Shown here: in pieces, positions 1 through 64,000 of the stretch
Position numbering within the stretch: position 1 is the first letter of the stretch
How the letters are laid out: every line of letters starts with the position of its first letter
IMG/VR virus record: IMGVR_UViG_3300035661_000009
Span: 1 to 64,000 of that record
Source: a virus
DNA: 64,000 nucleotides
Reading direction: 5' to 3' (one strand)
Translations under genes and position numbers: made by a program
The notes under the pieces: model-generated
Databases searched by the model: none
What the model saw: the letters and a program-made list of their open reading frames with translations, nothing else
What the model was told of the DNA's origin: nothing

Positions 1-1475
1 GATCGCTGTTCTTTGTCCATTGCTTGTTTAAATTCTGGTATTCCTTGAATGCCTTCTTTTTCCATACTTTTATAAGCCATATCCAATAAATTTCTTTGAA
101 TGTTTTGTATATGTGGGCGTGCCATTCTTACGCCTTCTGGAGTTTTGATCCCCCATAGACGAGCGTCCATAGCATGTGAATTTTCATGAAGTTTAGTACC
201 AATTACATCGTTTGGATCTTTTATCCTATTTAAAGCCCGTTCATAAGTCTTTGGATCGGGTTTTTTACCATTTTCTAAATCTAAATTATATTTCTCTCTA
301 ATAGCGGCGGCGCGCATATCTTCATTCAAAGCATATCCGGTCGTCGGTTGACGTATTCCCCAAGCACTTTCTAAGGCTTTTTCTGGAATTTTTTTGCCAG
401 TATTTATTTGTTCTTCTTGGTTGGGAACCCCTAAATACGCCTGTGCGTGTTTATTTCCAAGTGCCCGGTAATCTTCATCGCCTGGAATTTGGAAATCATT
501 TAACTTCTTTTCATTATCGACAATAGTTGGCTTGCCGCCAGCAGGATCTGGTGTTATAGTTCTAGTAGAGATAGGGCCGATAATCGGAGTATCTCGTCTG
601 TCGTCGCCTTTAGGTGAATGGGCAGTACCTAGTAATCCAGCCCATTTTGGTGCAGACTGTATCTTTTCAAGCTCTGATTTCTTAATGCCTAGTTGCTGAG
701 CAATTTTATCAAAACCTGCCTGCAACGCTGGCGAAATAGATGGATTAGCTTGAGGTTTCTTCTTAAGCCACGGTTTTTCTAACTTACTTTTCTTCCATGC
801 TTGGACATATGGATCGTTAGCAATTAGATCTGGATCTTTAGCAAAGTCTTGCTTAGCTTTATTTATACCATGTCGCCAACCATAAGCAGTGACATCGGGA
901 TTTTGGGTTTCATTTAGATTCCCACTCCATGTACTTCGGCCCAATTCATTGTAAAAGTCGGGGTCTGACTTGAACTTCTTGATAAAATCGGTCTTACTAG
1001 CTATATCGGTGTACTTACCTTGTAATCTTTGACTATTTTTATAAGTATCAAAGGCGACCATTGGCTTTAAGCCGACTGGACCATGGGCTGTATTCCAATC
1101 TGTCAGATTTTTAGCATGATTCATGTTACTTCCATATTGAGTTTCATTTATGGAAATAGCTTTAAGATCATCATTTAATCCTTCTGGCTTAAATTGGGGT
1201 TCAGCTTCAAACGTGTCTGGCTCATTTTCAGAATTCGTTTGTAAAAATTTAGGTTTGACCGGAGCAGCCATAGCCGCTGGCTTAATCTTAGATTGGCCCG
1301 GAGCGTTAATTGCGTTAATTGTAGGCTTATTTACCTCACCTACTGGCTTTTGAGGCGGGGTTGACCCACCTGCTCCTAATGTTAAGTGAGCGGCTAACAA
1401 AGCAGCACTACCGAACCCCTTTTCCAAGGATTCGGCTTGATTCAAAAGGTCTTTTAATTCCTTCTTTTTAGACAT
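1..1475 (-). CDS. Putative virion-associated protein with HExxH motif (partial, C-terminus outside window)
   Basis: An open frame runs leftward from an ATG at 1475 to the window edge without a stop, giving 491 residues of a longer protein. Its start overlaps the end of the connector-like gene by 8 nt. The N-terminus is Lys/Glu-rich, then has a short Gly/Ala/Pro stretch (LTLGAGGSTPP, about residues 41-51) resembling linkers in the major capsid and protease genes. The middle is polar and Trp/Lys/Pro-rich. Near residue 430 the sequence GTKLHENSHAMD contains HExxH (H430, E431, H434), the zinc-ligand and catalytic motif of zincin metallopeptidases. The rest of the domain is not visible, so peptidase activity is an inference. 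The location beside head-completion genes suggests a virion or morphogenesis role. Confidence 0.6.
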   Translation of the reverse strand, partial: MSKKKELKDLLNQAESLEKGFGSAALLAAHLTLGAGGSTPPQKPVGEVNKPTINAINAPGQSKIKPAAMAAPVKPKFLQTNSENEPDTFEAEPQFKPEGLNDDLKAISINETQYGSNMNHAKNLTDWNTAHGPVGLKPMVAFDTYKNSQRLQGKYTDIASKTDFIKKFKSDPDFYNELGRSTWSGNLNETQNPDVTAYGWRHGINKAKQDFAKDPDLIANDPYVQAWKKSKLEKPWLKKKPQANPSISPALQAGFDKIAQQLGIKKSELEKIQSAPKWAGLLGTAHSPKGDDRRDTPIIGPISTRTITPDPAGGKPTIVDNEKKLNDFQIPGDEDYRALGNKHAQAYLGVPNQEEQINTGKKIPEKALESAWGIRQPTTGYALNEDMRAAAIREKYNLDLENGKKPDPKTYERALNRIKDPNDVIGTKLHENSHAMDARLWGIKTPEGVRMARPHIQNIQRNLLDMAYKSMEKEGIQGIPEFKQAMDKEQR

Positions 1476-2316
1476 TTGAGCTAAAAACTCCTAATCCATA
1501 AAGATTCTTGAGTCTTCGAACGATTCCATCACGCTTTTGCATTAGGTAGTCAATCTTCCCTTGGTATTGTGCTGGACCCGGAGTAGAAACACTTTGACTA
1601 GTTCCATCAATTGACATACTATAACTCTGTGCGCGGTTCGTTACTTGAAGTGAATTCAAAACTTCCAAAGCTGCATTACAACCAATTACTTCATTCATTA
1701 CCTTAGGTACTGTTCCACCGGGAAATCCAGTGGTGTAAGTAACTCTTACAAACGCCGGAACCCATGATAAGCCCGACATTATATTTAGATATGCAGACCC
1801 TGAGCCTGTTTGCCCTACGCTAGTTCCCATGACATATCCGCCAGCTATTGCCGGAACGAACGGAATTAGGTTTATTTGACCCTTATGAAAGTTAGCTGAT
1901 TCTACCCAATCGAGATTAACGGCAAATATGTCATCCCCAGTAGGAGGTGTGAACGCTAGTTTTTCAACGCTATGGACCGGTCGGTGTTCGACTTTTATAT
2001 ATCCATAACTCGCCCAGAAATTTCTGTCAAATGGGTGTTTTTCATCGTATTGAACTGGAAATATGTTTAATCCAGTTTGAAGTTCGGCTTCGGCTACAGC
2101 TCTTTCAATAAAATCTTTAAGATCATCACCAGTTAATTCGTCTCTTTGACCTGTAATTGGGTTAATTGTATATGAAACGAGCGGAATTCCAAACAGGAAT
2201 CGCTTCATTAGTTGTTCTGGAGTAATTAAAGGCTCTACTCGCTTCCATTCTTGTGCATCTACTGCTCTATCTGGGAATACTGAAGTAACTGCCTTACTTG
2301 TTGTATAGTCAGCCAT
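1468..2316 (-). CDS. Head-tail connector/neck-like protein
   Basis: This 282-residue protein starts at an ATG preceded by AGGAG. The segment around residues 60-85 (DELTGDDLKDFIERAVAEAE, then LQTGLNI) is the helical pattern typical of gp6-like head-tail connector proteins, in which an acidic helix precedes a TGxxI-type turn. The rest is mixed beta with aromatic residues and a helical C-terminus (KIDYLMQKRDGIVRRLKNLY), in keeping with a neck ring subunit. It lies at the downstream end of the leftward head block, where neck genes are common. The family match is by pattern only; another small virion structural role is possible. Confidence 0.5.
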   Translation of the reverse strand: MADYTTSKAVTSVFPDRAVDAQEWKRVEPLITPEQLMKRFLFGIPLVSYTINPITGQRDELTGDDLKDFIERAVAEAELQTGLNIFPVQYDEKHPFDRNFWASYGYIKVEHRPVHSVEKLAFTPPTGDDIFAVNLDWVESANFHKGQINLIPFVPAIAGGYVMGTSVGQTGSGSAYLNIMSGLSWVPAFVRVTYTTGFPGGTVPKVMNEVIGCNAALEVLNSLQVTNRAQSYSMSIDGTSQSVSTPGPAQYQGKIDYLMQKRDGIVRRLKNLYGLGVFSSNV

Positions 2317-2328
2317 TTTAGCTCCTTA

Positions 2329-2745
2329 TTAACAACGTGACCCAATTTGGGAGCCAATATTGATTACATTACTTACCATGGCAGAGGTGGTCTTGCTTCC
2401 TTCAGTTAAGGCTAGCTGAAGACTAAAAGTGCCAGAAACTATAGGATCAGTAGAAAGGATGCTTATAGCCCAAATACTAGGGTCGTTAGCAAATGGTTGC
2501 GTAGCCACCTTAACTACGGTGTTTACTGCATTTATGTTTTGTATAGTAGCTGTTAATACAGCACCAGTAGCTGGCATATAGCGCTTCCCACTGGGGCGGT
2601 TCTTGAGTACGTCCTTATCTTTATCAAGGTCTATTAGCTGTAGATATAACGTAGGTGTGTCCCCTTGAGACAGGCGGTAAACATCTCCGTATTCCCAAGT
2701 GTTTACGTCTGCGACGTTTAATAAAACTCTACCAGTTAGGTACAT
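2329..2745 (-). CDS. Hypothetical virion protein, beta-rich
   Basis: This 138-residue protein starts at ATG 2745 with GGAG a few bases upstream. It ends 12 nt before the connector-like gene and is probably co-transcribed with it. It has no signal peptide or membrane segment. Alternating hydrophobic and polar residues (VLLNVADVN, TLYLQLIDLDKD, AVLTATIQNIN, TFSLQLALTEG) predict a compact beta-sandwich, as in immunoglobulin-like baseplate or fibre N-terminal domains. I do not recognise the family. Its place beside the connector gene suggests a small head-tail interface or decoration protein, which is inference. Confidence 0.45.
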   Translation of the reverse strand: MYLTGRVLLNVADVNTWEYGDVYRLSQGDTPTLYLQLIDLDKDKDVLKNRPSGKRYMPATGAVLTATIQNINAVNTVVKVATQPFANDPSIWAISILSTDPIVSGTFSLQLALTEGSKTTSAMVSNVINIGSQIGSRC

Positions 2746-2769
2746 AGCAATCTCCAGCTTTAAAGATTG

Positions 2770-2931
2770 TTATTTTAAGAGTTTTGAGTCTTTAAGGTAG
2801 TGCATAAGAGCGGCAAACCCACAAACTACAGCCATAAGCATATAATACCATTGATTGCCTGTGTGTAGATACACATGTATATATGCTTGAGTTACATTAA
2901 GGATCACGCACCCTATCATTACCCAAAACAT
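2770..2931 (-). CDS. Small two-helix membrane protein (53 aa)
   Basis: ATG at 2931 is fused to the stop of the upstream gene (TAATG, 1-nt overlap), and the frame runs 53 codons to a TAA at 2770. It has two hydrophobic stretches, about residues 2-22 (FWVMIGCVILNVTQAYIHVYL) and 29-44 (YYMLMAVVCGFAALMH), joined by a short polar loop (HTGNQW), and a charged tail (LKDSKLLK). Size and topology fit a small inner-membrane protein such as a holin or an accessory membrane factor. No lysis enzyme is recognisable next to it, so no function is assigned. The coupling to the upstream gene supports its being real. Confidence 0.5.
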   Translation of the reverse strand: MFWVMIGCVILNVTQAYIHVYLHTGNQWYYMLMAVVCGFAALMHYLKDSKLLK

Positions 2932-3344
2932 TAAATTGGTCCGATCCGGGGGTCTGTATCCCTATTTCTATTAAGAATTAGGTTATAGACGTGATAAGAG
3001 GTCGCTTTTGGGGCACCACCGTGGCTTGGAGACGTGACATAATGCCCATGAAGGTGTGGATATAGCCTCTTGCCTTCTATTTCTAAATCAAGGCGCTCAG
3101 GCGTCTCATAGTCTATAAATAGCTCAGCATAGATCGACTTGCCTTCCTTATGAAGAGTCGCACAGCCAATTATATTGCCTGCGTCACCAATTACTGAAAC
3201 GACCGGCTCACAGACGATTTTACAGTGCTCGAAGTTGGCCCGGCGCTCCAATTGGTGCTCATTGTCAAATATAAATACCTCGGTCTTGATAGTATACGTC
3301 TTTACATCGTTTCCGTTAATAACTCTTACGTCGTCTAGGTTCAT
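2931..3344 (-). CDS. Hypothetical protein
   Basis: This 137-residue protein starts at an ATG overlapping the upstream stop (TAATG at 3344) and ends overlapping the start of the 53-residue membrane gene, so three small genes are translationally chained. It is rich in charged residues and predicted beta strands (TYTIKTEVFIFD, KIVCEPVVSVIG, SIYAELFIDYE). A His-rich stretch (PHLHGHYVTSPSHGG, about residues 96-110) could bind metal. No family is recognised. Its position next to nucleotide-metabolism genes suggests an accessory role, but nothing more can be said. Confidence 0.4.
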   Translation of the reverse strand: MNLDDVRVINGNDVKTYTIKTEVFIFDNEHQLERRANFEHCKIVCEPVVSVIGDAGNIIGCATLHKEGKSIYAELFIDYETPERLDLEIEGKRLYPHLHGHYVTSPSHGGAPKATSYHVYNLILNRNRDTDPRIGPI

Positions 3345-3691
3345 TACGCAGTTGCTCCCTTTTGCGTGGCCATTATATCATAAGGAACGTGGCCTGCATA
3401 GGAGACGAGTTCGAACCAAGTGTTCATTTTAATAAAAAATTCGTTGTCGGACATTAAATCTTCATGAAGTTTATCTTGAATATAATTTTTACTTATAGTT
3501 AAATAAAGATTAATTGATTCATCTATAAAACCACTTATAGAATATTCGTAAACTAATGAACAAAGACCTTTTGAATGAGCCATTTTAGAGATCTTATTTT
3601 TATTTAGATCGGAGTCTAATGTAATTTTAGCGGTCTCTAGTTCTTTTTTGTCCTTATTATACATGGTTAATAGATTGGTATCGATTGCCAT
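3344..3691 (-). CDS. Hypothetical alpha-helical protein
   Basis: This 115-residue protein starts at an ATG with a strong GGAGG upstream and overlaps the end of the dNMP kinase gene by 25 nt. It is mostly helical and charged (NKDKKELETAKITLDSDLNK, then a Tyr-rich middle). There is no signal peptide, metal motif or known family signature. The TAATG junction to the following gene implies coupled translation. It is a small accessory protein of unknown role. Confidence 0.4.
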   Translation of the reverse strand: MAIDTNLLTMYNKDKKELETAKITLDSDLNKNKISKMAHSKGLCSLVYEYSISGFIDESINLYLTISKNYIQDKLHEDLMSDNEFFIKMNTWFELVSYAGHVPYDIMATQKGATA

Positions 3692-4464
3692 TTTGGGAAT
3701 ACCTCCGCAAAGGCTTTGACGACCTGAACCTCTAGATAGGAGAGACTATCTTTCCTGTTAAGGATGATTAAATCAAATAAGTTTTTATTGATTAAATCTA
3801 CGTTTTCAGATACATGAGTATTGGCTTCTGGCGAAACCGGATTTTCTACCTTAATTATAGCTGATCCAATGGAGGCCAACGCTATTACTTCGTTTGGAAA
3901 CCGAGCGTCTGTGATTATAACAAACGGACAGCAATATTTAGCATCAGTTGGTATAAGGCCAATATTCTGATTGTATTTCCAACCACCAGATAGTAACTTA
4001 ATTGCCGTATCTTTAGTAAAATCGACCCATACATTGGAAGAAATTGATCTACCCCACTCCGTACCTAAATATTGAAGTACAACTCTTGGGGAGATTGTTG
4101 CTTCGAACTTTTTCATCAATTGCGGAAGTACATTCTTGCGTAATATATCAAGAGCTTTCATGTAATCGGGACCAAACACCTTCTTAATCTCTTCGTTTAA
4201 GAGATGGTGAGCTACGATTTCATAGTTTACCTCTTTCCAGACCTTGGCCCTAGTATCTGGGTTTAAAAATCTAGGATCTATTTGATCTCTGTTTTGTGAT
4301 GGGCCCCATAATTGATCATCGGAAAAAGAAAAAAGAATTTTAACTATACGTTTAAGCGGGTCGGCAAAAGCTATTGTAGTGCCACTAGTCATTAAAGATA
4401 ATATTGCTCCAACTGAGTCTTTTCCGGCACCAGCTCTTCCAACTATTGTGATTATTGGTATCAT
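3667..4464 (-). CDS. Deoxynucleoside monophosphate kinase (T4 gp1-like)
   Basis: Predicted to transfer phosphate from ATP to dNMPs in the cytoplasm, feeding phage DNA synthesis. The P-loop GRAGAGKDS lies near the N-terminus. RVVLQYLGTEWGR near residue 130 and TDARFPNE near 188 are the substrate/lid and Walker-B-like signatures of the gp1 dNMP kinase family, and the length (about 265 residues) fits. An upstream ATG at 4473 exists, but the ATG at 4464 forms an ATGA overlap with the thyX stop and has GGATGG just before it, so it is preferred. It is the third gene of the IMPDH-thyX-kinase cassette. No catalytic residue appears to be missing. Confidence 0.85.
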   Translation of the reverse strand: MIPIITIVGRAGAGKDSVGAILSLMTSGTTIAFADPLKRIVKILFSFSDDQLWGPSQNRDQIDPRFLNPDTRAKVWKEVNYEIVAHHLLNEEIKKVFGPDYMKALDILRKNVLPQLMKKFEATISPRVVLQYLGTEWGRSISSNVWVDFTKDTAIKLLSGGWKYNQNIGLIPTDAKYCCPFVIITDARFPNEVIALASIGSAIIKVENPVSPEANTHVSENVDLINKNLFDLIILNRKDSLSYLEVQVVKAFAEVFPKWQSIPIY

Positions 4465-5126
4465 TCTGACCATCCTATGGCTTTACAGACATTAGGGAAG
4501 GTTGGGATCATCACATCTCTAATGATAGCATGAGCTATATCTGCGTGTTCTTTTTGAGTTCCATTCCCAGAACGAAGTTGAAGATAATGAACCCAGCTCC
4601 TGAGACTGCCGTTCATGAACATGGTTGTTTTAGTATTTAATGGAAGCAAAAACCTTGCTTGTTCTTTGGCAATCCCTTTTTCTAAAGACTTATTATAAAG
4701 ATCGATCGAATTATTCCATACTTGCATTTGAGCTTCAGCAAACCATTCTTGGTCTTCTTTAGGCATGTCGTCTATACTATTTTGACGATTTTTAATATCT
4801 TGACGACGAGCAGGATATGTTTCATAGTCGCTAACTACTGAATATCGTTGACTAAATTCTTGAAAAACAAATGAGCGGTGGCGTAGGACCTGAGCGGCTA
4901 TAGCCCGGCTAGTTTGGATTTCTACACAAAAATTGACCATTTCTAGTGGTGACCAATGCTTATTTTCAATTAAATATTTTAAAAGTTTTGGGGCGGTATC
5001 TAATTTGTCTTGGTTTTGTGGTGCCGAGACTCTTGCTGTATAACAAACCAGATCTTCAGCGGTCATTGATTGCCCATTTGGAGTGGTAATTGTCGGCTGT
5101 TGTAGTGAAATTAACTTAACTTTCAT
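4461..5126 (-). CDS. thyX: FAD-dependent thymidylate synthase ThyX
   Basis: Converts dUMP to dTMP using methylenetetrahydrofolate, FAD and NADPH. The ThyX signature RHRSFVFQEFSQRYS lies at residues 82-96 and matches the family motif RHRxxSxxxxSxRY, with Phe-Val-Phe in the variable part. The 221-residue length is normal. RFLLPLNTKTTMFMNGSLRSW near residue 160 resembles the conserved C-terminal segment. It is ATGA-coupled on both sides, to the IMPDH-like gene and to the dNMP kinase, so the three are one translational unit. It allows dTMP synthesis without a separate dihydrofolate reductase, and none is seen here. Confidence 0.93.
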   Translation of the reverse strand: MKVKLISLQQPTITTPNGQSMTAEDLVCYTARVSAPQNQDKLDTAPKLLKYLIENKHWSPLEMVNFCVEIQTSRAIAAQVLRHRSFVFQEFSQRYSVVSDYETYPARRQDIKNRQNSIDDMPKEDQEWFAEAQMQVWNNSIDLYNKSLEKGIAKEQARFLLPLNTKTTMFMNGSLRSWVHYLQLRSGNGTQKEHADIAHAIIRDVMIPTFPNVCKAIGWSE

Positions 5127-6208
5127 TTAGTGCTCATTCCATGTGGAGTGCCTTCTATGTGGCTAGCTCCGGTTATCAACATAAATCTCACTTTTTGGCG
5201 AAATTCGGTTAAGTTGTTGCTTCCGCTATAGCTAAGGGCCGACTTTAATCCGCCATTTAAGTTATTTACTACTAATGAAACGGGTCCTGTCATCGGTTTC
5301 ATTATCGCAACGCCTTCTGGGGTATAGTCAGTAGGTAACTCTGGGTCAAAATCTGACCTGGCTTCTCTGCTTGCCATACCTCTATAAATTTTTTGGCCTT
5401 GCATTATAGTTCCGGGAGCCTCGGTTGTAGTGGCGAACAGACTACCTATCATAACAGTGTCGGCGCCGAAAGCAAGGGCCTTAGCTATGTCGCCTGAATC
5501 ACGAATACCGCCATCAGCTATAAGATCGAATTTAAAATCTTTCTTTAATTCTGCTACTTCTGCTATAGCTGTGATTTGTGGCACTCCGTGGCCTGTAACG
5601 CGACGGGTGGTGCAAACGGCACCGGGACCTATACCTACCTTCAAAGCATCTGCACCGGCCTCTAACAGCCTTTTACCGCCTTCATAGGTGGCTACATTAC
5701 CTGCAATGATTTTGGCTGTTGGAAAATCTTTTTTAATAGCTGTTATAGTTTCTATCATTAACTTGCTATCGCCGTGGGCTATGTCAATACACAAGCCATC
5801 TGCCGTTTTATTTGCAATTAACCATGATCCTAAATTAACAGCTTCGGATCCGACGCCAATGCTTGCAATAACTATACCGCCATTTTGTTTAATTAGTTTT
5901 GCTTGATCTACAATAGCTTGAATATCTTGGTATCTATGTAAAATCCCTATACCACCAAGGTTATTCATAGCTATAGCCATGTTAGCCTCGGTTACGGTAT
6001 CCATATTAGCTGAGATAAGTGGATTTAACAGCTTAAATCCTAGCAAAGAAGTCGATATGTCTACGTTTTTGCGGGTCTCTACCTCAGAGTATTGAGGTTC
6101 GAGAAGCACGTCGTCGAATGTAATTGCTTGATTTAACTGGTTAATTTTTGATACTGGCTTAGCCGCATATTTGGGCTTGCGTTTAAAAAGATTGAAGGGC
6201 AGTTTCAT
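5123..6208 (-). CDS. IMP dehydrogenase/GMP reductase family enzyme lacking CBS domains
   Basis: A TIM-barrel purine enzyme of 361 residues. The catalytic loop [18 protein letters not shown] holds the nucleophilic Cys199. [20 protein letters not shown] follows at about 230 and binds the phosphate, and YRGMASREA is the later substrate-binding loop. The C-terminus ([12 protein letters not shown], then [18 protein letters not shown]) looks like IMPDH (RxxRITGAGLRESHPHD) more than GMP reductase. The usual CBS tandem is absent, and the flap lacks the canonical Arg-Tyr dyad of IMPDH, reading REARSDF. It is first in a cassette with thyX and dNMP kinase and follows its own extended -10 promoter. It most likely makes XMP from IMP for dGTP supply; GMP reductase activity is the alternative. 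Confidence 0.85.
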
Positions 6209-6222
6209 ATTTCCTCACAGTC

Positions 6223-6231
6223 ATTATACCA
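6223..6231 (-). promoter_or_regulatory. Extended -10 promoter for the nucleotide cassette
   Basis: Reading leftward the sequence is TGGTATAAT, a perfect extended -10 (TGnTATAAT), 14 nt before the IMPDH-like ATG. A weak -35 (TTGTTG) lies 16 nt upstream. The predicted transcript starts about 8 nt before the ATG and keeps the GAGG ribosome site. It sits just after the terminator at 6255-6287, so the cassette is a new transcription unit. Confidence 0.65.
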
Positions 6232-6254
6232 CAGGTTAAGATGACAACAACAAA

Positions 6255-6287
6255 TAAGAAAGCCCAGCATGGGGCTGGGCTTTCTTA
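6255..6287. terminator. Perfect hairpin terminator after the capsid operon
   Basis: A 14-bp perfect inverted repeat (TAAGAAAGCCCAGC on one arm) encloses a 5-nt loop. The GC core GCCCAGC is flanked by A and T runs, so it can act as an intrinsic terminator in either direction. It lies 20 nt after the last gene of the capsid block and just before the promoter of the IMPDH cassette. Confidence 0.85.
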
Positions 6288-6306
6288 CTACAGACTGTTT
6301 ATTTTA

Positions 6307-6655
6307 TTACCAGAGCGCTGAATCAGTTGCTGAGGTTAGAACGAGTGCTCTCATTACTAAGTAGACGTTGCCAACGACGCCAGCTACTGGTAGAGTGCCC
6401 GCAGTAGCTACTAGATATCCCAATACTGCACCGCCCGCTGAAGGAATCATTAATACTGAGTCACCTACAGCTAATGCACCGAAGTCGGTAGTTGTTGAAG
6501 TGCTGGTTCCCGTGATCTTAGCGACACAGGTTTGAGCAGATAGAGCAGCTACTAATGCACCTTGGTTTACGTTTGTAATTACTTCTGTGGCAGTAGCGGG
6601 GTCTATTGAGATAGCAGTAAGTACCCCTTTTTGCCTTTTGTGATAAATTAGCCAT
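6307..6655 (-). CDS. Small virion protein gene with +1 frameshift near its start
   Basis: ATG at 6655 has an ideal AAGGAG 7 nt upstream, but this frame stops after 45 cysteine- and arginine-rich codons that look unlike protein. From codon 10 onward, the frame shifted by one base reads 105 sensible residues (VLTAISIDPATATEV at the start, RALVLTSATDSALW at the end) to a TAA at 6307. The shift falls in the run AAAAAGGGG (6632-6624). Joining the frames gives a 115-residue Ala/Thr/Val-rich product, typical of a head decoration or cement protein, and the gene directly follows major capsid. Reading AAA with a +1 slip to AAA is possible because a fifth A is present, with AGG as the next codon. The choices are programmed frameshift, real mutation or homopolymer sequencing error. 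Confidence 0.65.
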
Positions 6656-6679
6656 TTTGTAGCTCCTTATCCTTAGTTA

Positions 6680-8092
6680 TTAAAACGCACCGATTAGTGA
6701 GTCAATTAGAACGTTCTTGCGTGGCTCCAGAACCGCTAAGCAGAGGAAACGGAAATGCGCTTCAGGCTGTGAAAGGTCAACTACCGCTAGTTTTAGACGG
6801 CTGTATGAAGCTAGTTCCTTTAATACCATTGTATCCTTTTCTACTAGGAATCCAGTGATACCACCGGGTAGACGGTTATTTAGGTCAAGGAATTGTACTG
6901 AAGCTCCCTTGTACGCTACACGACCTACTAACTTCGCAGTTGACGCCGCACCACCTGAGGCTGAGCGGAATACGTTGAAGAAACGTACAGTACCTGAACC
7001 AACGGCACAGGTTACTTGGATTTGCTGACCGGCAGTTAATGAAGCTGAGGTTACAGCCGCTGAAGGTGCTGATTCACCAATTTCATTTTCCGCAGTAATG
7101 TAATAAGTATAAGTCGCGCCAGCTAGGAATGAAGTTGACCCAGCTTGAGGAGTGACTGAAGAAATTGAGGGCGTACCGGGAGCGCCGTTACGAGTTCTCT
7201 TTTGCTTAGTTTGCGCTGATAGGAAGCGTGAAGCTTCTAGGGTGACAACGCCACCTGAAACTGCTTGCTTACCGATATCCGCACCAGTGGTAGGCTCAGA
7301 AGCTGAGTTACCAAGAACAATGCGTTCCTTACCGGCATAGCTGTTCTTTGAGTAAGCTGATAGAACTAGAGGATCTATATAAAGCTTATCTGCCGATCCC
7401 ATGTTCATTAGACCACGAACCCAAGCATCTTCAATCATTGACTGGGTTAGAACACCACCACCAGCTATAATAACTGAAAGGTTTGAACCAAACGCGTCAA
7501 ACATTAGGTCTTGAGTGTTGGTTTGTGAGTCTGAAATACGAACTTGCGCATCTAGACCAACCATGTTAGGCATACGGTCTGGGAACGCTAGCGGGTTACC
7601 ATCGAAAACACCCGCGTTTGAGAAGTCGCCCTTACCACGGAAAATATCAAATTCGACATCGCCAGCGATTTTCTTCGCGCCTGATTGCGCTTCACGATCT
7701 TCCGCCTTAACGCCATCTTGAGTCTCTGCCATATTAGCAGCTAGAGTTACTCGACGAATGTGGCTGTAATAAGCCATCGGAACAACCGCGCGCACGAAGT
7801 CTGAGGTCTCTTCTGACCCTACTTGACCTTCGTGTTGCGCTGAACCGCCAAAGATACCATATGATAGCTGGCGATTGAATTGTACCAATTGACCCTTAGA
7901 CTTTTCCACCTTAACTTCTTTTTGAAGTTTGATGTGCTTGTCTTGGAAGGTGACGTTGTGCATTACAGGTGAAACATCTTCTACCTGTAGGGCGCTGCCT
8001 TGCACGAGTGAACCGGGAGAACCTGCATATGAGCCCAATTCTAGTGCCTTAACTAGATCTTCAATTTTGTTTAAAAGGTTTGTACCTGACAT
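6680..8092 (-). CDS. Major capsid protein, HK97-like fold, with inserted Ig/FN3-like domain
   Basis: This 470-residue shell subunit follows scaffold directly and has a strong AGGAG site. Residues 1-300 and 405-470 form the capsid core: N-arm, VEFDIFRGKGDF and the DKLYIDPLVLSAYSKN segment, then a C-terminal LKLAVVDLSQPEAHFRFLCL strand. Residues about 303-405 (GAPGTPSISSVTPQAG, then TYTYYITAENEIGESAPS) form a fibronectin-III/Ig-like insertion, probably displayed on the capsid surface. The N-terminal segment around residue 22 (AGSPGSLVQGSALQVEDV) resembles a stretch in the protease gene and may be a processing region. The gene order scaffold - capsid - small protein is classical. Confidence 0.88.
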   Translation of the reverse strand: MSGTNLLNKIEDLVKALELGSYAGSPGSLVQGSALQVEDVSPVMHNVTFQDKHIKLQKEVKVEKSKGQLVQFNRQLSYGIFGGSAQHEGQVGSEETSDFVRAVVPMAYYSHIRRVTLAANMAETQDGVKAEDREAQSGAKKIAGDVEFDIFRGKGDFSNAGVFDGNPLAFPDRMPNMVGLDAQVRISDSQTNTQDLMFDAFGSNLSVIIAGGGVLTQSMIEDAWVRGLMNMGSADKLYIDPLVLSAYSKNSYAGKERIVLGNSASEPTTGADIGKQAVSGGVVTLEASRFLSAQTKQKRTRNGAPGTPSISSVTPQAGSTSFLAGATYTYYITAENEIGESAPSAAVTSASLTAGQQIQVTCAVGSGTVRFFNVFRSASGGAASTAKLVGRVAYKGASVQFLDLNNRLPGGITGFLVEKDTMVLKELASYSRLKLAVVDLSQPEAHFRFLCLAVLEPRKNVLIDSLIGAF

Positions 8093-8107
8093 ACTTTATT
8101 CTCCTGG

Positions 8108-9145
8108 TTACTTCAGTAAGTGTGAAATTTCATTTACATCTACATCGCCTGCAAGAACGTATCGATTAATTAAATCTCGGTCCGATTTCTTCAAATCATT
8201 GCTTTGGGCTACTTGATTTAACTTCTTTAATACATCTTTGCGATTCATTGATACTGGCTTAGGCTTCTCTAATTCCGACTTGGCTACGAATTGAGCCATT
8301 GAAGTAAACGCCTTTTGTTGCGGGCGAGTAATCATCGTTTCTAGTAAACCCGTTAATCCAGCTAATTGTCTTTCTAATGAAGCAACCTTTTCATCGGTTG
8401 CTTTCTTTAGCTCATCAGCCCATACTGGAGCTTCTGAAGCTTGTAATTGTTCTGGCGGACCACCGGCACCCATTTCTGGAGGCATTCCGCCTGCACCCGG
8501 AGGGCCACCGGCTGGTGAGCCTGAGGCTTCTGGAGGCATTCCGCCTGCACCCGGAGGGCCACCTGCACCTTGATCTGGTGAAGGAGCACCCGGAGCCGCT
8601 GGAGCGCCTGCTCCACCGCTCATACGTTGCATAACTACCGCTCGGAGAGCTTCATAGTGCATTTGTAATTGATCATCAGGAAGCGCAGCATAAGCTTGTT
8701 CTAGAGTTTGTTCATCCCCTTGTTGCTGTTCTGGGGATTCTTGTCCGGGAGGAGCTTCTGCACCTTCTTCGCCACCATCTGCTGGCGGGGTTTCTGATTC
8801 TCCACCACCTTCTGACGCGCCTTCTGATGCACTTTCGCCACCCATATCGGGAGAACCTTCTGGAGCCGAACCTTCTTTCTCTAATTCAAGTTGTTCTGCG
8901 TCTTTCTTAAGACCGCCCTTATTCTCATGAACAATTTGACCTTCTTTGCCCATTTTGGGAGCTTTGTCGTGTAAAATTTGTGCATGACCGGAACTAGCTT
9001 GGCCGACTTCATGGCCACTTGAGCGTTGTCCGCCTGATTCAGCTGATGGATATTGTTTTCCACCTTCTGACTTTAATAGTTCGGGAAGATCCGTTCGGAG
9101 TTCTTCAATAAGTGAGTTAATTTCGTCGTCGGTATATGATTTCAT
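8108..9145 (-). CDS. Capsid scaffold/assembly protein
   Basis: This 345-residue protein is highly acidic and of low complexity through residues 20-235 (Glu, Gly, Ser, Gln, Pro-rich), followed by a helical coiled-coil segment (ATDEKVASLERQLAGLTGLL) and a basic C-terminal helical domain (KDVLKKLNQVAQSNDLKKSD). Such an acidic body with a basic capsid-binding tail is typical of scaffolding proteins that are removed before packaging. It lies immediately upstream of major capsid, has AGGAGG before its ATG, and contains an internal duplicated PPGAGGMPPE segment. No protease domain is visible in it; the protease is a separate gene. Confidence 0.72.
   Translation of the reverse strand: MKSYTDDEINSLIEELRTDLPELLKSEGGKQYPSAESGGQRSSGHEVGQASSGHAQILHDKAPKMGKEGQIVHENKGGLKKDAEQLELEKEGSAPEGSPDMGGESASEGASEGGGESETPPADGGEEGAEAPPGQESPEQQQGDEQTLEQAYAALPDDQLQMHYEALRAVVMQRMSGGAGAPAAPGAPSPDQGAGGPPGAGGMPPEASGSPAGGPPGAGGMPPEMGAGGPPEQLQASEAPVWADELKKATDEKVASLERQLAGLTGLLETMITRPQQKAFTSMAQFVAKSELEKPKPVSMNRKDVLKKLNQVAQSNDLKKSDRDLINRYVLAGDVDVNEISHLLK
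8474..8563 (-). repeat. 36-bp direct repeat inside the scaffold gene
   Basis: Two identical 36-nt copies at 8474-8509 and 8528-8563, in phase within the gene and 54 nt apart, encode the repeated GGPPGAGGMPPE segments. The duplication lies in the low-complexity linker and probably arose by slippage or unequal recombination. Confidence 0.85.
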
Positions 9146-9175
9146 ATAACCTCCTTTTTTTGAGAATCAACTCAA

Positions 9176-9637
9176 TTACATGTCGCCTAGGTCTTTCCAG
9201 TATAGGTCGCTTAGAACATAAGTAGGAGTACCGGTAATATCTGATACAGTAGGGATCGCACCGTTAGCGCGTATATAAACTTCAACGCGGACATGTTGTT
9301 GAGCTAGTTCTAGGAAAACGCGGTTCTTTACAACTTCAGCTACTAGCGAAACGCCAGTTAGACCAGCGGCTTGCTCTAGAACTACTTGAGCAATATGTGG
9401 ACCATACGAGTCTTGAGCAACGCCAACTGAGTTAAACCCAATTGAAGGCATTTCAATTATACGGATTACGACGTTATTTTCGCCAGTAGCGGGGGTGCCG
9501 TCGTTTACTGAAACTACAGGAAAACCTGAAGAATCTAGTGATTCAATTACTGATAAAATCGGGGTCTCTTGCATGCGTAGAGTTAGCTTTTGTGCAAGGG
9601 TACGTGATAAAACTAGTGCTTTCTTAAGTGTGGACAT
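9176..9637 (-). CDS. Hypothetical head-region protein
   Basis: This 153-residue protein starts at an ATG with GGAGA upstream. Charged N-terminal helix (STLKKALVLSRTLAQKLTLR), then a beta-rich body (PVVSVNDG, NNVVIRIIEMPSIG, VRVEVYIRANG), ending with an acidic tail. No transmembrane segment or known motif is seen. It lies between scaffold and an inserted antisense zinc-ribbon gene, in the leftward head operon. A minor head or morphogenesis protein is the simplest guess; the family is not recognised. Confidence 0.45.
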   Translation of the reverse strand: MSTLKKALVLSRTLAQKLTLRMQETPILSVIESLDSSGFPVVSVNDGTPATGENNVVIRIIEMPSIGFNSVGVAQDSYGPHIAQVVLEQAAGLTGVSLVAEVVKNRVFLELAQQHVRVEVYIRANGAIPTVSDITGTPTYVLSDLYWKDLGDM

Positions 9638-9743
9638 TATTGTCTCCTAAAGGGCTATCGCCCGGTGCAACGAAAATTTTAATTACATATAAAGTATTGG
9701 TATCTTTGGAGAACACGCAAAATCGCGAATCAATCTTTTATGC

Positions 9744-10157
9744 ATGGAAATGTTCAAATGTTCAAGATGTGAAGTAACTAAGTCGAGAGACAAGTTCCAT
9801 GAAGTAACTGATAAAAATAGAAATAGACCAGTTACTTCATGGTGTGCGGATTGTCGCAAGACAGCAGATAGAAGCCGAGAGCTTTTTAATTTTGCTTTTA
9901 AAAAATATGGCCAAATCTGTATTTATTGTAAATACCCCAAAAAGAACACCTATCGAGGAGTTTGTAAGAAATGTATGAAAAAGCAGGGCCTAAAAGAATG
10001 TAAACGATGCAAGACAATCCTTTTATTGGCTTTTGATTTTTGGGAAAAGAAAGGGGCTTGTAAACACTGCTTAAGAGAGCAATGGCGAGAAGAAGCTATT
10101 TTAAAGGGTGTTGGAGCTTTAAGCCGCGGGGAACAATTGTCTCAAGATAGGTCTTAG
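9744..10157 (+). CDS. Cys-rich zinc-ribbon protein, antisense insertion, homing-endonuclease-like
   Basis: This 137-residue protein is encoded rightward, against the surrounding head genes, and its 3' end overlaps the GGDEF-like gene by 62 nt. It carries repeated CxxC pairs: C6/C9 with C34/C37, two further pairs in the middle (CIYC, CKKC), then CKRC with CKHC. The outer repeats have the zinc-ribbon layout often found at the N-terminus of phage HNH proteins (compare the endonuclease VII-like gene at 30596). No HNH catalytic His-Asn/Asp-His is visible, so it may be a nuclease remnant, a DNA-binding accessory, or an unusual family member. Its orientation and isolation suggest a mobile cassette. 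The exact start is uncertain since no good ribosome site is seen. Confidence 0.5.
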   Translation: MEMFKCSRCEVTKSRDKFHEVTDKNRNRPVTSWCADCRKTADRSRELFNFAFKKYGQICIYCKYPKKNTYRGVCKKCMKKQGLKECKRCKTILLLAFDFWEKKGACKHCLREQWREEAILKGVGALSRGEQLSQDRS

Positions 10158-10794
10158 ATTTTTCTAATGGTCGCCAATCATCTGGCGGAGCTTCGTGCAA
10201 CTTAGATACATGAATAAACGGCTCTTTGCCTAAATCAAAATGCTTAACCCTTTGGCTGTTTATCATTCCACCAAGAATATCCTTTGCTTCTTGCAATGCT
10301 TGTTCTGCTTGTCCCGGAGAATAGCCAATGCCTACAGAAACGGTGAATTTATGGTTGGTTCCAGACAATACTTCTGTTTCATCTAGCTTTTGTTCTAATT
10401 CTTTAGTAAATCCAAGGGCTTCTTGTGGAGATTTAAATATAATTCTGCTTTTATCCCCACTAACTCTAAAGGCATGAACCTTATATTTCTTAGATAATTC
10501 TAGTATTGAATTAAACATTAGCGAAACGCCTTCATCTCCCATTAATTGGCCATGGGTGTCGCTTAATGCTCCGACCGAATTACCATCAATAGTTACGTGA
10601 ACGCCTGAATTTTTATTAAAAGCCACGAATTTCTTGTAAGAAAATAGATTCCCAAAGTCTGGAAACTGACTATCCTTTTCGATATGATCAGGAAACTCAG
10701 GCTCGGCTGGTTTTTCATAGATAGGCAAGGAAGGATCCATCTTTTGAAGATTTTCCATTCCCTTAAGTAGTTCGAAGTAGTCTTCATTAAACAT
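10096..10794 (-). CDS. GGDEF-like (nucleotide cyclase fold) protein with degenerate active site
   Basis: In this 232-residue protein, residues about 55-175 follow the GGDEF domain layout. VHVTIDGNSVGALSDTHGQ (64-83) matches the first metal-binding strand and the ND.yGH segment. LMGDEGVSLMFNSILEL matches the GD..L helix. AFRVSGDKSRIIF (108-120) replaces RyGGDEFaill, and FTVSVGIGYS (150-159) replaces the TVSiGia strand. ALQEAKD ends the fold. The signature GGDEF is SGDKS: one Asp is kept and the Glu is lost. The first Asp (D70) is present. It could be a catalytically dead nucleotide-binding domain or a diverged cyclase. It overlaps the previous gene by a single base (TAATG) and belongs to the portal/protease chain of the head operon. 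The N-terminal 50 residues are Pro/acidic-rich. Confidence 0.62.
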   Translation of the reverse strand: MFNEDYFELLKGMENLQKMDPSLPIYEKPAEPEFPDHIEKDSQFPDFGNLFSYKKFVAFNKNSGVHVTIDGNSVGALSDTHGQLMGDEGVSLMFNSILELSKKYKVHAFRVSGDKSRIIFKSPQEALGFTKELEQKLDETEVLSGTNHKFTVSVGIGYSPGQAEQALQEAKDILGGMINSQRVKHFDLGKEPFIHVSKLHEAPPDDWRPLEKSKTYLETIVPRGLKLQHPLK

Positions 10795-11240
10795 TAGAAC
10801 TTCTCCATTTTATACTTGCCTAGTTGTACTTGTGCAAATAGCTCTTTTAATTCGTCTTTAGAAATTTGCTTCCCACCAAATATGGTGTTTATTCCGTATA
10901 TTTCAAGTATTTTAGGCTGATCTATCCCATTCCACACAAAATACTTGGCGTCTGGGTCTACATCGCCAAGACTCATTTCAGGAATAACGTCGTCGTGAGC
11001 CCCTTCATTGGCTTGTTTATCAGAAATGACTTTAAAATACGGTGTGTGGCAAAGATGGAATATCTTTTTTGATATTTCTGGAGTTATTGGACCTTCTATT
11101 ACATCTTCCATCAAATTATCGTGATCTTCTAATATGTAGAATTTACCGTTTTTAATAAAAAACTTAGACACTTGTCTTTCTACGGGTTTGCCGTATCCTG
11201 ATTTAATGCTATAGACTCTATAAATTCCGTCTTTTAACAT
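10794..11240 (-). CDS. Hypothetical protein between protease-kinase and GGDEF-like genes
   Basis: This 148-residue protein follows 8 nt after the protease-kinase gene and overlaps the GGDEF-like start by one base. It has beta strands at the N-terminus (GIYRVYSIKSGYG, SKFFIKNGKFYILED) and a helical C-terminus (ISKDELKELFAQVQLGKYKM). No membrane segment, metal motif or known family was recognised. Its tight coupling to both neighbours suggests it works with them. Confidence 0.4.
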   Translation of the reverse strand: MLKDGIYRVYSIKSGYGKPVERQVSKFFIKNGKFYILEDHDNLMEDVIEGPITPEISKKIFHLCHTPYFKVISDKQANEGAHDDVIPEMSLGDVDPDAKYFVWNGIDQPKILEIYGINTIFGGKQISKDELKELFAQVQLGKYKMEKF

Positions 11241-11248
11241 TTAGACTC

Positions 11249-13246
11249 CTAGACCCCGTAGTTCTTATGTGCCGACAAGATATCGCCCATACTGTTCTGA
11301 CCCAATACTGAGGTAGATTGCATTGCTAGTAGTCTTTTAACTGCCTTTTCTACTAATGTCGGGTGGATCTTGCTTTCTTCTAGTTGGCGCTTTAATTCAA
11401 ATGGATCTAAACCTACTAGCCATTTCTTAGCTTCAGGGTGAATGTTTTTTTCATAAATATTTTTACCCTTAATTCTTGCATAATCTTCCAAATATGATGG
11501 AATCTCGTCCTTGTTGTAGTCAAAGGTAAGTGCGTTATCAATAAGCATTACTTTGTTATTACGTTTATCAATCATGTAGTTAGTTTTGTTTCTATCTCTG
11601 TTGCCTAGAACCGTGTCCATAATGGCCATTTTATCTAATTGACCGGTAACCCCTTCTTTATGCAATATTGGACGAGTAGCCGCTGAAGGAGAATCTGGGT
11701 GAAAATGAACCGCTTCAGGCAAGACTTCCATTGCTGAATGTTCTTTGCCACCTTCTGGGTGAGAAAAGAGGGTTGTCGTAGGAACGTTGTCTATACCGAA
11801 AAATCCCTTTGATAAGTTATGGAATATAACCTCTCTTGCTGCCGTCGAAGGTTTTATTTCTTTATCTGGCTCATCCTCATAATCTACGCTTGGCTTTACG
11901 TGGGCAGTTTTGCCGCTGGCTGACTTGTACCAACCATAAGCTGCGTCTTTGTCTTTAATATGCCAAGTGGAAGTTCTTGGATGATCTACAGATTCTTGTT
12001 TAATGTCAATTCCGTGAATTAAATCTTTTTGTTCATGCGTCTTTGTGTGATCAAGACTTGAATGTTTACCACCATCTACATATAAAGCTTCATGAACCTC
12101 TTCTGGCATCTTTATAATAGCGAAGTGACTGCCTTCTTGTTTTCTATTGATCTTATTTATATTGACTTCACTCTGATCGCCTGCTTTGGGTGGTTTTACG
12201 TGAACGTGAGTGTCGTCAACATGAAGCAATTTAAGCTTACTTCCCTTAAATGGCCCGCCAATTAGCTCGATTTCTCCGGGCTTAACCATTTTATCTTTAT
12301 ATTTGATAGCACCTTTTTCTGCTTTTGGCAAATCCGATAATCCATCTTCCTCACTCTTGCGAAATTGGATTTCATTAACCATATCTGAATATTTATCCAA
12401 ATACTTGTCGGCAACATCTGGTAATGAATGTTTAAGAAACTTCTTAAGATAAGGCTTGAACGGCATTTTACCATCATAATCTCTAGCCGCAGCTAGTAAT
12501 TGATTTTTAAAGAACTTCTTTTTTCCAATTACATCTTCTACGGCTAAAGCAGAGCCGCCAGTTAATGAACCGGGAGCGGCATCGCCGCCGCCGAGAGTTA
12601 ACGTCTTTTCTAGAGCTACATCTACCATTTCATATTCCATCTCACTAATGGCAATATATTTTTCGCTCTTTTGAACATCGACCCCAACTTGCTTAACCTT
12701 AGGTTCTGAAACTAGGTTACTAAAACTGCTACGATTACAAGGCTTGATAGTTGCAGCTACTCGACGAGCAATAGTCTTTAATAGATAGTTGCCGTTTCTA
12801 TCAATGGTGCTTCCTTCAATACTGTATCTAATAACAATTGGCAAGCCACGACGATGATAATGTTTAATCATAGCGGCGGCGTCTTTTGCGTTACTATGCC
12901 CTTCTTTGTCAAATAATTCAGAAGCTCCGTAGATAAATGGGAGTTTAATTTCATTCCAAAGCTTAAGCTCTCTCTCAGATTCACAATCTTCTTCGCCAAA
13001 TATTTTCTTAGCGAAGATAATTCTTCCTATGATTACAGAGAAGGTGGCTGATTCTTTTTTGTCTGGATTATTGTGCTCTGTATTCAAAATGCCATCTTCA
13101 TTTAATGATGATATATCAGCGCCCTTAACGCTGATAATTTCTCCTGAAGTATCAATGGCTTCTGTAGCAAAAGCACCATCTATAACGGTGCCATGATCTG
13201 GATAGCGAAGCGCTTCCTCTATTTTAGGATGGAATTTGACTAACAT
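11249..13246 (-). CDS. Prohead protease fused to a PI3/4-kinase-like (protein kinase-fold) domain
   Basis: This 665-residue protein has two recognisable halves. Residues 1-180 form a prohead protease of the T4 gp21/S78 type: GAFATEAIDTSGEIISVKGAD, then NTEHN with candidate catalytic His58, and VIRYSIEG with candidate Ser142 in the position of GFSIEG. Residues about 430-640 look like a PI3/4-kinase or HipA-like kinase: KTAHVKPS (ATP-lysine candidate K451), AREVIFHNLSKGFFGIDNVP, then MDTVLGNRDRNKTNYMID with the catalytic-loop layout D..xGNxDRxxxNY and the metal motif LIDNALTF (568-575). Between them lies LGGGDAAPGSLTGGSALAVE, similar to a stretch of major capsid. It is one base from portal (TAATG). 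The protease matures the prohead; the kinase role is unknown. Confidence 0.72.
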   Translation of the reverse strand: MLVKFHPKIEEALRYPDHGTVIDGAFATEAIDTSGEIISVKGADISSLNEDGILNTEHNNPDKKESATFSVIIGRIIFAKKIFGEEDCESERELKLWNEIKLPFIYGASELFDKEGHSNAKDAAAMIKHYHRRGLPIVIRYSIEGSTIDRNGNYLLKTIARRVAATIKPCNRSSFSNLVSEPKVKQVGVDVQKSEKYIAISEMEYEMVDVALEKTLTLGGGDAAPGSLTGGSALAVEDVIGKKKFFKNQLLAAARDYDGKMPFKPYLKKFLKHSLPDVADKYLDKYSDMVNEIQFRKSEEDGLSDLPKAEKGAIKYKDKMVKPGEIELIGGPFKGSKLKLLHVDDTHVHVKPPKAGDQSEVNINKINRKQEGSHFAIIKMPEEVHEALYVDGGKHSSLDHTKTHEQKDLIHGIDIKQESVDHPRTSTWHIKDKDAAYGWYKSASGKTAHVKPSVDYEDEPDKEIKPSTAAREVIFHNLSKGFFGIDNVPTTTLFSHPEGGKEHSAMEVLPEAVHFHPDSPSAATRPILHKEGVTGQLDKMAIMDTVLGNRDRNKTNYMIDKRNNKVMLIDNALTFDYNKDEIPSYLEDYARIKGKNIYEKNIHPEAKKWLVGLDPFELKRQLEESKIHPTLVEKAVKRLLAMQSTSVLGQNSMGDILSAHKNYGV

Positions 13247-15150
13247 TATCGACCCTTAATTAGTTTTAATGCCTTTTCAATAGAAGCTCTTTCACCTTTG
13301 CTTAACTCTGATCGGGTAAGTAGGCTTTCTAATTGATTAACTCCGGTCATTAATTCATTACCTTGAGAATTAGCTTGTTGTGTTTTTTGTTGCTCTTGTT
13401 GCTGAAGCTGTTGTTGTTGTTGCATTTGTTGCTCAGCCATCTTCTTTTGTTCTTCTTGTTGTTGTCGAGCTTCAATTAACTGCTTTTGAGTAAACCAGAA
13501 TTGATCTCGACGATAGCCATTCATTGGGTCTTTTTTAGCTTCTTTGTCGTCAAAGAAATATTCTTTAATTTCTCCAACAGTAAAATAATTGTCAAGAATC
13601 TTCTGGAACATTTCGTTAAATGGAAATTCGCCGCCCATTTTACGACCGACTTTGGGCTTTTCTACCTTTTCAAGTATTTCGTCCATCGTGCCCCAGATAG
13701 GAGCCCACTCTTGAATAGCGGTTCTTTCTTTTTCAGGAGAATCGGTTTCTAATCCGTGGAATCTAACAGTACAATATTCGGCTAATTCTTTATCTATTAA
13801 TGGAAGAATCTTAGTTGAAAGGAAGTCTTGTAAGTGTGAAAGCAATGGACGGATGCCTACGTCTCTATGCGCTTCAAGCTTGTATTCATTATTTGATTCT
13901 GATAAAGTCTGGGTGTTAGTACCCTTTGACAAATGTGAATAAGCAGGAACTTCGTCTGGCGACATTTGGAACGCAGCTAAGACTACACGACAATTACTAT
14001 CATATAGGTATTGGAATTCCATATCTCTTGAAGCTCCATCCATGGGAGCCCAAGTTACCTTATCTTCTTTACCTACTTTAATTACTGGAGTTTTCCACGA
14101 ATTGCTTACGCTGTTAATAGCCGCATTGAATTGCTGCTTAAGATCTGCTAAGGTGCTAGGGTCTACCTCATCTGAGCTAATAACCATCATGCCCTTCGCT
14201 GCACGTCCGTTTTGGAAATAAAGCTTATTGTGGTTAGTTATATTAATATGGGTAGTTATTGCAGCGAATGCAACATCGATTGGCGTAATTGGATACCCAT
14301 TATTTTCAATATCGGTCGATGGATAGCAGTTCCTTACTATTAACTCATCGGCCTCAAATCCTTGGGCTGGTGTTCCGTTAATTACTTGAAAGAATTTATA
14401 ATCATCAGCTTTGAACTTCTTAGGGTCAAGCTTGAGATTTTTCTGTTCAGAAATTACCCTAATCGCTTCTTTTCTAATGTTCGCATCTATACTGTCGGTA
14501 GGAACTGCGCGATAAACAGTGCCAGCGTCAACTGGCCTAAAAGCATAAAAACCGTTTTTATTGCCCTGGGTGTCTCGTTTGTGAATAACTTCGGTGGCGA
14601 ACCTTCCAAATAATAAGGCGTTTCGAGCGGTTAGATACAAGAAGGTTGATAAGCTCATCATGTCGTCTTCGTCTGTATCTTCTGTATGGCCACAGGTCAA
14701 AAGGATTTCTTGAGCCTTGTCCATTCTGATTCGAAGCTCTTTTGCTTTTTCTTTATCTAAATGCTTGAATTTATGTGGCTTAGGATCTACTCTAAATCCC
14801 CACTCAAAACGATCTTCCAATATTTGACCGAATACAGCACTTTGGTTTGCACGAATATGTAAAATGTTGGCGATCAAATCATCCGTCACTGAAACGCGCT
14901 TTAACAAAATATCGGGTAATTGACCTACTTTGTCATAGAAAATACCCATAAAGCGATTTACGCTCTTTGGATCCTCTTCTAAAGCTAGTCGTTGGATTTT
15001 GTTAGATTTAGTGATACTTGTTAATATGCTCTTAATTAGCGGAGTTACGTTAGGTAACTCGATGTTTTCGCCATCTTCATATTTAGCAAGCACATCTGGT
15101 GTGATTTGATTATCGAGAGCTTCGAATTCAAATCGGGGCTTTTTGGACAT
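13246..15150 (-). CDS. Portal protein
   Basis: The portal dodecamer forms the DNA channel at the capsid vertex and docks terminase. This 634-residue protein starts at ATG with GGAG upstream. Hallmarks are NNGYPITPIDVAFAAITTHI, RAAKGMMVISSDEV and FQMSPDEVPAYSHLSKGTN, the long-helix and wing segments of phage portals. The SESNNEYKLEAHRDVGIRPL region and a Gln-rich tail (QQQEEQKKMAEQQMQQQQQ, about residues 567-585) follow. The length is normal for large phages. It lies directly downstream of TerL and a virion gene and is TAATG-coupled to the protease-kinase. Confidence 0.86.
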   Translation of the reverse strand: MSKKPRFEFEALDNQITPDVLAKYEDGENIELPNVTPLIKSILTSITKSNKIQRLALEEDPKSVNRFMGIFYDKVGQLPDILLKRVSVTDDLIANILHIRANQSAVFGQILEDRFEWGFRVDPKPHKFKHLDKEKAKELRIRMDKAQEILLTCGHTEDTDEDDMMSLSTFLYLTARNALLFGRFATEVIHKRDTQGNKNGFYAFRPVDAGTVYRAVPTDSIDANIRKEAIRVISEQKNLKLDPKKFKADDYKFFQVINGTPAQGFEADELIVRNCYPSTDIENNGYPITPIDVAFAAITTHINITNHNKLYFQNGRAAKGMMVISSDEVDPSTLADLKQQFNAAINSVSNSWKTPVIKVGKEDKVTWAPMDGASRDMEFQYLYDSNCRVVLAAFQMSPDEVPAYSHLSKGTNTQTLSESNNEYKLEAHRDVGIRPLLSHLQDFLSTKILPLIDKELAEYCTVRFHGLETDSPEKERTAIQEWAPIWGTMDEILEKVEKPKVGRKMGGEFPFNEMFQKILDNYFTVGEIKEYFFDDKEAKKDPMNGYRRDQFWFTQKQLIEARQQQEEQKKMAEQQMQQQQQLQQQEQQKTQQANSQGNELMTGVNQLESLLTRSELSKGERASIEKALKLIKGR

Positions 15151-15153
15151 AAA

Positions 15154-16143
15154 TTACTCCGCTGACATTATAACAATATTTAAAGGATTTGTGGTCGAAC
15201 GGTTAACTACGTCCAATTGCCAACATGGACCGGGGCCTTTTTCGAACCAACCTACTTGACTACCAATACTTGATGTTATAGTGTCTAATCTAAGCGAACT
15301 ACCTGTATCGCCATTTAATCGTAAAACGGCTTGTTGATCTACTTCTACTCTAAGAAATCTTTTGGTCTTTGAATAAATGACTAATCCAGTCGCCGTAGGC
15401 GCTACGCCAGTTTCTAATGGAAGGGCTGACGTACTGATGAATTCTATCCAACTCGGGGTTACGGCAGTAATTACATAAGCTTTTCTAGTTACTGCGCTGA
15501 ATCCAGACGATATTTCTACTGTTGAGCCAACTTGAACCAAATCTGAGCTAAAAACTTGGAATTGAGTGTCTGTGATGGGGGTTTGAGCTTCTGCTACACC
15601 AGAAAAAGCTACTCCCGTTTGCCTTACTGCTGTTAATTGAGTCGTCGAAACGCCAATTATTGTCCATAATCCACCGTTTACAACGCTAAATGGGCTAAGT
15701 AAGGAGGCGTCTCCGGTTAAGGTCGTAGGCAGGAATAATGTATCTCCAGTCTGTACAGCGCCAAATATAGCAGAACCAGCCGTAAATGTAGCTGTTGCGT
15801 TGTTATTTATAGCTATAGTTACTAAAACACCTGAAACCGCAACGGTACGAGCAGTTCTAAATACAGGAGCAGTCCCACTAGTGTTAGTAATGCGGTAAGT
15901 TGAGGTTAAGTAAGGATTTAAAGCGATACTAAATAACGATGTATTGTCTATAGAAGTAGCCTGAGCTCCGGTAAATATATTAAGAGTTTGGCCTGGAAGT
16001 AGCTTAACTCGTGACATACTAGGATTAGTTACGGAAATACTTAAGACGTTACGTTTCCAGTCAATAAACCTTTGTTGGGGGTTATTTGTGGCGGTTGCGT
16101 CATCATAAATGTTTACCGTTGATAAAGAATTAAGAAGGGACAC
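15154..16143 (-). CDS. Virion structural protein, beta-rich
   Basis: This 329-residue protein starts at GTG 16143 with GGAG 7 nt upstream. It is Thr/Ser/Ala-rich and has repeated beta modules in which a G-D-(T/V) strand is followed by a G..(W/F) strand, for example VQTGDTLFLPTTLTG and VNGGLWTIIGVSTT. Similar modules occur in the tail proteins at 51018-64000. WFEKGPGPCWQLDVVNRS near the C-terminus is an unusual aromatic segment. Its position between TerL and portal suggests a head fibre or surface protein. No membrane segment or known enzyme motif is present. Confidence 0.5.
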   Translation of the reverse strand: MSLLNSLSTVNIYDDATATNNPQQRFIDWKRNVLSISVTNPSMSRVKLLPGQTLNIFTGAQATSIDNTSLFSIALNPYLTSTYRITNTSGTAPVFRTARTVAVSGVLVTIAINNNATATFTAGSAIFGAVQTGDTLFLPTTLTGDASLLSPFSVVNGGLWTIIGVSTTQLTAVRQTGVAFSGVAEAQTPITDTQFQVFSSDLVQVGSTVEISSGFSAVTRKAYVITAVTPSWIEFISTSALPLETGVAPTATGLVIYSKTKRFLRVEVDQQAVLRLNGDTGSSLRLDTITSSIGSQVGWFEKGPGPCWQLDVVNRSTTNPLNIVIMSAE

Positions 16144-16179
16144 GAGTTTTCTCCATGAACAAAGATTGTTACTAATCGG

Positions 16180-19026
16180 TTATATCGAGAATAACAGACC
16201 GCCCGGCTTGCCAGTTACTTTAACCTCTCCATCGGAGGCGTCAATTCCCGCCTTTTTCTGAATCCAGCCTTCATTTGGGTCTCTTTGGTATATTTTATTA
16301 TTATCATTAAATACCATAACCGCTTTTGACTTGTTTAATGGCACGTTTTGGCATAAATATCTAAATGCATCTAATTCGTCGTCATCTTGACTATCCGGCT
16401 CATCCGTTAGATTGCCCTGTGGATCGATTTTCCAGTGGTATCCGACTATCTTAGTAGCCAAGAATTCACAGCCAGGATCTTCCTTAAGTAAGAATACTGA
16501 TGGAGGAAGGCCGTTTCCGGGCATTATACGCTTTCTTGCATTTTCAATACCTAATTGAACTTCTTTTTTAAAGTTAATCATTCTAAAACCCGCCATTCTA
16601 AACGATTTAACGTCTGAAGGATAGGCGTTATCTGGATATATGGCGGGGTTTAATGGAGTAAGCTTTTCTTTACATAGTTCGATTCTTTGCTGTAATTCCA
16701 AGCCCTTAGCTGAAATTACGTCTATTATATAAAGAGTGTGACCTAATAGCGCCGCTGTAACTACAGCGAAATTATGAGTAAAGCCCCAGTCTAGTCCACA
16801 ATAAAATTCAGCTCCCATTCTTTTAAATATCTCTATTAGCTCTGCCTTATTTAAATGGTCAGGAAATTCTTCACCAGTAGCCCTTCTTGCCATGTCTGCG
16901 GCAGACAATAAATGCTTTTCTCTTTGAAAATTAGGATAAATCTTACCTTCTGAGGACGGTAAATAACACATTAATTGAGCACGAGCTAGATCTACCGATA
17001 TAGTAGAAAATAAGGGCTGTACGTGGTTGATTTTCTTTAATAACTTACTGTCTGATGTTTGCTTAGTAGCTAAACGCCCCTTACATTGAGCAAAGAGTTT
17101 ACAATTTTGTAAACAGCCTTTATAGCCCATTTTAACGTCCCATTGAGCTTTTTCTTTTTCAGATAGCAAGTCGTGTTCTGCTTTGCTAATCGCCCGTAAA
17201 TTATTTTCAGAAAAATAAATGGGGATTTGTGGTTCTTCTGGCAAATGCCTCTTAGGTGGGCATCTTTCGGTTACGTCAATAATATTCCAATGGCGTATAT
17301 TTAAGCCGGTCCTATGGCTAGCGTCGATTTCTTGCTGAACTAACCCGAATGAATATTTTCTAGTAGAGGTAAGAAAGGTAATGGGTAGCTGTCCGTCATC
17401 CCCCATTGATGGAATCATCTTGCTTTCGTCATAAGCGGCGGGTTCTGATAGATCTAGTTCGTCGCAATTTTTAACTAAAACCCCATTGGCTATGAAGTTA
17501 TGGTTGTCTTTAACGGTAAAATCAATTACCCAGTCTTCGCCCATAGGTTCAATAGACTTGATAATGTCTACTTTAATTGATTTTGACTGGGCGGCAACAC
17601 ACATTTGATTACCGCAAGTAACTGCGGATTTACCCAGCATTGCTGGATAGTATTGTTTTTTACAAAAACGGCATTCTTTTTGTGGTGATATGTCAAATTT
17701 ATACATCATGGTCGGGTGTATGTATTTTTTGCAAATCTTAAATAATTCTTTTGAGTTATTAGAGTAAAACCCATATAATAATTTTTGAGTATATCCGCTT
17801 TTAGCTGTCTTATTTTGAGTGAATTTAAGTTTTTGGCTTAATTTATTCAATTTCCAATCTAAATAATCTTTTTGCGCATAACTATGTTGTTCTTTAAAGC
17901 AAGAATTTGATGTTTGTCCCCTATAGACTCCAGCATCTCCTAATAATGAACCTATTAATGTCTGTTCAAAACAATCGGATATCGGCTCTTTATATTTAAT
18001 TTTTATATCGCTAACTATAGGCAATAATTGTTTCTTAGCCATTGATTGTGTTTTATATATTCTTAAAACTCCGTCTCCGATGTTTAAATCTTTAACTTCT
18101 TTATAACCATTAAGCGTCATTATTGGATGATTTTCGGTACAGACTAAATTTTTACCACTTTCTAATGAAATTTTAAATACTTTTTTAAACGATCTTCTTG
18201 TAGCTATTATGGGTTTAAATTCAAATAAGCCATTTTTATAATTAAATGATAAAACTTCAATATTTTCTTGAACATTTTTTGTAAATCCTTCTAATTTATT
18301 TTTAATATTTGGAGAAAATCCCATTAATCTATTAAAAATTACTCCAGCTTTAGCTGGTATTCTATCTCGTTTATTTTTAATGCTATTATTTTTGATTAAA
18401 ATTTCACTTTGATCTGAAACACAAACGAAAAAAGGGGCGTGAAGCCCGTTAGCTCCACCAACCGTAGCGATAACGATCTTAATCCAACTAACCTTTTCTT
18501 CATAATTCTTCTTTTCATGATCAGTTAGTTTATTGAATTCGGCTGGAGAAATAGATCTAGATCCATCCATAGATAAATATCTAGTAATTTCTATTTGTCT
18601 TTTGTTCTTAGAGGTCATAAATTCTCTAAGAATTGGACGTTTAAAATAACCCTCTATATATCTCTGGCAATTGTTAGCTTGAGCTTCTAATGCCGCCATA
18701 TGGCCAACATTACGACCGAGGTGGAACATACATAAAGTTTCAAGAATGGCTGCTGATAGCGTCTTAAAACTATCTCTAGCTGCGAACCCTAATACGCGAG
18801 TAAATGTTTCATCTTGGCCATTTCTCGCTTTTGAGTATATTTCCCAAATTAAATCCATTGGGCTTGAATTGCTTGAAGGATTCCTGACCTCATCATCACA
18901 TACAATTACATTAGGCACGTCAATACCTAAATATATCTTAATCCACTTATGTAAGTGTTCCTTGGTGTCACACGGAATGAATAATGCTTTTCTGAGTATC
19001 TCTTCTTGTTCTTCTTTACTTAGCAT
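16180..19026 (-). CDS. terL: Large terminase subunit TerL, interrupted by an intein
   Basis: The packaging motor ATPase and headful nuclease. The preferred start is ATG 19026, which has AAGAG upstream; an in-frame TTG lies 18 nt further up. The 948-residue precursor contains a 319-residue intein (residues 202-520), leaving about 629 residues. A Walker A-like ARDSFKT lies at 83-89. Walker B FFVCDELD is completed only after splicing, because the intein sits between V and C. The C-terminal nuclease has CGLDWGFTHNFAVV and a final acidic cluster QDDDELDAFRYL. The Walker A lacks the usual Gly before Lys-Thr (FKT), seen in some terminases. TerS lies immediately upstream, overlapping by 11 nt. Confidence 0.9.
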   Translation of the reverse strand: MLSKEEQEEILRKALFIPCDTKEHLHKWIKIYLGIDVPNVIVCDDEVRNPSSNSSPMDLIWEIYSKARNGQDETFTRVLGFAARDSFKTLSAAILETLCMFHLGRNVGHMAALEAQANNCQRYIEGYFKRPILREFMTSKNKRQIEITRYLSMDGSRSISPAEFNKLTDHEKKNYEEKVSWIKIVIATVGGANGLHAPFFVCVSDQSEILIKNNSIKNKRDRIPAKAGVIFNRLMGFSPNIKNKLEGFTKNVQENIEVLSFNYKNGLFEFKPIIATRRSFKKVFKISLESGKNLVCTENHPIMTLNGYKEVKDLNIGDGVLRIYKTQSMAKKQLLPIVSDIKIKYKEPISDCFEQTLIGSLLGDAGVYRGQTSNSCFKEQHSYAQKDYLDWKLNKLSQKLKFTQNKTAKSGYTQKLLYGFYSNNSKELFKICKKYIHPTMMYKFDISPQKECRFCKKQYYPAMLGKSAVTCGNQMCVAAQSKSIKVDIIKSIEPMGEDWVIDFTVKDNHNFIANGVLVKNCDELDLSEPAAYDESKMIPSMGDDGQLPITFLTSTRKYSFGLVQQEIDASHRTGLNIRHWNIIDVTERCPPKRHLPEEPQIPIYFSENNLRAISKAEHDLLSEKEKAQWDVKMGYKGCLQNCKLFAQCKGRLATKQTSDSKLLKKINHVQPLFSTISVDLARAQLMCYLPSSEGKIYPNFQREKHLLSAADMARRATGEEFPDHLNKAELIEIFKRMGAEFYCGLDWGFTHNFAVVTAALLGHTLYIIDVISAKGLELQQRIELCKEKLTPLNPAIYPDNAYPSDVKSFRMAGFRMINFKKEVQLGIENARKRIMPGNGLPPSVFLLKEDPGCEFLATKIVGYHWKIDPQGNLTDEPDSQDDDELDAFRYLCQNVPLNKSKAVMVFNDNNKIYQRDPNEGWIQKKAGIDASDGEVKVTGKPGGLLFSI
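17467..18423 (-). other. Intein in TerL (319 aa, LAGLIDADG-like, zinc-finger-like)
   Basis: Starts with Cys1 after HAPFFV and ends with Asn before Cys+1 of CDELD, so the exteins rejoin the Walker B strand. Block B is TENHPIM with T96 and H99. Blocks F/G are NHNFIANGVLVKN. The penultimate residue is Lys instead of the usual His. LIGSLLGDAG (156-165) resembles a LAGLIDADG half-motif, and a later CRFC...CGNQMC cluster resembles a zinc finger. The long stretch between blocks A and B is unusual. Confidence 0.85.
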
Positions 19027-19648
19027 TTTGTTCTCTTGTAGCAATTAAGTCAAGCAATTCGCTGGCTGCCGCGCTACTTACTCTCTTAGCTTCTGGACCT
19101 TTCATTTCACTAGTAACTGCATGTAAATGCTTAACTGTTCCACCAACCATTACTTCTTTCTTATCGCCAGTTCCTTCAGTAAGTAATTTTAACATAGTTA
19201 AGATTTCTTTATAATTCTTCAAAGAACTTGGATCAAATCCTTGTAATAGCTCTTGATTACCTTCTTGGAGAAATTGTGCTACCTTATCCCCCCAAATCTT
19301 ATGAGCAGCCGCAAGTAGGTCAGATAAATGACTCAATGCATCTTGTTTAACCTTATAGACCTTACGCTCGACTTGACTATGCAAAGCCATTAACTGACGA
19401 TCGCGTCTTATATCCCAATTTAAACGGTCTTTAGCGTCAATTATAGCACCGTATTCAAAGGCTCCGCCATTTGCTTTAAAGATTTGCTCACAAGTATAGC
19501 CGTTTAAATAGAGTTCATACATCTTTACCGCTGTTGGAAGTGGGACGGGGAGTTCCTTTTTTCGCTTCCACTCCCTTAGCGCGAACTCTTCTTCGTCCGG
19601 CACTAGTTTTTCCGTCTGTGGTATTGTCAGTTCCTTGGGCGATTCCAT
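19016..19648 (-). CDS. Small terminase subunit-like protein
   Basis: This 210-residue protein lies just upstream of TerL and overlaps it by 11 nt. The N-terminal third includes a helix-turn-helix-like stretch (VKMYELYLNGYTCEQIF, residues 41-57), followed by a basic region and long helices (DALSHLSDLLAAAHKIWGDK, NYKEILTMLKLLTEG) that resemble an oligomerising TerS core. It likely recognises phage DNA and recruits TerL. The first 45 codons lie in another frame of the preceding 149-residue gene, so the true start could be the internal ATG at residue 43. The assignment rests on position and HTH pattern. Confidence 0.6.
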   Translation of the reverse strand: MESPKELTIPQTEKLVPDEEEFALREWKRKKELPVPLPTAVKMYELYLNGYTCEQIFKANGGAFEYGAIIDAKDRLNWDIRRDRQLMALHSQVERKVYKVKQDALSHLSDLLAAAHKIWGDKVAQFLQEGNQELLQGFDPSSLKNYKEILTMLKLLTEGTGDKKEVMVGGTVKHLHAVTSEMKGPEAKRVSSAAASELLDLIATREQNAK

Positions 19649-19964
19649 GTATTAATCCTTTTGAATAAAACCAGACGGTTTCGCCTTTTTGAACGATGAT
19701 ATTATAATCCTCACCAAGCAGCCATCTTGTGTAAAACTCAAGTATTTTTAGACGCTTAGGCAGATCTTTAGGTTTCTTGCCTTTCGTCTTTTCTATATTA
19801 TAGATTACTGTCCTTGCTTCAAAGTTAAACAAAATCTCTGCCTTGACCGCATGAGTCAGAGTCAAAGGCCAGTATTTTAACTGTTCTACTTGGCTGTCGT
19901 GGAGAGCACCGTAAAGCTTTGTCCATTCTTTAAGTAGTTGTAATTGTTCGAATTCACTTGCCAT
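19515..19964 (-). CDS. Hypothetical protein overlapping TerS
   Basis: This 149-residue protein starts at ATG 19964, overlaps the end of the SbcD-like gene by 11 nt, and shares 134 nt with the TerS-like gene in a different frame. The helical body (LLKEWTKLYGALHDSQVEQL) is followed by a basic, low-complexity tail (AGRRRVRAKGVEAKKG) coded in the overlap. No known family. It might be a terminase accessory or DNA-binding protein. The length of the overlap is unusual in this otherwise lightly overlapping genome, and one of the two starts may be wrong. Confidence 0.4.
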   Translation of the reverse strand: MASEFEQLQLLKEWTKLYGALHDSQVEQLKYWPLTLTHAVKAEILFNFEARTVIYNIEKTKGKKPKDLPKRLKILEFYTRWLLGEDYNIIVQKGETVWFYSKGLIHGIAQGTDNTTDGKTSAGRRRVRAKGVEAKKGTPRPTSNSGKDV

Positions 19965-20931
19965 CCCAATTTATCCTCTTGGCCGCCAAATCTTCTAAGT
20001 CTTCGATCTTACTATCGAATTTTACCACGTAATCTAAAAGAAAACTTTTAAACGCCTCTTTGATACCTAAGCTTTCTTTTACTTTAACTTGTTTAACTTG
20101 TGTAGGGAAAGGTCGGATACGTGGTTTATTATCTAACTTGCTTACCTTTTCCTTAACCAAATCTATAAATACTGTATTTCCTACAACGTCAAAGCAAATA
20201 TTATTATTCAAAAAATCTTGACTTAATCCTATCTTTAGTTCTTCTTCATTAGTTATTTGATAAACCTTAATACTAGGAACGCCAATTATTGGTATAGACT
20301 CATACATATCTTCGTCATGATCTACCAATAAAAATCGTTTTTCGGCATTTACATCGTTTATGTTAATCCAACGACTGCTTCCTACATAAGTTATTTTCCC
20401 AAAAACTTGAGCGGCGTGTATGTGTCCACTTATAATTATTTTTTGTGGAACTTGGGTTAATTCAATCCCATCTTTTATATAAAAGCCATTATCATACTTA
20501 CCGCCATTAAATGAGGCATGACAAACTAGTGTTTTAGTATTAAACTCATTAGCTAGGTCGATTAGCTTCTGTGGGTTATGTTTATATGAAACAAAGAGCA
20601 CGTCATCTTTTACTATATGACTATGAACTACTGTACAATTTTCTATTCCAGATAAGAATTCCATACCATGAAAGATTTGATTAAAGTCGTTGCTTCGGTC
20701 ATGATTACCTACTAAGACTATAGAAGGGCACCGAAGCTGTTTAATAAAAGCTATAAAAGCAGCAACTACCTGTAAATGCACTACGCCGTGATTATCAAAC
20801 TGATCACCAAGAAAACAAACGTAGTCTGGCTTTTGTTCATTTATTGTTTTATTGATAAAATCAAATAGCTTTAGACACTGATCCATAGAATCAGGTCTTA
20901 TATGCATATCACCGACGTAAAGTATCTTCAT
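19954..20931 (-). CDS. SbcD/Mre11/gp47-like nuclease subunit
   Basis: Phage exonuclease subunit of the SbcCD or gp46/47 complex, which resects DNA ends for recombination-dependent replication. All metallophosphoesterase motifs are visible in 325 residues: GDMHIRP (D8, H10), LGDQFDNHG (41-49), GNHD (75-78), CHAS (137-140) and GHIH (169-172). The C-terminal third (residues 190-325) is the expected capping and partner-binding region. The ATPase partner is encoded on the opposite strand at 28217-30205. It is TAATG-coupled to the GroES-like gene. A stand-alone phosphoesterase role is less likely given the partner gene. Confidence 0.85.
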   Translation of the reverse strand: MKILYVGDMHIRPDSMDQCLKLFDFINKTINEQKPDYVCFLGDQFDNHGVVHLQVVAAFIAFIKQLRCPSIVLVGNHDRSNDFNQIFHGMEFLSGIENCTVVHSHIVKDDVLFVSYKHNPQKLIDLANEFNTKTLVCHASFNGGKYDNGFYIKDGIELTQVPQKIIISGHIHAAQVFGKITYVGSSRWININDVNAEKRFLLVDHDEDMYESIPIIGVPSIKVYQITNEEELKIGLSQDFLNNNICFDVVGNTVFIDLVKEKVSKLDNKPRIRPFPTQVKQVKVKESLGIKEAFKSFLLDYVVKFDSKIEDLEDLAAKRINWDGK

Positions 20932-21215
20932 TATTGTGGATTTTCTACAATTAAGACGAATTGTTCAGGCATTAGGATAAATAGTTCATTGTCATTTGTA
21001 TAAATCTTAGATGCCCATGGTTGCTTAAATAGTTCAGCGAGCACCCAAATAGTAGCTCCGGATTGAATAGTGCCTGAATAATTACCGTGGATAACCTTAA
21101 CCTTGGCTAATGTGTGTTTTTGCTCAACTACAGCAAAACCACTTCTAACCTGAGTTTTTACATCGGTATTCTTAAATGGCTCTATAGCTATGCTTCCATT
21201 CATTGTCTTTTTCAT
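20931..21215 (-). CDS. Putative co-chaperonin (GroES/gp31-like)
   Basis: This 94-residue protein has the size and strand order of cpn10. SIAIEPFKNTDVK at the start is like the IRPLxDxV strand, SGFAVVEQKHTLAKVKVIHG resembles the mobile-loop/K.A.Vv.vG segment, and DNELFILMPEQFVLIVE resembles the last DILAiiE strand. The match is in pattern, not exact residues. A GroEL homologue lies at 25783-27954, so a dedicated phage co-chaperonin is plausible. It is coupled to sigma (ATGA) and SbcD (TAATG) genes. If not GroES-like, it is an unassigned small beta protein. Confidence 0.5.
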   Translation of the reverse strand: MKKTMNGSIAIEPFKNTDVKTQVRSGFAVVEQKHTLAKVKVIHGNYSGTIQSGATIWVLAELFKQPWASKIYTNDNELFILMPEQFVLIVENPQ

Positions 21216-22270
21216 ATCATATCCTCGTTTACGCCTTTAAGTCTTAATAGTTTATTTTCTAATATAGAAAGATTATGTAAACAACTAACTAACTTAGTCT
21301 TCAAATCTTTCTGTTCTGCCATTATATCAGGCCTTGATTCTTCATCGGCGGCGCAGATATTGTGGTAAGAAGTATCCTTTACGTGCATTTCACCAGGATC
21401 TTCAGAATTAAAGCCCTCATCTAAAGAAAAGTGACTACTTGCCATCATTAATTGATTAATTTCTGGCCCCGTGGTAGGTTGATCTAGCGCTGGACCTTCG
21501 TTAACTTTTTTAGCCAACGATTCCATATCGTCGTTCTTTTGATTCTTTAATACCTTATTAGCTCGATAAATCTTTCTTTTATCACTAGGATAGAAGTAAA
21601 GCATTTTATCGCTATAATTATCAATTAAATCGCCAGTTATTCTACCTATAATTACGTCTCTAAAGACTGTTGTATATGGCGGAACAAACTTATCAACAGC
21701 CGTACAAAGAGCTTCTAAGCTTATTTGTACTAGATCCATATAACTTAAGTGAGCTTGTGGAGTCTTTTGTTTAAAAATCCTTGCTCTGCTTATGGCCAAA
21801 GGCATGTTTTGATGAATAATGACATTTCTAGCCAACTCTACTTCTTTAGCTAGCTTAGTTATCTTACTATTAGGACCAAAATTGCCAACATCCATTACAA
21901 ATACAATAAATGGAAAGTTAATATTGAACTTAATTAGCTTCTTAAGGTCTTTTTTCTTAATTGCCGGAGAAATCCCCTTTGAAAACTGAGTTCTACGTTC
22001 ACGAAAGAAAGGCCTTGCAACTAATGTATTTCTACGATTATCTTTACCGCTATGCCAAATGAAGTCGAGAAACTTCTTATATATATTTACCCCTCGACTG
22101 TCAGCTAACAACGTTTTCTTAAATTTTTTCTCTAGACTGATAAGCAATTCAACTTGCTCTTTTTGTTTTTTAGTAAATTCATCTTTTGACACACCAAAGC
22201 TGTCAGCTACGTTAAGCTGAACTTCTTTGCTAAAGAACCTAAAATGTGGGTCGAAGGTGAATTTGCTCAT
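21212..22270 (-). CDS. Divergent RNA polymerase sigma factor (region 2 only, T4 gp55-like architecture)
   Basis: This 352-residue protein has a sigma region 2-like stretch at residues 143-240: ELARNVIIHQNMPLAISRA, then YMDLVQISLEALCTAVDKF, which matches the DLIQEG..GL..AvdkF core, followed by FRDVIIGRITGDLIDNYSD, the -10 recognition and melting area. No C-terminal region 4 HTH is obvious; only a short helix (KTKLVSCLHNLSILENKL) remains. This architecture recalls T4 gp55, the late sigma that lacks region 4 and needs a co-activator. It probably directs phage late transcription. The N-terminal 100 residues are basic. Confidence 0.68.
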   Translation of the reverse strand: MSKFTFDPHFRFFSKEVQLNVADSFGVSKDEFTKKQKEQVELLISLEKKFKKTLLADSRGVNIYKKFLDFIWHSGKDNRRNTLVARPFFRERRTQFSKGISPAIKKKDLKKLIKFNINFPFIVFVMDVGNFGPNSKITKLAKEVELARNVIIHQNMPLAISRARIFKQKTPQAHLSYMDLVQISLEALCTAVDKFVPPYTTVFRDVIIGRITGDLIDNYSDKMLYFYPSDKRKIYRANKVLKNQKNDDMESLAKKVNEGPALDQPTTGPEINQLMMASSHFSLDEGFNSEDPGEMHVKDTSYHNICAADEESRPDIMAEQKDLKTKLVSCLHNLSILENKLLRLKGVNEDMI

Positions 22271-23736
22271 TTAAACACTATATTATCATAAAAGCTTTTG
22301 TAAATAGCGATTCTTGCCAAACTTTGATTATGAATCATCGGTATATTTTTAATATCGAAGTCAACGAACCAAAAATCCTTTTTTCCGGGAGATAATCTAG
22401 TACCTCTACCTATTAATTGCTTAAACTTAACTTCAGATTTACCGCCTTGAAGGTTATAAATGATATTAACTGGTTTTATGTCAGTTCCTACAGAAATACA
22501 AGAAGTTCCTATAAGTACGTCTATTTTACCATTATTGAAGTCAGCAACTAACTCATCGGCATCTGATTTATGGAATTTTTCAGGAATGTCTGCCATATTT
22601 TCTTTACTTACCTTACCACCATGGGCAAAGGCAACAACACCTTTAAGGTGCGGATATAGGTATTTAAATTGAGTAACTTGATCAATCATGATCATAACTT
22701 TCTTCCCAGAAGCTACACTGGCATTAGAGAACGTAGCGACAGTCTTATGAAGTTCGACATTGTTATATAAATGCTTACTGATCATCCTCATAGCATCTTT
22801 ATTGGTGTAATCGCTTGAACTAAAGGCAGACATTATCATAAAATGAGGTTTAGCTAAAAATCCTTCATTAATTAGGTCGTCTGTAGTTTTTTCATAGACT
22901 ACAGGTCCTATAATGCCTTCTAGAAGCAAATCACTACCGTCATTACGCATTTGGGTAGCTGAGAAGAAATAACGCAATGGTGCTGACTCTAGAGGCCCTG
23001 AACACACCTTTTCGAACGTCTCAGCCGGAGTTGTATGAGATTCATCAGAACAGAATAACTTAACATTGCTAAAAGCTTCATAGGCGGCAGTATCATCTTC
23101 TATTCTAGTAAGAGACTGACCAGTAGCGATAGTTATTAACTTCTTGAACTCTTTCTTGCCATCTCCATACTTACCTACATACTTAGCTCCTAAGTGTTCT
23201 TTAAAAGTCTCGTATAGCTGATTACCAATACTAACACTGGGAGTCATAATCACTGTTTTAACTCCAAAATGCTTAGTTAGGTACAATAACGCAAGACTTT
23301 TACCACTTCCAGTAGGTAGGGAAATTGCTCCATGTTTAACCTCTATAAGTTTATCTATGGCTTGTTGTTGGTAATATCTTAATTCAGGAGGTTGTTTAGC
23401 CCAAGGCAGACTTACTTTCTCAAAGCAAAATGGATTAGGAGGAATAACTACCTTAATTATTGAAGCAATTAAGTTTATTAACCCTGAATATGTAACTAAT
23501 TTCCCATTCTTAGTAATTAGAAGACTCTTTTGTTCTTTAGAACGAAGTTCTTCAAGCTTTTCAGCATAAGCTTCTTCGCCATACTTACTAACAAACCAAT
23601 AACTATGTTTAAAACGATCTATTTCATATTTAACCTTATTATCTTTAAAGGTAAGTAGTTTTTCTAAAGAACGGAGTTCTTCATTACTAGGATCAATGAT
23701 TTCTATGTATACGGGTGAAAGCCATTTTAGTTTCAT
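22267..23736 (-). CDS. SF2 DNA helicase (UvsW-like)
   Basis: Translocates on branched DNA; in T4 the homologue processes replication and recombination intermediates. This 489-residue protein carries SLPTGSGKS (Walker A, 139-147), CSDESHTTPAETF (DExH, 229-241), FFSATQM (motif III), GTSCISVGTDIKP (motif V) and QLIGRGTRLSPGK (motif VI). ELRYYQQQAIDKL at about 118-130 is the Q-motif-like segment. The N-terminal 100 residues are an accessory domain, as in UvsW. It fits with UvsX, gp46/47-like and SSB in the rightward block. It is ATGA-coupled to the sigma gene. Confidence 0.83.
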   Translation of the reverse strand: MKLKWLSPVYIEIIDPSNEELRSLEKLLTFKDNKVKYEIDRFKHSYWFVSKYGEEAYAEKLEELRSKEQKSLLITKNGKLVTYSGLINLIASIIKVVIPPNPFCFEKVSLPWAKQPPELRYYQQQAIDKLIEVKHGAISLPTGSGKSLALLYLTKHFGVKTVIMTPSVSIGNQLYETFKEHLGAKYVGKYGDGKKEFKKLITIATGQSLTRIEDDTAAYEAFSNVKLFCSDESHTTPAETFEKVCSGPLESAPLRYFFSATQMRNDGSDLLLEGIIGPVVYEKTTDDLINEGFLAKPHFMIMSAFSSSDYTNKDAMRMISKHLYNNVELHKTVATFSNASVASGKKVMIMIDQVTQFKYLYPHLKGVVAFAHGGKVSKENMADIPEKFHKSDADELVADFNNGKIDVLIGTSCISVGTDIKPVNIIYNLQGGKSEVKFKQLIGRGTRLSPGKKDFWFVDFDIKNIPMIHNQSLARIAIYKSFYDNIVFK

Positions 23737-23738
23737 AA

Positions 23739-24341
23739 TTATAGTGATTGTATAAAATTACCATGATATTCCATAATAACATGACTTGCTTTTAGGTAAC
23801 GTTGTTCTAACGTCAACGTACCATATAACTCAAATACATTCTGGCCTCTTTGTTTACATATATCTAAAAGCTTTAAAGCTCTATCTTGTAATCCATTAAT
23901 ATCATCTAAACTATGAATTCGATTACTATCTTCTGGAAGGAAGCGAAGATTTAAGTTATGGCAAAAGAATAAGATGTCATAATGATTATCAGCTTTTGTA
24001 AAGAAGCCTCTGTCTGGATTTAAATCGAATGTTGAATCCAAATATAATCCAGCATTTAGACAAGAACTATCAGAAATAATTATAGTCTCAGGAGCAGTTG
24101 AATTCATCATAATACTTTCAGCATGCATTTGAGCTTTATAAATATTTAACTGATCGTCGTTAGTTAATGATACAGGGTCATTATACTTCATATGGTTAGT
24201 GTACCTAACCTCAGCTATGTATTGTCTAGCTTGTTCAGCCACTATCTCTGTCTTCATTCCGATCTCTTTAAGACTAGCAAATAGCTTGGCAGCAATAGTC
24301 GTTTTACCACTACACGGTGTTCCTATAAATCCAATGAGCAT
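23739..24341 (-). CDS. NadR-like P-loop NTPase/kinase
   Basis: This 200-residue protein starts at ATG 24341; an in-frame GTG at 24359 overlaps the -10 hexamer and is unlikely. IGFIGTPCSGKTT at the N-terminus is the P-loop. EIVAEQARQYIAEVR, ETIIISDSSCLNAGLYLDS and LPEDSNRIHS follow the layout of NadR-type ATPase domains, ribosylnicotinamide or deoxynucleoside kinase-like. A role in NAD or nucleotide metabolism is possible. It is the first gene of the leftward arm, and its ATG lies at the predicted transcription start. Confidence 0.6.
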   Translation of the reverse strand: MLIGFIGTPCSGKTTIAAKLFASLKEIGMKTEIVAEQARQYIAEVRYTNHMKYNDPVSLTNDDQLNIYKAQMHAESIMMNSTAPETIIISDSSCLNAGLYLDSTFDLNPDRGFFTKADNHYDILFFCHNLNLRFLPEDSNRIHSLDDINGLQDRALKLLDICKQRGQNVFELYGTLTLEQRYLKASHVIMEYHGNFIQSL

Positions 24342-24347
24342 TCCAGC

Positions 24348-24356
24348 ATTATAACA
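24348..24356 (-). promoter_or_regulatory. Leftward extended -10 promoter
   Basis: Reading leftward the sequence is TGTTATAAT, a perfect extended -10, with TTGATC 16 nt upstream as a fair -35. The last base of the hexamer is 7 nt from the A of the ATG at 24341, so the transcript would start at, or very near, the first codon. The 14-nt core AGTGTGTTATAATG is identical to the one at the rightward promoter. Confidence 0.6.
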
Positions 24357-24410
24357 CACTGGAAGCTTGGATCAATGATCTTAAATCACCTACAATCCAT
24401 ATACCTACAA

Positions 24411-24559
24411 CTACCTAACATCCTATACTATATGTAGTATAGTATACCTGCCATTTTGAATTAAGTGTTTGGATTGGTGGTTTATCGAAAGATCATAGAT
24501 CATAGACTTACATCACTACCTAATATCCTATACTATGGTAGTAGTATATCTGCCATTCT
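24411..24559. repeat. Long imperfect direct repeats in the divergent control region
   Basis: Two copies of a roughly 45-nt segment lie at 24411-24457 and 24516-24559. Each begins with CTACCTAA, continues ATCCTATACTAT, then GTAGTAT or similar, and ends with the TGCCATT box. The first copy also contains a palindrome, CTATACTA-TATG-TAGTATAG (24423-24442). Such structure fits operators or origin iterons bound by a phage initiator or regulator. No gene is seen between 24342 and 24745. Confidence 0.7.
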
Positions 24560-24714
24560 TGATTCTGTCATGTGTATGTATATCTGCCATTTTTAACAGC
24601 GTTTTAGCGTTTTAATGGTGTTACTTAAGGATCTTGAAGTTGTCGAAGACTTCGCGCGTTACTTAGTATATGTGACGTTTTCAAAATGGCATGGATATGT
24701 ATATCTGCCACTTT
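24442..24714 (+). repeat. Four 16-nt boxes GTATATCTGCCATTTT and variants
   Basis: Boxes at 24442-24457, 24544-24559, 24578-24593 and 24699-24714 have consensus GTATAtCTGCCAtTTT, all in the same orientation. An inverted core (AAAATGGCA) at 24683-24691 pairs with the fourth box, giving a near palindrome around TGGCA...TGCCA. These are the main repeated sites of the divergent region and probably protein-binding. Confidence 0.75.
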
Positions 24715-24730
24715 CTTTTTTAAGCAAGTG

Positions 24731-24739
24731 TGTTATAAT
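24731..24739 (+). promoter_or_regulatory. Rightward extended -10 promoter
   Basis: TGTTATAAT is a perfect extended -10. The -35 region is poor. Its last T is 7 nt before the ATG at 24746, and GAGGA lies between them. It is the inverted twin of the leftward promoter. The fourth 16-mer box ends 16 nt upstream, so a bound protein could repress or activate it. Confidence 0.65.
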
Positions 24740-24745
24740 GAGGAC

Positions 24746-25783
24746 ATGAATCAAGGCCCCTTCAACAAGAATTGTGAACTTTTACTCATTCATATCGAAA
24801 ACATGAATAATGGTAAAATGAAGAAATGCAATGCGACGACGACTTACTTGGCTAAAGCTATTGGCAAATCAGAGCGTCAAACATATCGGTATTTAACCCA
24901 TTTACAAAAGAATGGATTAATCGTTCGAGAAACCAGCAAGCTATCAAGAGACAAGAAGAGGAACAATCTCTATAAGCTTCGCAGCATTAAAACGACAGAA
25001 AAGGTGGAAAAACATCCACAGAAATATGATATATTGAGCTTAACGTTTAATAAGGAGCTTCATGGTCGTGTACGCAACCGTATGACTAAGGAAGTTACTA
25101 ATGGAGCGTTCTCAACCCCAAACTTAGGGAGCAAGCCTAAAACAGTTAAAATAGAGGCAATGTCTTTTGCGCCAGCAAACTTTACTGTAGAAAAGGTTGC
25201 AGAAGTCGTTAAGAATACAACTTACATAGCCTATCTACCTCCAGTAGAGATCAAGGAAGTAAAAGATAACATGACTATTTACGAAGAAAACATGAAGAAG
25301 ATTGAGGAAGAGAAGAAGAACTCGACCTTCCGCAAGTCTCTAGCCGAAAAGGGCATGGAATTTAAAGAATATAAGAAAGAAGACTTCATCAGTAAGGAAG
25401 AACTTGAACGACTAGACGCTGAACAAATCTTTAATTCAAACAGAGACAAGGAAGCAGAAAAAATCCTTATTGACAAGAATCTTGGGAAACTAGCGTCTAA
25501 GGGCGAGAACGTAGAAATTTTGGTTAAACATACAATAGACAATTATAGAGCTATTTATGCCAGATTAGAAGAGTTTTGCCCAGAAGAAGATTTTGAAATT
25601 CGTGATAGAATGGAAATGTTCGCACAGAATAGTATATTTGAAAACGGGAAATATATGTATACTCTGAATCTTGGACGTAGTTTGAGCTACAAGCTAGACA
25701 TATTCGATTATGTACCTTGGAGTAAGGACCACAAGAATTTTGAGATATACTTAGCATTTATGAAGGAAATGGGGAAAATTTAA
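24746..25783 (+). CDS. Winged-helix DNA-binding protein, probable early regulator or replication initiator
   Basis: First gene of the rightward arm. ATG 24746 (345 residues) has GAGGA just upstream; a longer in-frame start at 24686 lies within the control region and is rejected. Residues about 9-66 (TTTYLAKAIGKSERQTYRYL, then THLQKNGLIV) form a winged helix-turn-helix like those in replication initiators and MarR/ArsR-type regulators. The middle is coiled-coil and charged (MKKIEEEKKNS and similar), and the C-terminus is Tyr/Phe-rich. Its place next to repeated boxes suggests it binds them, as an initiator or regulator. It is TAATG-coupled to GroEL. Confidence 0.6.
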   Translation: MNQGPFNKNCELLLIHIENMNNGKMKKCNATTTYLAKAIGKSERQTYRYLTHLQKNGLIVRETSKLSRDKKRNNLYKLRSIKTTEKVEKHPQKYDILSLTFNKELHGRVRNRMTKEVTNGAFSTPNLGSKPKTVKIEAMSFAPANFTVEKVAEVVKNTTYIAYLPPVEIKEVKDNMTIYEENMKKIEEEKKNSTFRKSLAEKGMEFKEYKKEDFISKEELERLDAEQIFNSNRDKEAEKILIDKNLGKLASKGENVEILVKHTIDNYRAIYARLEEFCPEEDFEIRDRMEMFAQNSIFENGKYMYTLNLGRSLSYKLDIFDYVPWSKDHKNFEIYLAFMKEMGKI

Positions 25784-27954
25784 TGAATTCTTATAGAAAA
25801 GCAAAAACAGTAGCAAAGGATATGTTAGTTAATGGTCCAAGCCTTGAAAAGAAGGTCTTAGACACAATGAAAATTATTTCAGATATGGTTGGCTCAACAT
25901 TGGGCCCCAGTGGTAGGCCGGTTCTAATCGAAAGGCAAGAGTACGGTCTGCCTCACATCTTTACTAAAGACGGTGTAACGGTGTTTCGCAATCTTGGTTT
26001 TCAAGACCCCACTGCCCATGCAATTATGGAGGCGGCAAGAGACGCCTCGGTAAGAACCGCCTCGGAAGCTGGCGACGGGCCACAGCCTTTATGGAGTAAG
26101 ATCCTAACTCCGGAAGGATTTATTTTTATGGGTGCTGCTCGTAAAGGAATGAAAATTTGCGGAACCAACGGAACTATTCAAGAAATTATAGAGGTTTACG
26201 AAAAAGGGGCTAAAGAGATTTGGCAAATTCATTTTTCAAAAAATAGAATTGTAGAATGTAGTTTTGACCATTTATGGTCTGTAAAACATGAGTTTTATGG
26301 AAAAATAAGCAAAAAAACACAAATTATAACCACCAGAGAATTATATAGAAGGCTTAAATTAGGAATGAAATCTTTTACTCCAAACTTCATGGGGGAAGGA
26401 GATGGTGATGAAGTAATAAGAATCACTCCTACTAATAAAGTAGGTGAAATGCGTTGCATTAAAGTAAGTAATCCAGATAATCTTTATATAACGGACAATT
26501 TTGTAGTTACTCACAACACAACTACCGCCACTGTTTTAGCGGAAGCTATTGTTCGTCGTACACATGAGTATTGCAAGAAGCATCCAACCGTCTCTCCACA
26601 AAAAGTAGTTCGCCATCTAGAAGAAGTTTTTTCTTCGAGTATTTCTCCGTTTATTAAAAGCCATAGTATGGAAGCGGATGAACAAATGCTTAAGTCTGTA
26701 GCTAAGTTATCAGCTAACGGCGACGGAGAATTAGCTGACGCAGTTATGAGGTGCTTTGATGTTATTGGCGATGACGGCAACATTATAATTAATGAACAAT
26801 CAGGCCCCTCAGCTTATGAGGTGGAATTCACCAAGGGATATCCCATAGGAATGGGGTATGAGGAAAGCTGCGGTAAGCTATTTCCTTTGTTCTTAAACGA
26901 TAAGAAGAATAACCGAACCTTCCTAGAAAAGCCTGTATTTTTACTGTATTTTGGTGCAATTACACAAATACAGACTATAGAGAAATTAATGCAAACCGTA
27001 GGTAGTGCATGGGAAAATCCACAACACCACGACCTCGAAAAGCCATTTAACTACAATGTCGTTATCGTAGCTACTGGATATTCAGAAGCCGTACTAGGAG
27101 ATTTATCGGCAAACTTCTCACATCCTCACACTATTAACGTTTTCCCATTATTAACTCCAAAATCACCCGTTAGTAGCGGTGAAATGCATTTTCTATATGA
27201 CTTAGCGGCAGTTACCGGAGCCACGGTATTTGATCCTATTGGTCGCCCCATAGAGAACGCAACCTTGCAGGACCTAGGTTATGGTATTGAATCGTTTGAA
27301 GCTACCAGATACCGCAGTACAATTCTTGGGTTATCAGATGATACATTAATAGAAGTTCGGGCTGACGAGCTTCGAGAGTCACTAAAGACCTCTGATAGTA
27401 AATATGATTCAAGCTTTATTCAAGAAAGACTAGCTAAGCTTACTTCTGGTATCGCAAAGCTTAAGGTAATCGGCCCTTCCAACGGTGAATTACGTGAAAA
27501 GCGAGATCGTGCAGAAGATGCTACGTTCGCTGTACGTGGAGCTAAGAATCACGGCTGCTTACCGGGCGGTTGCTGGACGTTACTAAAGGTTAGCCAAAAC
27601 CTACCAGATAATGAAATTAATAATGAGATACTAATACCTGCATTAATGGAACCTTTAACTAAGATTTTAACTAATTGCGGTATGCATACTGAAGAAATAG
27701 ATGAAATTGTACACAAGCTAAGCAATACGGATTCACTTGTTTATGACGCAATGCAACATCAATATGTAGATGCGCGTCATTCCGGTATTTTAGATAGCAC
27801 TCCTGCTGTTTTAGAAGCAGTACGGAATTCAATCTCTATAGCCAGTATGTTAGGTACGTTAGGTGGTTCAATAGTATTTCGTCGGGACGAACAGATGGAA
27901 CTATCAGAAGCTCAAAACGCTGTTGAAGCTGAAAAATCATTCTTAGGTGACTAA
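25783..27954 (+). CDS. groEL: GroEL-like chaperonin interrupted by a class 3-type intein
   Basis: ATP-driven folding chamber, likely used for phage structural or replication proteins. The 723-residue precursor loses a 146-residue intein (residues 100-245) to leave 577. Motifs are TLGPSGRPVLI (39-49), TKDGVTV (61-67), AGDG joined after splicing to TTTATVLA, which is the nucleotide-binding GDGTTT loop, AEDATFAVRGAKNHG, PGGCWTLL and DSTPAVLEAVRNSI. These match GroEL equatorial and apical landmarks. The apical region is divergent from E. coli. It has no Gly-Met tail. A candidate GroES-like gene is at 20931-21215 on the other strand. It is TAATG-coupled to its neighbours. Confidence 0.87.
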   Translation: MNSYRKAKTVAKDMLVNGPSLEKKVLDTMKIISDMVGSTLGPSGRPVLIERQEYGLPHIFTKDGVTVFRNLGFQDPTAHAIMEAARDASVRTASEAGDGPQPLWSKILTPEGFIFMGAARKGMKICGTNGTIQEIIEVYEKGAKEIWQIHFSKNRIVECSFDHLWSVKHEFYGKISKKTQIITTRELYRRLKLGMKSFTPNFMGEGDGDEVIRITPTNKVGEMRCIKVSNPDNLYITDNFVVTHNTTTATVLAEAIVRRTHEYCKKHPTVSPQKVVRHLEEVFSSSISPFIKSHSMEADEQMLKSVAKLSANGDGELADAVMRCFDVIGDDGNIIINEQSGPSAYEVEFTKGYPIGMGYEESCGKLFPLFLNDKKNNRTFLEKPVFLLYFGAITQIQTIEKLMQTVGSAWENPQHHDLEKPFNYNVVIVATGYSEAVLGDLSANFSHPHTINVFPLLTPKSPVSSGEMHFLYDLAAVTGATVFDPIGRPIENATLQDLGYGIESFEATRYRSTILGLSDDTLIEVRADELRESLKTSDSKYDSSFIQERLAKLTSGIAKLKVIGPSNGELREKRDRAEDATFAVRGAKNHGCLPGGCWTLLKVSQNLPDNEINNEILIPALMEPLTKILTNCGMHTEEIDEIVHKLSNTDSLVYDAMQHQYVDARHSGILDSTPAVLEAVRNSISIASMLGTLGGSIVFRRDEQMELSEAQNAVEAEKSFLGD
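26080..26517 (+). other. Class 3-like mini-intein in GroEL (146 aa)
   Basis: It begins with Pro (PQPLWSKILTPEGF) rather than Cys, Ser or Thr and ends FVVTHN before Thr+1. In intein numbering, W66 lies in the block B motif SFDHLW, C126 in block F (MRCIKV) and T144 in block G (VTHN). This is the W-C-T triplet of class 3 inteins, which splice through the internal Cys. No homing endonuclease domain is present. It interrupts the GDG/TTT nucleotide loop. Confidence 0.82.
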
Positions 27955-28217
27955 TGGCTACTTATAGATATTTTTGCCCTACCTGCAATAAGCCTCAAAC
28001 TAGGTCTCTTTCCCCCGAAGACGCTAAGAAAGAAGTTCTTTGCAGGAAGTGTCAAACTGTAATGAAAAGAAACAAAGTAGATAGCTTTACTACGATTAAG
28101 GAAACTATTGACAACGGCATTATGCTCCGAAAAGTAGAGCAAATTGCTGGAGCTAACGAGCAAATTCATGAACGTGAGTTTCTAGATAGACAAAAGAAAG
28201 AAAAAGATACCTTATAA
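27954..28217 (+). CDS. Small zinc-ribbon protein (FmdB-like)
   Basis: This 87-residue protein begins MATYRYFCPTCNKPQ and has a second pair CRKC, forming a CxxC-CxxC zinc ribbon in the first 40 residues. The remainder is a charged helix (HEREFLDRQKKEKDTL). This resembles the FmdB/regulatory zinc-ribbon family often found as small phage proteins. It is TAATG-coupled to both GroEL and the SbcC-like gene. A DNA- or protein-binding accessory role is likely, but the specific function is not known. Confidence 0.6.
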   Translation: MATYRYFCPTCNKPQTRSLSPEDAKKEVLCRKCQTVMKRNKVDSFTTIKETIDNGIMLRKVEQIAGANEQIHEREFLDRQKKEKDTL

Positions 28218-30205
28218 TGTCAAGAATAAAGCTTAAAAACATAAAAATGAAGGCTTTTCGGAGCTTTGTTGATTCTCAAGACTCAGGAGAGTTACCTGAG
28301 TCTGGAGTTATTGGTATTTTTGGTAAAAATCTTGATACCGGTGGCAGCAATGGCAGTGGTAAGAGCAATTTTCACCTAGCCATCCCTTACGCTTTCGGGT
28401 ATTCTCATATCCCATCAACTGAATTACAAAGTTATCTTACTGAAGATAAGATGCAAGTCTCTCTCACCTTTGAATATAACGGGGATGCTTATGAATTGAA
28501 CCGTGGAGAGGTAAATTCATTTACTAAAAATGATGAAACAACTATTGGGGCCAAGACTGTAAAGACCAAGGTTGGAGAGTTATTGCCAATCAGTTTAGAT
28601 CTGCTCGATGCATTAACTTTTAGACCGCAGAGAAGCTTTGGTCGATTTATGTCTATGGTGGACAGTGATAGAAAAGAGTTTCTTGGTCAATTACTTAATT
28701 TAAATACTATAGATCAAGCAATTTACGACTCAAAAACTTCGATTGAAGCAAAAGAGAATGGGCTAGAAATGACTAAAGCTCGTTTAGCTGGTTCAAGGCA
28801 AGCTATCCCAGTGGTCCAAGAACCAAAGCTATACGACACCGAGACCGAAGGGAAGAAAATAGAAGAGTTAGACATACAAATTCAATTCTTAGAAGCCGAA
28901 CTTTCTTTCCTTAATACAAAAGCTGAGAACTGCAAGGCGAAGATCAATAAGATTAAAGAAGTTAAGCCGGTGTTTGTCACGCCTTTAGTCGAAGAAACGA
29001 CTAAAATTGACATAAAAATCAGTGAATTGCGCGCAAAAGACAATAGAATTAAGACTGAAATAACGGAAAAGCGTAAAAAGATTGAAGCAAATATCAAAAA
29101 GAATGAATTAGCTATTAAGAATAAGTTTAACTTCTATATAGACCTTCAATCTCAAATTCGTTTTTTAAACGAACATATACACCACTTACAGAATAATACA
29201 TGTAAAACCTGTGGTCAAGAATGGAAAGCTCCAGATACGCTGGACTCTTGTATAATTCAGCTAAAAGACGTAGAAGCGGCTAATTTAATTAACACAGCCC
29301 TTAGAACCGAACTTGAAAACACTACCTTTGCTGAATCAGAAGGTATTATCAAAGAGATTCAAGGGCTAGAATTAGAACTCCGGAACGTGCATAAACGCAT
29401 TAATCTAGAAAGAGATACAGCTGAGTACGAGTTCAATCAAAAGAATAAAGAAAAGATTGACGCCTTACTTACCGAAATTTCTCCCATACTACAGGAATAT
29501 AAAGAAAAGAGACTTCTATATGAAACTCTTAATATGCAACTAACCGAATCTCGTGTAAACGTTTCATATCAAAATGGAGTTAATCAAGAAAAGGTCAAGA
29601 AATATAAAAACGACCTCCTCGCGGCGGAAAATCTTCAAAAACAAGTAACTATATTAGAAGATTCAATAATTAAGATAAGTCATGAATTAAATCTAGAAAG
29701 AGACTTCTCCGCTATGCTTAAGTCGTTTCTTAATAACATAATGGAAGAGGTTTTACTTGAAATAGCCCAAGAGACTAATAGTAAACTCGCTAAACTCAAC
29801 AATACTAGTTCTATTGTAGTTGAGTTCAAAACAGAGAAAGTAACTCAGAAAAACACAATTAAAGAGGAAATTCGACCCATTTTATACAAAAATGGTAAAG
29901 AAGTATCCATAAGATCTGGTCTATCTGGTGGACAATTTGCTAGCGTAGAATGGGCGGTAGATCTTGCCATTAATAACGTCATATCGAGGCGTACAGGCTT
30001 CAATCCGGGGTGGATGGTACTAGATGAGCCATTCCATAACCACGACCCCATAAGCCGGGAAAGCTGTTTAGAGCTATTAAAACAAGAAGCGGAAGACAAG
30101 CTTATTTTTATAATTGAACACTCAGTCGAAACTAATGAATTATTTGACAAAAAGATATTAATTGAGAGCCGGAACGACAAATCTGCCGTCAAGTCGCTCA
30201 TTTAA
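28217..30205 (+). CDS. SbcC/Rad50/gp46-like ATPase subunit
   Basis: Partner of the SbcD-like nuclease at 19954-20931. This 662-residue protein has Walker A GGSNGSGKS (42-50), a long antiparallel coiled coil, a zinc-hook-like CKTC near residue 330, an ABC signature LSGGQ near 569 and Walker B MVLDEP near 600 with a downstream IIEHS. It drives DNA end resection. The coiled coil is short compared with cellular SbcC (about 1050 residues), as in phage gp46 (about 560). It is coupled to the zinc-ribbon gene (TAATG). Confidence 0.88.
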   Translation: MSRIKLKNIKMKAFRSFVDSQDSGELPESGVIGIFGKNLDTGGSNGSGKSNFHLAIPYAFGYSHIPSTELQSYLTEDKMQVSLTFEYNGDAYELNRGEVNSFTKNDETTIGAKTVKTKVGELLPISLDLLDALTFRPQRSFGRFMSMVDSDRKEFLGQLLNLNTIDQAIYDSKTSIEAKENGLEMTKARLAGSRQAIPVVQEPKLYDTETEGKKIEELDIQIQFLEAELSFLNTKAENCKAKINKIKEVKPVFVTPLVEETTKIDIKISELRAKDNRIKTEITEKRKKIEANIKKNELAIKNKFNFYIDLQSQIRFLNEHIHHLQNNTCKTCGQEWKAPDTLDSCIIQLKDVEAANLINTALRTELENTTFAESEGIIKEIQGLELELRNVHKRINLERDTAEYEFNQKNKEKIDALLTEISPILQEYKEKRLLYETLNMQLTESRVNVSYQNGVNQEKVKKYKNDLLAAENLQKQVTILEDSIIKISHELNLERDFSAMLKSFLNNIMEEVLLEIAQETNSKLAKLNNTSSIVVEFKTEKVTQKNTIKEEIRPILYKNGKEVSIRSGLSGGQFASVEWAVDLAINNVISRRTGFNPGWMVLDEPFHNHDPISRESCLELLKQEAEDKLIFIIEHSVETNELFDKKILIESRNDKSAVKSLI

Positions 30206-30208
30206 CCC

Positions 30209-30237
30209 TTGCCATAGCACACCCGTGAGTGTATATT
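30209..30237 (+). promoter_or_regulatory. Sigma-70-type promoter
   Basis: TTGCCA (30209-30214), a 17-nt spacer and TATATT (30232-30237) match consensus at 5 of 6 bases in both hexamers. Transcription would start near 30244, upstream of the 93-residue gene at 30273, giving a short leader. Confidence 0.65.
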
Positions 30238-30252
30238 GTCGGTGTAGTTAAA

Positions 30253-30262
30253 CACTAACCCA
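30253..30262 (+). promoter_or_regulatory. CACTAACCCA box upstream of start codon
   Basis: CACTAACCCA lies 10 nt before the ATG of the gene at 30273, which lacks a clear Shine-Dalgarno. Similar boxes precede the genes at 30596 and 35924. It could be a ribosome- or protein-binding leader element; the meaning is not known. Confidence 0.35.
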
Positions 30263-30272
30263 GAAAGAAACA

Positions 30273-30554
30273 ATGCCTAGACCAGCAAAGAACCCAGAAG
30301 AGAAGTTTTTAGAATTACCCCAAGATTGGCGTACCAAAGTTGAAGCCCTATCTATTGATGATTTAAAGAACGAACTAATGGTAGTGGTAGATAACGAGCG
30401 CGAGAACCTCAAGAACAAGGACGAAGACCAGCACCTAAAAGAAGCTAAAGAATCCTATACAGACGCTGCTGCTCAATATAAAGAAGCCAGTAAGGCTCAT
30501 AAACTAATGATTAACTACGTCCTTCGCATCTTAGGAGACAAAGGCGCAGTTTAA
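30273..30554 (+). CDS. Hypothetical charged helical protein
   Basis: This 93-residue protein follows the promoter at 30209-30237. It is strongly charged, with a central coiled-coil-like helix (NERENLKNKDEDQHLKEAK) and a C-terminal hydrophobic helix. There are no Cys residues, signal or known motif. It is followed by the endonuclease VII-like gene. No function is assigned. Confidence 0.5.
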   Translation: MPRPAKNPEEKFLELPQDWRTKVEALSIDDLKNELMVVVDNERENLKNKDEDQHLKEAKESYTDAAAQYKEASKAHKLMINYVLRILGDKGAV

Positions 30555-30564
30555 TTTTGACTTC

Positions 30565-30573
30565 TGCTATAAT
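30565..30573 (+). promoter_or_regulatory. Extended -10 promoter TGCTATAAT
   Basis: Perfect TGnTATAAT, with no good -35. The predicted start is near 30580, about 16 nt before the endonuclease ATG, so this inserted gene appears to have its own promoter. Confidence 0.6.
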
Positions 30574-30595
30574 CTACCACTAACCAAGGTAGATT
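30571..30595 (+). promoter_or_regulatory. Perfect 8-bp hairpin ending at the endonuclease start codon
   Basis: AATCTACC and GGTAGATT are exact inverse complements separated by 9 nt (containing the CACTAACCAA box at 30578-30587), and the right arm ends one base before the ATG. The left arm overlaps the -10, so the promoter's own transcript would contain only part of it; read-through RNA would form all of it and hide the ribosome site. Confidence 0.5.
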
Positions 30596-31081
30596 ATGTC
30601 AATTCATTGCAACGCTTGTGATACAGATAAGATTTCCGAATTATTCCCTAAACCTAAGAAAAATAAAAAAGGTGAATTAAAATACGGAAACTGTAAACAA
30701 TGTATCGCATCGAAAAGTAGACGATTACGTTTAAAAAATAAATTCAATATATCAGAAGAGGAATATTTAGCTATTCTTTCACTACAAGATGATGTCTGTG
30801 CTATATGTAAAAATCCTCCAAAATTTAATAAGAATCTAGCTGTAGATCACGATCACAAAACCGGCCTCATTAGAGGCCTTTTGTGTTGGGGCTGTAACAA
30901 AGCTTTAGGTGTTTTTAGAGACAATTTGTTCAAATTTGAACAAACAGTTCTTTATCTAAGATTGCCTCCAGCTACTCAAGCTTTAGGCGAAGAAAGATAT
31001 GGTTTAAAGGGCCGTGTTACCAATAAAGCGGCTACCGTAAAGAAACTAAACAAAGAACTGTTTGAAAAAAAGAAAAAATAA
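30596..31081 (+). CDS. Endonuclease VII-like HNH (likely free-standing homing) endonuclease
   Basis: This 161-residue protein begins with a zinc ribbon (CNACD and CKQC), then the endonuclease VII/HNH core: VCAICKNPP, LAVDHDHKTGLIRGLLCWGCNKALGVFRDN, where the DHDH and N make the catalytic His-Asn-type site, and paired Cys hold a zinc. The basic C-terminus may bind DNA. In phages this family acts either as a Holliday-junction resolvase (T4 gp49) or as a homing endonuclease. An own promoter, short leader hairpin and position between unrelated genes favour homing. It is TAATG-coupled to the RNR gene. Confidence 0.82.
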   Translation: MSIHCNACDTDKISELFPKPKKNKKGELKYGNCKQCIASKSRRLRLKNKFNISEEEYLAILSLQDDVCAICKNPPKFNKNLAVDHDHKTGLIRGLLCWGCNKALGVFRDNLFKFEQTVLYLRLPPATQALGEERYGLKGRVTNKAATVKKLNKELFEKKKK

Positions 31082-32943
31082 TGACACCATCCAATAAGAT
31101 ATTATCAGATTTAGTAAGTTTTAGAACGTATTCAAAATATATACCTCATCTAGAACGTAGAGAAGTATTGCCGGAAACTATTAACCGTGTAATGACAATG
31201 CACTTAGATAAGTTCCCCAAGTTAAGTAAGCCTATTATGAAGGCTTTTAAGAAGGTCCATGATCTAGAAGTTATGCCAAGCATGAGAACGTTGCAGTTTG
31301 CTGGCGACCCTATTTTGAAAAATTCAGCTAGAGGCTATAATTGTTCAGCAACTACAATTACCCACCCGAGGAAGTTTTCTGAAATATTATTCTTATTACT
31401 TTCAGGCACAGGAGTAGGATATTCGCTACAAAAGCGTCATATTAGTCAGCTACCTAATATACGTCCAACTACTCAAGAAGGCCGCTTTGTAGTTCAAGAT
31501 TCGATTCAAGGGTGGTCACAAGCTACTCAAGTTTTGATGGATGCTTATTTTTATGGCACAATACGTCCAACCTTTGATTTTTCAGACATTAGTCCAAAAG
31601 GTACTCAATTAAACACAACTGGAGCTAAGGCTCCAGGCCCGGAACCGTTGAAGTACATGTTAAATGAAGTAGAAAAGCGCCTTAAATTTGCCATTGGCCG
31701 TCAACTTCGTAGTATCGAAGTTCATGACATTATCTGCATTATTTCAGATTGCGTCCTTGCTGGCGGTATTCGCCGTAGTTCATTGATTGCTCTCTTTGAT
31801 AGAGATGATTATGAAATGTTGAAGTGCAAATCTGGCAGTTGGTGGGAAAAACACCCATATCGAGCTAGGGCCAATAACAGTGCCGTATTAATGCGAGGAG
31901 AAGTAACTAAGGATGAGTTCATGGAACTTTTTCGAACTTGCAAAGATAGTAACGCTGGCGAGCCAGGGTTCTTTTGGACTAATGATTACGACCTTTTAAC
32001 TAATCCGTGCGCTGAAATTTCATTAAATCCAGATCAATTCTGCAATCTAACAATAGTAAATCAGACAGGGATTCTCAGCAAAGAAGATTTTTTATCGAGA
32101 ATATACAGTGCGACGGTATTAGGTACGATACAGGCATCTTACACAAATTTCCCATATCTGTCCGAAAGCTGGAAACGTCAGACAGAAGCTGAAGCCTTGC
32201 TTGGTATTTCATTTACAGGAATCGCCGATAGCAATGGTATAGTTACCGCTGAGTGGTTAAGGGAAGGGGCTAAGCTAGCTTTAGAAGTAAATGCAGAATT
32301 TGCTAAAAAAATAGGAATTAATCAAGCAGCTAGAATTACTGCAATTAAACCAGAAGGATCGAGTTCTCTTGTATTAGGGTCTTCATCTGGAATCCATTCC
32401 AGGAAGTCTAAATACTACTTACGTCGTGTTCAAATCAATAAAGATGACGCAATGTATCTCTATTTATTAGCCACAGTACCTAATCTAATAGAAGATGCCA
32501 TTGGCGTACCCAATACTGCGGTAATCACCGTTCCACAGGAATCTCCAGATAACGCCCCTACAGAAGATAAAGAGACCGCTATGCAATTATTCAATAGGGT
32601 GATGATGTATCAAAGGAATTGGATTACTCCGGGGCATCGTTCTGGTAAAAACAAACATAACGTAAGCGTAACCATTACTCCAAGAGAAGATGAATGGTCT
32701 GAACTAGCAGAAGCTATGTGGGATAAGCGAGACCTTTATACAGGGATTAGTTTGTTCCCGTTCGATAATGGCTCATATCAGCAAGCTCCTTTTGAATCTT
32801 GTGATAAAGATACTTTTGACAAGTATTACAGTCAGGTAAAAGAACTCGATTTAACTCAGGTTCGTGAACGTGAAAATCTGACAAATATGATAGAATCAGT
32901 TAGTTGTGCTGGCGGCGCATGTGAAATAACATGGCTCAAGTAA
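31081..32943 (+). CDS. Adenosylcobalamin-dependent (class II) ribonucleotide reductase
   Basis: Reduces ribonucleoside triphosphates to deoxy forms with B12 as radical source, with no metal-containing small subunit needed. The 620-residue enzyme resembles the monomeric Lactobacillus leichmannii RTPR type. C88 (YNCSATT) and C321 (FCNLTI) are the reducing pair, and C310 in NPCAEISL is the thiyl radical site, with E312 nearby. C-terminal CAGGACE gives the redox C609/C614. It is slightly short compared with cellular RTPR (about 740). It supplies dNTPs together with ThyX and dNMP kinase. No NrdA/B genes are seen here. Confidence 0.9.
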   Translation: MTPSNKILSDLVSFRTYSKYIPHLERREVLPETINRVMTMHLDKFPKLSKPIMKAFKKVHDLEVMPSMRTLQFAGDPILKNSARGYNCSATTITHPRKFSEILFLLLSGTGVGYSLQKRHISQLPNIRPTTQEGRFVVQDSIQGWSQATQVLMDAYFYGTIRPTFDFSDISPKGTQLNTTGAKAPGPEPLKYMLNEVEKRLKFAIGRQLRSIEVHDIICIISDCVLAGGIRRSSLIALFDRDDYEMLKCKSGSWWEKHPYRARANNSAVLMRGEVTKDEFMELFRTCKDSNAGEPGFFWTNDYDLLTNPCAEISLNPDQFCNLTIVNQTGILSKEDFLSRIYSATVLGTIQASYTNFPYLSESWKRQTEAEALLGISFTGIADSNGIVTAEWLREGAKLALEVNAEFAKKIGINQAARITAIKPEGSSSLVLGSSSGIHSRKSKYYLRRVQINKDDAMYLYLLATVPNLIEDAIGVPNTAVITVPQESPDNAPTEDKETAMQLFNRVMMYQRNWITPGHRSGKNKHNVSVTITPREDEWSELAEAMWDKRDLYTGISLFPFDNGSYQQAPFESCDKDTFDKYYSQVKELDLTQVRERENLTNMIESVSCAGGACEITWLK

Positions 32944-32949
32944 GGATTT

Positions 32950-33783
32950 ATGGCTAAGATAATATCAAATGATGAAGTAGACGAAACGGAAGTTATAGAA
33001 CAAGATACTCAAGATCAACAATTAGATGATGTTCTAGATGAATTAGATGAAGAAACTCAAGAACTTGAGAATATGACGGAAGTAGAAGTAAGACTAGAAG
33101 AAGCTAATTATTTCAAGGCTTTACTTCAAAATCCACTGTTCTCTGATACAGATTCGCCCATAGCAGAAAGGGTAGAAAAGAGGGTTCGTGGGTTTATTCA
33201 ATCAGAATTGCGAATCCTGTTAGGTCTAGAAACGAGGAAGCTAATCCCAATTCAAGCCCAAAGCAATTTTACCCAAGAAGAAGAGAAGGTGCTAAAAGCG
33301 TTGGCTGGAAAGGTGCTAAGTAAAGAAAAAGTAGAACAAAAATCTGAACCAACCGTTAATACAGCAACACTACAGCCAGTACAGCAAGTTAAACCAGTTA
33401 CCGTAACTCAGGCGGTAGTTAAGAAGCCCGTTGCAGTAAGGGGTCGGCCGCCAGTGGCTAAGACCAAGAAAGAAGAGGCAAAGAAAGAAACTAAAGTGGA
33501 AGCCCCACTAAATAAACCCAAGACTGTAAAGATTAAGAGAATTGTCAATACTCCAGAAGGACCAAAGGAAGTTGAGATTGACGTTCCACAGTCACAAACC
33601 CAGCCTTCTGCTGTAACAAAACGACATCAGACCTTGACACAGGCCGAGGTCAATAATATAATGCAGCAGTCAGCTATCCAAGAAGCACCGGGTGGAATTC
33701 TTGGGCAAGCATTGAATTTAATAAACCCAGCATTGTCAGCACAACTAATAATAGATGATTCAGAATCAGGAGATTACGAATAA
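32950..33783 (+). CDS. Hypothetical low-complexity protein
   Basis: This 277-residue protein starts at ATG with AAGG upstream. The N-terminal 45 residues are very acidic (DEVDETEVIEQDTQDQQLDD). The middle is a helical globular segment (RVEKRVRGFIQSELRILLGL). The rest is Pro/Val/Lys-rich and basic, probably disordered, with a short strand (VKIKRIVNTPEGPKEVEID). No known family. The charge asymmetry suggests a nucleic acid- or protein-binding scaffold. It is followed by another unknown gene by a TAATG overlap. Confidence 0.4.
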   Translation: MAKIISNDEVDETEVIEQDTQDQQLDDVLDELDEETQELENMTEVEVRLEEANYFKALLQNPLFSDTDSPIAERVEKRVRGFIQSELRILLGLETRKLIPIQAQSNFTQEEEKVLKALAGKVLSKEKVEQKSEPTVNTATLQPVQQVKPVTVTQAVVKKPVAVRGRPPVAKTKKEEAKKETKVEAPLNKPKTVKIKRIVNTPEGPKEVEIDVPQSQTQPSAVTKRHQTLTQAEVNNIMQQSAIQEAPGGILGQALNLINPALSAQLIIDDSESGDYE

Positions 33784-34349
33784 TGGCTCAATTAACAATA
33801 ATAGATAGAATTAAACTTTTAGAAGAAAAACAAACAGGGTTAGATCAATCATTGGATCTAACACTTGAACAAGTAAAAGATACTAGTTCAACAACATTGA
33901 CGGTGGTAGACGCTGTAGTATCGGTATTACAAGACTTAAACCTAGCAGAAGATTTTGCTATGTTGGTTCAGAAGAAGATTCAACAAAAACGTCAAGAGCG
34001 TATTGATGGTCAATTAGCTCAAGAAAAGACTCAGCGAGACGCTATGGTCAATTCTGGCGTAATTAAGGTTACCGATACTGTAACCGAAAATTCAGTATTG
34101 GTAGTTAATGTAAAAACCCCAGAAGGTCAAACAATCGGGCTACCGTTACGAGCGGTCGAATTCAGCCAATTTAAGGCAGATTCTGGCCCGCGACTACTAG
34201 GCCAAAAGGTCGGATTCATACTTGAATCAGACTCAAAGGAAACTGTCGAAATAGTAGAAATCTTCGATATTGTTCAATCACAACCAATTCAACAAGAAGA
34301 AGTTGTAATTACTACACCAGAAGCTCCCGCTGCTCCAACCGAAGGCTAA
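33783..34349 (+). CDS. Hypothetical protein
   Basis: This 188-residue protein has a long N-terminal helix or coiled coil (RIKLLEEKQTGLDQSLDLTL), a Gln/Lys-rich linker, a beta-rich C-terminal half (ENSVLVVNVKTPEGQTIGL) and an acidic/Pro tail. No recognised motifs. It is TAATG-coupled to the upstream gene and ends 1 nt before the phosphoesterase gene. The three are probably one unit. Confidence 0.4.
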   Translation: MAQLTIIDRIKLLEEKQTGLDQSLDLTLEQVKDTSSTTLTVVDAVVSVLQDLNLAEDFAMLVQKKIQQKRQERIDGQLAQEKTQRDAMVNSGVIKVTDTVTENSVLVVNVKTPEGQTIGLPLRAVEFSQFKADSGPRLLGQKVGFILESDSKETVEIVEIFDIVQSQPIQQEEVVITTPEAPAAPTEG

Positions 34350-34350
34350 A

Positions 34351-35658
34351 ATGAATTTTAAGATAGAATACGAAAACCAAGACATTAATTACTGGGCAGA
34401 TCTACATAAGACACTTATAAAGAAAGCCGCCCAAGATGGTGGTGTTCAAGGTTCGGATCTTTCTTGGAATGAATATCAAAAATACGTTTTTACTCATATT
34501 GACCGACCAGATTCCCCCGAAGCTACAGAGTTTCGGGGGAGTGGCAAGTTTAATCGTTTTATGAAGCAATGCGGTGGTTTTGCCGCATTAAAGGCTTCTG
34601 CTGGCGTTAGAATCCAACCAAAAGCCCTGATTATTAAGTCAAAGGCCAAGGCTGAAAGAAAAGTAGCTCAAAAAAAGGCTATGGAAGAGCTACGCGTAGC
34701 TACCATGGAAGAAGTGTTGGCGAAGATTTCACCCATCAATCCCACATACACCCTTCCTAAACGAGAAAAGTATCTAGAACGCCATCAACATTTAATTCTT
34801 TCAGACCTTCACTTCGGCTCAGATTTAAATCCGTTAGTTGGAGTTCGTAAATATGGGATCGTTGAAGAAGCTAGGTCTTTTGCTAAGATAGTTGTAGAAA
34901 CCGTAGAGCATAAGACTCAATACCGTAAAAACACTAAAATCTGGGCTAACTTAAATGGCGACATTATTCAAGGCGATATCCACGATCCAGCCAACTATGA
35001 CGACCTATCTAAACAAGTCGTTAGAGCTATCAATGTCCTTAGTCAAGGTATTGAAATCCTTGGCAGTAACTTCCCTGAAGTTGAATTAAACTGTGTAGGC
35101 GGTAATCACGACCGAAACTCACGTCGTCACCCGGACAGAGCAATGCAAGCAAAGCATGATTCTTGGGCATTTGTTATTTATCACGCCCTTAAGAATCGAT
35201 TTGCCAAACACCAAAACATAAAATTTAATATACCTTTAACGCCTTTTGTTACATACAAGTCATTTGACTCATGGTACTATGGAACTCACGGAGACACTCA
35301 ATTCCACCTACCTAATCCAAGTGGAACAGTAAACGTAAAAGCTTTAGAAAATGAAATAAATAGTTTAAATTCACGTATAAATAGTCCAAAATATAGTGTG
35401 GTATATTTTGGGCACGTACACTCAGGAATGTTGCTCCATTTGTCAAACGGTACGACATTAATAACCAATCCTCCGCTAGTTCCAACGGACGAATACGGCT
35501 CCTCACTTAACATTAATCCAGATAGCCCCACAGGGCAATGGCTGATAGAATCAGTACCCGGTCACGCAGTAGGTGACACTAGATTCGTTAGAGTTACAGA
35601 AGCTGATAGGCAGAACCCTGAATTATCAAAAGTTATCGACCACCGATACTGGAAGTAA
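34351..35658 (+). CDS. Calcineurin-like metallophosphoesterase
   Basis: This 435-residue protein has a basic N-terminal 140 residues containing a small predicted DNA-binding-like segment. The phosphoesterase domain follows: LSDLHFGSD (150-158), LNGDIIQGDIHD (201-212), GGNHDRNSRRH (250-260), YGTHGD and YFGHVHSG. These are the five metal-binding motifs, complete. Its length and N-terminal extension differ from the SbcD-like protein at 19954. Substrate unknown; a nuclease or phosphodiesterase role in DNA or nucleotide processing is likely. Confidence 0.78.
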   Translation: MNFKIEYENQDINYWADLHKTLIKKAAQDGGVQGSDLSWNEYQKYVFTHIDRPDSPEATEFRGSGKFNRFMKQCGGFAALKASAGVRIQPKALIIKSKAKAERKVAQKKAMEELRVATMEEVLAKISPINPTYTLPKREKYLERHQHLILSDLHFGSDLNPLVGVRKYGIVEEARSFAKIVVETVEHKTQYRKNTKIWANLNGDIIQGDIHDPANYDDLSKQVVRAINVLSQGIEILGSNFPEVELNCVGGNHDRNSRRHPDRAMQAKHDSWAFVIYHALKNRFAKHQNIKFNIPLTPFVTYKSFDSWYYGTHGDTQFHLPNPSGTVNVKALENEINSLNSRINSPKYSVVYFGHVHSGMLLHLSNGTTLITNPPLVPTDEYGSSLNINPDSPTGQWLIESVPGHAVGDTRFVRVTEADRQNPELSKVIDHRYWK

Positions 35659-35659
35659 A

Positions 35660-35866
35660 ATGCAAGATGTTAAAGAAAAAATAGAAAACGATCCACATTT
35701 TATCAATATTAAGCGTTTTGATTACTCAATAGACAAGCTCTTAGAACGATATCCCGAAGGGGCTCCAACTAAGATAATTTGTCAAGCGCTTAATATGACC
35801 GAAAAAGAAGTGGAAGAACTGTATACTTCCGTAGTTGAGAAGCTTAAACTGAAACTAGCAATTTAA
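35660..35866 (+). CDS. Small helix-turn-helix-like protein
   Basis: ATG 35660 follows the phosphoesterase stop by one base, with GGAAG upstream. The 69-residue product has a helix-turn-helix-like stretch (GAPTKIICQALNMTEKEVEE) followed by a helix (LYTSVVEKLKLKLAI), reminiscent of sigma region 4 or a LuxR-type HTH. A longer in-frame start at 35573 lies within the upstream gene and is rejected. It could be a small transcription co-factor. Confidence in function is low. Confidence 0.5.
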   Translation: MQDVKEKIENDPHFINIKRFDYSIDKLLERYPEGAPTKIICQALNMTEKEVEELYTSVVEKLKLKLAI

Positions 35867-35905
35867 TCAACATTAGAATACCAATCTTCACCTTGCACTT
35901 AGTGC

Positions 35906-35915
35906 CACTAACCCA
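35906..35915 (+). promoter_or_regulatory. CACTAACCCA box upstream of dnaE
   Basis: This is the third copy of the box, ending 8 nt before the dnaE-like ATG, where no Shine-Dalgarno is visible. The preceding 40 nt hold no convincing promoter. Confidence 0.35.
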
Positions 35916-35923
35916 ATTTTATC

Positions 35924-38900
35924 ATGTCAAAACTACAAAATTTTAGCTCTCCTCACTGCCATTTACAATCCTTAGACACCGCAACTACGCTTGATGAATT
36001 CGTTCGTCGCGAGGTTGAACTCGAAACCGGCACCTTAACCTGTACAGATCACGGGTATTTAGGTGCTTGTCGCGATGCTTATAGACTAGCAAAAGAAAAC
36101 AAATTAACTCCAATTCTAGGTATTGAAGGTTATCACCGAGATGATAACTGCGATATTCTTGGCAATGCTGGATTTAAGAAAGATTCTAAAGGCACATATC
36201 AAGATATCTATAAGTATGGTCATATTACTATTCACGCTCTTGACCAAAAGAGTTTTGAATTCATTATTAAGAAGACATCAGACCGCGATTTAACCGCAGA
36301 ACAACACGGCTCTGAACGTAAACCTATTTTTACTTGGGACGATCTTGAAGAAATCGGTGCTCAAAACGTCACCTACACAACGGGCTGCCTAATCGGAGTT
36401 GTAGGTAGGCACTTTAAAGATGGTAGAGTTGAGATTGCAGATAAATATTACGACCGTCTTCGCAGTTTTATCAAGCAAGAGAACTTCTATGTCGAATTAT
36501 TTACACACAAATGCGATAAAAATTGGGTAAGTGGTGCGTTCTTAACTCTAGAGGGTGGAGAAACTAAGAAATATTATCTAGGCAAAAAGGTTAAAACTGA
36601 AGAATTTGAAGAAATCAGCGTAGCCGACTTAGCCAAAGCAGTAGGCAAGGGCAAGAAGGTTGGTAAATTACTTGCCATTAAGAACAATCGGTCTTGGGAT
36701 GTCATAGAACCTAAGGAAATTGTTGATTGTCAGATAATTCAAGACTTCATAACTAACGAATGCACCCCTTGGAACCCTGACGGAGACATACAGAAGGCAC
36801 TTAATCAATATATGCTCCAGAAGGCCGCTAAATACGGAGATAAGGTTTTGATTTCTGATGACGCTCACTATGCCTTCCCTGAAGAAAAAATCATTCAGGA
36901 AGCCAAATTAGGTGGTATGGGAGATAGTTTTAGGTTCTATGGTAACTATCATAGGCATACTTCAGATGAAGCCTTTGTTCATTTTAAGGAAACTCTTGGT
37001 CTTGATGAAAAGCAATTTCAAAAAATCTTAAATAATAATATTGAGTGGGCAGAAAAGTTTAAGAATTTTGAATTAAAGAATGAAATCTCACTCCCCACCT
37101 CATTCTATCCTAAAAATACTCTTGAGCATCTAATTAAGCTAATTAATGAAAAAGGGCGCATGGATTGGGGTAATGAAGTCATGAAAGCCAGACTTCAGTC
37201 AGAAATAGAACTAATCCATAAAAATGGTACAATTGATTTAATCCCCTACTTCTTCTTAGCTGAAGAAGGTGTAAGAATTCACGAAGAAGCTGAAGTATTG
37301 ACTGGGGTAGGTCGCGGCTCTGCTGCTGGAATGTTAATTTCGTATCTTCTTGGCATTACTCATATAGATCCATTGAAGTACGATCTAAGTCAAGATCGAT
37401 TTCTGACATCAGATCGTATCAAAACTGGTAAGTTACCAGATATTGATCAAGATCTTCCTAATAGAGATTTGCTCCTACCTTGGCTAAAATCTAGATTCGG
37501 GAATAATTCTGCTCAAGTAAGCACGAACGGCTTATTAAGATTAAAATCTTCTATATTAAATGTAGCCAGAGCTACTTGGGGGTCTGTCCCAGTAGAAATT
37601 GAATTATTGACCAAATCCATACCTAGTACCCCGCAAGGAGTAGAAGATCTTGATTTTATTTATGGATATGTCTCTGAGGACGAGAAAGAAGTAAAGGGAC
37701 TATTAGAAACTCACGATGAATTAAAAGCTTATACGAAGAAATATCCAGAACAGTGGGCAATTGTTTTAAAAATGGCGGGAACTCAGAGAAGTAAGGGGCG
37801 TCACGCCTCGGCTTGGGTTATTGCAGATAAACCTATAGATTCATTTATTCCTGTAATGACTATTGGTGGTTTTAGAGCAACAGCTTATACTCATAAAGCT
37901 TGCGAAGAATCTGGTGCTTTAAAGATGGATTATCTATCTTTAAACACGCTTATTGATATTCAAGGAGCTTTAAGGCTTATTCAACAAAGAAGCGCTAATA
38001 AGCCTATTGAGAAGTCTTATATATTGAATGGCAAGAAAGTTCCTAGTTTTAGAATAGTTCCATTTGAAGGTAAAATGTATGATATTTGGGATCTTCCTGA
38101 AAGGACGGAAGTATTCAATGAAATTGCAGATGGAAAGACAGAAACTGTATTTCAATTAAGCACCTCTTCAGCAAAAAAATGGTTAAAAGAGTTCAACTAT
38201 TGGACGAACGATGATCGTAAAGAAAAATCAATCAATAGCATTGCCTCTATTTCAGCTTTTACCGCTCTTGATCGTCCGGGGCCTCTGGATGCCATTATCA
38301 CGGATGGAGTTAGTAGTAGGAACATGCTAGAAGAATACGCCAGCCGCGCCCGTGGAGAACAACCACTAGACGAAATTCCGTTTATGACTCATGCATTGCC
38401 AGAAACATTTGGAACAATGGTTTACCAAGAGCAGTTGCAGTCTATTTATCAACAACTTACTGACTGTACTGGTATTGAAGCCAATAAGTTTCGCGAAGAC
38501 GTTTCAAAGAAGAAGGTCACTAAGATTAACGAAAGGTTCCCATCTTTTATTAAAGCAGCCACAGATAAGATAGGGGCTGAATCAGCCAAAAAAATTTGGG
38601 ATCAGATATTTACTTTCGGGCAATACGGATTCAATAAAAGTATGGATGGAACAACAATCCTAAATTACAAAGGTGGCCAAAAGCAACTTAAGGATTTTAA
38701 GGGAGGCGAAATAGTCAATGGCGTTAACGAGCATGGGAATGTAATAGAAACTGAAGTGGTTAAATTACATAATCATGGTGTTTTAGCTGCCTTTGAAATT
38801 ACGTTCGATGATAATTCAAAAGTAACGTCTTCAATTAATCACAAGTTCCTTACGGAAGAAGGCCAAAAACCATTGTATGAAATCATTAATAGAGGAATCG

Positions 38901-40327
38901 AAGTGTACAGCAGACCTGAAGTCAATGACCCGGCCTTAACGTTATTGTCACAGGAAGAAGTGTCTAATTTGTCGCAAGACAAAGCCCTTGATACGGCTAG
39001 CGGCACCGTGCTTCGTAAGTTCCAGCGGCAGGTTAAAAACAGAATGGCTGGAATAGCTTATAGCGATGCTCCAGTCTCCAAAACCCGGAGTATGGTGTTG
39101 CGGAAAATTGTACGAATCCGTTACATGGGCCCAAAACAAATGTACGATCTTGAAGTATCCCACCCCAAACATAATTTTCTCCTCCCAAATGGAGTAGTGA
39201 CTAGTAATAGCCACAGCACCAGTTACGCAGTTACCGCCTACGCCTGTGCCTTCTTAAAATACTATTTTCCTCTAGAATGGTGGTGTGGAGTTCTACAAAA
39301 CGCAGAGAAAGAAGAGATTGCTGTTAAATTTTGGAAGCACTGTAAGAGTTTTATCAACCTTCCAGAAATCTCTCTATCTGAAGACAACTTCACGGTCAAA
39401 AATAACCGTATTCAGGCCCCAATTGGAATGCTTGTTGGTGTAGGTCCAAAGGCACAGCAAGAATTATCTAAATATCGTCCATACACCTCAATTACCGACT
39501 TTACTGATAAAATTAGTAAGCACAAAAGAGCTGGTGCTAAGGTACTTGGCGAGAAGGTCAAGGCAGGAACTAGTGCGTTGAATCGCGGAGTCGTAAGCAA
39601 GCTGATAGTAAGCGGCGTAATGGATACACTATTCCCCTCTAATTTAGATACCATAGGCAAGTTAGAGACATTTGAAACAGCCTTAGGAGTATCGTTAGGC
39701 AAGCGTACACAAAAGATTAAAGAAGAGTACCGTGGAATAACTCCTATTAAGATTTATCAATATAAGAAGGAAATTTTACCTGTCTATACAGATTCATTAC
39801 AGAAGTATTTATACGATCTACATATTGACGGAGTAGAAAAAAAGATTAAAACCATAGGTGGCGTAGAACAAGTAGTTTATACTTACCTCCCTACCAATCC
39901 AGAAACTATTGATTATATTACCAAATCTTTTGATAAGAAAGAATTCGTAGGAAAGTTAGTATTTGTTGATGGAGAAATCTTGTCTTATATGGACAAAGAT
40001 GCTATAGTCGACCCCAATGAGCCATTGCACGTAGCAGTTGCGGCATATGTCATTGATGCTCGTCCGTTTAGCTTCATTTCTAAGAAAACTAAGAAAACTA
40101 AGAAAGCTGTAGAGTTTACATTAGATATAAACGGAGAAGTATTCAAGGTAGTGAAGTGGACAACTAAGCAGGGTGAAGTAATTGTGCCAGAAAATCCAGT
40201 AATAGGTTCGATAGTTATAGCTATACTAGGAAGATGGAACGAAAGAGGTTTTTCAATAGAATCAATTCAAAAAGTAGTAGAACCAGCAAACTCAGAACCA
40301 GAAAAGGAAGAATTAAGTGAAAAATAA
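35924..40327 (+). CDS. dnaE: DNA polymerase III alpha subunit (DnaE-like) interrupted by an intein
   Basis: Replicative C-family DNA polymerase. The 1467-residue precursor carries a 190-residue intein (906-1095), leaving 1277. Domains in order: PHP at the N-terminus (PHCHLQS with H11/H13, TCTDHGYLGA), palm with PDIDQD (505-510) carrying two catalytic Asp and GRGSAAGM before it, fingers (PGPLDAIITDG, MVYQEQ), then FNK joined to SHSTSYAVTAYACAFLKY after splicing, the HhH segment (GVGPKAQQELSKYR) and a C-terminal OB-like region. The intein sits within the conserved FNKSHS motif. It replaces the polB-type enzyme of T4-like phages. It has the CACTAACCCA box upstream and overlaps the next gene by 11 nt. 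Confidence 0.92.
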   Translation: MSKLQNFSSPHCHLQSLDTATTLDEFVRREVELETGTLTCTDHGYLGACRDAYRLAKENKLTPILGIEGYHRDDNCDILGNAGFKKDSKGTYQDIYKYGHITIHALDQKSFEFIIKKTSDRDLTAEQHGSERKPIFTWDDLEEIGAQNVTYTTGCLIGVVGRHFKDGRVEIADKYYDRLRSFIKQENFYVELFTHKCDKNWVSGAFLTLEGGETKKYYLGKKVKTEEFEEISVADLAKAVGKGKKVGKLLAIKNNRSWDVIEPKEIVDCQIIQDFITNECTPWNPDGDIQKALNQYMLQKAAKYGDKVLISDDAHYAFPEEKIIQEAKLGGMGDSFRFYGNYHRHTSDEAFVHFKETLGLDEKQFQKILNNNIEWAEKFKNFELKNEISLPTSFYPKNTLEHLIKLINEKGRMDWGNEVMKARLQSEIELIHKNGTIDLIPYFFLAEEGVRIHEEAEVLTGVGRGSAAGMLISYLLGITHIDPLKYDLSQDRFLTSDRIKTGKLPDIDQDLPNRDLLLPWLKSRFGNNSAQVSTNGLLRLKSSILNVARATWGSVPVEIELLTKSIPSTPQGVEDLDFIYGYVSEDEKEVKGLLETHDELKAYTKKYPEQWAIVLKMAGTQRSKGRHASAWVIADKPIDSFIPVMTIGGFRATAYTHKACEESGALKMDYLSLNTLIDIQGALRLIQQRSANKPIEKSYILNGKKVPSFRIVPFEGKMYDIWDLPERTEVFNEIADGKTETVFQLSTSSAKKWLKEFNYWTNDDRKEKSINSIASISAFTALDRPGPLDAIITDGVSSRNMLEEYASRARGEQPLDEIPFMTHALPETFGTMVYQEQLQSIYQQLTDCTGIEANKFREDVSKKKVTKINERFPSFIKAATDKIGAESAKKIWDQIFTFGQYGFNKSMDGTTILNYKGGQKQLKDFKGGEIVNGVNEHGNVIETEVVKLHNHGVLAAFEITFDDNSKVTSSINHKFLTEEGQKPLYEIINRGIEVYSRPEVNDPALTLLSQEEVSNLSQDKALDTASGTVLRKFQRQVKNRMAGIAYSDAPVSKTRSMVLRKIVRIRYMGPKQMYDLEVSHPKHNFLLPNGVVTSNSHSTSYAVTAYACAFLKYYFPLEWWCGVLQNAEKEEIAVKFWKHCKSFINLPEISLSEDNFTVKNNRIQAPIGMLVGVGPKAQQELSKYRPYTSITDFTDKISKHKRAGAKVLGEKVKAGTSALNRGVVSKLIVSGVMDTLFPSNLDTIGKLETFETALGVSLGKRTQKIKEEYRGITPIKIYQYKKEILPVYTDSLQKYLYDLHIDGVEKKIKTIGGVEQVVYTYLPTNPETIDYITKSFDKKEFVGKLVFVDGEILSYMDKDAIVDPNEPLHVAVAAYVIDARPFSFISKKTKKTKKAVEFTLDINGEVFKVVKWTTKQGEVIVPENPVIGSIVIAILGRWNERGFSIESIQKVVEPANSEPEKEELSEK
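38639..39208 (+). other. Mini-intein in DnaE (190 aa, Ser-1, no endonuclease)
   Basis: It starts with Ser1 (SMDGTTILNYKGG) after YGFNK and ends NGVVTSN before Ser+1 of SHSTSY. Block B is VTSSINHKFL with H68. Block F resembles MYDLEVSHPKHNFLLPNG. The penultimate residue is Ser, not His. The insertion is three residues after the position of the cyanobacterial DnaE split intein, so it is a different site. No LAGLIDADG or HNH motif. Confidence 0.85.
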
Positions 40328-41066
40328 ATTAGAATCATTATCAAAACTATTAGAAACAATAGAAAGTACAGAAGCCGAAGCTACGCTAGATGTAATGAAT
40401 TTCCCATATGCCAATCGTCCAAGCATAGAAATGCGCGTCCGCCAGTCAAAAACAGCGCTGCCTAAGTTACGTAGCGACTATGGTCGAGAATTCATTAAAA
40501 CCGTAACCAAGGTTATTATTAATTCAGACAAAGAAGGCAGCGCCCAACTAGCTAAGTTAGTGTCAAAAGAAGGAGTGATTGCCAAGCCCGCAAATACAGT
40601 GTATGATATGCTTACAGACTTCACTGCCCCTCGGCTAGATAATAACGTATTTACAACTAACAGTTTCTTGGCCTTAATGGAAATGATGCATACGACTGCC
40701 CGTGGCTTTAGTTTGCGAGCAAAAGCAGAAACCCAAGCACCGCCGCCTATAAACATAGAACACAGAAGCCAATTACACGCATTGGTTAAAGATTTCGTAG
40801 ATAAGTTCTATGGTCCAATTCTTAACGAATTGCACATAACTAATGAATTAATTAATCAAGCTTTATCTGATAAGTTAAACAAAGAAGTAACGGTATTAAT
40901 CGTTCCTGAAACGTCTAACAAGTTAGATAATCTACTAGCAGGGCAGCCCTCTTTGCAAGTAGAGTTGGATCCGGGCGAAGAAGTAAATAAGTCGTTAGCA
41001 ATGAAGATATACAGAAAAGTCTCAGATTCATTCAACAAACAAACAATCAAAACAAATAAGGAATAA
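40317..41066 (+). CDS. Hypothetical protein downstream of DnaE
   Basis: This 249-residue protein overlaps the dnaE-like end by 11 nt and ends 1 nt before the SSB gene. It is mainly helical (ESLSKLLETIESTEAEATLD, then PKLRSDYGREFIKTVTKVII), with no Cys pairs, P-loop or known signature. Its place between polymerase and SSB implies a replication-accessory role, such as a clamp-loader-like or loading factor, but no sequence feature confirms it. Confidence 0.4.
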   Translation: MKNKLESLSKLLETIESTEAEATLDVMNFPYANRPSIEMRVRQSKTALPKLRSDYGREFIKTVTKVIINSDKEGSAQLAKLVSKEGVIAKPANTVYDMLTDFTAPRLDNNVFTTNSFLALMEMMHTTARGFSLRAKAETQAPPPINIEHRSQLHALVKDFVDKFYGPILNELHITNELINQALSDKLNKEVTVLIVPETSNKLDNLLAGQPSLQVELDPGEEVNKSLAMKIYRKVSDSFNKQTIKTNKE

Positions 41067-41067
41067 T

Positions 41068-42051
41068 ATGTCAAATATCGGAAAACCAGTATACGGAAAT
41101 CAAAGTAACGCAAAAGCAAATGCAGCAAACGCCAATTGGAAGATTGGCGACGAAGGTAGTCATATTTACCGAGTGTTGCCTCCATTTGGCACTAATGCAG
41201 AAAGCGGTCGGTGGTCACAATACGAAGCTTTACATTGGGGCTTTGCATTAAGTAACGGGAAGAAGCGTGTATTCCGTTGCATGCAACGAAAGAACCGCAA
41301 GACAGGCATGATAGATGTAGAATGCCCAATGTGTACTAAAATTGAAGAACAAAAAGCCGTTCTTGAACAAAAGCAAAAAGAATTAAAATCAAGCGGAAAA
41401 AGCAAAGATCAGATAAAGGCAATTTTAGAGCCTCTAAATGACTGGCTCCAACGCTATAACGTTCAAAAAGGTCACTTCGTTAACGCCCTTCGTCGTGACG
41501 GTCAAATCGGTCGATTGTTTATTAAGATTAAGTGTAAGCAATCATTAGATAAAACCTGCAAGGAATTGGTTGAAAAAGAAGGTATCGACCCAATTTGGGC
41601 TCAAGAAGGCGTATGGCTAGATTTTCAACGTACGGGAATGGATAGAGATACTACATACAATGTTGTTCCAGCAATGGAAGACATTGAAGTAAATGGTCGT
41701 AGATTAAAGGACATTTGTCGTGCGCCACTCAATGAAGAAATAATTGAACGCATGAAGAAAGAAGCTTGGGATTTGGCTACATATCATAAAGACTTAGCTT
41801 ACAACGAAATACTTATGCTAGTTAATTCAGATGGTGACCCGGAAATAGTTGATTCAGTATTCGGGGCACCAGCAATATCAACTGCCCCCAAGGCCGAACC
41901 GGAATATGAACCTGAAGAAAGCGATGTAGATCCGGCTCCTGCTAAAGTAGCTCCTCCAGCACGACCTAAGGTAAGCAATACAGCTAGCTCAAGGGCTGTA
42001 ATGGCATCTGCCGAAGAGTTCATGAAGGAAATTAACAAGGACGACCTGTAA
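41068..42051 (+). CDS. gp32-like single-stranded DNA-binding protein
   Basis: Coats ssDNA in replication and recombination. The 327-residue protein has the layout of T4 gp32: a basic N-terminus, an OB core holding a zinc site (H56, C71 of FRCMQRK, C86 and C89 of ECPMC), an aromatic- and Lys-rich core, and a Pro/Ala linker followed by an acidic tail (EEFMKEINKDDL) for partner binding. AAGGAA lies just before its ATG. Neighbours are UvsX, primase and DnaB. Confidence 0.85.
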   Translation: MSNIGKPVYGNQSNAKANAANANWKIGDEGSHIYRVLPPFGTNAESGRWSQYEALHWGFALSNGKKRVFRCMQRKNRKTGMIDVECPMCTKIEEQKAVLEQKQKELKSSGKSKDQIKAILEPLNDWLQRYNVQKGHFVNALRRDGQIGRLFIKIKCKQSLDKTCKELVEKEGIDPIWAQEGVWLDFQRTGMDRDTTYNVVPAMEDIEVNGRRLKDICRAPLNEEIIERMKKEAWDLATYHKDLAYNEILMLVNSDGDPEIVDSVFGAPAISTAPKAEPEYEPEESDVDPAPAKVAPPARPKVSNTASSRAVMASAEEFMKEINKDDL

Positions 42052-42098
42052 TACCTTGGGTGGGGAGCAATCCTCGCCCTCTTTTTAGGAGTATAAGA

Positions 42099-42656
42099 AT
42101 GTTCGAACTTGGCACATTACTAAAGATTCCACGGGGAACCCCAAACGTTCCACCACTGATCTTAGAATTACAAGAAATAGAAACTGTAGAAAAACGTAAA
42201 CACGAAATCACGTTTGCTAATAAAGAAACAGCGCCTGAATTAATGCATATCTTTAATAAGGCATATTGTGCAGTAACCAGAATGTTAGCTCAGGTAAGTT
42301 ATGAATACTCAGAAGCTCGCAAATGGGCTGACAAGCGTAAAGGTGCGATATTATTAGATATAGCCCCAGAAATACTAAAGAAAAAGGGATTATCAAGTAG
42401 TGTAGATTTACGAAAGGCGGTGTTAGATCAAGATGAAGAATATTTAGTTTTACTTGATAAATTAAATATGCTAGAAGCCGTACACGAATACCTAAGATCT
42501 AAAGCAAAGGGATTCGAGATGTCATATCAATCAACAAAGAAAATATTCGATCAATCAAATAACGGCTTAGGCAATACACATAATATGTATTCTTTCGGCG
42601 TTGAAGAATCACCAGATCCAGACGATAAAAAAATAGGAAAACCAAAATATGGCTAA
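42099..42656 (+). CDS. Putative recombination mediator (UvsY-like)
   Basis: ATG 42099 with AGGAG upstream is preferred over an in-frame GTG at 42060. The 185-residue helical protein has a segment (EYSEARKWADKRKGAILLDI, then RKAVLDQDEEYLVLLDKLNM) whose helix pattern resembles T4 UvsY, with a central R..vl..D.eyl..-type stretch. Sitting between SSB and UvsX, it is where a mediator that loads the recombinase would be expected. The similarity is weak, so this is inference from context. Confidence 0.4.
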   Translation: MFELGTLLKIPRGTPNVPPLILELQEIETVEKRKHEITFANKETAPELMHIFNKAYCAVTRMLAQVSYEYSEARKWADKRKGAILLDIAPEILKKKGLSSSVDLRKAVLDQDEEYLVLLDKLNMLEAVHEYLRSKAKGFEMSYQSTKKIFDQSNNGLGNTHNMYSFGVEESPDPDDKKIGKPKYG

Positions 42657-43797
42657 CAAATATGTAAAGATGCTAAATGAAATGTCAGGGTTCGTAGATC
42701 ACCAAAAAGATTACTTCGTAGAAGGCGTGAGAACCCCATCCTCATCCGTTAACTTCGTATTTGGCAATACGCATTTAATTCCATTTGGAGCTTCATGTAT
42801 TTTATGGGGGCCACCGAAGGGAGGTAAGAGTCTTATCTCAAGTTTCATGATAGGTCAACTTCACAAAGATTATCCTGATGCAATTGCCATTAAGATAAAT
42901 ACCGAATTACGTGAACACTTCCAAATGACCCCACGGTCAATGAAAATGTTCGGAATTGACCCAGATCGCTACGCCGCTCGCAATACAGGCAAAGCCGAAG
43001 AAATCTTCGATTTTATTGAAAAAGAAGTCGTCGATTTATGTCAAAAAGGGGCGAAGATCAAGCTCATAGTCATAGATTCAATTACCGATATCATGGGCCG
43101 AAATCTTGCCAACGCAGAAAGCGTCGGGAAGTTCCTCATGGGGGATGACGCTGCAACGCAGCAAGCTGGGTTAAGACGTATTCGAAGTGTACTACGTGAA
43201 TGGGGTATTACTCTGGTCATGATAAGCCAAGAAAGGGCTGTTTTGGACCCCGTAGAGATAATGCGTGGTAAGAAGACGAAGATGGCGGGGGCGTTCTATC
43301 TAAAGCACTTCGCTGAATACTTCGTTTATGTCGCTCCTAACGAAAGCAAGGAAGGCAAAGAAGATTTCCTAGGCCATAAACTAGAAGATGAGTCATTGAC
43401 CGATATGGTGGGTAATTCAGAAAAAGCCTTCCAAAAGGTCAAAGTGGTAATGAATGATTCTTCTGTGGGTATAGCCAAGCGTGCAGGGGAGTTTACATTC
43501 CATAAGTTCAAGGGAATAGTTAATATGGAAGAAGAGGCCTTTAAAATGGCCTGTGCCCGAAACGTTCTTGAAAGACCTAATAACAGGACCTATGTATTAA
43601 AAGATTGGCCTTCTAAGGGACAACAGGCACAATGGGTAGGTAAAGAAGAGACATTGACCAACATTAGGCTAAACGACGATTTAGCCAAAGAATTAGTTAA
43701 CAGAGTGAAGGCTAAAGACATTGACCAATTCCGTAATGGTATTGAAGATACGGATACTGATATAACAACAGAAATCGCGGATGATCAACCCAAGTAA
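42649..43797 (+). CDS. uvsX: RecA/UvsX-like recombinase
   Basis: Forms filaments on ssDNA for strand exchange and origin-independent replication. The 382-residue protein has Walker A GPPKGGKS (54-61) followed by an alpha helix, IKLIVIDSITDIMG as Walker B, and an L1/L2-like region (RGKKTKMAGAFYLKHFAEYF). KINTELREHF after Walker A matches the catalytic Glu area of UvsX-like proteins. The acidic C-terminus is like T4 UvsX. It overlaps the preceding gene by 8 nt and the primase by 17. Confidence 0.85.
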   Translation: MANKYVKMLNEMSGFVDHQKDYFVEGVRTPSSSVNFVFGNTHLIPFGASCILWGPPKGGKSLISSFMIGQLHKDYPDAIAIKINTELREHFQMTPRSMKMFGIDPDRYAARNTGKAEEIFDFIEKEVVDLCQKGAKIKLIVIDSITDIMGRNLANAESVGKFLMGDDAATQQAGLRRIRSVLREWGITLVMISQERAVLDPVEIMRGKKTKMAGAFYLKHFAEYFVYVAPNESKEGKEDFLGHKLEDESLTDMVGNSEKAFQKVKVVMNDSSVGIAKRAGEFTFHKFKGIVNMEEEAFKMACARNVLERPNNRTYVLKDWPSKGQQAQWVGKEETLTNIRLNDDLAKELVNRVKAKDIDQFRNGIEDTDTDITTEIADDQPK

Positions 43798-44758
43798 ATT
43801 ACGGGAAATGATTGAAGAAGGAGGGGTGTCTTTCAAGGAAGGCGCCTCTTCTTTTATTTTCACTTGTCCCAGATGCAATAAACCAGAAAAACTATACGTC
43901 AGGAAGACTGACGGTAGATTTGTATGCTTTGTATGCCAAGAAGAAAGTAGATTTGCCGGTAAAGCTGAATTCGGCCTATCTGAAATATATGGTATAACTA
44001 TATCCGAAGCTAGAGAAAGAATCTACAATTACAGCACATTTAAGGCAAAAGAACTGCTCACACTACAGCTAAACGATCCTTATGAGCTAAACTATGACGT
44101 AGAAGAGTCTTTTGGATTAGATGAGGTAGAATACCCAATAGACTTTGTAGATAGATACAGTAAATTATTCCCAAAAGCTAGAGAATATCTATTAGGTCGT
44201 GGTTTAAACAATGAAATAATAGAATATTACGATATTAGATTCCACCCCAGCTGGAAGACGGTCATATTCCCTATTAAAATAGACTCAATTTTAGTAGGTT
44301 GGCAAGAAAGAGCCATAGATAGAAACTTCAAATTTACGTCAAAGGGCTTCAAAAAGGCTCAATGTCTTATGTTTCAAGATAATTTGTCTAATTCCGATCA
44401 TGCAATTCTGTGCGAAGGTCCAGTAGACGCTCTTAAAATGCATTATATGGGCGGTGCCGTGGCTAGTATGGGAAAGGGCGTGTCCGAAACACAGATAAAT
44501 ATCATCAAAGATTCAGTAAAGAAGCTGTATATAGCATTAGATCCTGACGCTAATACAGAAATTGACTCATTGTGTCGCACCATGTATGATGATATGGATG
44601 AAATTTATATAATAGAGCCACCAAAGGGTCGAAAAGACCTTGGTGAGTGTTCATTTGAAGAAACTGAACAACAATTTAAGAATGCTAAGCCTTATAACGG
44701 CCAAGTATTTATGCATTTAAAGCAGTTAAGGAAACTATATGGCCCAAACGGAGAATGA
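43781..44758 (+). CDS. DNA primase (zinc-binding/TOPRIM)
   Basis: Makes RNA primers and pairs with the DnaB helicase. The 325-residue protein has an N-terminal zinc site (C29/C32 and C49/C52, FTCPRC...CFVC) and a TOPRIM region with CEGPVDALK near 210 and YIALDPDAN near 250, the acidic metal-binding motifs. The layout is that of T4 gp61-like and T7-like primases rather than large bacterial DnaG. It overlaps DnaB by 20 nt, so the two are made together. Confidence 0.85.
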   Translation: MINPSKLREMIEEGGVSFKEGASSFIFTCPRCNKPEKLYVRKTDGRFVCFVCQEESRFAGKAEFGLSEIYGITISEARERIYNYSTFKAKELLTLQLNDPYELNYDVEESFGLDEVEYPIDFVDRYSKLFPKAREYLLGRGLNNEIIEYYDIRFHPSWKTVIFPIKIDSILVGWQERAIDRNFKFTSKGFKKAQCLMFQDNLSNSDHAILCEGPVDALKMHYMGGAVASMGKGVSETQINIIKDSVKKLYIALDPDANTEIDSLCRTMYDDMDEIYIIEPPKGRKDLGECSFEETEQQFKNAKPYNGQVFMHLKQLRKLYGPNGE

Positions 44759-47267
44759 GGTAACGTTACCGTTTAACGTAATTAAACAAAACGCATTATT
44801 GGGGTATTTGCTTATAAATGAGCGCTTTTTTAGGATGGCTTCACCCAGAATTAAGCCAAGTTGGTTTCTTAGTGAGCGTAATTCACAGGCTTATCAACTT
44901 ATTCTTGATTTCGTAGAAGAATATAAAGATTTTCCAAGAGAGCATGAATTGCTCAATTGCCCACAACTAATGATTAAAGAGCCGCGTGAGCGAGCAACCA
45001 TCCAAAGCACTATTGCAAAGTGTATATCAGAGACGGCACAGGTCAGATTAGAGCAAATTAAGCCAGAATTGACCGAATGGCTACATACCATTACGCTAAT
45101 GAAGGGTCTAACCGACGCCCAAGATTCATTTAACGCCAAGGATATGAAGCTTACTCACAATAAGCTAATGGCTGCCGTTAAAGAAGTGAGTAATACAAAC
45201 TTTGATTCCGGGGACGTGATCACATTTTCTAATTATCAAGAGTATTTATTAGAAACCCAGAAAGAACGAGCCAAAGCCTTAACTACTGGCTTAAAAATGT
45301 TAGACGAAGTAATGTTAGGAAAGGATGCCGAAGGTGGGCTTTTATATGGAGATACGACCATTATAATGGCTCCAATAAATGTAGGAAAATGTGAGGCAAA
45401 AGGCACCGAACTAATTGATTTTAACGGAAAAATTGTTAAGATTGAAGATGTAAAGCCCGGAGATAAGCTAATGGGGCCTGACGGGATGGCTAGAAACGTG
45501 CTTTCAACTACAAAAGGGCACGGACCTATGTATAAAGTTACCCCAAAGGCTGGGGGGCATTCATTTGTTTGTAACGATGTTCACGTATTAAGTCTTAAGC
45601 TAGGATGGACCGATACAAATATTCATAAAGTTGGAGAAATTGTCAATATTCCTGTAAACGAATATTTAACAAAAAGCAATAATTGGAAAGCTCAACATCA
45701 TTTATGGAGAGCTAGTTTGGATTTTAGTCATAAAGAACTTTCAATTGATCCATATATATTAGGATTATGGCTAGGAGATGGGGATAGCCACACCGCGGCA
45801 TTAACTACCATAGATAAAGAACTAGAAGAAATTTGGTCAAAGTGGGTACGCTCTAATGGAGATATAGTTAAGGCAAGAATTCGAAAAAATAACAAAGCAA
45901 GCATTTACGAGGCTTGTGTAGAACCTAGATATTCAAAAGTAAAAAGCAATCAATTGCTTAGAGACATTGAGGTGATTGACAATAAGCATGTTCCTCATAT
46001 CTATCTTACTTCAAGTAGAGATCAAAGACTTAAACTACTTGCTGGATTAATTGATATAAATGGATATTTATGCGAAGATTCTAAGTATTTTGAAATAACT
46101 CAAAAAAACGTCAAGCTTGCTGAAGAAATTGCATTTTTGGCTCGCTCACTTGGATTCAAGGTTTCAGAGGTTAAAACCGAAAAAGCTGATCAGAATGGGA
46201 CTAGGGGAAGTTATATTAGAATGACAATAATGGGCCCTCTTTCTACGATTCCTACTCAACTAGCTAGAAAACAAGGCAAAGATGGGATTAAAAATCCATT
46301 GACAACTAATTTTAGAATCGAGCCTGTAGGCGAAGACGATTACTACGGCTTTACGTTAGATGGGGATCATCTTTATTTACATAAGGATTTTACAGTAACT
46401 CACAATACATCATTCCTTGTCACAACAATGGTTCACAACATACTTCGTGGCAAAGATGTTTTATTTATGACCCATGAAGGTAATCCTAACGAACTTAGAT
46501 TAAAAATTCTTAGTAATATACTTCAAGTTACTGGAAATGATATTTTATCTTTATACAAAGATAAAGCTGGTGAACAAAAGTTAATAGCAGCGACCCAGCA
46601 GCTTGAAAAGCACCTTAAATACATTCCTTATAATAAAGCGGGAGGTATGTTTATTGAAAGAGTTGTTCCCATCATCAGGACCGCTCAAGAGGATTGGATG
46701 GCCAATCACAACGGGAAAGGATTTGACTTGCTAGTATCAGACTATCCTGCTATTCTGAGCACCGAGATGGCCATGCGAGGTAACTTGGCTAAGAGAGATC
46801 AAGATAGAATAGTTTATGACAGTTATGTTCAATTAGCCATAGAGTATAAGTTCCACGCTTTATTAGCCATTCAGACAAACAGAGAAGGAAGTAAGATTAA
46901 CAAGGGATTGACTGGAGAAGGTCGCCAACTAGAAATGGAAGATGTAAAGGAATCATGGGATCCCATGGCTGAAGCTTCGAACGTATTGACCCTTAATAGG
47001 CCTCCTTGGGCAGAAAAGAAAGGTATTTTGATGATTAACCTTGCAAAAACTAGAAGCAATGCAAGAGGAGTTGTGGTATCATGTTTTACAGACTTCTCCA
47101 AAGGTATTACTCATTCTAATGAATTAACCGGTTGGATTGAGCATGGTGGATTTGGAGACGCAGAAGCACGAGCAGACGCCTTAATATCGCAACAAGCAGC
47201 AAGAAAAGCCTTAAGAGAAGTACCGGTAGCCCCGAAAGAAGTTAAAACTAATGACAAAGCTAAATAA
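44739..47267 (+). CDS. dnaB: DnaB-like replicative helicase interrupted by an intein
   Basis: Hexameric 5'-3' helicase. The 842-residue precursor carries a 339-residue intein (218-556), leaving 503. The N-terminal helical domain (residues 1-160) precedes the ATPase: TTIIMAPINVGK joined after splicing to TSFLVTTMVHN is the Walker A, with the intein lying between Lys and Thr. LLVSDYPAIL is the Walker B and RDQDRIVYDSYVQLAIEY follows. LAIQTNREG and INLAKTRSN match the later helicase motifs. It overlaps ClpP by 17 nt. Confidence 0.9.
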   Translation: MAQTENEVTLPFNVIKQNALLGYLLINERFFRMASPRIKPSWFLSERNSQAYQLILDFVEEYKDFPREHELLNCPQLMIKEPRERATIQSTIAKCISETAQVRLEQIKPELTEWLHTITLMKGLTDAQDSFNAKDMKLTHNKLMAAVKEVSNTNFDSGDVITFSNYQEYLLETQKERAKALTTGLKMLDEVMLGKDAEGGLLYGDTTIIMAPINVGKCEAKGTELIDFNGKIVKIEDVKPGDKLMGPDGMARNVLSTTKGHGPMYKVTPKAGGHSFVCNDVHVLSLKLGWTDTNIHKVGEIVNIPVNEYLTKSNNWKAQHHLWRASLDFSHKELSIDPYILGLWLGDGDSHTAALTTIDKELEEIWSKWVRSNGDIVKARIRKNNKASIYEACVEPRYSKVKSNQLLRDIEVIDNKHVPHIYLTSSRDQRLKLLAGLIDINGYLCEDSKYFEITQKNVKLAEEIAFLARSLGFKVSEVKTEKADQNGTRGSYIRMTIMGPLSTIPTQLARKQGKDGIKNPLTTNFRIEPVGEDDYYGFTLDGDHLYLHKDFTVTHNTSFLVTTMVHNILRGKDVLFMTHEGNPNELRLKILSNILQVTGNDILSLYKDKAGEQKLIAATQQLEKHLKYIPYNKAGGMFIERVVPIIRTAQEDWMANHNGKGFDLLVSDYPAILSTEMAMRGNLAKRDQDRIVYDSYVQLAIEYKFHALLAIQTNREGSKINKGLTGEGRQLEMEDVKESWDPMAEASNVLTLNRPPWAEKKGILMINLAKTRSNARGVVVSCFTDFSKGITHSNELTGWIEHGGFGDAEARADALISQQAARKALREVPVAPKEVKTNDKAK
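45390..46406 (+). other. LAGLIDADG-containing intein in DnaB (339 aa)
   Basis: It starts Cys (CEAKGTELIDFNG) and ends TVTHN before Thr+1. It carries KPGDKLMGPDG in the N-terminal splicing region, a block B-like segment SFVCNDVHVLSL with H65, and two LAGLIDADG motifs, YILGLWLGDG (122-131) and LLAGLIDING (216-225), so the homing endonuclease looks intact. It splits the Walker A motif between Lys and Thr, a frequent DnaB insertion point. Confidence 0.92.
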
Positions 47268-47877
47268 GAGTGAAGAAATCCACGAAGAACACGAACACGA
47301 CCACGACGATGATGTAAAAACATTATCAAGTGGTGGTCAGATCTTTATATCAGGAACGATTAGCCAACAATCGGTCACTGAGATTATGTCTGCATTTAGG
47401 CAAGCCATTCAGGCAAACGAGGTAGTAGATATCTTTATCGCTAGTGGCGGCGGTTGGGCTGCAGGGGGGTTTGCTCTGTATGATATGTTCAAAAGCGTTC
47501 CCAATAAAGTAAGAACGTTTGGGTGTGGATTCGTAGGTTCGGCAGCAAACCTACTCTTCGTTGCTGGTGACGAACGATATATGTATAAAAGTTGTAGAAT
47601 GTATCTCCATGACGGAAGCGCTAGTATCGGGGGCGACTTCTCAGAAAGAGCTCTTAAATCAGTAAGCAATGAAATGGTCGTATTAGAAGACTTATACAAT
47701 GATTATATGGCCGAAAATAGTCATTTGACCGCGAAGAAGGTCAAAGAGATGTGTAGGGCTGAGACCTACCTTTCCGCTGAAGATTGTGTTAGGATGGGAA
47801 TTGCTGATTATTTAATTAACGACTTCCCTAAGAAGCTTAAGAAGCTTAAGAAGTCTAAAAAGAAGGCTAAAAAGTGA
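47251..47877 (+). CDS. ClpP-like serine protease
   Basis: This 208-residue protein resembles ClpP, a self-compartmentalised serine protease. S97 lies in GFVGSAANLLF (the GSAA nucleophile loop), H120 in MYLHDGSA, and ASGGGW at 64-69 resembles the SPGG oxyanion turn. The N-terminus is unusual: an extension rich in His, Glu and Asp (EEHEHDHDDD, residues 12-21) that may bind metal, and the C-terminus is a Lys-rich tail. It may mature phage proteins or degrade host ones. It overlaps DnaB by 17 nt and the next gene by GTGA. Confidence 0.8.
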   Translation: MTKLNKSEEIHEEHEHDHDDDVKTLSSGGQIFISGTISQQSVTEIMSAFRQAIQANEVVDIFIASGGGWAAGGFALYDMFKSVPNKVRTFGCGFVGSAANLLFVAGDERYMYKSCRMYLHDGSASIGGDFSERALKSVSNEMVVLEDLYNDYMAENSHLTAKKVKEMCRAETYLSAEDCVRMGIADYLINDFPKKLKKLKKSKKKAKK

Positions 47878-48500
47878 TAACTCCAACTCTACAAAATGTT
47901 AAAGATTTCGTATCAAAACATAGAAATTTAACCATAGTAATAGTAGTTATTTTACTTTTAATCGGGTCCTTCTTAGCTGGTCGATATACGACCACGCCTA
48001 AGGTAGAAACTAAGATAGTCGAAAAAGAGGTCATTAAGACTGTTGAGGTCGAAAAACAAGTTGATACTACCAAATATTGGGACAATACCAACAAAGACGA
48101 AGCCACTAAAGAAAATGTCCATACTAATACAGTAAAAGAAACTAAACCAGATGGAACAGTTACTGAACATACAATTACAGACACTAATCTAGACCATGTA
48201 GTCAAAGAAGTAGAGGTTAAGTATGTAGATAGGGTGGTAACCGTAGAAAAAGAAGTTCAAGTAGATAAGATAGTGACTGTAGAAAAAACCGTAAAGCCGA
48301 TCTTGCCAGATTGGGAAGCAAGTATTAAGGTAGGAGCAAGCATCAATAACCTCTTTAATCCAACTCTTGGCTCACCATTGGTAATAGGATTAGAGGTAGA
48401 TAGGCGGGTTCTAGGACCATTTAAGGTAGGGGTTTGGGGCAGTACAAACACAACATTTAATCAGTGGCAGGCTGGTGTGTCACTTGGAGCGGAGTTTTAA
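47874..48500 (+). CDS. Single-pass membrane protein with Val/Lys/Glu repeat stalk
   Basis: Start is GTG 47874, which overlaps the ClpP stop (GTGA). The 208-residue product has an N-terminal membrane anchor (LTIVIVVILLLIGSFLAG, about residues 19-36), then a Val-Glu-Lys-rich repetitive stalk (VETKIVEKEVIKTVEVEKQ and further similar units), a short linker and a C-terminal beta-rich region (KVGASINNLFNPTLGSPL, WQAGVSLGAEF). It would place a coiled or extended stalk across the periplasm or envelope. A spanin-like or secretion role is possible but unproven; no lipobox is present. Confidence 0.5.
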   Translation: MITPTLQNVKDFVSKHRNLTIVIVVILLLIGSFLAGRYTTTPKVETKIVEKEVIKTVEVEKQVDTTKYWDNTNKDEATKENVHTNTVKETKPDGTVTEHTITDTNLDHVVKEVEVKYVDRVVTVEKEVQVDKIVTVEKTVKPILPDWEASIKVGASINNLFNPTLGSPLVIGLEVDRRVLGPFKVGVWGSTNTTFNQWQAGVSLGAEF

Positions 48501-48664
48501 TGAATATCGATTCAGATGATTTAGCGGCAATTATAGAAGAAGAGCTAGTTGAAAAACTAGGAATTGATGACGAAGAGTTAATACAAGAAATCGTAGAAAG
48601 CATTATAGACCGTGCCGAAGACGAGAGTATGTTTAACGAGTCAGACAATAAATTCGATGATTAA
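48500..48664 (+). CDS. Small acidic protein (54 aa)
   Basis: ATG 48500 overlaps the previous stop (TAATG), and the frame stops at 48664. A longer in-frame start lies inside the previous gene and is rejected. The product is very acidic (LAAIIEEELVEKLGIDDEEL) and predicted all-helical, with no Cys or aromatic core. Small acidic phage proteins often act as DNA mimics or adaptor peptides. No function can be assigned. Confidence 0.45.
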   Translation: MNIDSDDLAAIIEEELVEKLGIDDEELIQEIVESIIDRAEDESMFNESDNKFDD

Positions 48665-48914
48665 AGAAATTAAGCATCTTACAGCTTTACAGGGGAATGG
48701 GGATATATTACATAGAATAATATTACGGTCTGAGGATTGTGACCAATTCGGAGAAAGAGCTAGATACATTAAGAATAATATGCTTCGAGCCGCTGTCGAC
48801 AATCCTGATTTATTAGGTTATAAGTTCTATGAATTCTATAGTCTAAAACTAGAGCATTTTCAAGGGGCTTGGCAGTTGACTGCAAGTATCATAGAGCCCA
48901 AAGAAGAGAAATAA
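48657..48914 (+). CDS. Hypothetical protein
   Basis: ATG 48657 overlaps the acidic gene by 8 nt; the longer upstream start is rejected because it lies in the preceding gene. The 85-residue product is a mixed alpha/beta, mildly basic protein (KEIKHLTALQGNGDILHRII, then YYEFYSLKLEHFQGAW-like aromatics). No ribosome site is clear and no family was recognised. Confidence 0.4.
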   Translation: MIKEIKHLTALQGNGDILHRIILRSEDCDQFGERARYIKNNMLRAAVDNPDLLGYKFYEFYSLKLEHFQGAWQLTASIIEPKEEK

Positions 48915-48946
48915 TCTTCAATATGTAGGTTACACAAGAGGTTAAA

Positions 48947-49255
48947 GTGGCTCACAACATTCGTATAGTTCAAGACAGAGCGAGAAAAGAAACTAAAGAA
49001 GTAAAGAATAAAGAACTACAAGAATTACGAAAAGAGAATCAAAAACTGCGTAGGGAAAATTCAAGACTACGTAGAGATTTAGCTAAACGATTAAATTATG
49101 AACCCGAAGAAGCGACGGCAGAAGAGTTCAACATACCAGCAGCAACCAAAGAGCTTTGTCCAGAATGTGGCTCAGACAATATTGGGAAAATGAATTTAGG
49201 TAGCAAAGAGATTACCGTTTGCAAAGCCTGCAAATGGAGAAAGATAAGTGCATAA
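48947..49255 (+). CDS. Coiled-coil zinc-ribbon protein
   Basis: Start is GTG 48947 with AGAGG upstream. The 102-residue product has a charged coiled coil (KELQELRKENQKLRRENSRL) and a C-terminal zinc ribbon (CPECGSDNIG, then CKACKWRK). The coiled coil implies oligomers and the ribbon implies nucleic acid or protein contact. It is TAATG-coupled to the deformylase. Role unknown. Confidence 0.5.
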   Translation: MAHNIRIVQDRARKETKEVKNKELQELRKENQKLRRENSRLRRDLAKRLNYEPEEATAEEFNIPAATKELCPECGSDNIGKMNLGSKEITVCKACKWRKISA

Positions 49256-49812
49256 TGTCGAAAACAAGAGATGCGAAAGTATTACCAGTATTGGAGTATA
49301 ATAATCCGATACTATCAGAAAAATCAACGTTAGTTATGTCAGATATCAAATCTGAAGATATTCAGAATTTGATTAAAGATATGCATCATACGTTATTGAA
49401 CTACGGGGCAATAGGTCTTGCTGCCCCGCAAGTCGGAGTAAATCTACGTATGCTAGTTCTTAATGTTGAAGGTAAGAAATATACGATGATTAATCCGGTA
49501 GTGTCACAGTTATCTACAGCCGTTTCTTTTGAAAACGAAGGCTGCCTATCAATACCCGGAGTCTATAAAAGAGTTAGACGACCCATGAATATTGTAGTGT
49601 CCTACCAAGACGAAAATGGCGACAACCAAACCTCTGGTGGCTCAACTGCAAGTTCTGGCGGCTTATTTGCTAGAGCGGTTTTGCATGAAATCGAGCATTT
49701 AGATGGCAAATTCTTCTTAGACAATCTCAATATTATAGAAAAGAATATGGTATTGAAGAAATATTCTTTGCAGAAGCGTAAATATACCGCTTTAGCGAAG
49801 TTAGGAGTTTAA
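49255..49812 (+). CDS. def: Peptide deformylase
   Basis: Removes the N-formyl group from nascent proteins. The 185-residue protein shows all three signatures: GLAAPQVG (54-61), EGCLS (95-99, with metal-ligand Cys) and HEIEH (144-148). Between the second and third there is a Ser/Gly/Thr-rich insertion (QTSGGSTASSGG, 125-136). ATG 49255 overlaps the previous stop; a longer in-frame start is rejected. Phage deformylases are known from marine cyanophages. It may speed maturation of phage proteins. Confidence 0.9.
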   Translation: MSKTRDAKVLPVLEYNNPILSEKSTLVMSDIKSEDIQNLIKDMHHTLLNYGAIGLAAPQVGVNLRMLVLNVEGKKYTMINPVVSQLSTAVSFENEGCLSIPGVYKRVRRPMNIVVSYQDENGDNQTSGGSTASSGGLFARAVLHEIEHLDGKFFLDNLNIIEKNMVLKKYSLQKRKYTALAKLGV

Positions 49813-49813
49813 T

Positions 49814-50557
49814 ATGAAAATAGATGTAATGTCAGATCTCCATCTAGATCTATTAAGCGATAAAGATGTAAACCTATTTTTAGATAAGTGTAAAGAGCAC
49901 TCGGCTAATAATGGTAAACCAGATTTACTATTATTAGCCGGAGATATCGGGTCTTTAAGAAATCAAGATAAATATAAAAATTTAATACTTGATATAAATA
50001 AAGCAATTGGTCCAGCAATTAATACAGTATCTATACAAGGGAACCACGACTTTTGGCATAGCAAGTTCCTGCCAACAGATCTTGAACCCCGCTATTGCAC
50101 TACGGGAGGCGGCTCAGAAATAACTACCGTTCTATATCACCCCGGATGGTTTGACGCTAACGAAACCCCACGTCACGTATGGCCCTATTGGCCAGATTTT
50201 AGGTATATTGGGGCAGATATTAAAGAAGCTACCCAATCAATTACTAAAGCTCATAAAGCGTTATGCAAAGAGTTAGAGACAGGAACCTTTGGCATATTAA
50301 TGACACATCATTTTCCCGTAGAATCGACTGACGCAAAATGGATGGGTAGCGAAACAAACGGGTTCTTTAGCTCGTCTAATTTTGTCTCTTCATTAAAGAA
50401 AAATTCTAATAAACCAAAACTATGGGTACACGGCCATACACACGACCCAATGGACTATGTACATCCGTTAGGGATGCGCGTATACTGCAATCCTCTCGGT
50501 TACAAACACGAGGGCATGAACGACGACTTTTGGAATAGAGTCAGAATTGAATTATAA
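49814..50557 (+). CDS. Calcineurin-like metallophosphoesterase
   Basis: This 247-residue single-domain enzyme has MSDLHLD (6-12), LAGDIGS, QGNHDFW, MTHHFP and VHGHTHDP, the complete dimetal phosphoesterase set. It is compact, with no accessory domain, unlike the two other phosphoesterases here, and resembles small bacterial and phage Ser/Thr phosphatase-like or phosphodiesterase proteins. Substrate is unknown. It is coupled by TAATG to the lipoprotein gene. Confidence 0.8.
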   Translation: MKIDVMSDLHLDLLSDKDVNLFLDKCKEHSANNGKPDLLLLAGDIGSLRNQDKYKNLILDINKAIGPAINTVSIQGNHDFWHSKFLPTDLEPRYCTTGGGSEITTVLYHPGWFDANETPRHVWPYWPDFRYIGADIKEATQSITKAHKALCKELETGTFGILMTHHFPVESTDAKWMGSETNGFFSSSNFVSSLKKNSNKPKLWVHGHTHDPMDYVHPLGMRVYCNPLGYKHEGMNDDFWNRVRIEL

Positions 50558-51021
50558 TGAATTTAATGAACAAAATACTCGTATTATTGTTACTAAGCTG
50601 TGGTCCAAACGTAGCAACTCCATACGAGTATTTTTCAAACTGCGTAAAAGTAAAATCCACCGTCGAGCTTACACAAGCTGCGGTGGATTTTCATATTGGT
50701 GAAACCATTTCTTGGTATGACCACAAATTCTTGCCCGGAGATTGGTGCAGAGATATTAAAAATACTAATACTGAGATTATTGTAGTTGATGGCGATTTTG
50801 ATTGCACAGCATATTCAGTAGGCTGTGCAGGATTTACAGAGCCAGGATTTATATGGATAAACGGAAGAAGACGCTCAATTCTTCACGAGTCTTTTCATAT
50901 GAGAGACTTGCTATACGACACATTAGATTATATTAATGGTCCGCATTTTCTTTGGGATAAAAAAGGATATTGGCAAGCCTCTGATAATTTTAAAAACAAT
51001 TTATTTACAATTATAAATTAA
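50557..51021 (+). CDS. Lipoprotein with HExxH metallopeptidase motif
   Basis: This 154-residue protein begins with a short hydrophobic signal ending in LLLLSC, a lipobox-like site with Cys15. The mature part has four Cys (C29, C64, C83, C90) that could form disulfides, and ILHESFHMRD with H110, E111 and H114, an HExxH zinc motif. A later GPHFLWDKKGYW may contribute a third ligand. It is a candidate envelope-attached zincin, possibly affecting host surface or lysis. The gene is convergent with the tail block, sharing 4 nt. Confidence 0.6.
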   Translation: MNLMNKILVLLLLSCGPNVATPYEYFSNCVKVKSTVELTQAAVDFHIGETISWYDHKFLPGDWCRDIKNTNTEIIVVDGDFDCTAYSVGCAGFTEPGFIWINGRRRSILHESFHMRDLLYDTLDYINGPHFLWDKKGYWQASDNFKNNLFTIIN

Positions 51022-53324
51022 CTTAAAACTCCAGTTAATTGTTGTAATGAATAATTAATCCTTGCTCCATATATAATTATAGTATCTGTACCCGGAGCAC
51101 TCAATGAAGCATTTAAAAATAGTTTTATATAACCGTTTGTTTGGCTGGTAAAAGTACCTCCTGGCGTAATTGTAAATACGTTATTTACCGTAGCTCCGGT
51201 TCCGTTAGTTACCGGCCCGACTCCACCAGTAGCTATTACTCCAAAATCTCTGAATGTAGCCGAATCATATACCTGAAGGACGGACCCGGTAATTGTTGCT
51301 GTACCGACCATACCCGCTTGCAAGCCGTAATATACAGTCACGCTATTTATAATTACCCCCTGCGGAATATTTGTTCGTATATCTAAAGGGTATGGGCTAC
51401 CGCCACCAGTAAGTGTAGTTACGTAACTATCTTGTATGGTTATAATTGCATTCCATTTTCCAGAGCTATAGCTCATGTCGCTTGTTGAAGAATGCGATAT
51501 TTTAGTAGGAATAGTAATTGCGTTCGAACTTCCATTACCAGAATACATCAGTCTGCTTTCACCAGACGAACCACTTAACTTAATGTCGCCATTTGTTATA
51601 AGTAACGCATCATAATTGTTACTATATGCAGTGGCTGATAGTGCAACTCCGGCAGAGTTAGTAAAAGCGGCAAACGCTCCACCCAATCCACCACCGGTAG
51701 TAACGCCTACAATGGCACTTCCAGACCCAGAATTAACTACAGATATTCCTGATCCTGAACCAGAATTTGTTATAGAGATACCAACGCCAATTGTATTTAC
51801 ACCAATACTTAGGCCACTTCCAGAAGCTATTCCTGAAAGAGCTATTCCGCCGTTTGAACCTAACGCCGGAACGACTGGAGTAAATCCACCAATAGTGCCC
51901 GGAGCTTGATTCAAAACAACCAATCCAAGCGAAGTAGTTGTCGCAGCTTGGAAGGTTCTACCTACTTCGTAAGCTCTTTCGCGACTATAGCAAAGAGAGC
52001 CATCTCTCCAAGCAATAATCATTCTACGGCCCGGTAAAGCACTTGAGCCAAGAGTAGTAAGCGGTAGAGTTACTGGAGTTAATGTCGCATTTTGTGATCT
52101 ATCAAGATCTACATATAGACAATTCCCATCCACAATAACTGTGTTACCATCTGCAATTATATTATAATAAAATGCTGTACCGCTATTTTCAAATAAGAGT
52201 CTTAAACCTTTCCAAGCTAAGGTATCGTTTATAGTAGCTGCAATAGTATTGCTTACGGCCCCAGTAGACAAAGTGTCGGTATACGTAAAGGTATTTGTGG
52301 CTATTGCTGTAACCTGGAACGTCCCAGAGACAAAGTTAGTATCACCACCAGCATAAGCTATTTTAACTAGCCCGTTAACTTGGAATGGATGACCAGTAAA
52401 GGTTACCGTAACCGTAGATCCCGTTCTGGCTACTGCGCCAATTGCAAGGTTAAAGCCGTTTACAAACCAAAGATTGTCTCCATTGCTTGTAACCGAAGAA
52501 CTATAACGTAGCTTTACGTTGTCTCGAATTTGATTACTGAACCATGAATCGCCGCCGCGGATTTCCCATAGCGAAGTCATCATAGCATCCATCCATCCCT
52601 TAATACTGCCAAAGTTCTTTTCTTCTGTATTGAATGGGCTTAAGGTGCTTCCCGATACATACGAGGGCGGAACAGCAACTCTCGTACCCCATGAATACTT
52701 ATTAGTAACGCTAGGGGTGTCGCCGCCAGAAGCCAACCCAAGCATCATCTTTCTAGCGTCAGTAACTCCAGTAATTAACCCAGAACCGTCCACGTTTACT
52801 ATAGCAATAGGTAGGACATTGGTAGTCGCTGAGAAGTTAGTAGTGCTTATAATTATCTTATATTGCAGTGTTCTAGCTAGCGGAACATCTTGTGAAATTT
52901 CCGTACTGGTAGTAGGGTCAAGAAACTGTTTAGTATCTATAGTTGAGCTATCTGCACTGCGGAATAAGTCAATACCTACGTAGTTAGCTGCACTATTAAC
53001 AAAGAAACCGTTGATATTGCTATTGGTTTGGGTTAATTGTTGTGCAGTTGCATTGTCATCGATAGTGAAGACTGTACCTGATTCACTTGCAAGGTAATGG
53101 AATATAACGCTGCCAGCGACGTTTAGCTGAAGGCTTGAAGCCTTTTGTCCAATCATGCTGTCAACACTTAGGGTCAAACCTTTAATAACTAGTGCGGCTT
53201 TCCCAGCTAACGCCTTTCCAGCTAAGTCATCGAAGTCGCTGCTAACAGAGCTTTCAATTGAACGTAAATCAGGTACGTCAACTCGTTCTTGCCCTAAGAA
53301 ATTAACTTGTCGTTTAATGCTCAT
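51018..53324 (-). CDS. Large beta-rich tail fibre/baseplate-associated protein
   Basis: This 768-residue protein starts at ATG and is rich in Gly, Ser, Thr and Val. The N-terminus (SSVSSDFDDLAGKALAGKAA) may attach to the virion. The middle has a module VTVTFTGHPFQVNGLVKIAY followed by NFVSGTFQVTAIATNTFTYT, shared with other tail proteins. Later comes a repetitive Gly/Ser stretch (GSGSGISVVNSGSGSAIVG) as in fibre shafts. The C-terminal domain is beta-rich. No enzyme motif is seen. Likely a fibre or tail spike; role in receptor binding is inference. Confidence 0.6.
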   Translation of the reverse strand: MSIKRQVNFLGQERVDVPDLRSIESSVSSDFDDLAGKALAGKAALVIKGLTLSVDSMIGQKASSLQLNVAGSVIFHYLASESGTVFTIDDNATAQQLTQTNSNINGFFVNSAANYVGIDLFRSADSSTIDTKQFLDPTTSTEISQDVPLARTLQYKIIISTTNFSATTNVLPIAIVNVDGSGLITGVTDARKMMLGLASGGDTPSVTNKYSWGTRVAVPPSYVSGSTLSPFNTEEKNFGSIKGWMDAMMTSLWEIRGGDSWFSNQIRDNVKLRYSSSVTSNGDNLWFVNGFNLAIGAVARTGSTVTVTFTGHPFQVNGLVKIAYAGGDTNFVSGTFQVTAIATNTFTYTDTLSTGAVSNTIAATINDTLAWKGLRLLFENSGTAFYYNIIADGNTVIVDGNCLYVDLDRSQNATLTPVTLPLTTLGSSALPGRRMIIAWRDGSLCYSRERAYEVGRTFQAATTTSLGLVVLNQAPGTIGGFTPVVPALGSNGGIALSGIASGSGLSIGVNTIGVGISITNSGSGSGISVVNSGSGSAIVGVTTGGGLGGAFAAFTNSAGVALSATAYSNNYDALLITNGDIKLSGSSGESRLMYSGNGSSNAITIPTKISHSSTSDMSYSSGKWNAIITIQDSYVTTLTGGGSPYPLDIRTNIPQGVIINSVTVYYGLQAGMVGTATITGSVLQVYDSATFRDFGVIATGGVGPVTNGTGATVNNVFTITPGGTFTSQTNGYIKLFLNASLSAPGTDTIIIYGARINYSLQQLTGVLS

Positions 53325-53744
53325 TTAAAACTCCGATTCATTGGACCAAGAAAGGCCTTCAAAGCTAAAAGTTCCCTTCATGACGCCTCTTGGGGTAACT
53401 GACCAACTTTGGTTAATGACTAACGCTTCTAAGCTTTTGAATATAACTGCGTTACTTTTTCTATCTACTAAAACTATTGAGATGTATTTCTCTAATGTAA
53501 GATTGTCTTCCGAAGCTACGATATTTGTGCCTTCTAAGCCACCATATCCACCTAATCTAGTACATTCAAGTTTTCCACTTACTTTGACACTTCCGGGTAT
53601 AATTTCAAACGTACTAACGAAATCTAAGCCACCAAGGCTTTTTCTGCCATAATCGACGGTATATTCAAATCCAGTGCAAACGCCAAATGGTCGGCTATTT
53701 ATATAAACCTTTACACTACTGCCTGTAATTGTTATTGATTTCAT
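53325..53744 (-). CDS. Tail tube-like protein
   Basis: This 139-residue protein shows beta strands (SSVKVYINSRPFGVCTGFEY, then PGSVKVSGKLECTRLGG) in a layout similar to XkdM-like tail tube or tube initiator proteins, though identity is weak. It lies between two large tail genes and begins 5 nt after the upstream one ends. It could form part of the tube or baseplate hub. The family match is tentative. Confidence 0.45.
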   Translation of the reverse strand: MKSITITGSSVKVYINSRPFGVCTGFEYTVDYGRKSLGGLDFVSTFEIIPGSVKVSGKLECTRLGGYGGLEGTNIVASEDNLTLEKYISIVLVDRKSNAVIFKSLEALVINQSWSVTPRGVMKGTFSFEGLSWSNESEF

Positions 53745-53749
53745 TACAT

Positions 53750-56700
53750 CTAGCTCCTACCATTATTAACATCATCTTGAGATCCCCAAACCCAAACCTC
53801 ATCCGAAAGTTTAGCGCCAGTCGGCCCATTCCCATAGTTACCTAATCCTACGTCATTTGGGTAGGCGATATGCTTCTTTACTATAACACCAGCAGCGGAT
53901 ATGTAGTCAATTGTGTTACCAGCGGCAATCCGCCCTGCAACGCTATCAGTTAGGTACATACTTCCGGCAGTTGGGGTAGTTGGGGCATATGGAGTATTTT
54001 GTACAATTAATGCCACTGACCCAGTTAAGATTGTATTCGGGAAGGAATAAGTTCCGTCTAGAATAATGCCAGTAGTGGTTTTAGCTAAATACGGAATAGC
54101 TATCGTTTGTGTCGATAATCCGAAGTTAAACAAGACATATCCAGCGCTTGGAAGGTTAGTGGGAATTGAATTAAACAGCACCGTCCTATACAACTTCCCA
54201 GCATCTAATTGCTGATTTAATGTCATGCTTAACGAAGTTAATGACGGGCTAATTTTAGGATTAAATACATAGGGTCCTATTGGTTTAGTGTCTTTAGCTG
54301 ATTTAAACTGCGTTACTTTAGCCGTTACGGTGGTTCCATTGCTATCTGTAAAAGAAGTCAATATGGGAGTTATTGAGGCGAATTCTGTGGTTAATAACGT
54401 ATCTGCGTAAAAGTGAGTTCCAGTAAGTACAGTTACTTGGGCGATTGAGTTAACGCCGCCAGAGGTGGTAGCTGTCTTCAAAGTATCGAATACCGAGCCG
54501 ACGACTGCCCCAGTCTCTCCAATAAACAAGTTTTTGGTGTTTAGCAATGTAACTGTATTGCCAGAAGCTGTTTGGATAGTGCCATTTTTTATTAATATCT
54601 GATATTTAGGATCAAACTTAATATATGTATTTACGGGTGAAGCCCCGCCACCGTTTACGCCAATTACCTTACCATCAGCATCGAGACAATATGCCATTTT
54701 GTAGACTAAATAAGAAGAAAGGCCAGACCAAGCAGTTCCCCAAACATTGCTGCTTACGTTAAAATATTCTACGTTTGTATAAGCCATTGGAGTTGTATTT
54801 TGTTTACCGCCAATAACTACCACCGTTCCGTCTGGGCCCATTGAATTATCTAGGTAAGTAAAGGCGTTGGCTGGAAGGGTCTTACCCCCCATCAATATCC
54901 ATATCCCGACATTTAAATCGTAGATATAATACGCAGTATTCATTGAACCAATTGAACCGCCAGTAGTAAATAATCCACCACCACAGAAGACATTACCGTT
55001 ATTTAACGTAACTACAGCAGCCCCTTTAAGACCAAAAGGCAAAGCCATTAAAGTTGTCCACGTATTTAATGTAGAATTATAGACTTCCGTCGATGTATTG
55101 CCAACGGCAAAGATTCTTCCATCTTTGAGTTTAGTTGCAAATGACTCGCTCTTGGCGGTAGCCATCGAAGCCGCAGCTACCCAAACATTTAACAATGGAT
55201 TGTAGATTTCGCAGGCAGAAATTTGGGTTCCGGCTCCAGTTTCTCCACCCAAAACCATTATATTGCCGTTATTTAGCATAACGATTTCGTGCAGTCTTCT
55301 TGCTGTAATCATTGAAGTCGCAGCAGAGTATGTATTAGTGCTTGGATCGAAGATATAGACCTGTGCCGTTTCGGTTCCGCTTATAGTTCCGCCAGTAATT
55401 AAGACCCGGCCATCGGTCATTTTAATGGTTTTGTAGTCTGTCGCTAAGTTATTGGCCGTCAGAGTCTTATTCTGGTTAATTAAACTAATTGTATCAGCCA
55501 AAAAACCTTCAAACTTAACAAAATCGCCGTTAACTAGATTATTTGCAGCCGTCTTTACGTATAATCTACCATTTATGTCTCTAAATGTTTGATATACATA
55601 TCCAGCAGCTACCGTAGAGCCAATATTGGCTCCCGTATTCGGAATTGTAAACTGAGTTGTAGAAATTTGCGTCACCTGCCCAGTGATTTTGATGTTTTCT
55701 GTCGCCGTAGTAAGCATCACACACACAAAATCGCCGGTAGCTATAGTATTCACCAAAGAAGTATTTACGGTAAGGACGTTTGTCGTCCTGCTAACTGTAG
55801 TTATTGGCAACTTACTTGGCAAGGCATAACTTACTTCATGTAAATAAGCTGCGCCGCCGACTGTTCTGCTAATGGCATTTGTAGTAGCTGATAAATATAC
55901 GTCTACAAAATTATCGGAGGTTTGGGCAGCAAATACTTTATGAGTATTGTTGTTGATAGTTCTCACGGTTTGAGCATAAAACTCTAAATCATTATTTGCT
56001 AATTGAGTAAAGGTTTGATTAACTCCGTAAAGATTGTCTATTTCAAAGTATTGGGTGGTCGTAGATGTGTAATTGACAGCAGTTACTGGAAAAGTTCCTC
56101 TGTTCAACGCAGATACGGGCGAGCCGTAGATAGTTACATAATTACCAACAGTAAGGTTTTGTAACCCAGGATCCGTTCCAGCACCAGAATAGGTAAATCT
56201 TACCTTCCCACTCTTTAAAAAGGGAGTTACTGAAGGAGAGGAGACCTGAACCTGCCACTGTGTAGTGACTGCCTGTGTAGTGGCCACCAAGGTAGGAAAT
56301 TTAAGCTTTTGTTGTGCCGACCCACCACCACAACTAACTGCTCCACGAAGCCCCAGAGCGCCGCTATAGACCTTCACAACGCTACCAGTAAGAGTAGAAT
56401 ATGAAGTAGCGAAAGCCTTTAATCCGGATAGCTCAAAATATCTAGTAATTACAGCAGCTACCTCAGCAGCTGTCGCCGCTCCATAAGAGTTAAAATCGTT
56501 TTGGGCGAAGACTATATTAACTACTGCACCGTCTATATTTATGGTAAGGCTGTCACCATCTTGTATATTGTATGGCTGAGTTAAATTTGATGTAACGTTC
56601 GCTCTAGCTGAGTCATCTCCGTAAAAAATATCTAGTACGTTCAGAAATGATTGGTAAGTTACCTTCTCATAGTTAAGTTCTGTTACTAGTTTTCTAAACA

Positions 56701-57304
56701 ACGGATCTGACATTCCAGTATTTACTGGTCTTATTAAACCTAAATTGCTAGCATTTCTATCTAAATACTTACCATTACTTGAGTTGATGGTCAATTGATT
56801 GAACGCCAACTGGGCTAAAGACGATAAGTTAGCGTCGCCCACAGCCAAAGCCTCCAGTAAAGCATCGACGGCTTTGCCCTTGATAGGTTTTGGAACGTAA
56901 GTACGAAGAATATTCTTGCTAGTAGGAGATACGGCACCTTGAGAAATAGAGGCGATTGAATTAAAACCAGAAACAGAGAATTGAGCAGAAATTGACCCCG
57001 TTAATACCCCGCCGCCGCTTGTCTGGATATTAATTACAGATACTAACCAAGCCCCATTAGCAAGCGGGACGTTAGTATTTAATACAAACCCCTGAGGGTC
57101 GCCAATTACTGGAGAAACAGACAAAACACTAGCTGTAGCTGGGCCAGTAAGTGAATAATTGTTTGGATTTAAGGCATCGTTAACGCCAACGCTTGAAGCT
57201 GCCAATGGATCTTGGCTAAAGCGTACAGAAACTTGAGTAGCTTGTTTTGCGCTAGCTTGCAGTAAGAATAAATTGCTTCCTGTAAATAAGCTACTTGTTG
57301 ACAT
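53750..57304 (-). CDS. Large tail/baseplate protein with Kelch beta-propeller
   Basis: This 1184-residue protein has an N-terminal Big_5-like beta domain (about residues 20-120), then a helical segment (GKAVDALLEALAVGDANLSS, LDRNASNLGLIRP) that resembles baseplate proteins, then beta modules, then residues about 620-905 carrying five or six Kelch repeats (RVLITGG, NIMVLGGE, NVFCGGG, TVVVIGGK, each followed by a Y....W motif). The C-terminus is beta-rich again. Kelch propellers bind proteins or sugars; in a tail protein this suggests host-surface contact. No catalytic site is recognised. Confidence 0.65.
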   Translation of the reverse strand: MSTSSLFTGSNLFLLQASAKQATQVSVRFSQDPLAASSVGVNDALNPNNYSLTGPATASVLSVSPVIGDPQGFVLNTNVPLANGAWLVSVINIQTSGGGVLTGSISAQFSVSGFNSIASISQGAVSPTSKNILRTYVPKPIKGKAVDALLEALAVGDANLSSLAQLAFNQLTINSSNGKYLDRNASNLGLIRPVNTGMSDPLFRKLVTELNYEKVTYQSFLNVLDIFYGDDSARANVTSNLTQPYNIQDGDSLTINIDGAVVNIVFAQNDFNSYGAATAAEVAAVITRYFELSGLKAFATSYSTLTGSVVKVYSGALGLRGAVSCGGGSAQQKLKFPTLVATTQAVTTQWQVQVSSPSVTPFLKSGKVRFTYSGAGTDPGLQNLTVGNYVTIYGSPVSALNRGTFPVTAVNYTSTTTQYFEIDNLYGVNQTFTQLANNDLEFYAQTVRTINNNTHKVFAAQTSDNFVDVYLSATTNAISRTVGGAAYLHEVSYALPSKLPITTVSRTTNVLTVNTSLVNTIATGDFVCVMLTTATENIKITGQVTQISTTQFTIPNTGANIGSTVAAGYVYQTFRDINGRLYVKTAANNLVNGDFVKFEGFLADTISLINQNKTLTANNLATDYKTIKMTDGRVLITGGTISGTETAQVYIFDPSTNTYSAATSMITARRLHEIVMLNNGNIMVLGGETGAGTQISACEIYNPLLNVWVAAASMATAKSESFATKLKDGRIFAVGNTSTEVYNSTLNTWTTLMALPFGLKGAAVVTLNNGNVFCGGGLFTTGGSIGSMNTAYYIYDLNVGIWILMGGKTLPANAFTYLDNSMGPDGTVVVIGGKQNTTPMAYTNVEYFNVSSNVWGTAWSGLSSYLVYKMAYCLDADGKVIGVNGGGASPVNTYIKFDPKYQILIKNGTIQTASGNTVTLLNTKNLFIGETGAVVGSVFDTLKTATTSGGVNSIAQVTVLTGTHFYADTLLTTEFASITPILTSFTDSNGTTVTAKVTQFKSAKDTKPIGPYVFNPKISPSLTSLSMTLNQQLDAGKLYRTVLFNSIPTNLPSAGYVLFNFGLSTQTIAIPYLAKTTTGIILDGTYSFPNTILTGSVALIVQNTPYAPTTPTAGSMYLTDSVAGRIAAGNTIDYISAAGVIVKKHIAYPNDVGLGNYGNGPTGAKLSDEVWVWGSQDDVNNGRS

Positions 57305-58263
57305 TAGACTATAATTCCTTGGAAGTCTCGGATGTTAGACGCGGTTACCGTATATGAGGTTCCAAGCGTCTGGTGACTTGTCGTTAATCTAAAGATTGAA
57401 TCGGAGATTTGAGTACATGCCGTTACAATAAGCCCGTTATTAATTGAGTAATTATTTATATTCAAGCCATCAAGTTTATTAATTGGCTTATTAAAATATA
57501 CGTCAATAGTTCTGGCATCTACAGTTCTTGTAATTGCAATAACTGGAGAAGTCGCCACTCCTGTAAAGGTTCCATTAAATGGACCAGTAAATACTGCGCC
57601 ACCCACGTTTGCAAACCAAGACTGAGGTAAAAACAAGGTGTATGTCGTTCCGTTAGCTTGCCAACTAGTTGAAAGAACTACCGTATTCCCAACTACCGTT
57701 ACTGAATATATATAGACGCTTGCATTGTTTGGATCAATTATAAGATATTTACTAGCAATTAAGGCATCTTGTAATAATACTGGAGCAGAGTCAAAAGTCA
57801 ATGTAACTATATTAGCTCCACCCACAATACTCAAAAGATGGATTGAAGAGGCTGAAGGTGCTGTAAACGGAGCCGTTCCAAAATTAACACGGCTTCCTGC
57901 GTCAAATACAGTGTTGTTCGCTATTGTTAAAGTATACGTTCCAGAGGTGAACGTCCCGCTTACCGTCAATACTATATTTGGTGAGCCGCCGCCGGACCAA
58001 GTAACTCCAGTAACGGTTAATACCGATGGACCAGAAATAGAATAATTTCCAGGTGTCGTATTAACCGACGTTAATGGAGTAAAAAAAGATACTAGAACCG
58101 AGGTACTGCTTGTAGCAACAGCTACATATTGCAATCCAGGAGAAAAGAAGACCGCATCCGCCATTCCTACAACTGGGTAGACATTTCCAATAAATGGAGT
58201 GTCAGACCCCTGAGCGGTGGTGCCGAATGGCACTATACCGTCATTTGCTTGTAAATTAGCCAT
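57304..58263 (-). CDS. Tail protein with Big_5/Ig-like domains
   Basis: This 319-residue protein consists of repeated beta domains (VSFFTPLTSVNTTPGNYSIS, then VDVYFNKPINKLDGLNINNY-like and RDFQGIIV), typical of Big_5/invasin-type Ig folds. Its N-terminus is short and polar. It overlaps the next gene's start by one base and probably forms part of a baseplate or fibre. Similar folds occur at the start of the neighbouring 1184-residue protein. Confidence 0.55.
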   Translation of the reverse strand: MANLQANDGIVPFGTTAQGSDTPFIGNVYPVVGMADAVFFSPGLQYVAVATSSTSVLVSFFTPLTSVNTTPGNYSISGPSVLTVTGVTWSGGGSPNIVLTVSGTFTSGTYTLTIANNTVFDAGSRVNFGTAPFTAPSASSIHLLSIVGGANIVTLTFDSAPVLLQDALIASKYLIIDPNNASVYIYSVTVVGNTVVLSTSWQANGTTYTLFLPQSWFANVGGAVFTGPFNGTFTGVATSPVIAITRTVDARTIDVYFNKPINKLDGLNINNYSINNGLIVTACTQISDSIFRLTTSHQTLGTSYTVTASNIRDFQGIIV

Positions 58264-58264
58264 G

Positions 58265-59344
58265 TTACATACCTATATTTACGGGCATTGGGATAAGCAT
58301 ATCTGCCGCTAGCACCTGAGTAGGAGATGTAGTGTTGGGCCAAGAACCTCCAACAGTGCCGCCACCCCACCATAAATCGGTTCCACGACCGCGCCATCCT
58401 GTATATACTGTAGATACTGAATCTCCGGCACATCCAGCGATATAAACAGGTAGTGCGATGTAATTGCTTGTCGCATTATCAAAAGAGCCTAGCCCTGCGA
58501 AGTAGGTGGTGCTACTCCCCCAACTTAATACAGATCCTGCGCTTGTTTGTGACTGTGTATCTACGCTATTTGAATAATCTCTACTTTGATTAAAGCCGTT
58601 ATTGCCTATAGTTGCGACAGTGCTGACTGACCCCGAACCTCTTCCTGAGTTGGTCATATCAGAAATAGACCAAATTGGGTGTGTATCTCCAGTTCTGGTT
58701 TCTGTAGTTAAAAATAAACAGAAAAGAGTATTAAACCATCCAACACCTACTCGATTGCACAAGTAATTGAACGCGCCGGTAGAGTTAATAGAAAAATGAC
58801 TTTGATGGCTTCCTGATACAGTAAGATCGTTTACATAAGTTCTGGTGTTTGTATTTGCAAAAGCCGTTCCCGTACAACTAACACCTTTTGTTTGTGTTGG
58901 AGCGTTTGTCGTAGTGCCGCCAGTAGGTGCCGTTCTTGACCAATATATATGACCTGTGGTAACCGTCGCCGAATTTAGATTTATAGTTAAGTATACCGGA
59001 CCTAAAGCGGCCGGTGATTGCAGTGTAATCCAACAGTGCGACGTTCCTTCTGCCGCAGACTTGTTAGCCAATGCCAAGAAAGTCGTAAAAGTTGTTGTCC
59101 ATAGATCTGTTGCGGTTCCGACCCCACCAAGAGATGTCGTAGTTCCGTTGCTGCTCCCCCAAACACCCCAAGTGTTTGTAGAGTCTCTAACTACGCCACC
59201 AGTTGTTCCAGTAGAAATAGTGGCCAATAGATGAGACTTTAATGACCAAAACCATGAATAAGCGATATTATTAGCTGTTGTAACATCTGGAAATGGAGCA
59301 TTGCCTCTACCTGACCACGTTCCTGTTAGTGAAGGAGAACTCAT
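58265..59344 (-). CDS. Tail-associated protein of unknown fold
   Basis: This 359-residue protein is Ser/Thr/Gly-rich with many Trp residues (GTWSGRG, WFWSLKSH, WGVWGSSNG, WWGGGTVGGSWPN). Predicted mostly beta. Several Cys and Trp residues suggest a compact surface domain. It lies between a baseplate-like protein and the Big_5 protein. Likely a virion structural or fibre component; no enzyme motif is seen. Confidence 0.5.
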   Translation of the reverse strand: MSSPSLTGTWSGRGNAPFPDVTTANNIAYSWFWSLKSHLLATISTGTTGGVVRDSTNTWGVWGSSNGTTTSLGGVGTATDLWTTTFTTFLALANKSAAEGTSHCWITLQSPAALGPVYLTINLNSATVTTGHIYWSRTAPTGGTTTNAPTQTKGVSCTGTAFANTNTRTYVNDLTVSGSHQSHFSINSTGAFNYLCNRVGVGWFNTLFCLFLTTETRTGDTHPIWSISDMTNSGRGSGSVSTVATIGNNGFNQSRDYSNSVDTQSQTSAGSVLSWGSSTTYFAGLGSFDNATSNYIALPVYIAGCAGDSVSTVYTGWRGRGTDLWWGGGTVGGSWPNTTSPTQVLAADMLIPMPVNIGM

Positions 59345-59352
59345 TTAATCCT

Positions 59353-62300
59353 CTAGTTTAAGATGGAAATAGCTATGTCAGTAGCTAGATCTAAGATTGT
59401 TGCTTTTTCGTTTGCTTGAATAGTAATCAAATCATTGCCGCTTGAATACTGAGGATAAGTGATTGTCACCGACATAACCCCACCAACTTTCGATGCAGCA
59501 TTAACTATGTCAGATATTGCAATGCTTTGGCCTACTGGATATGAATTAATAGTTCCAGCGATCGAAGATCTGACCTTACTTAATACCGTATCTGTGGCGA
59601 CTCCGGTTCTTAACCTCAATTCTAGAGAAACTTGAATTCGCTTAATTAGCGGGCCCGAAATGTCGATCAATGCAGGAGTGCAGGCCACGCCGGGATAGTT
59701 AGCTGGATCGTTTTCATCGCCATAAACTATCTTATGAACTTCGCCAAGTAGCCCGTTATTATAACTATAGCCATCTAACCCAGCCTTGCTTGAAGACGGG
59801 AAAGCAAGTTTATCTACAGCATAAATAGTCGAATTAACGCTAGAGTTAATCTTGCTGATATAGCCAGTTAATCCCATATTTGAAGCCCCATAAACTCGGC
59901 TGTAGCCAGTCAATACTGGATCTTTGATAATTGAATTAATTATAGAATAAGCAAAGAATGGGTTAGCCTCAGTCACTTTAGTGTAAATGTAATTAGTACC
60001 CAAAGCTGTAGCTGCAATTGGAGACATACTTCCAGTTACATAAAAGGTGTTAATATACCCAATTCCATTCCCCTTAACTCTTCTACTTACAGTAAATGTT
60101 CCGTTATTTGCCGTTCCTAAGACATTCGATCCAACCGTAAATGTGTCTCCAACATCAACGCTATCGTAAGTTGCGACTCTGAACCAAGCAAGAGTTCCGG
60201 AAACTTGTTCTTGAACGCCATTTGGATTATATACCCAGACCGTACTATTAGCAGAGTCTACGCCAACAACGTTAAAAGTGCCTACATTTACTTGACTAAA
60301 TCCAACTCCAGATGGGTTTTCTATTATAAGTAAGTCACCGGGTCTGGCCGATGAATAATCTAACTTACTTCCGGTAGTTTCGACGTATCCACAAAAGTTT
60401 CCTTGCTTAATAACTTCCCAACTTCTTGATGTAAGCCCATCAACACTTTCCGCTCTTGGAGTAATTACGTTCCCGGAGAAAGTAATTAACCATTCATTTG
60501 CATTACTTCCAGCAGAAACAGCGACAGTGGTGGCTCCAGTCAATCCTAAGGTCTTAGTAGTCCTGTTTTGGTTTACAATCTTTATAGGCATTCTTCCAGC
60601 AAACCCAGCAAGCTGAGAAGTTAAGGCATTAAACACAAACCCTTGCCCAAGGCTGAACCCCAAGTCAGTAGCCCCACCAAACACCAAGGCAGAACTTGCA
60701 TTCCCATTTCCACCAGTAACTTGAATATTAGCGCTGCTTCCAGAAGTGCTTGAAAGGATTTCTATCTTTCCACCATCAGTGCTTGGTAATATTGAAGTAT
60801 TTGCAGAAATGCCTGAAGAAGCTGGATTAGACAAGAATGAAACAAAGTTAGTTGCTGTTTTAGGAATTAAATTCATTACTTCATTGTTGAAGTCAGCGTT
60901 GGCAGTTAATTCACCGCTAACCGCGTTCTTTAATGAAATATTACTTGCGACGTTACTGATTACAGTATTTTTGACAAAGTTAATGCCGTCGAAAAGATCG
61001 AAGTATGGTAAGCAGGCTGGAGTTCCGATGTTCCCGTTCAATGTCGCATTGTTAGTCTTATATAACCATTCGTCTAATGTCGCTGTTCCAATAGTCGCCG
61101 CACCGGTTCCGTTGACAACGGTGGCTTGAACTATATCAGTCAAAGCATTAACCGTAGAAGCAATAGTAGAAGCTGCTGTCGCAGTAACTGGAAAGAATCG
61201 CATATTTGTAATGCTTCCCAGTTTGAATATATTACTACCCGCATAGTTTCTAGAAATTTCAGCTAAGAAAGTAAATCCAGTGCTTGTCGGGGAAGTTAAC
61301 TTAACGCTACCCAGTAAGTTAGTGGGAACGAACGTGGAAAAATTGACGATATCTCCGGAAACCACAGGCGTGGCCCCTCCAGTTAAAGCAGGAGAGCTTG
61401 CAGTTGATTGGAAGTATTGGACTAACGTACTGACCGTTCCGCCAGCCGGTTCTGTATAGGTGAATGTCCCAGCACCGATTGAAGTAATTATCTTTGCTCC
61501 AGCGGTAAAATTAGTTTCCCCTGGGGTGCAATAAACAACATCACCTACTTGATATGGGCAAGAATTTATCAATGCGGTTTGTGCCCAAGTCGCTGTTACT
61601 GTAGTTCCGGTCTTCGATAATGAACCAATGGCGACTGGTGTTCGATATTGCTGTACGGTTGTTTTATATGCGGCTCCAGTAGATACTTTTAATAAAGTGC
61701 TTACGGCTGTTGAAACAAGATCTGGAGTAGTTTTTGCCCAGCTAACCGTAGTTCCAGTTACTGCCGTTAATGCGACCGCTCCTAATCCGGTACTATTCGC
61801 TCCAACGTTATATGTATAAAAATAAGGTATATACACAATATCGCCAATAGAGAAGGGGTGACTTCCAATTGTAGCGGTAACAACATTGCTAGTTACTTGA
61901 ATATTGGTTACAGTGTATGAACTACCCGTATCTACGTAAAGCAAAGCGTAGTTTAGAGTTACGTTACTTGACCCAGTAAAAGTATTTGTGCTTGTATAAG
62001 TAAAGCTACTTGAAGTAGTACCGGTTATGGTATACGTACCAGAGATGAATCGAGTAGTGCCTGATGTATCATTATTAAGTAGAGTTATGTTATCGCCAAT
62101 ACTTAAGTTATGTAGATAGGTTAACGTAGAAGGAACAAAACTTACAGTAACCGTCGTACCTACGCTATTAACTAACCCAGCAATTACTGAATAAGTTGGA
62201 ATTTGAGTAACTAACCAATACTGACTACCATCTAGTCCTAATCCGGTTCTTTCTGTTCCAGAAGGTAAGGTAACATCTATTGAAGCCTTAGCATATGAAC

Positions 62301-64000
62301 TAGTTCCGGTTCCAGATATTTGATTTTGCGTAAACGCATATGGATTGCCAGAGGTTACTGAGATCGCTTGATTGGGCGCTGTTGGGTTAACATATCTTAC
62401 CTTAGCCCATTCGCCTTCTGGACCTGCTCTACCAAATCTCCATAATAGAGTTTGATTAGTAGTTAATGAATGGCTCTTGCCGCGAGCCTTCATATAAAGG
62501 GCGAAGTCATTGAACAATGAAGTCGTTCCCCAGTTGGTAAATAACGAAGCTCCGGTGCCATTTTCTCTTACTTCAAATGCAGTAGCTCCGTAAGCTGCTC
62601 CAGCTAGCGGAGTGATTTTTCTAAATAAGGGGATGTTATAGTTCTTGTTAAGCGGGTCGCTATCTAAAATTACATTAATTCCATCTTCAGCGCCTAATAC
62701 GAAGGTATTAAGCCCTTGAATTAGGTCTCCAACTTCTGGGGTCCTTGTTCTAGCATTGGTTTCAGTTGTAGCAACACCTGATGTAATATCAGTAAGAACT
62801 CGACGATCTTCACTTGCATTTCCGTATTTATTATTGGCTCCGTTCAGTGTCTTCTGAAATTGTAGAATGTTGCCGGTATTGAAGTAATTAGCGTAAAAAT
62901 CGACTATAGAGGCCGTTTTAGGGGAGAAATTGACCGTATTTGACGTAGATCCGGCAATTACAGAGGTCATTAAGAACCTAGGAGTTCCGGCCTCTGAGTT
63001 ACCTGATTCTATAATAGCTAAGTGATTAGGAGAGAAAACATCTGAGCTAATAGGTAATTGTAGGTTTTGAGCAACAGTATTTGCTGTAACTAGCGTAATA
63101 TCGCCACTTAAATATGAATTTGACGATACTCGGAAATATTTAGTTCTGTATACTTCAGCTAATCCACCGACTAACTGTGTATTAAATGAAGTAGCCAATG
63201 AAGTTAATGAAGGAGCGGACCCAGCGACCACAGTAACTACTTGTGGTTGCGTAGTTGATCTAACGAACCCCAATCCTTGACTTGAAGGAAGGATTGGCCC
63301 TTCTGCGACAACGGCAGCGTTTTCTACAGTGAAGTAATCTCCAGTAACTACTTCAGTAATTCTAAATACACCAGTATTGGCGGCGTTAAATGCCGGATCC
63401 CAGATTATGGCCCAGTCACCTTTTTGAAGCTTAGTTCCAATTAATCCAGAAGCGACAGTATATCGAGCTAGTCCCGCTGCGGGGTTAGTTACAGTAACTC
63501 CAGTTGATGTAGATATATTGGGGCTTAGTAACGTAGCAGATCCATCGATAGTAAACCACCATTTAGCTGTTCCGACTAATCCAGTCGCAATTGATGAAGC
63601 GAATGCTGGAGTTTGAAGATAAGCCTTAGTATTAGGGCTGGCTACAACTAAGTTGTCGAATTGAACTAACGGATTGTTTAATTTAATTTGACCAGTATTA
63701 CGATTAAGAGTAAAATCGTTGTTTAGACCGGTAGATACGGCTCCAGCTACAAACATTGTTTTTGAAGTTAATGTCCCACCAACTATTTCGATCTTACTTC
63801 TTGAATTGCCGGTTAAGTTACTTACGATTTCTAATCTACCATTTCTGGCATATACCGTAACTCCAGCTATCTTTGAGCTAAGTACGGTAGCCCACGAAGC
63901 TAATGAGTTTTGATAACCGACGGTTGTATATCCGGTATTCAATGAAGTAAAATCTGAGTTATTTACAACAATCGTCTGTAGCGAAGTTCCGTCAACCTTA
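59353..64000 (-). CDS. Baseplate J-like large virion protein (N-terminus beyond window)
   Basis: An open frame of at least 1549 codons. Upstream of the apparent TTG at 63942 the frame stays open to the window end, so the real start lies outside. The long middle carries repeated beta modules of the G-D-x-V type (IGDNITLL, IGDIVYIP, VGDVVYC, each followed by a G.F..t strand). The last 200 residues (NGLLGEVHKIVYGDENDPAN, then RIQVSLELRLRTGVATDTVL, GGVMSVTITYPQY) resemble the C-terminal half of P2 gpJ/T4 gp6-like baseplate wedge proteins. It is likely the largest wedge or scaffold subunit of the baseplate. Confidence 0.6.
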   Translation of the reverse strand, partial: KVDGTSLQTIVVNNSDFTSLNTGYTTVGYQNSLASWATVLSSKIAGVTVYARNGRLEIVSNLTGNSRSKIEIVGGTLTSKTMFVAGAVSTGLNNDFTLNRNTGQIKLNNPLVQFDNLVVASPNTKAYLQTPAFASSIATGLVGTAKWWFTIDGSATLLSPNISTSTGVTVTNPAAGLARYTVASGLIGTKLQKGDWAIIWDPAFNAANTGVFRITEVVTGDYFTVENAAVVAEGPILPSSQGLGFVRSTTQPQVVTVVAGSAPSLTSLATSFNTQLVGGLAEVYRTKYFRVSSNSYLSGDITLVTANTVAQNLQLPISSDVFSPNHLAIIESGNSEAGTPRFLMTSVIAGSTSNTVNFSPKTASIVDFYANYFNTGNILQFQKTLNGANNKYGNASEDRRVLTDITSGVATTETNARTRTPEVGDLIQGLNTFVLGAEDGINVILDSDPLNKNYNIPLFRKITPLAGAAYGATAFEVRENGTGASLFTNWGTTSLFNDFALYMKARGKSHSLTTNQTLLWRFGRAGPEGEWAKVRYVNPTAPNQAISVTSGNPYAFTQNQISGTGTSSYAKASIDVTLPSGTERTGLGLDGSQYWLVTQIPTYSVIAGLVNSVGTTVTVSFVPSTLTYLHNLSIGDNITLLNNDTSGTTRFISGTYTITGTTSSSFTYTSTNTFTGSSNVTLNYALLYVDTGSSYTVTNIQVTSNVVTATIGSHPFSIGDIVYIPYFYTYNVGANSTGLGAVALTAVTGTTVSWAKTTPDLVSTAVSTLLKVSTGAAYKTTVQQYRTPVAIGSLSKTGTTVTATWAQTALINSCPYQVGDVVYCTPGETNFTAGAKIITSIGAGTFTYTEPAGGTVSTLVQYFQSTASSPALTGGATPVVSGDIVNFSTFVPTNLLGSVKLTSPTSTGFTFLAEISRNYAGSNIFKLGSITNMRFFPVTATAASTIASTVNALTDIVQATVVNGTGAATIGTATLDEWLYKTNNATLNGNIGTPACLPYFDLFDGINFVKNTVISNVASNISLKNAVSGELTANADFNNEVMNLIPKTATNFVSFLSNPASSGISANTSILPSTDGGKIEILSSTSGSSANIQVTGGNGNASSALVFGGATDLGFSLGQGFVFNALTSQLAGFAGRMPIKIVNQNRTTKTLGLTGATTVAVSAGSNANEWLITFSGNVITPRAESVDGLTSRSWEVIKQGNFCGYVETTGSKLDYSSARPGDLLIIENPSGVGFSQVNVGTFNVVGVDSANSTVWVYNPNGVQEQVSGTLAWFRVATYDSVDVGDTFTVGSNVLGTANNGTFTVSRRVKGNGIGYINTFYVTGSMSPIAATALGTNYIYTKVTEANPFFAYSIINSIIKDPVLTGYSRVYGASNMGLTGYISKINSSVNSTIYAVDKLAFPSSSKAGLDGYSYNNGLLGEVHKIVYGDENDPANYPGVACTPALIDISGPLIKRIQVSLELRLRTGVATDTVLSKVRSSIAGTINSYPVGQSIAISDIVNAASKVGGVMSVTITYPQYSSGNDLITIQANEKATILDLATDIAISILN

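Follow-up and report, generated by a model that had tools for sequence, protein, structure and literature searches.

The DNA analyzed here (the window) spans positions 1 to 64,000 of IMGVR_UViG_3300035661_000009, a phage record of 160 kb in all, and carries a degenerate GGDEF-fold protein among head genes encoded on the minus strand. In the direction of transcription, a portal protein (13246..15150), recognized by profile matches and homologous to the portal of Myxococcus phage Mx1 (50% identity), is followed by a 665-residue head-maturation protease with a PI3/4-kinase-like C-terminal domain (11249..13246), a 148-residue partner protein (10794..11240), and the GGDEF-fold protein (10096..10794; 232 residues, ATG start), with the major capsid protein further downstream (6680..8092; phrog_752, E 1.2e-43; 55% identical to the Mx1 major capsid protein). 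The GGDEF gene thus sits directly downstream of the protease and its partner and precedes the capsid gene. Its start codon and the stop codon of the partner gene share one base (TAATG), just as the first-pass annotation had stated; the head-operon location and the coupling to the protease/kinase chain that it also described agree with the ORF order, with the synteny in Mx1, and with the fusion of this domain to the protease in relatives. A fold search with the partner protein gave no recognizable match, and PADLOC returned nothing for the GGDEF gene.

On the plus strand, inside the head operon, a 137-residue, Cys-rich, zinc-finger-like ORF (9744-10157) covers the terminal 62 bases of the interval occupied by the GGDEF gene; it resembles an insertion of a mobile or endonuclease-like gene. 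The gene for the terminase large subunit (16180-19044, minus strand) is split by an intein (Pfam Intein_splicing, 1e-13) that contains a LAGLIDADG endonuclease (LAGLIDADG_2, 1.1e-6), and an intein-like segment is also found in the protease of a related phage (L101:16230-20840). Across the 160-kb record we found no second GGDEF gene and no EAL or PilZ gene, and hence no indication that the phage encodes a c-di-GMP circuit of its own.

The landmarks from which a GGDEF-like fold had been proposed, namely, TIDGN (with D70), ALSDTHG, MGD (with D87), RVSGDKS (residues 110 to 116), and TVSVGIG, are present at the corresponding GGDEF positions. Taken singly, the protein is a borderline match to Pfam GGDEF (E = 1.2e-4; 22.3 bits, under the cut-off of 23.8) and finds diguanylate cyclases in the PDB at an E value of 0.025. 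Against a profile of phage relatives from which its own clade was omitted, it scores 127.9 bits (E 4.9e-38), whereas 2000 shuffles of the same residues reach at most 4.1 bits. The relatives individually match Pfam GGDEF at E values down to 1.5e-15, and the family profile, searched against the PDB, reaches DosC at 5e-10; of the 42 distinct sequences that it retrieves at E<=1e-3, almost every one is a cyclase or GGDEF protein.

Structure prediction agrees with the profiles. The AlphaFold model has a pLDDT of 72 overall, and its confident part is the core, residues 46 to 180 (10255..10659, minus strand; about 74 to 94 per 10-residue block and for the most part 80 to 94), where the Foldseek matches to GGDEF cyclases lie. 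In a Foldseek search of the PDB, diguanylate cyclases come first (E 5e-7; for example, 4wxw, with an rmsd of 2.5 and a TM score of 0.70 by target), and nearly all of the 50 matches listed are GGDEF cyclases. A viral structure library yields a phage "GGDEF domain" protein (A0A6J5L0Y4; E 9e-12). The window protein is a member of the GGDEF domain fold superfamily. The mCpol (Panoptes) minimal CRISPR polymerase (PMC12657218) has a related palm fold and gives a weak profile match (E 5.2e-4; 20.8 bits, under the cut-off of 26.4); membership was rejected on account of this subthreshold score and of the much better match of the relatives to GGDEF. Furthermore, mCpol is a host defense gene, whereas the window gene is a head gene.

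A tblastn search of annotated phages gave one match, the Mx1 "nucleotide cyclase" WNM70324.1 (OR576727.2; E 2e-32), and searches of viral and genome contigs with the single protein or with a two-sequence alignment returned the same phage only. Relatives were recovered by way of capsid and portal alignments, followed by an 11-member GGDEF alignment, which yielded 25 distinct GGDEF relatives, the window protein included, in the head clusters of Mx1-like phages; scans of bacterial genomes with a few peptide patterns found none. Mx1 is a cultured Myxococcus xanthus phage with a contractile tail (PMC10720576). Its protein is 32% identical to that of the window over the whole length and resembles it in position and in the one-base overlap with an upstream partner, but it keeps RNGGDEF and the guanine Asn. 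The neighborhood is syntenic (portal, protease, partner, cyclase, two small proteins, and capsid protein), and the portal, protease, partner, one small protein, and capsid protein are each homologous between the window and Mx1.

The link to the head protease extends across the family. The protease itself is assigned through phrog_1028, "head maturation protease" (E down to 8e-10 in the short members), and the Mx1 annotation, and its residues His58, Ser142, and Glu144 are conserved across 68 homologues. In eight phages (L010, L031, L109, L111, L112, L113, L118, and L121), protease and GGDEF domain form one ORF. In nine relatives the GGDEF domain is instead joined at its N-terminal side to the partner, and in six, including the window and Mx1, the GGDEF domain stands alone; two further cases are cut by contig ends. 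GGDEF is present at 19/20 loci with a long protease on the same strand, at 0/6 with a short protease (313 to 336 residues), and at 0/35 with the protease on the opposite strand, counts that come from related and hence nonindependent loci. Mx1 and most relatives carry a domain of ~500 residues without a Pfam match between the protease and the kinase-like domain (for example, L002:7824-11543, residues about 346 to 840), which is absent from the window, L006, and L106. In the window, the C-terminal half of the protease contains a PI3/4-kinase-like catalytic segment, GNRDRNKTN...IDNA (11504-11647, minus strand; Pfam, 2.5e-7), which makes it a candidate for a second packaged enzyme.

This linkage bears on whether the GGDEF module is packaged at all. 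It could be a late-expressed enzyme or relic that acts on host c-di-GMP signaling in the infected cell and is merely cotranslated with head genes, and other phages do have GGDEF proteins outside head clusters (Bordetella FP1 and Pseudomonas PaSz-4). However, on every contig that extends over both protease region and capsid gene, the GGDEF relatives lie between the two, and the family was never seen outside this interval; moreover, the covalent join to the protease would be needless for an independent cytoplasmic enzyme. We consider such an unpackaged role unlikely.

Protease and capsid protein also have a motif in common. It follows the protease domain as KTLTLGGGDAAPGSLTGGSAL (12545..12607, minus strand) and recurs near the N terminus of the capsid protein, at residues 15 to 35, as KALELGSYAGSPGSLVQGSAL (7988..8050, minus strand); we refer to it as the KAMEAGNFNAAPSTLQGGSAL motif. 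The pattern K[AT][LM]xxG....AP[SG]xLxxG[SA]AL, written after the motif had been spotted by eye, matches 33/68 proteases (about half being without it by this measure), 51/81 capsid proteins, and 0/2395 other ORFs. The motif is plausibly a processing or recognition/recruitment site, although it could be a docking peptide rather than a cleavage site. In this group of phages it may mark where maturation cleavage or docking takes place, and it suggests a way in which cargo is processed or recruited.

The metal ligands of PleD are D327 and E370, while N335 and D344 contact guanine, and K442 and R446 contact phosphate (PMC7288161). The window protein retains both metal-ligand positions, as D70 (10585..10587, minus strand; invariant in 25/25 relatives) and D114, together with the guanine Asp (D87, equivalent to D344) and the phosphate Lys (K171, equivalent to K442). 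The first-pass annotation, in which one metal Asp appeared to be kept, therefore undercounted. The signature GG[DE]EF is not intact: RVSGDKS (10447..10467, minus strand) stands in place of RxGGDEF, with R110, G113, and D114 kept and the first Gly, the Glu (E371, now K115), and the Phe lost. N335 is replaced by S78 (10561..10563, minus strand), at a position that is Asn in the 23 relatives outside the window clade. Like PleD, DosC, WspR, and SadC, the window protein has the palm fold and the equivalents of D327, E370, D344, and K442; it differs from them in lacking N335, in having SGDKS for GG[DE]EF, and in its link to the head protease of a phage instead of a sensor domain of bacteria.

Among the 25 relatives, 19 have GGDEF, two GGDEM, one GGDEN, and one SGDEF, followed by SGDKS in the window and SGDKA in L006, so that GG-D-E is kept in 22. 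The second acid and the N335 Asn (replaced by Ser) are missing only in the window and L006. The equivalents of D327, G369, E370 (as Asp), and K442 are invariant family-wide, and the window protein carries the invariant set D70, R110, G113, D114, and K171. Seven members, L006 included, have Asn at the D344 position, a change that may alter base choice in those that are otherwise intact.

These residues could be read as those of a still-active cyclase with a changed substrate or product, in which S78 and K115 alter base choice while D70 and D114 bind metal. The retention of both ligand positions, D87, and K171, the weak match to mCpol, a family that produces other cyclic nucleotides, and the ongoing purifying selection described below would suit such an enzyme. 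However, N335 is reported to be essential for GGDEF activity (PMC7288161), the motif Gly, Glu, and Phe have gone as well, the stem branch is long, and the mCpol matches of the other relatives are no better than their GGDEF matches. The core is also less conserved than the ends between the window and L006 (42% versus 30% changed; permutation p 0.036). We therefore regard this reading as quite unlikely. Loss of activity is a more probable outcome than the diverged cyclic product entertained in the first-pass annotation, since it is only in a long-branch, two-member clade that two motif residues and the essential guanine Asn have disappeared.

In the tree, this clade of the window and L006 (100/100) has a stem 1.29 changes per column long and is sister to L106 (GGDEN) and then to Mx1 and L105 (GGDEF). 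On this topology, catalysis was probably lost once, in their ancestor, before the two split. The gene has nevertheless been maintained, and purifying selection on it continues: between the window and L006, pN is 0.24 and pS is 0.74 (dN/dS about 0.1, the silent sites being almost saturated). The gene evolves faster than its neighbors in the same comparison (pN 0.13 to 0.18). If the gene were a functionless remnant of a once active cyclase, now in decay, this would account for the lost catalytic residues and the accelerated stem, but the ORF is intact in both phages, with equal length and the same one-base overlap despite the near-saturated silent sites, and the C-terminal tail is conserved; together with the excess of silent over replacement changes, this makes decay very improbable. 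The tail, PRGLKLQHPLK (10099..10131, minus strand), is disordered in the model and recognizable in L006, L106, Mx1, and L105, and it is possibly a docking or packaging peptide. The distribution of changes between core and ends, along with the kept tail, fits a fold held for binding or docking and not for catalysis.

Taken together, we consider it reasonably probable that the window protein is an impaired pseudoenzyme of a head-protease-linked GGDEF module that coassembles with the procapsid and is possibly injected. The observed basis is the fold, homology, synteny, fusions, residue losses, and continued selection, from which we infer packaging and activity. The GGDEF domain would form the final unit of a "polyprotein" built on the head-maturation protease, which in the window lineage would have been split into three tightly coupled genes, encoding the protease with its kinase-like domain, the 148-residue partner, and the GGDEF protein. 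The module would enter the procapsid together with the protease, because it is cotranslated with, and in relatives covalently joined to, a protease that acts there. It would then be freed by protease cleavage at the motif common to the capsid protein, and, like T4 Alt, it may exit together with the DNA. For most relatives, we predict a functional nucleotide cyclase whose product is c-di-GMP or a similar dinucleotide. The window protein is most likely a pseudoenzyme, with catalysis abolished or strongly impaired, that keeps the fold, a metal/phosphate site, and the docking ends and would serve the head-protease complex as a structural or nucleotide-sensing component. The retained D70, D87, D114, and K171 leave room for some nucleotide chemistry. 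The earlier reading of a packaged signaling factor is plausible.

Elements of this picture have precedents. Iyer et al. 2017 (PMC5512222) describe polyvalent proteins of phages and conjugative elements, multidomain proteins that combine GGDEF, peptidase, kinase, and further domains and for which packaging and injection are predicted, and propose interference with host nucleotide signaling. Phage-borne GGDEF domains are thus already published, even in proteins predicted to be packaged. Here, in contrast to the polyvalent proteins described there, the peptidase is the head-maturation protease itself, within an architecture conserved across one phage lineage, and the window member is degenerate and split into separate genes; several effector domains in one polypeptide are found only in fused relatives (e.g., L010, L031, and L109), not in the window, where the gene stands alone. 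A text search of the same article found no description of a GGDEF-prohead protease fusion, and we found no report of one in the open-access literature. T4 Alt, a packaged ADP-ribosyltransferase cited there, is a precedent for a head-carried enzyme injected with DNA; its fold is unrelated to GGDEF, and delivery was shown for Alt, whereas for the GGDEF family it would follow by analogy. A different, small phage GGDEF protein (L129:8944-9414 and L130:8944-9414) lies outside head genes and is common in Mesyanzhinovviridae (Bordetella FP1 and Pseudomonas Yuavirus phages). The GGDEF domain, its occurrence in phages, the delivery idea, and the annotation of the Mx1 copy are already known; what we did not find described are the lineage-wide GGDEF domain as part of the head protease, the capsid/protease motif, and a degenerate branch under selection.

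A more far-reaching scenario, which we hold to be speculative and rather doubtful, is that Mx1-like phages carry a protease-borne cyclic-dinucleotide synthase that is cleaved free at the site common to the capsid protein and enters the host alongside the genome, where it would flood or spoof nucleotide signaling or defense, the window module having become a pseudoenzyme that senses nucleotides or regulates the protease and head assembly. Throughout a whole lineage of phages, a signaling-enzyme domain is tied to the maturation of the capsid. Since that lineage includes Mx1, a cultured phage that infects a model organism, whether phages inject cyclic-nucleotide synthases becomes a directly testable question, and the natural series from GGDEF through GGDEN to SGDK[S/A] offers a ready comparison of presumed active and dead forms.
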